A model generated the notes under the pieces. The model saw only the letters and a program-made list of their open reading frames with translations. It searched no databases and had not been told where the DNA came from. Positions 1-12,000 of a DNA stretch of 12,000 bases are shown here, piece after piece. The first letter of the stretch is position 1. Every line of letters starts with the position of its first letter. The position numbers were made by a program, and so were the translations under genes. Origin of the DNA: a bacterium (GTDB lineage: Bacteria > Hydrothermota > UBA3072 > B12-G15); assembly GCA_003646055.1 (NCBI GenBank), contig QNDZ01000035.1:1-12000 (forward strand), read 5' to 3'.

Positions 1-2
1 AC

Positions 3-629
3 CTGTTCACAAAATACTGGGCGGAGAAGTATTCCCCTATTTTTTACAAATTTCTATCAGTTTTCTCAAGGATAAAACCATATGTATTCTTCCTGATTCT
101 ACTTGTTCCCCTTTTCTTTAAGAGAGTAGGATATGCAGTTGCACTGATAGGTGGGACTGGAATAGCAATTGAACTGCTTTCAATCTTCCAGTTCCAGATG
201 ATTGTGGGTGGTGCCTATATCCACATTGGTCTCCTTGTGGGTATCTTCATGCTTGGACTTGGGGTGGGTTCCTATATCTTTGAAAAAATACCCCAGAACA
301 GGTTCAATCCCCTTCTGTTTCCTTTGTTGATACCTTCACTGCTCCTTGTGTTATTTATAAGCAAACTACCCCCATACCTTGTATTTTTGCTCTTTCCAGG
401 GAACCTTTACACGGGTATGCTTGTTGGATACACATATGGAAGCGCAACAGCAGGTATGGGAGGAAAATACAGGAATTCAGCAGCCCTTGTTTATACATTT
501 GACCTGACGGGTGCAGCAGTGGGTTCATTCCTCGTAAGCATGATATTTATTCCCATGTATGGCATAAGCCCCACCGTTTACATAATGGTGGGGCTCTGTA
601 TTGCAGGATTTTTGAGGTTTATTATCTGA
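3..629 (+). CDS. C-terminal part of a polytopic membrane protein, spermidine-synthase-like family (partial, 5' end outside window)
   Basis: The frame is open from the first bases of the window to a TGA at 627-629, so the true start lies upstream; the internal ATG at 198 is not a natural start because coding-like sequence continues before it. About 208 residues are visible and they form at least five hydrophobic segments. The pattern GGTGIAIELL, then YIHIGLLVGIFMLGLGVGS, and near the end YTFDLTGAAVGSFLVSMIFIP, matches what I know of the membrane domain of 'fused MFS/spermidine synthase' proteins (an early G-IE-L helix, GLL--FM-GL-LG, and a late Y--DL-GAA-G). The cytosolic synthase domain, if present, would be before the window. 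Substrate and function are unknown. It converges on and overlaps the 111-residue gene by 8 bp. The family assignment is from memory of the motif, not a search. Confidence 0.6.
   Translation: MFTKYWAEKYSPIFYKFLSVFSRIKPYVFFLILLVPLFFKRVGYAVALIGGTGIAIELLSIFQFQMIVGGAYIHIGLLVGIFMLGLGVGSYIFEKIPQNRFNPLLFPLLIPSLLLVLFISKLPPYLVFLLFPGNLYTGMLVGYTYGSATAGMGGKYRNSAALVYTFDLTGAAVGSFLVSMIFIPMYGISPTVYIMVGLCIAGFLRFII
567..595. terminator. Perfect inverted repeat at a convergent gene junction, possible bidirectional terminator
   Basis: AGCCCCACC (567-575) pairs with GGTGGGGCT (587-595); the stem can extend inward by GTT/AAT, including one G-U pair, to 12 bp with a 5-base loop. It lies inside the last codons of the upstream membrane-protein gene and 27 bp beyond the stop codon of the leftward operon. 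Neither side has a clean T-run, so intrinsic termination is uncertain. The position suits a transcription stop or an mRNA 3'-end protector for the leftward operon. Confidence 0.4.
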
Positions 630-957
630 AGAACATCCCTATAACACCAGCAACAATGGTGATGAAGCCAACGGGAACGGAGATTCCAAGCATCCCATTC
701 TTTACCTTTTTCTTCGTTTCTTTGTCCTTAATTGCCATGGTTATGATTTCCATAATAAGGATTGCACCAGCAATCAGCCCCATTAAGCCCATAAAGAAAA
801 GTGGTGGATGGACAATGTAGGAAAGCCCACGGAGAAAGACCACGATACCGATGGGTATCTTCAATCCCTCAAGGGATTTAAGGGAATCCTTAAACACATC
901 AACATTCCTCAGGATGTCCATAATAAGTATCATTCCACCTAAAATCAAAAATTCCAT
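622..957 (-). CDS. Small integral membrane protein of unknown function, last gene of the gcvPB-mutL operon
   Basis: I do not recognise this 111-residue protein. It reads as four hydrophobic segments, at about residues 2-17, 33-49, 52-76 and 89-110, with a short charged loop DKETKKKVK (78-86) between the third and fourth. The ATG at 957 has an upstream GGAGG; that SD sits directly after the TAA stop of the preceding gene, only 9 bp away, so translation is probably coupled. It is the last gene of a tightly packed five-gene operon. No signal peptide, metal motif or catalytic residue is apparent. A role as membrane anchor or partner for the soluble products of the operon is inferred from position only. 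The 3' end overlaps the convergent membrane-protein gene by 8 bp. Confidence 0.75.
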   Translation of the reverse strand: MEFLILGGMILIMDILRNVDVFKDSLKSLEGLKIPIGIVVFLRGLSYIVHPPLFFMGLMGLIAGAILIMEIITMAIKDKETKKKVKNGMLGISVPVGFITIVAGVIGMFFR

Positions 958-966
958 ATCCCCTCC

Positions 967-2091
967 TTATTCTTCAATGATTTCTACATTTGCCCTTGGC
1001 AGGGTTATCCTCTCTCCATTATCAGTTTCAACCACAAGAACCCTCACCTTTGCCTCTGTTTCTATCTTCTGGAGTTCTGGTGGGAGTTCCACAACCTTAC
1101 CAATATAACCGAAGTAGGGTGCCCTGATTATCCTGACAAGGTCACCAACTTCAAGCCCCCTTGCCTCCTTTATCTCAATATCTTCACCAGTTTCACCCTC
1201 AAGTGGTATTATAACCTCTGGCCTCATTACTCCCGCCCTTATCTGTGTTGCTCCATTCACAGAGGCGTGCTTCCCCTCTGAATCTGTGAGGAGTTTGAAT
1301 GCCTTGTTTGACATGTTCATTTTACCGAAGCCTTCGGTGATAATCAGGGTGATACCCTTCTGCTCATTCCCTGTAATGGCAACACCAATCTCATACCCAA
1401 GGAACTTTTTCAGGTCCATATCATCTATACCACCAACAACAAGTGCACTCATTCCCACCTTAACTGCCTTATCCAGTGCCTCTTTAGTTACGATGGAACC
1501 ACCTATACCTATTGCTCCCTTCAGACTGTCGTCTATCACATCGGGTGTAACAGGGTCTGAGGGTTTATCCACTATTCTCCTGATAACCCCCTTTGTCTCT
1601 CCACCTATTCCAAAAATCCCCTGGACAAAGGTTGCAACAGTCTCAACAATCACCCCTTCGTTCTCAATAACTTCAACAATTTTACCTTTTATATACGCAT
1701 CAATCTGGACAGGGATTGGGGGCTCCCTGATTATAAGCTGGCCCGTGATTGGAGAAACGGTCTCAATGGTTCCCTTCACAGGTGATTTTATCTGGGTTTT
1801 AAGGAACCTTCCAAACAGCCCCTTTGTTTCTGCAATCACCTCGTCCTTTTCAACAGGGTCTCCCTCTTTTTTCAGGATGAAGTCCTTCACTTCATCGGGC
1901 ATTATACCAAGTTTTCCCGCAAGGTTTATTGTCTGGACATCACCTGGAAGTTCAGTCTTTGCAACAATGGTATCGGGTTCAACCTCATCCCCGACCTTCA
2001 CCAGAACATTTCCCTTCAAGGGAAGTTTCCTCTCCTTCCTCACTATTGTCTTTTTTGTAACCTTTAGACCTGGTGTATATGCATGTGCCAT
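967..2091 (-). CDS. MutL-associated conserved protein with barrel-sandwich-like N-terminal half and KOW-like C-terminus
   Basis: This is a soluble 374-residue protein with no signal peptide or membrane segment. The N-terminal half is rich in short Gly/Val/Pro beta strands: LKGNVLVKVGDEVEPDTIVA (25-44), EGDPVEKDEVIAE (76-88) and KSPVKGTIETVSPITGQLII (102-121). The V--GD-V--D-I-A and SPV-G-I pattern is typical of barrel-sandwich hybrid folds such as biotinyl/lipoyl carriers and the RnfC N-terminus. I see no lipoyl or biotin attachment motif (no M-K-M). A middle segment, GAIGIGGSIVTKEALDKAV (192-210) then ALVVGGIDD, looks alpha/beta. Residues 313-335 (LEVGDLVRI...GYIGKVVEL) fit a KOW-type small beta barrel. 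The ATG at 2091 follows an SD whose first bases are the TAG stop of mutL, so the two are translationally coupled. Function is unknown; partnership with MutL is inferred from this coupling. Confidence 0.7.
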   Translation of the reverse strand: MAHAYTPGLKVTKKTIVRKERKLPLKGNVLVKVGDEVEPDTIVAKTELPGDVQTINLAGKLGIMPDEVKDFILKKEGDPVEKDEVIAETKGLFGRFLKTQIKSPVKGTIETVSPITGQLIIREPPIPVQIDAYIKGKIVEVIENEGVIVETVATFVQGIFGIGGETKGVIRRIVDKPSDPVTPDVIDDSLKGAIGIGGSIVTKEALDKAVKVGMSALVVGGIDDMDLKKFLGYEIGVAITGNEQKGITLIITEGFGKMNMSNKAFKLLTDSEGKHASVNGATQIRAGVMRPEVIIPLEGETGEDIEIKEARGLEVGDLVRIIRAPYFGYIGKVVELPPELQKIETEAKVRVLVVETDNGERITLPRANVEIIEE

Positions 2092-2100
2092 TTTATCCTC

Positions 2101-3894
2101 CTATGGAATTGAGGGGTAAACATCAAGTTCTGTGAACCATTCCTTCAGTTTCGCTATTCTCTTTCCGTGGTCTTCTGGTAGTGTGAGTGGCCTTCCCCTT
2201 CCATCTATTATTACTCCTACAACACCGCCTTCAAGTTTTGTCGTGACTGGCTTACCCTTGCCAGCACCAACATCAAACCCCTTTGCAGGGATAATCTCAG
2301 CCTCCACTGTCTCTCCAAGCCCCAGCTGTATAAGTTTCATTTCTCCATACTTCACCTGATATGTTTTGTCCCCGATGTTCACTGTGACAACAACCTGTCC
2401 TTCCTTTGCAGAGGTTCCCACAGGGACTATGGATGTTCCAAGTCTTATAAGACAATCCTTTTCAAATACCTCTGTTGCAGACCTCTCATGAACAGTTGAG
2501 AGAACACCAAGATGTGGCATCATAAAGATTGAGTCAACTGCAAGCCTTGTTATTCCCTGAACTTCAAAGGCATCTATCATCATGAGTGCTGATTGAACCC
2601 TTCTTGGTGCATGGGATAGTGCACCACCAGACCCAACCACAAGATTCAGGGTCATCATATTCACAAGGGTTTCACCTGTTGCTGTTTGGGCAAATGCATC
2701 AGATATAGTCCTTTCCTGTTGCACGCCCTTAAGTCCAACTGCCATTTCCTTGTGCTGGAGAAGTGCAAGTCTCAGTGCCTCTCTTGCAATTGCCTGCTCA
2801 ATCATCAATTCCTCAAGTGTCTGGGGGATTGTTGTGGGCCTTATCATCTTGTTTCTTATCCTGTTCCTCAGTTCAACCTCATCTATTGTAAAGGGAACCC
2901 ATCTCATAATGTTGGGTATCCCTGTTTCTGCAAGCACATTTGATATTGAGTAACTCATACCAAGGTTTGCACTCACTGTCCTGTTGAAAACACCCTGGAA
3001 TACAGAAAAGATGTCTGTTGTTGCACCACCAATGTCAACGCCAAGCACCTCTATGTTTTCTTTCCTTGCAACAGTCTCAATGAGGAGACCAACAGCACCA
3101 GGTGTTGGCATGATTGGCACATCTGTCCATGTCATGAGTTTTCTGTATCCAGGTGCATGAGCCATAACATGCTCCATAAACAGGTCGTGTATCTTGTCCC
3201 TTGCAGGTTTCAGATTCTCCCTTTCAAGCACAGGTCTCAAATTGTCAACAATGGAAAGGGCACTCTTTTTCTCAAGAATCTTTTTTATTTCCTCCCTTGC
3301 ATCCTTGTTGCCAGCATAAATAACAGGGAGGTCATATCCTGTTCCGAACCTTGGTTTTGGTTCAGCAGCAGCAATCAGTTCTGCAAGGTGAACAACATGG
3401 GATATTGTTCCTCCATCAACACCACCAGAGAGTAGTATCATATCAGGTCTCAGTCTCCTTATTAGTTCAATCCTCTCATGGTCCATCCTCTTATCATTGG
3501 TTGCAATAACATCCATTACAATGGCACCTGCACCAAGTGCTGCCCTTGCAGCAGATTCTGCTGTCATCTGCTTCACCACACCTGCCACCATCATCTGGAG
3601 ACCACCGCCTGCACTTGATGTTGACACGTATATATCAACACCCCTCTTATCCTGTGCAGGCTTTATGATTTTTTCACCATCAAGGATTTCAACACCTGTT
3701 AATTCCTCTACCTCCCTGATGGCATTCAGGACACCCTTGGTAACATCCTCAAAAGGTGCTTCAACAGTGGTTGGTGCTTCACCACGCACAACCAGCCTGT
3801 ATTCTTCACCCTTCTTCTCTATGAGGATTGCCTTTGTCGTTGTGCTTCCGCAGTCTGTTGCCAGTATCCTTTTTAAGTCTTTCTTTGTATTCAT
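2101..3894 (-). CDS. glmL: MutL/GlmL-type ATPase, accessory protein of B12-dependent amino-acid mutases (not the DNA-repair MutL)
   Basis: ASKHA-fold (actin/Hsp70/BadF-like) ATPase of the glutamate-mutase-associated MutL family. Two phosphate motifs are visible: DCGSTTTK (residues 14-21) and DIGGATTDI (287-295). The adenosine-side loop is GSGG (421-424). Family hallmarks include STSSAGGGLQMMVAGVV (about 91-107), SGGVDGG (156-162) and the terminal GVIIDGRGRPLTLP. Related proteins are thought to chaperone or reactivate adenosylcobalamin mutases such as glutamate mutase and ornithine aminomutase; no mutase subunit is encoded here. I chose the ATG at 3894 (597 residues) because AAAGGAGG lies 4 bases upstream; the in-frame TTG at 3909 would put that SD inside the gene. 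The first 89 bases overlap the end of the preceding 129-residue gene. Family assignment is firm; the substrate mutase is unknown. Confidence 0.93.
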   Translation of the reverse strand: MNTKKDLKRILATDCGSTTTKAILIEKKGEEYRLVVRGEAPTTVEAPFEDVTKGVLNAIREVEELTGVEILDGEKIIKPAQDKRGVDIYVSTSSAGGGLQMMVAGVVKQMTAESAARAALGAGAIVMDVIATNDKRMDHERIELIRRLRPDMILLSGGVDGGTISHVVHLAELIAAAEPKPRFGTGYDLPVIYAGNKDAREEIKKILEKKSALSIVDNLRPVLERENLKPARDKIHDLFMEHVMAHAPGYRKLMTWTDVPIMPTPGAVGLLIETVARKENIEVLGVDIGGATTDIFSVFQGVFNRTVSANLGMSYSISNVLAETGIPNIMRWVPFTIDEVELRNRIRNKMIRPTTIPQTLEELMIEQAIAREALRLALLQHKEMAVGLKGVQQERTISDAFAQTATGETLVNMMTLNLVVGSGGALSHAPRRVQSALMMIDAFEVQGITRLAVDSIFMMPHLGVLSTVHERSATEVFEKDCLIRLGTSIVPVGTSAKEGQVVVTVNIGDKTYQVKYGEMKLIQLGLGETVEAEIIPAKGFDVGAGKGKPVTTKLEGGVVGVIIDGRGRPLTLPEDHGKRIAKLKEWFTELDVYPSIP

Positions 3895-4195
3895 TGTTCC
3901 TCCTTTCAATCTCCCTTATCAAAAGTTCCACGTTTTCTCTTTTCTCCATAAGAACGGTGAATTCCCAATACTTCTTTGATGAAAAAAGCATCTGTACAAG
4001 GGGGTTAGCCATCACCATCAGTTGTGAGCCGATAAAACTGAGAGGTTTTGCCATCTCAAGAAAGAAGATGGCTGGTGCAACAAGCCCCCTCTCAACAATC
4101 TCCTGAGCAATATCCCCTATAAGTTTTACTGCCTTTTCCTGCGGGATATCCTCAGGCCCGTATATATTATAAAAATCCTGATTACCAGTGAACAT
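3806..4195 (-). CDS. Small conserved protein upstream of mutL, possibly membrane-associated
   Basis: A 129-residue protein between gcvPB and mutL. The core (about residues 20-100) has a helical region, RGLVAPAIFFLEMAKPLSFI (36-55), then SQLMVMANPLVQMLF (57-71) and KKYWEFTVLMEKRENVELLI (74-93), ending in a charged helix. I recall small proteins of this style (RGL--PA--FLE---PL, then a 'EN---LI--IE' tail) in many bacteria, but they have no assigned function to my knowledge. The start ATG at 4195 overlaps the gcvPB stop by 14 bp and has only a weak SD, which suggests coupling. The last 29 residues, very basic and polar (KERLKKDTGNRLRKHNDKG), are translated from DNA that also encodes the start of mutL. 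That tail may be non-conserved read-through. Membrane association is a guess from hydrophobicity. Confidence 0.72.
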   Translation of the reverse strand: MFTGNQDFYNIYGPEDIPQEKAVKLIGDIAQEIVERGLVAPAIFFLEMAKPLSFIGSQLMVMANPLVQMLFSSKKYWEFTVLMEKRENVELLIREIERRNNEYKERLKKDTGNRLRKHNDKGNPHREEG

Positions 4196-5618
4196 CCAGT
4201 TCTCTTACAGCCTTTGCCTCATCAAGCCTTTTTACAGGTGTATTCTGAGGCGCCTTCTTCAAAAGTTCAGGGTTTTCCTCTGCCTCTTTTGCTATTTTCT
4301 TCATTACACTGATAAATCTATCAAGAACCCATCTGGGCTCCGTTTCTGTTGGTTCTATCATCAATGCCTCTGGAACAATCAGGGGGAAGTATATGGTTGG
4401 TGCATGCATGTTGTGGTCGAGGATTCTTTTGGCAATGTCAAGTGTTCTCACCCCATACTTTTTGAATGTGTTCCCTGAAAGAACAAACTCGTGCATGCAT
4501 ATGGTATCATAGGGAAGGTTGTATGTGTCCTTCAGTTGCGTCATTAAATAGTTGGCATTGATAACAGCGGTCTCTGTAACCTTTTTCAGCCCATCAGGGC
4601 CATTTTCAAGTATGTAAGTTAGTGCCTTTATCATAACATTGAAGTGTCCATAAAAGGATATGATTTTACCAATGGAATCGGGTCTGTTGTAATCAAGGTA
4701 AAATCCATTTTCTCCCCTTTCTATCCTTGGCACAGGCAGGAATGGTTCAACCCTGTCACTCACACCAACACCACCTCCACCCGGTCCTCCACCACCATGG
4801 GGTGTTGAAAAGGTCTTATGGAGATTGTAGTGCAGAATATCAACCCCTGCCTTCCCGGGATAGAAGTATCCCATGAGGGCATTGAGATTTGCACCATCCA
4901 TATAGAGCAGAGCATCCTTTTCATGGAGCATCTCAGCCATTTCAACAATGTATGGTTCAAAGAGACCAAGGGTATTTGGATTTGTGAGCATGAGACCGGC
5001 AACCTCATCATCAAGATATTTTTCAAGAATGTCAGGGGTGAGAATACCCTTCTCTCCAGAGGTGACCTTCACGCTTACAAAACCAGCCCTGGTGGAGGAT
5101 GCAGGGTTTGTTCCATGAGCAGAATCAGGGATAAGAATCTTCTTTTTGTGATGATTCCCATGCTTATTATGGTAAGCCCTTATGAGGAGCAGACCAAGCA
5201 ATTCCCCATGTGCTCCAGCAGCAGGGTGGAGTGAAACATGTTTAAACCCTGTTAATTTACCAAGGTAATCCTGAAGATTGTAAATCAGTTCAAGTGCACC
5301 CTGAACCGTATCATCTGGCTGGAGTGGATGGAGATTTGTGAATCCCTCAAGGGAGGCCATTTCTTCATTTATCCTTGGATTGTATTTCATGGTGCATGAA
5401 CCAAGAGGGTAGAATCCCCTGTCAACATGGTAGTTGAGGGATGAGAGGTTTACAAAGTGCCTTACCACCTCGGGTTCACTCACTTCAGGAAGCGGAGGAG
5501 GGTTATCCCTCAGGAATTTTTCAGGGAAAAAATTCTTTATATCCACCTCTTCAACATCAAGGGGTGGAAGCCTGAACCCCTTTGCGCCTTGTCTGGATAT
5601 TTCCTTTAATAGTTCCAT
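4182..5618 (-). CDS. gcvPB: Glycine dehydrogenase (decarboxylating) subunit 2, GcvPB / P-protein beta subunit
   Basis: PLP-dependent half of the split P-protein of the glycine cleavage system. It decarboxylates glycine and passes the aminomethyl group to lipoylated GcvH; the reaction is reversible. The 478-residue length is normal for the B subunit. Visible motifs: the substrate loop GSCTMKYNPR (73-82), HPAAGAHGELLG (131-142), DSAHGTNPASS (165-175), the PLP-ring aspartate in YMDGANLNAL (D241), and the Schiff-base lysine K268 in HKTFSTPHGGGG. The PLP enzyme is therefore intact. It needs GcvPA, which is not next to it, although gcvPA commonly sits directly upstream of gcvPB. Start ATG at 5618 matches the usual N-terminus and lies only 6 bases from a promoter -10 element, with no SD, so the message may be leaderless. 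It is the first gene of a five-gene operon. Confidence 0.97.
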   Translation of the reverse strand: MELLKEISRQGAKGFRLPPLDVEEVDIKNFFPEKFLRDNPPPLPEVSEPEVVRHFVNLSSLNYHVDRGFYPLGSCTMKYNPRINEEMASLEGFTNLHPLQPDDTVQGALELIYNLQDYLGKLTGFKHVSLHPAAGAHGELLGLLLIRAYHNKHGNHHKKKILIPDSAHGTNPASSTRAGFVSVKVTSGEKGILTPDILEKYLDDEVAGLMLTNPNTLGLFEPYIVEMAEMLHEKDALLYMDGANLNALMGYFYPGKAGVDILHYNLHKTFSTPHGGGGPGGGGVGVSDRVEPFLPVPRIERGENGFYLDYNRPDSIGKIISFYGHFNVMIKALTYILENGPDGLKKVTETAVINANYLMTQLKDTYNLPYDTICMHEFVLSGNTFKKYGVRTLDIAKRILDHNMHAPTIYFPLIVPEALMIEPTETEPRWVLDRFISVMKKIAKEAEENPELLKKAPQNTPVKRLDEAKAVRELDVHW

Positions 5619-5624
5619 GACAGA

Positions 5625-5652
5625 ATACTAAACCCATTTATAAATTTGTCAA
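5625..5652 (-). promoter_or_regulatory. Promoter of the gcvPB-mutL operon, apparently leaderless
   Basis: On the minus strand, TTGACA (5652-5647) is a perfect -35 hexamer, followed by a 16-base spacer and TAGTAT (5630-5625), which matches 4 of 6 bases of the -10 consensus. The gcvPB ATG begins 6 bases after the -10, about where transcription should start, and no SD is visible before it. Confidence 0.6.
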
Positions 5653-5713
5653 GATGGGGTTTACTGAATGTTCAGATATTTTGAAACTTTTTGTAATGCA
5701 GAAAAAAAATATC

Positions 5714-5741
5714 TTGACACAGTGAAATGAAAATTTAAAAT
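5714..5741 (+). promoter_or_regulatory. Promoter candidate for the secreted beta-propeller gene
   Basis: TTGACA (5714-5719), a 16-base spacer and TAAAAT (5736-5741, 5 of 6 to consensus) in a very A/T-rich stretch. A start near 5748 would give a leader of about 147 bases. A second -10-like TATAAT lies at 5811-5816 but its -35 region is poor. The whole gap 5619-5894 holds only these divergent control elements and the ribosome binding site; I see no small gene in it. Confidence 0.5.
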
Positions 5742-5894
5742 AAAATAGAAAATTGTCCAACCAAGGTATTACACCAGAAGAATTCATCACAGAAAAAGCA
5801 TCAGATTAAATATAATGCCCCTCAAAGTGTAAAGGTGGAGAAGGGGTGGACTTGTGTGAAACCTCTTTTCCATGAAACTATGAAAGGAGGACTT

Positions 5895-8105
5895 ATGAGT
5901 AACTTTAAAGAATATCCGTGGAGGATGTTCAGTGTTGTATTTTTATCCTTCATTGTTCCTGGTCTCTATGCCGACTGGGTGACGACCTCGATTGGTGTGG
6001 GTAATAATCCTCAGGCAATCGCTGTAGATACCCGGACCAATAAGGTTTATGTGGCAAATCGTGGTAGCAACACGGTTACGGTGATTGATGGTGCAACGAA
6101 TGATACAACCACGGTTCCTGTAGGAATAGACCCATGGGCAATCGCTGTAAATACCCGGACCAATAAGGTCTATGTGGCAAATCATGGGAGCGGTGATGTG
6201 ACGGTTATTGATGGAGCGACGAATGCGACGACCACGGTTCCCGCAGGAGATAAGCCTGATGCAATCTGTGTGAATCCCCGGACCAATAAGGTTTATGTGG
6301 CAGATAGCATTGGCTGTGTTACGGTGATTGATGGTGAAACGAATGATACGACCACGGTTGCGGTGGGTGATTGGCCTTATGGAATCTGTGTGAATCCGAA
6401 TACTGATAAGGTTTATGTGGCAAATAGTGGTAGCGACAATGTTACGGTGATAGATGGTGAGACGAATGATACGACCACAATAGGTGTGGGAACCAATCCC
6501 TGTGCGATTTGTGTGAATCCGAATACTGATAAGGTTTATGTGGCAAATAGTGGTAGCGACAATGTTACGGTGATAGATGGTGAGACGAATGACACGACCA
6601 CGGTTGCAGTGGGAACTGTTCCTTATGCAATCTGTGTTAATCCCAGGAGCAATAAGGTATATGTGATAAATCAGAGTAGTGACAATGTTACGGTGATTGA
6701 TGGTGCAACGAATGCGACTACCACGGTTGGAGTGGGAACTGTTCCCTATGCAATTTGTGTTAACCCCCGGACCAATAAGGTTTATGTGGCAAATAATGGC
6801 AGCAACACGGTTACGGTGATTGAAGAGGTTAAACCATATCAATCTCCACTCTCTTCTTTCATTACACCATTTGCCGATGATACGACAACAAATCATTTTC
6901 CTCAGTTCAACGGCTTCGCGGTAAACCAGAGGGGGCCTTGCAACACAAAGATAATGAATGTATTGTACAGGATTGATGATACCCGGGGACCCTGGAATGA
7001 GGCAAACATTACATATGCATCAGATACCTGCGTTGTCTGGCAGGCTCAGGCTGTGGATTCATTGACCACAGGTTTTCATACGCTCTATGTGGTTGCGCTT
7101 GATATGACATCGGCCACAATAAATATGACCGAGAACTTTACGGGTTCAATTGCATCATATAATTTTCTTGTTATGACATTACCTGATACCGCACCGCCTG
7201 TCATATATAACCTGTATCCACCTGCGGATACTGTTATAGCGGAGAGTCAGCCGGGAATAAGTGCACATTATTATGATGCAGTTTCAGGTATAGATACTGC
7301 GAGTATTGTGCTTACGATGAACGGTGATACGGTTGATTATGCAGTTATTACGGATTCAATGATAACTGCGTCGCCGTCCACTCCACTTGCTGACACAACC
7401 TACGATATGGTATTATCGGTGTCTGACGGTTTGGGTAATGAGGCGGTTGTATCCTGGCGTTTTGAGGTGGATGCGACATCACCGTTTATACCTATTTTAA
7501 TAAGTCCTGCAAATGATACCGTCATAACGACAAACACGCCGACATTTATCTGGGGAACGGTGACAAAAAATGAAGAGAGTAAATCAACACCTGTTACATA
7601 TACATTGCAGTGTGCGGTTGATTCAGGGTTTAATTATACGATAATAGATACATCTGGAGTATCAGATACAGTATTTACTGTGGTGGATGCAATGCCAGAA
7701 GGGATATATTACTGGCATGTGGAGGCGGTGGATAGTGCGGGTAATCATTCAGGGTATCAGAGTCAGCCGTTTAAGTTTACAGTCAGTCCTTCTGGTATTG
7801 ATACATCAGGTGATATGCCTCTTAGATTTTCTATTTCAATGATATACCCCAATCCGTTTGTAAATAGCACGAGGATAAAATATCAGTTGCCGTCAGATGG
7901 TGGTGGTAGAGTATACCTAAAGATATATAATTTATCTGGCACTTTGGTAAGAAAACTTGTTTATGATGAATATAGAAATGGTCTCTATTCAGTGATATGG
8001 GTTAGAAAGGATGATTATAATAAAGAGGTTCCTTCTGGAGTTTACTTTTGCAGACTTGCAGCGGGAAAATACAAAACAACGAGGAAGGTTTGTCTGATTA
8101 AGTAA
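5895..8105 (+). CDS. Secreted YVTN-type seven-bladed beta-propeller protein with Ig/FN3-like modules and Por/T9SS-like C-terminal sorting domain
   Basis: A 736-residue exported protein. Residues 1-26 form a signal peptide: basic-containing start, hydrophobic MFSVVFLSFIVPGL, cleavage after LYA. Residues 27 to about 311 contain seven blades of about 41 residues each (AI-VN-RTNKVYVAN-GS--VTVIDG-TN-TTTV-VG). The opening VTTSIGVG matches the strand that ends each blade, so the ring can close by the usual 'velcro'. Then come a linker, an Ig-like module (about 431-527), an FN3-like module (about 528-630, ending YYWHVEAVDSAGNHSG) and a final domain (about 640-736: YPNPF, then IYNLSGTLVRKL, then VPSGVYFCRL) typical of type IX secretion/Por sorting domains. 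I chose ATG 5895 because AAAGGAGG lies 4 bases upstream; GTG 5835 and ATG 5880 lack an SD. Likely surface binding or adhesion; ligand unknown. Its ACG/GCG/CGG codons differ from neighbouring genes. Confidence 0.9.
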   Translation: MSNFKEYPWRMFSVVFLSFIVPGLYADWVTTSIGVGNNPQAIAVDTRTNKVYVANRGSNTVTVIDGATNDTTTVPVGIDPWAIAVNTRTNKVYVANHGSGDVTVIDGATNATTTVPAGDKPDAICVNPRTNKVYVADSIGCVTVIDGETNDTTTVAVGDWPYGICVNPNTDKVYVANSGSDNVTVIDGETNDTTTIGVGTNPCAICVNPNTDKVYVANSGSDNVTVIDGETNDTTTVAVGTVPYAICVNPRSNKVYVINQSSDNVTVIDGATNATTTVGVGTVPYAICVNPRTNKVYVANNGSNTVTVIEEVKPYQSPLSSFITPFADDTTTNHFPQFNGFAVNQRGPCNTKIMNVLYRIDDTRGPWNEANITYASDTCVVWQAQAVDSLTTGFHTLYVVALDMTSATINMTENFTGSIASYNFLVMTLPDTAPPVIYNLYPPADTVIAESQPGISAHYYDAVSGIDTASIVLTMNGDTVDYAVITDSMITASPSTPLADTTYDMVLSVSDGLGNEAVVSWRFEVDATSPFIPILISPANDTVITTNTPTFIWGTVTKNEESKSTPVTYTLQCAVDSGFNYTIIDTSGVSDTVFTVVDAMPEGIYYWHVEAVDSAGNHSGYQSQPFKFTVSPSGIDTSGDMPLRFSISMIYPNPFVNSTRIKYQLPSDGGGRVYLKIYNLSGTLVRKLVYDEYRNGLYSVIWVRKDDYNKEVPSGVYFCRLAAGKYKTTRKVCLIK
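5985..6828 (+). repeat. Seven tandem 120-123 bp repeats encoding propeller blades
   Basis: Equivalent points in successive units fall at 6015, 6138, 6261, 6381, 6504, 6627 and 6750. The spacing is 123 bp except for one 120 bp step (6261 to 6381), where the third blade lacks one residue. Units are highly similar in DNA as well as protein. The stretch 6387-6469 is identical to 6510-6592 over 83 bases, pointing to recent duplication or gene conversion. An in-frame register is kept throughout. Confidence 0.95.
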
Positions 8106-8121
8106 AAATCCAGCCCGGACC

Positions 8122-8167
8122 TTGACATTATGACATTTTATCCCTTTATGTTATGAAAGAGAAAGGG
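8122..8167 (+). promoter_or_regulatory. Promoter candidate with overlapping inverted repeat before the sigma-54 activator gene
   Basis: TTGACA (8122-8127) is followed at 19 bases by TATGTT (8147-8152), 4 of 6 to the -10 consensus; the long spacer makes this modest. An inverted repeat CCCTTT (8142-8147) / AAAGGG (8162-8167), with 14 bases between the arms, overlaps the -10 and start region. That is a suitable place for an operator, perhaps for autoregulation by the Fis-type protein encoded downstream. Confidence 0.35.
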
Positions 8168-8182
8168 TTACCTGTATAACAC

Positions 8183-9724
8183 ATGTTTCATGTTGACAAT
8201 AATGTAATTTCTTCTGATAATAGAGCTATGGAAAAGATCGGGAAAAAGGAACTGGATATACTCCTGAAACTGGGTGGTCATCTCTCCACAACAAAAGACC
8301 CTGAGGAGATGCTGAATTATCTCCTTGAAAGTGCAGAGAAATTGATGGATGCAGAGGCAAGTTCAATCCTCCTTGTGGATGAGAAAAGAAGAAAGTTGTT
8401 CTTTGCAAGCGCAAGGGGAGAGGCATCAGAAAAACTGAAGGGGCTTACTGTTCCATTTGGAGAGGGTATTGCGGGCTGGGTTGCAAGGGAAGGAAAACCC
8501 AGGATTGTGAATGACACTGAAAAGGAACCACAATTTTATAAAGGGATTGATAATGAAACAGGTTTCACAACAAAGTCTATCCTGTGTGTTCCATTGAAGA
8601 TGGGAGACAGGGTCTTTGGTGTGATTGAGATTCTCAACAGGAGGACAAAGGTTCCATACACAAAGGATGATTTGAGACTCCTTGAGATATTTGCTGGTAT
8701 AGCAACCAGAATCATTGTTGATTCAAAGCGCTTTCACAGGATAGTTGAGAGGGAAGAGGTATTAAGGAGTGAGATTGATTCCAGATATACCCTGATTGCC
8801 AGAAGTGAGGCAATGAAGAAGGTTCTTGAACTTGCAGACAGGGTTGCACCAACAGACACGACTGTGCTGATAACAGGTGAGAATGGAACAGGGAAGGAAC
8901 TTGTTGCACGATACATACACAGGAAGAGCAGGAGGAGGAACGAGCCCTTTATACCAGTTAATTGTTCTGCCTTTCCCTCAACATTGCTTGAGGCGGAACT
9001 CTTTGGTCATACAAAGGGTGCTTTCACAGGTGCCATATCTGAGAGGAAGGGAAGATTTGAGATTGCAGACCAGGGTACAATCTTCCTTGATGAGGTCTCT
9101 GAGATTCCAACAGAGATACAGGTGAAACTTCTCAGGGTTTTACAGGACAAGGTGATTGAGAAACTTGGTTCATCAGAACCCATATCTGTGGATGTGAGGG
9201 TGATTTCAGCAACAAATCAGAACCTTGAAAGAAAGATAGAAGAGGGAAAGTTCAGGGAGGATTTCTTCTTCAGGTTGAATGTGTTTCCAATATTTGTGCC
9301 TCCATTGAGAGAGAGGAAGGAGGATATCCCCATCCTTGCAGAGTATTTTCTTGGCCTCTTTGCAAGGGAGACAAAAAAGCCAGTGAAGTATATATCACAG
9401 GAGGTGATTGAACTTTTCAGGGGTTACTCCTGGCCTGGTAATGTCAGGGAACTCCAGAACACCATTGAAAGGGCGGTTGTGCTTGCAGAAGGGGATACCA
9501 TTTTACCAGAGCACATTATACTACCATCAAGGGTTAAAGACATGCCTGTGATTGGTTCAAAGAAACTCACAGAGGCAGTCAGGGAGTTCAAAAGGTATTA
9601 CATCAAGAAGATACTTGAAGAAGCGGGCTGGAACCAGAGAAAGGCGAGCCAGATACTTGGTATCCAGCCCACCTATCTCTCAAGACTTATCAAAGAATTG
9701 AATATCACCAGAAATAAAAAATAA
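8183..9724 (+). CDS. Sigma-54-dependent transcriptional activator with GAF sensor (NifA-like architecture)
   Basis: A 513-residue bacterial enhancer-binding protein. Residues about 35-180 are a GAF sensor domain (ASSILLVDEKRRKL, PFGEGIAGWVAREGKP, SILCVPLKMGDRVFGVIEIL). The AAA+ domain (about 203-445) has Walker A GENGTGKE (232-239), the sigma-54-contacting loop GAFTGA (279-284), Walker B GTIFLDEVSEI (298-308), and the arginine-finger segment FREDFFFRLNV (357-367). The C-terminus is a Fis-type helix-turn-helix (NQRKASQILGIQPTYLSRLI, 484-503). All parts needed for ATP-driven opening of sigma-54 promoters are intact. There is no receiver domain, so activity is probably set by a small ligand or redox signal at GAF. 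Neither ATG 8183 nor in-frame ATG 8228 (498 residues) has an SD; 8228 would start just before the GAF helix and is a fair alternative. No clear -24/-12 promoter was found nearby, so the regulon is unknown. Confidence 0.95.
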   Translation: MFHVDNNVISSDNRAMEKIGKKELDILLKLGGHLSTTKDPEEMLNYLLESAEKLMDAEASSILLVDEKRRKLFFASARGEASEKLKGLTVPFGEGIAGWVAREGKPRIVNDTEKEPQFYKGIDNETGFTTKSILCVPLKMGDRVFGVIEILNRRTKVPYTKDDLRLLEIFAGIATRIIVDSKRFHRIVEREEVLRSEIDSRYTLIARSEAMKKVLELADRVAPTDTTVLITGENGTGKELVARYIHRKSRRRNEPFIPVNCSAFPSTLLEAELFGHTKGAFTGAISERKGRFEIADQGTIFLDEVSEIPTEIQVKLLRVLQDKVIEKLGSSEPISVDVRVISATNQNLERKIEEGKFREDFFFRLNVFPIFVPPLRERKEDIPILAEYFLGLFARETKKPVKYISQEVIELFRGYSWPGNVRELQNTIERAVVLAEGDTILPEHIILPSRVKDMPVIGSKKLTEAVREFKRYYIKKILEEAGWNQRKASQILGIQPTYLSRLIKELNITRNKK

Positions 9725-9730
9725 AGGTTT

Positions 9731-10042
9731 TTACAATGATTTTAAGGTTCTTATAACCTCTTCAATGTGTCCCTTAACCTTCACCTTTCTCCAGACCTTA
9801 ACAACCTTACCATCCGGTGCTATCAGGAATGTTGACCTTATCACACCCATTGTTGTTTTCCCATACATCCTTTTTTCTCCATATGCACCGTATGCCATGA
9901 ATACCTTCTTTCAGAAGATAAGATTTTAAAATGATGTTACTCTCTCTATTCAGGAGTTATTGAGACAGAATTTTCCATTGTTACCCTCAGGGTCAACTCC
10001 CTCAAGACAGAATGCCTTTGCCTTTTTCCCTTCCTCAACCAT
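9731..10042 (-). pseudogene. bcp: Remnant of a Bcp-type peroxiredoxin gene with its catalytic core deleted
   Basis: Reading leftwards, ATG at 10042 opens a 30-residue peptide with the start of a Bcp/PrxQ protein (MVEEGKKAKAF, then CLEGVDPEG and FCLN) and hits TGA at 9952-9950. The C-terminal part of the same family then appears downstream: KKVFMAYGAYGEKRMYGKTT, then MGVIRSTFLIAPDGK and VKVWRKVKVKGHIEEV, ending at TAA 9733-9731. Just before KKV there is a further in-frame TGA and a frame slip; the preceding bases in another frame read HFKILSSE, like the family's 'LLSD' strand. About 65-70 residues of a normal protein of roughly 155 are missing, including the region with the peroxidatic cysteine (PGCT). 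The product would be inactive. The gene sits last in the ferritin-desulfoferrodoxin operon and converges on the sigma-54 activator with a 6 bp gap. An assembly error is the alternative. Confidence 0.85.
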
Positions 10043-10110
10043 AAACTCTTCTATGCTCCAGAAGGCCAGGTGCGTCTATTTCGCTTCTGAGCCCTGGTAT
10101 GATGATTTTC

Positions 10111-10503
10111 TTAAGAGAGCCCTTCTTTCTTCCAGAGTCCGTGAACATTACAGTGTTCCCTTGCAACCACACTGCTTCCATGGGGAACAACAAATTTTGT
10201 CTCAGGGCTGTCCCCGGGTTTCAGGAACTTTCTGTGGACCACACCATCAACCACAAGTTCAATCCACTCAATATAATGGTTCTCCTCCATTGGGTGGGCA
10301 GTGTTCTCACCAACCTTAACAATATATCCATCATCTGTCTTCTGGATAAATGGGACGTGTTTCTCAACGGATGAATCAGCGGTTTTCTCCTCAAGAAGAA
10401 CCATGGGCTGTCCACAGCAAACAAGGGAATCCATACCTTCATGGATTACCTCAACTATGTTACCGCACACCTCACACTTCCAGATTTGCAGTTTTGCGGT
10501 CAT
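10111..10503 (-). CDS. dfx: Desulfoferrodoxin (superoxide reductase, two-iron type)
   Basis: Cytoplasmic enzyme that reduces superoxide to hydrogen peroxide without making oxygen, typical of anaerobes and microaerophiles. The 130-residue protein is full length. The N-terminal desulforedoxin-like domain has the four cysteines of centre I: C10 and C13 in CEVC, and C29-C30 in CCGQPM. The catalytic centre II ligands are present: H49 after the E47-K48 pair (EKH), H70 and H76 in [12 protein letters not shown], and C118 and H121 in [13 protein letters not shown] at 10503 has AAGGAGG five bases upstream. It follows the ferritin gene by 14 bp in the same operon and is followed by the decayed bcp. The electron donor (rubredoxin or similar) is not encoded here. 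Confidence 0.97.
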
Positions 10504-10517
10504 GTAATCCTCCTTTT

Positions 10518-11033
10518 TTAATTTTCTTCCTGAACAAGTGGTGTATATTTTCTTGCAGCAAGTTCCTTATCAAGCATAAACAAACCGTTTGTGTTATCCC
10601 CTATGAGTTTCAACTTATCAATAATCTCCCTGTCATTCTCCTCCTCCTCAACCTGCTCATTCACGTACCACTGGAGGAAGTTGTATGTTGCCCTGTCCTT
10701 CAATTTTTCTGCAAGGTCAACAAGCCCATTTATGCGCTCTGTTATGTGTTGCTCATGTTTCAATGTGGCCTCAAATGCATCAAGTGGGGAGTTCCATTCA
10801 TGCTGTGGTTCCTTTAACTCATACAGTTTCACCCTTGCACCCTGAGAGTGCATGTATCTGATAATCTTCATGGCATGGTCAACCTCTTCCTTGTACTGAA
10901 CCATCATCCAGTTGGCAAAACCCTTTAAGCCTATGGATTCAAAGTATGCATGCATGGATAGATAAAGATAAGCGGAAAAGAGTTCTTCATTGATTTGCCT
11001 GTTCAATTCTTCCTCCATCTCCTTCTTAATCAT
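10518..11033 (-). CDS. ftnA: Bacterial non-haem ferritin (FtnA type)
   Basis: Iron-storage protein that oxidises Fe(II) and stores it as a mineral inside a 24-subunit shell. At 171 residues it has the usual four-helix length. Ferroxidase residues fall at the same numbers as in E. coli FtnA: E17, Y24, E50, H53, E94, E126, Q127 and E130 (seen in [32 protein letters not shown] and VNEQVEEEE). No haem-binding methionine of the bacterioferritin type stands out. ATG at 11033 is preceded by AAGGAGG five bases upstream. It is the first gene of ftnA-dfx-(bcp), which couples iron sequestration to superoxide removal. Several TTGAC/GTCAA elements lie upstream and may take part in control. Confidence 0.97.
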
Positions 11034-11051
11034 TTGCTCCTCCTTTTTCTT

Positions 11052-11079
11052 AATTTATTATGGGGATAGAAAAAGTCAA
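11052..11079 (-). promoter_or_regulatory. Promoter candidate for the ferritin-desulfoferrodoxin operon
   Basis: On the minus strand CTTGACT contains a 5 of 6 -35 hexamer (TTGACT, 11079-11074); a 16-base spacer leads to TAAATT (11057-11052, 4 of 6). An alternative -10, CATAAT (11062-11057, 5 of 6), would pair with a poor TTCAAC at 11085-11080. Either gives a very short leader containing only the SD. Confidence 0.38.
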
Positions 11080-11138
11080 GTTGAAGATATTTTTGGTTGA
11101 CATACCTGTTTTATTAATAGTCAAGAATGAACTTGACA
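11075..11138. promoter_or_regulatory. Cluster of TTGAC/GTCAA dyads upstream of the ferritin operon, possible operator array
   Basis: GTCAA at 11075-11079, TTGACA at 11097-11102, GTCAAG at 11120-11125 and CTTGAC at 11132-11137. The first three are about 22 bases apart, and the last two form a perfect 6-6-6 inverted repeat with AATGAA between the arms. Some copies may simply be -35 hexamers of overlapping promoters on the two strands. Confidence 0.35.
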
Positions 11139-11161
11139 TTGTTTCTTGTTTATGGTATTTT
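11133..11161 (+). promoter_or_regulatory. Rightward promoter candidate in the intergenic region
   Basis: TTGACA (11133-11138), a 17-base spacer and TATTTT (11156-11161, 4 of 6). Expected start near 11168, shortly before the small ORF at 11180. The -35 overlaps one arm of the dyad at 11120-11137. Confidence 0.35.
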
Positions 11162-11179
11162 TTAATGCTATGTTAAACC

Positions 11180-11305
11180 ATGATAAACTTTGGTGGAATT
11201 AAAGAGGAGTTAAAATTAAGTATGGCAGGGGAATGTGAAAACTTCAGAAAAGTGAATGAGATAAAAATCGTCCAGAGGGAAGATATACGAACAGTTCGGA
11301 GATGA
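11180..11305 (+). CDS. Doubtful 41-residue ORF
   Basis: ATG at 11180 to TGA at 11303-11305 encodes a charged, soluble-looking 41-residue peptide (for example EELKLSMAGE and KIVQREDIRTVRR). It lies about 12 bases after the predicted start of the promoter at 11133-11161 but has no SD, unlike most genes in this window. The composition is protein-like, so it may be a small gene or the remnant of a longer one. I recognise no family. Confidence 0.2.
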   Translation: MINFGGIKEELKLSMAGECENFRKVNEIKIVQREDIRTVRR

Positions 11306-11370
11306 ATAAGTTATATTAAACTGTCCTGAGGATATTCTATTCAACCCATAGGCAGGGTAGAATGGAAGTC

Positions 11371-11399
11371 TTGACACCTCTAAGGTGGAGTAGTATTAT
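11371..11399 (+). promoter_or_regulatory. Strong rightward promoter for the secreted protein at the window end
   Basis: A perfect TTGACA (11371-11376), a 17-base spacer and TATTAT (11394-11399, 5 of 6) make this the best consensus match in the window. Start near 11406 would leave a leader of about 194 bases before the ATG at 11600. I see no known riboswitch or attenuator in that leader. Confidence 0.6.
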
Positions 11400-11599
11400 T
11401 AAACCGAATGCTGTTGAATTTAAACCGTGATTGGGGCATAGCCATAAAAGGAAGTGAGAGGCGACAATGTTAATAAAATCAAGAGATTCTGTTAGCTTAT
11501 CCAGAAGAATTACATCTGCACTATGTACTGATATAACCACCTTCACCTAAATTGCGAGCCTGTTTTGAGAAATCTTATCAAAGAAGGAGGTAATGAATT

Positions 11600-12000
11600 A
11601 TGAAGATGAAAAACAGAATCTTTACACGTACTATTGTGATTTTAGTTTTGGCGTCTGGCTTGATTGGCGAGAAATATTTCCAAAAGGGAAAAGAAATATT
11701 TTTTGCAACAGGAACCATAAAATACATTTCTATAGAGGGCGGATTTTACGGAATTATCACAGAAAAAGGGAAGAATTATCTGCCTGTAAACTTATCAGAG
11801 GAGTTTAAAAAGGATGGATTAAGCGTTTTGTTTAAAGCAAAACCCCAAAGGGTTGCCACAATTCAGATGTGGGGAGAACCGGTTGAGATTTTGGAGATTA
11901 AACTTATAGAAAAAAAACAAAATCTTTCTCAAATAAAAGTTGCGATCCTTTATGAAAGAATAACAGATGGTATTTATCATCCTTCAAAAATAAGAACTTA
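11600..12000 (+). CDS. Secreted protein of unknown function with a probable small beta-barrel domain (partial, 3' end outside window)
   Basis: ATG at 11600 opens a frame that runs to the window end (133 codons seen). AAGGAGG at 11584-11590 is 9 bases upstream; the overlapping ATG at 11593 in another frame is only 2 bases from the SD and is a shadow. Residues 1 to about 23 are a signal peptide (MKMKNRIFTRTIVILVLASG), so the product is exported, with no lipobox cysteine. The mature start has alternating strands: FFATGTIKYISIEGGFYGII, KGKNYLPVNLSEEFKKDGL, VLFKAKP, then TIQMWGEPVEILEIKLI. I recall similar 'GTV-YI-LEGGFYGI ... YLP-NL-EEFK-DGL-V-F ... WG-P-EIL-I' segments in small archaeal and bacterial secreted proteins with an OB-like barrel, without known function. 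A longer tail continues past the window. Confidence 0.8.
   Translation, partial: MKMKNRIFTRTIVILVLASGLIGEKYFQKGKEIFFATGTIKYISIEGGFYGIITEKGKNYLPVNLSEEFKKDGLSVLFKAKPQRVATIQMWGEPVEILEIKLIEKKQNLSQIKVAILYERITDGIYHPSKIRT

Follow-up and report, generated by a model that had tools for sequence, protein, structure and literature searches.

Operon organization

What joins a glycine decarboxylase subunit, a MutL-type ATPase, and three unnamed proteins in one tightly packed gene string? This question is raised by five minus-strand ORFs, all of which were found to be present by an ORF check of the window (the whole 12,000-nucleotide stretch of DNA analyzed; Table 1). The gcvPB and s107 ORFs overlap by 14 bp, and the s107 and MutL ORFs by 104 bp with the TTG at 3909 as the MutL start, or by fewer with a later ATG, while gaps of 9 bp each separate MutL from B374 and B374 from the gene of the 111-aa protein. 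The five-gene operon proposed in a preliminary description of this locus is borne out by these distances. The GcvPB-s107-MutL order was found to recur in the host phylum as well as in other phyla and is therefore more than chance. The 111-aa protein had a single relative (L087) when 60 phylum loci and the window were clustered, with cluster sizes that vary with the single-linkage thresholds chosen; this protein is lineage-specific and lies outside the module core. For the fetched loci, genes were called as longest ORFs, such that starts and small genes are approximate, and the neighboring genes scanned with Pfam were a chosen subset, mainly large or flanking ORFs.

Table 1. Minus-strand genes of the operon in the window
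Gene	Product or description	Position	Strand	Evidence
gcvPB	glycine decarboxylase subunit 2	4182..5618	-	NF003346, 709.9 bits vs cut-off 441
s107	small protein, 129 aa, conserved hydrophobic core PAIFFLE...KPLSFIGSQ	3806..4195	-	alignment A2
MutL	long MutL (~600 aa), actin/hydantoinase-type ATPase	2101..3909	-	PF13941, 427.1 bits vs 27, E 9.9e-128
B374	374 aa, beta-rich front and KOW	967..2091	-	KOW match; structure model
	four-helix protein, 111 aa	622..957	-	four hydrophobic segments

Conservation of the s107-MutL-B374 module

An initial homologue search detected 39 relatives of s107, the number being small because that search requires shared 5-residue words; the family proved much wider in a later pattern search, in which 122 of 131 pattern matches on GTDB contigs were s107 relatives. 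The best 80 of these 122 were used as a multi-phylum set of loci, and among them MutL adjoins s107 in 67, the complete s107-MutL-B374 triad is found in 56, and GcvPB lies beside s107 in 29. Thus s107, MutL, and B374 are the core of a conserved multi-phylum module, and gcvPB is a lineage-dependent neighbor of it. When the 147 genomes of the host phylum were examined, MutL and B374 were each detected in 139 and DUF6754 (PF20539, the n4 protein of the membrane cassette described below) in 140. The absences overlapped for MutL and B374 (Fisher P = 5.6e-6) and for DUF6754 with either MutL or B374 (Fisher P = 0.0034), three genomes being devoid of all three. Furthermore, MutL and B374 were found fused in nine ORFs of 839 to 990 aa among the loci chosen for fetching. 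Multi-phylum synteny, fusions, and co-absence together uphold the earlier proposal that MutL does not act alone, with the 129- and 374-residue families as partners. Gene adjacency did not hold throughout: of 66 phylum genomes compared (out of 147), 28 have MutL and B374 as neighbors and 38 have them apart, although both genes are nearly always present. Where B374 is located away from MutL, its neighbors (accA, era, a gene for a TMEM260-like protein, and others) were without a common function.

MutL and B374 domains

The window MutL carries intact DCGSTTTK, DIGGATTD, and GSGG motifs, which we take to be the two phosphate motifs and the adenosine motif of ASKHA ATPases; among 96 long MutL ORFs, the three motifs were present in 93, 96, and 96, respectively. 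A literature search for an ASKHA or hydantoinase-type transporter ATPase returned no paper. In B374, the KOW motif scored above its cut-off (24.2 versus 22.3 bits), and the predicted structure (model pLDDT 86.5) together with a fold comparison suggests an architecture of a beta-rich front with an RnfC_N-like stretch, a swiveling beta/beta/alpha domain, and a C-terminal KOW domain. The RnfC_N match was just under its cut-off (23 versus 25.6 bits), short of an assignment of B374 as RnfC.

Relationship to B12-dependent mutases

The preliminary description had raised the possibility that a B12-dependent mutase is reactivated by proteins of this operon, which would join amino acid rearrangement to glycine metabolism. 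Consistent with this suggestion, MutL belongs to PF13941 and has its Pfam family and ATPase motifs in common with GlmL/MutL, the ATPase that assists glutamate mutase (PF13941, NF040745; Or-4, NF040744); in addition, 144 of the 147 phylum genomes have B12-binding domains and 102 of 147 have methylmalonyl-CoA mutase (PF01642). However, the window MutL is longer (~600 residues, compared with 450), has s107, B374, and DUF6754 as its partners, occurs without a detectable carbon-skeleton mutase, and scores below the curated NCBIfam cut-offs for GlmL (236.3 versus 475), Or-4 (220.6 versus 600), and glmL_fam (176.6 versus 204.05). PF01642 was missing from nine of ten genomes of the class, including the host (80.6% complete), under conditions where the controls matched, and 38 genomes have MutL, B374, and DUF6754 but lack PF01642. 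The presence of MutL displayed only a weak trend with that of PF01642 (P = 0.058), and two genomes without MutL (G126 and G127) nonetheless keep B12-binding proteins. PF06368 and PF09043 were matched in 0 of 147 phylum genomes, but no control matched either, so these zeros do not show absence. No carbon-skeleton mutase was found in the host by these searches, and the proposed link to cobalamin-dependent rearrangement is not supported and is considered very unlikely.

A membrane cassette associated with the module

The module was often found to run on into a four-gene membrane cassette composed of DUF6754 and three unnamed membrane families (n8, n5, and n7), with B374 and DUF6754 adjacent in 35 of the 80 multi-phylum loci (best 80 of 122). 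This cassette, which makes up the larger half of the system, was not visible to the preliminary description. Of 34 s107-bearing genomes from other lineages, all 34 had MutL and 33 had DUF6754, the exception being G161. The module is usually present in one or few copies per genome, and in some Bacillota the cassette occurs in many scattered copies. In G178, 12 full cassettes are spread over the genome and MutL has 6 matches. Across the 34 genomes DUF6754 had 116 matches versus 61 for MutL (counts that include fragments and paralogues); counter to a pattern of few modules and many cassettes, MutL matches outnumber those of DUF6754 in 6 of the 34. By Pfam, no ABC match was detected in s107, B374, DUF6754, n5, n7, or n8, and MutL is the sole ATPase of the module. 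A literature search found no paper that names DUF6754, and its partners, copies, and leader RNAs are reported here. Overall, s107, MutL, B374, and the cassette apparently represent a widespread bacterial system undescribed so far.

Leader RNAs and neighboring enzymes

Regulatory RNAs were identified ahead of or beside several cassettes, including: (i) a lysine riboswitch ahead of one Bacillota cassette (L240); (ii) tryptophan-type T-box leaders reading UGG ahead of three Bacillota cassettes (L194, L250, and L313); and (iii) a TPP riboswitch together with the thiamine-salvage genes thiDME beside one cassette (L182). The L194 T-box scored 106.5 against the RF00230 gathering score of 93, with a terminator fold no better than shuffles (z = -0.69), while L250 and L313, not reported at that gathering score, were called T-boxes based on their alignment with the L194 T-box over their length. 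The specifier UGG and bulge UGGC of these leaders are also described ahead of the transporter gene of trpXYZ, a T-box-controlled tryptophan importer of Streptococcus suis (PMC9382623); trpXYZ is an ABC transporter, to which the cassette is unrelated. Rfam analysis of 60 further leader loci (L275-L284 not among them) revealed none at gathering score. By raw count, ten Bacillota cassettes lie beside amidohydrolases or M20 peptidases, and an amidohydrolase is the next same-strand gene for six cassettes of G166; creatininase, M20, and FTCD are also among the cassette neighbors. The M20 proximity in G178 was weak: 3 of 12 cassettes had an M20 neighbor no more than 2 kb away (P = 0.024), and significance was not reached with limits of 5 or 8 kb. 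Arguing against a role in transport, many cassette neighbors are unrelated (RNase HII, transposase, sigma factor, and GerAC), and no module or cassette component resembles a known transporter.

Proposed function

Because of the gene order, fusions, co-occurrence, copy numbers, leader RNAs, and neighboring enzymes, we consider that the cassettes are probably nutrient transporters of differing specificity that work with a shared ATP-dependent MutL-B374-s107 module, with transport strongly inferred from regulation and neighbors. The preliminary description of a membrane-linked assembly that handles metabolites is likewise supported, metabolite handling being very likely. In the mechanism proposed, s107, MutL, and B374 would form a cytoplasmic ATP-dependent module working with the DUF6754-n8-n5-n7 cassette, whose copies would differ in substrate (tryptophan, lysine, and probably thiamine precursors and amide- or peptide-type compounds). 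The n8 and n7 proteins may make the membrane path, and the n5 domain, predicted to be outside the cell because basic residues precede its first helix and follow its last, may bind substrate. Inside the cell, the Rossmann-like domain of DUF6754 could couple to MutL-B374, with ATP binding and hydrolysis by the actin-fold MutL driving or resetting the cycle and B374 serving as a moving adaptor through its swiveling and KOW domains.

More tentatively, and with somewhat less than even confidence, these components may represent a new class of primary active transporter found in many phyla, in which four-protein cassettes use a shared actin/hydantoinase-fold MutL via the swiveling KOW adaptor B374, unrelated to ABC/ECF systems. 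In logic only, the arrangement is similar to that of group II ECF transporters, for which PMC7755397 and others describe a shared ATPase module that serves scattered membrane components of differing specificity, with few ATPase modules for several such components. However, the module ATPase is of actin fold whereas that of ECF is ABC (EcfA/A′ with EcfT), a four-protein cassette takes the place of the single S-component, and no homology was found. Nearly all genomes of the host phylum carry the system, as do many uncultured lineages, and its proteins are currently annotated as hypothetical, DUF6754, or glutamate mutase MutL. If correct, the transporter proposal would account for amino acid and cofactor uptake by such bacteria, and a doubtful B12 annotation could be lifted from a large subfamily of MutL proteins. 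Should MutL also power transport, the ATPase folds that serve nutrient import would gain one more member. Concrete candidate substrates are offered by the cassettes linked to tryptophan, lysine, and thiamine.

Alternatively, MutL-B374-s107 may help the cassette to assemble or mature, in a chaperone role like that of GlmL-type ATPases toward mutases, with the cassette itself a secondary transporter or nutrient sensor. This function has a precedent in the chaperone role described for MutL/GlmL in glutamate mutase reactivation (PMC4682846), one or few MutL would serve many cassettes, and synteny and co-occurrence suit it equally, with no fact fitting worse than under the transporter proposal. However, a mere chaperone would not need fusion to B374, nor need it stay so constantly beside the cassette (the 35 of the best 80 of 122 loci above); neither point is decisive, and we regard the chaperone function as unlikely yet credible. 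Very unlikely for the family as a whole is that the module serves lipoate, by lipoate/octanoate uptake or GcvH lipoylation. Cassettes adjoin the lipoate ligase LplA in the host, L191, L192, L217, L233, and L119, and among the multi-phylum loci (best 80 of 122) LplA was matched in 8 of 80 and gcvH in 14 of 80; yet neither gcv nor LplA was found in the fetched flanks of Marinimicrobia, Zixibacteria, Planctomycetota, and Bacillota loci, and other cassettes bear lysine, tryptophan, or thiamine signals. A lipoate role can thus apply to a single cassette, not to the whole family. Returning to cassettes as transporters of differing specificity, the host genome has two tandem cassettes beside LplA; L217 extends from GcvPB through to LplA with two cassettes included, and L119 is contiguous as gcvT-H-PA-PB-n3-s107-MutL-B374-DUF6754-n8-n5-n7-LplA. 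Since both host cassettes adjoin lipoate ligase and MutL adjoins gcvPB, these arrangements suggest glycine (or lipoate) as the likeliest host substrate.

MutL and its partners in the host phylum

The five minus-strand ORFs of the preliminary description were found again in the window where it had placed them. By Pfam and NCBIfam, two were identified as GcvPB and a MutL-family ATPase, while the 374-aa protein (B374) had an RnfC_N stretch below threshold besides a KOW motif, all matches of the 111-aa protein were sub-threshold, and the 129-aa protein (s107) had no match. Named relatives of B374 occurred in candidate division WOR-3, TA06, Edwardsbacteria, and others. The host genome assembly spans 277 contigs and 1.87 Mb, at 80.6% completeness.

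Features located by coordinates in the window and in L185, a locus of the Bacillota genome G178
Feature	Location	Coordinates	Strand	Remarks
Secreted YNCE-like beta-propeller	Window	5835-8105	+	Near-identical repeats; Ig-like domain; sub-threshold Por_Secre_tail match
Sigma-54-dependent regulator	Window	8183-9724	+	GAF, AAA, Fis-type HTH
Desulfoferrodoxin	Window	10111-10503	-	Adjoins ferritin-like protein; oxygen- and iron-handling pair
Ferritin-like protein	Window	10518-11033	-	Adjoins desulfoferrodoxin
HEARO RNA (RF02033)	L185	7529-7745	-	About 2.4 kb from a cassette

Across the 147 genomes of the host phylum, B374 and MutL were each detected in 139 and were both absent from five (Fisher P = 5.6e-6); among the 66 compared by hand, the two genes adjoined in 28. 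MutL and B374 are thus often apart in the genome, yet they go together. A second, paralogous MutL/B374 pair was found adjacent in some phylum genomes and fused in others; to this second system belong nine ORFs of 839-990 residues that match both profiles (L071-L074 and L082-L086). In the four fusions read, the B374-like part stops before the KOW domain. Where a long MutL was present (29 phylum loci), s107 adjoined it in 17 and a GcvP gene lay within 2.5 kb in 15. Some loci displayed the order gcvT-gcvH-gcvPA-DUF6485-gcvPB-s107-MutL, with identities confirmed for L057. DUF6485, a cysteine-rich protein of 64-72 aa, was encoded directly before gcvPB in L056, L057, L059, L067, and L068. The suggestion that MutL has real partners was borne out by its co-occurrence with B374, the fusions, and the adjacency of s107.

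The link to reactivation of a cobalamin-dependent mutase was not supported. Methylmalonyl-CoA mutase was present in 102 of the 147 phylum genomes but, within the class of the window, in G130 alone out of ten, while 38 phylum genomes carried MutL, B374, and DUF6754 without this enzyme. Moreover, the window MutL scored 236 bits versus the 475 required for GlmL. The glutamate-mutase and lysine-aminomutase models matched none of the 147 genomes and no control either, so these zeros do not show absence; B12-binding domains were generally common (144/147), which argues neither for nor against a B12 function. The module is unlikely to be a B12 system.

A widespread module and its DUF6754 cassette

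GTDB species contigs were scanned with an s107 alignment, giving 131 pattern matches and 122 relatives, of which the best 80 were examined using profiles made for this analysis. Judged by the titles of their records, these 80 spanned WOR-3, TA06, Zixibacteria, Fermentibacteria, Coatesbacteria, Marinimicrobia, Eisenbacteria, Poribacteria, Latescibacterota, Krumholzibacteriota, Planctomycetota and Scalindua, Myxococcales, Armatimonadetes, Calditrichaeota, and Bacillota. With adjacency defined as same strand and within 1.5 kb, s107 and MutL were neighbors in 67 of these best 80 loci, MutL and B374 in 57, and the complete triad was found in 56; GcvPB adjoined s107 in 29. The module is widespread and larger than what the window shows. 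In five Bacillota loci (L141, L157, L159, L163, and L164; Fermentithermobacillaceae and one further lineage), two MutL-B374 pairs flank one s107.

Clustering of the other neighboring genes revealed n3, of about 150 aa and adjoining s107, and a run n4-n8-n5-n7. By Pfam, n4 was DUF6754 (PF20539, E about 1e-124), while n3, n8, n5, and n7 had no Pfam or NCBIfam match above cut-off. Within the literature collection searched, no paper named DUF6754, PF20539, PF13941, or DUF6485. DUF6754 is part of the same system as MutL and B374. It was detected in 140 of the 147 phylum genomes, and all three families were missing together from three: G009 (77% complete) and the congeneric G126 and G127 (94-95% complete), which belong to the order of the host. 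Among 34 genomes of other lineages chosen for having s107, DUF6754 was present in 33 and MutL in all. In the host, two tandem DUF6754-n8-n5-n7 cassettes, directly followed by a lipoyl protein ligase (LplA), lie on a contig other than that of the window. These genes form one line in L217, from another phylum genome (GcvPB-s107-MutL-B374-cassette-cassette-LplA), and in L119 (gcvT-H-PA-PB-n3-s107-MutL-B374-DUF6754-n8-n5-n7-LplA); thus, the window corresponds to the first part of a unit split in the host genome.

Leader RNAs and enzymes beside amplified cassettes

The cassette was amplified in some Bacillota, with 12 full copies in G178 (closed record CP062796, Candidatus Fermentithermobacillus carboniphilus) and 27 DUF6754 matches in G166; the family occurred in 49 of 154 genomes of the class of G178. 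A short MutL with a 491-aa frame, also in G178, gave the best PF13941 score. By Rfam, the cassette of L240 was preceded by a lysine riboswitch scoring 84.8 bits (gathering score 30), with a terminator-like hairpin between the two, and a T-box (106.5 bits, gathering score 93) lay just 5′ of the DUF6754 start in L194. A motif scan of 325 records gave three hits to the strict T-box core GGGTGGNACCGCG, in L194, L250, and L313 (the last from another genome). All three lay immediately 5′ of a DUF6754 gene and in its orientation; a fourth, looser match (L279) was on the opposite strand. The L250 and L313 leaders fell below the Rfam gathering score, yet align with that of L194 over their length. The specifier region reads CGAAUGGA in each, which would denote tryptophan if read as UGG or glycine if read as GGA, one base later. 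The bulges are UGGC, UGGC, and UGGU; a glycine tRNA would need UGGA. The trpX tryptophan T-box is described with specifier UGG and bulge UGGC (PMC9382623), and a U at that bulge place, opposite a G discriminator, is given for 46% of tryptophan T-boxes (PMC7778990). T-box specificity has already been used to predict transporter substrates (PMC2494555). In L182, the order was IclR-cassette-TPP riboswitch-thiD-thiM-thiE.

Among 24 G166 loci read for neighbors, an amidohydrolase was the next same-strand gene, within 100 bp after the cassette, in six (L194, L243, L245, L246, L247, and L251), with an M20 peptidase also just before the cassette in L251; a formiminotransferase-cyclodeaminase stood beside that of L237. 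In G178, M20 peptidases flanked three cassettes (L177, L178, and L181), an amidohydrolase and a prolyl oligopeptidase flanked another (L184), and L183 had a creatininase 17 bp after the cassette and an RpiR-type regulator before it. In total, ten cassettes of these two genomes adjoin an amidohydrolase or M20 peptidase, the amidohydrolase counts being raw. Such enzymes fit a role of the cassette in nutrient transport. Counting against this fit, many neighbors were unrelated (RNase HII, transposase, sigma factor, and GerAC), and M20 enrichment in G178 was weak (3 of 12 cassettes within 2 kb, P = 0.024), with no significance when the distance was set at 5 or 8 kb.

Most simply, the system can be read as a nutrient transporter in which four-protein membrane cassettes, differing in substrate, would be served by s107-MutL-B374 as a shared ATP-dependent module. 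Group II ECF transporters follow the same logic, although their parts are unrelated. The cassette probably transports, and MutL-B374 is likely to work with it. The chances that MutL supplies energy rather than assembling the complex appear about even, while glycine is only a tentative candidate for the substrate of the host's cassettes.

Protein anatomy

The ATPase motifs are kept in MutL. The B374 model (pLDDT 86.5) began with a beta-rich part, continued with an RraA-like swivelling beta/beta/alpha domain, and ended in a KOW domain. That of DUF6754 from L124 (pLDDT 82.6) comprised, in order, a helix, an Fn3 domain, a second helix, a Rossmann-like domain, and further helices. By hydropathy, the two host cassettes had six and five segments in n8, three and four in n7, two in DUF6754, and one near each end of n5, to which one of the n5 copies added a weak internal segment. 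Based on basic residues beside the hydrophobic segments, the n5 domain is predicted to lie outside and the Rossmann-like domain of DUF6754 inside.
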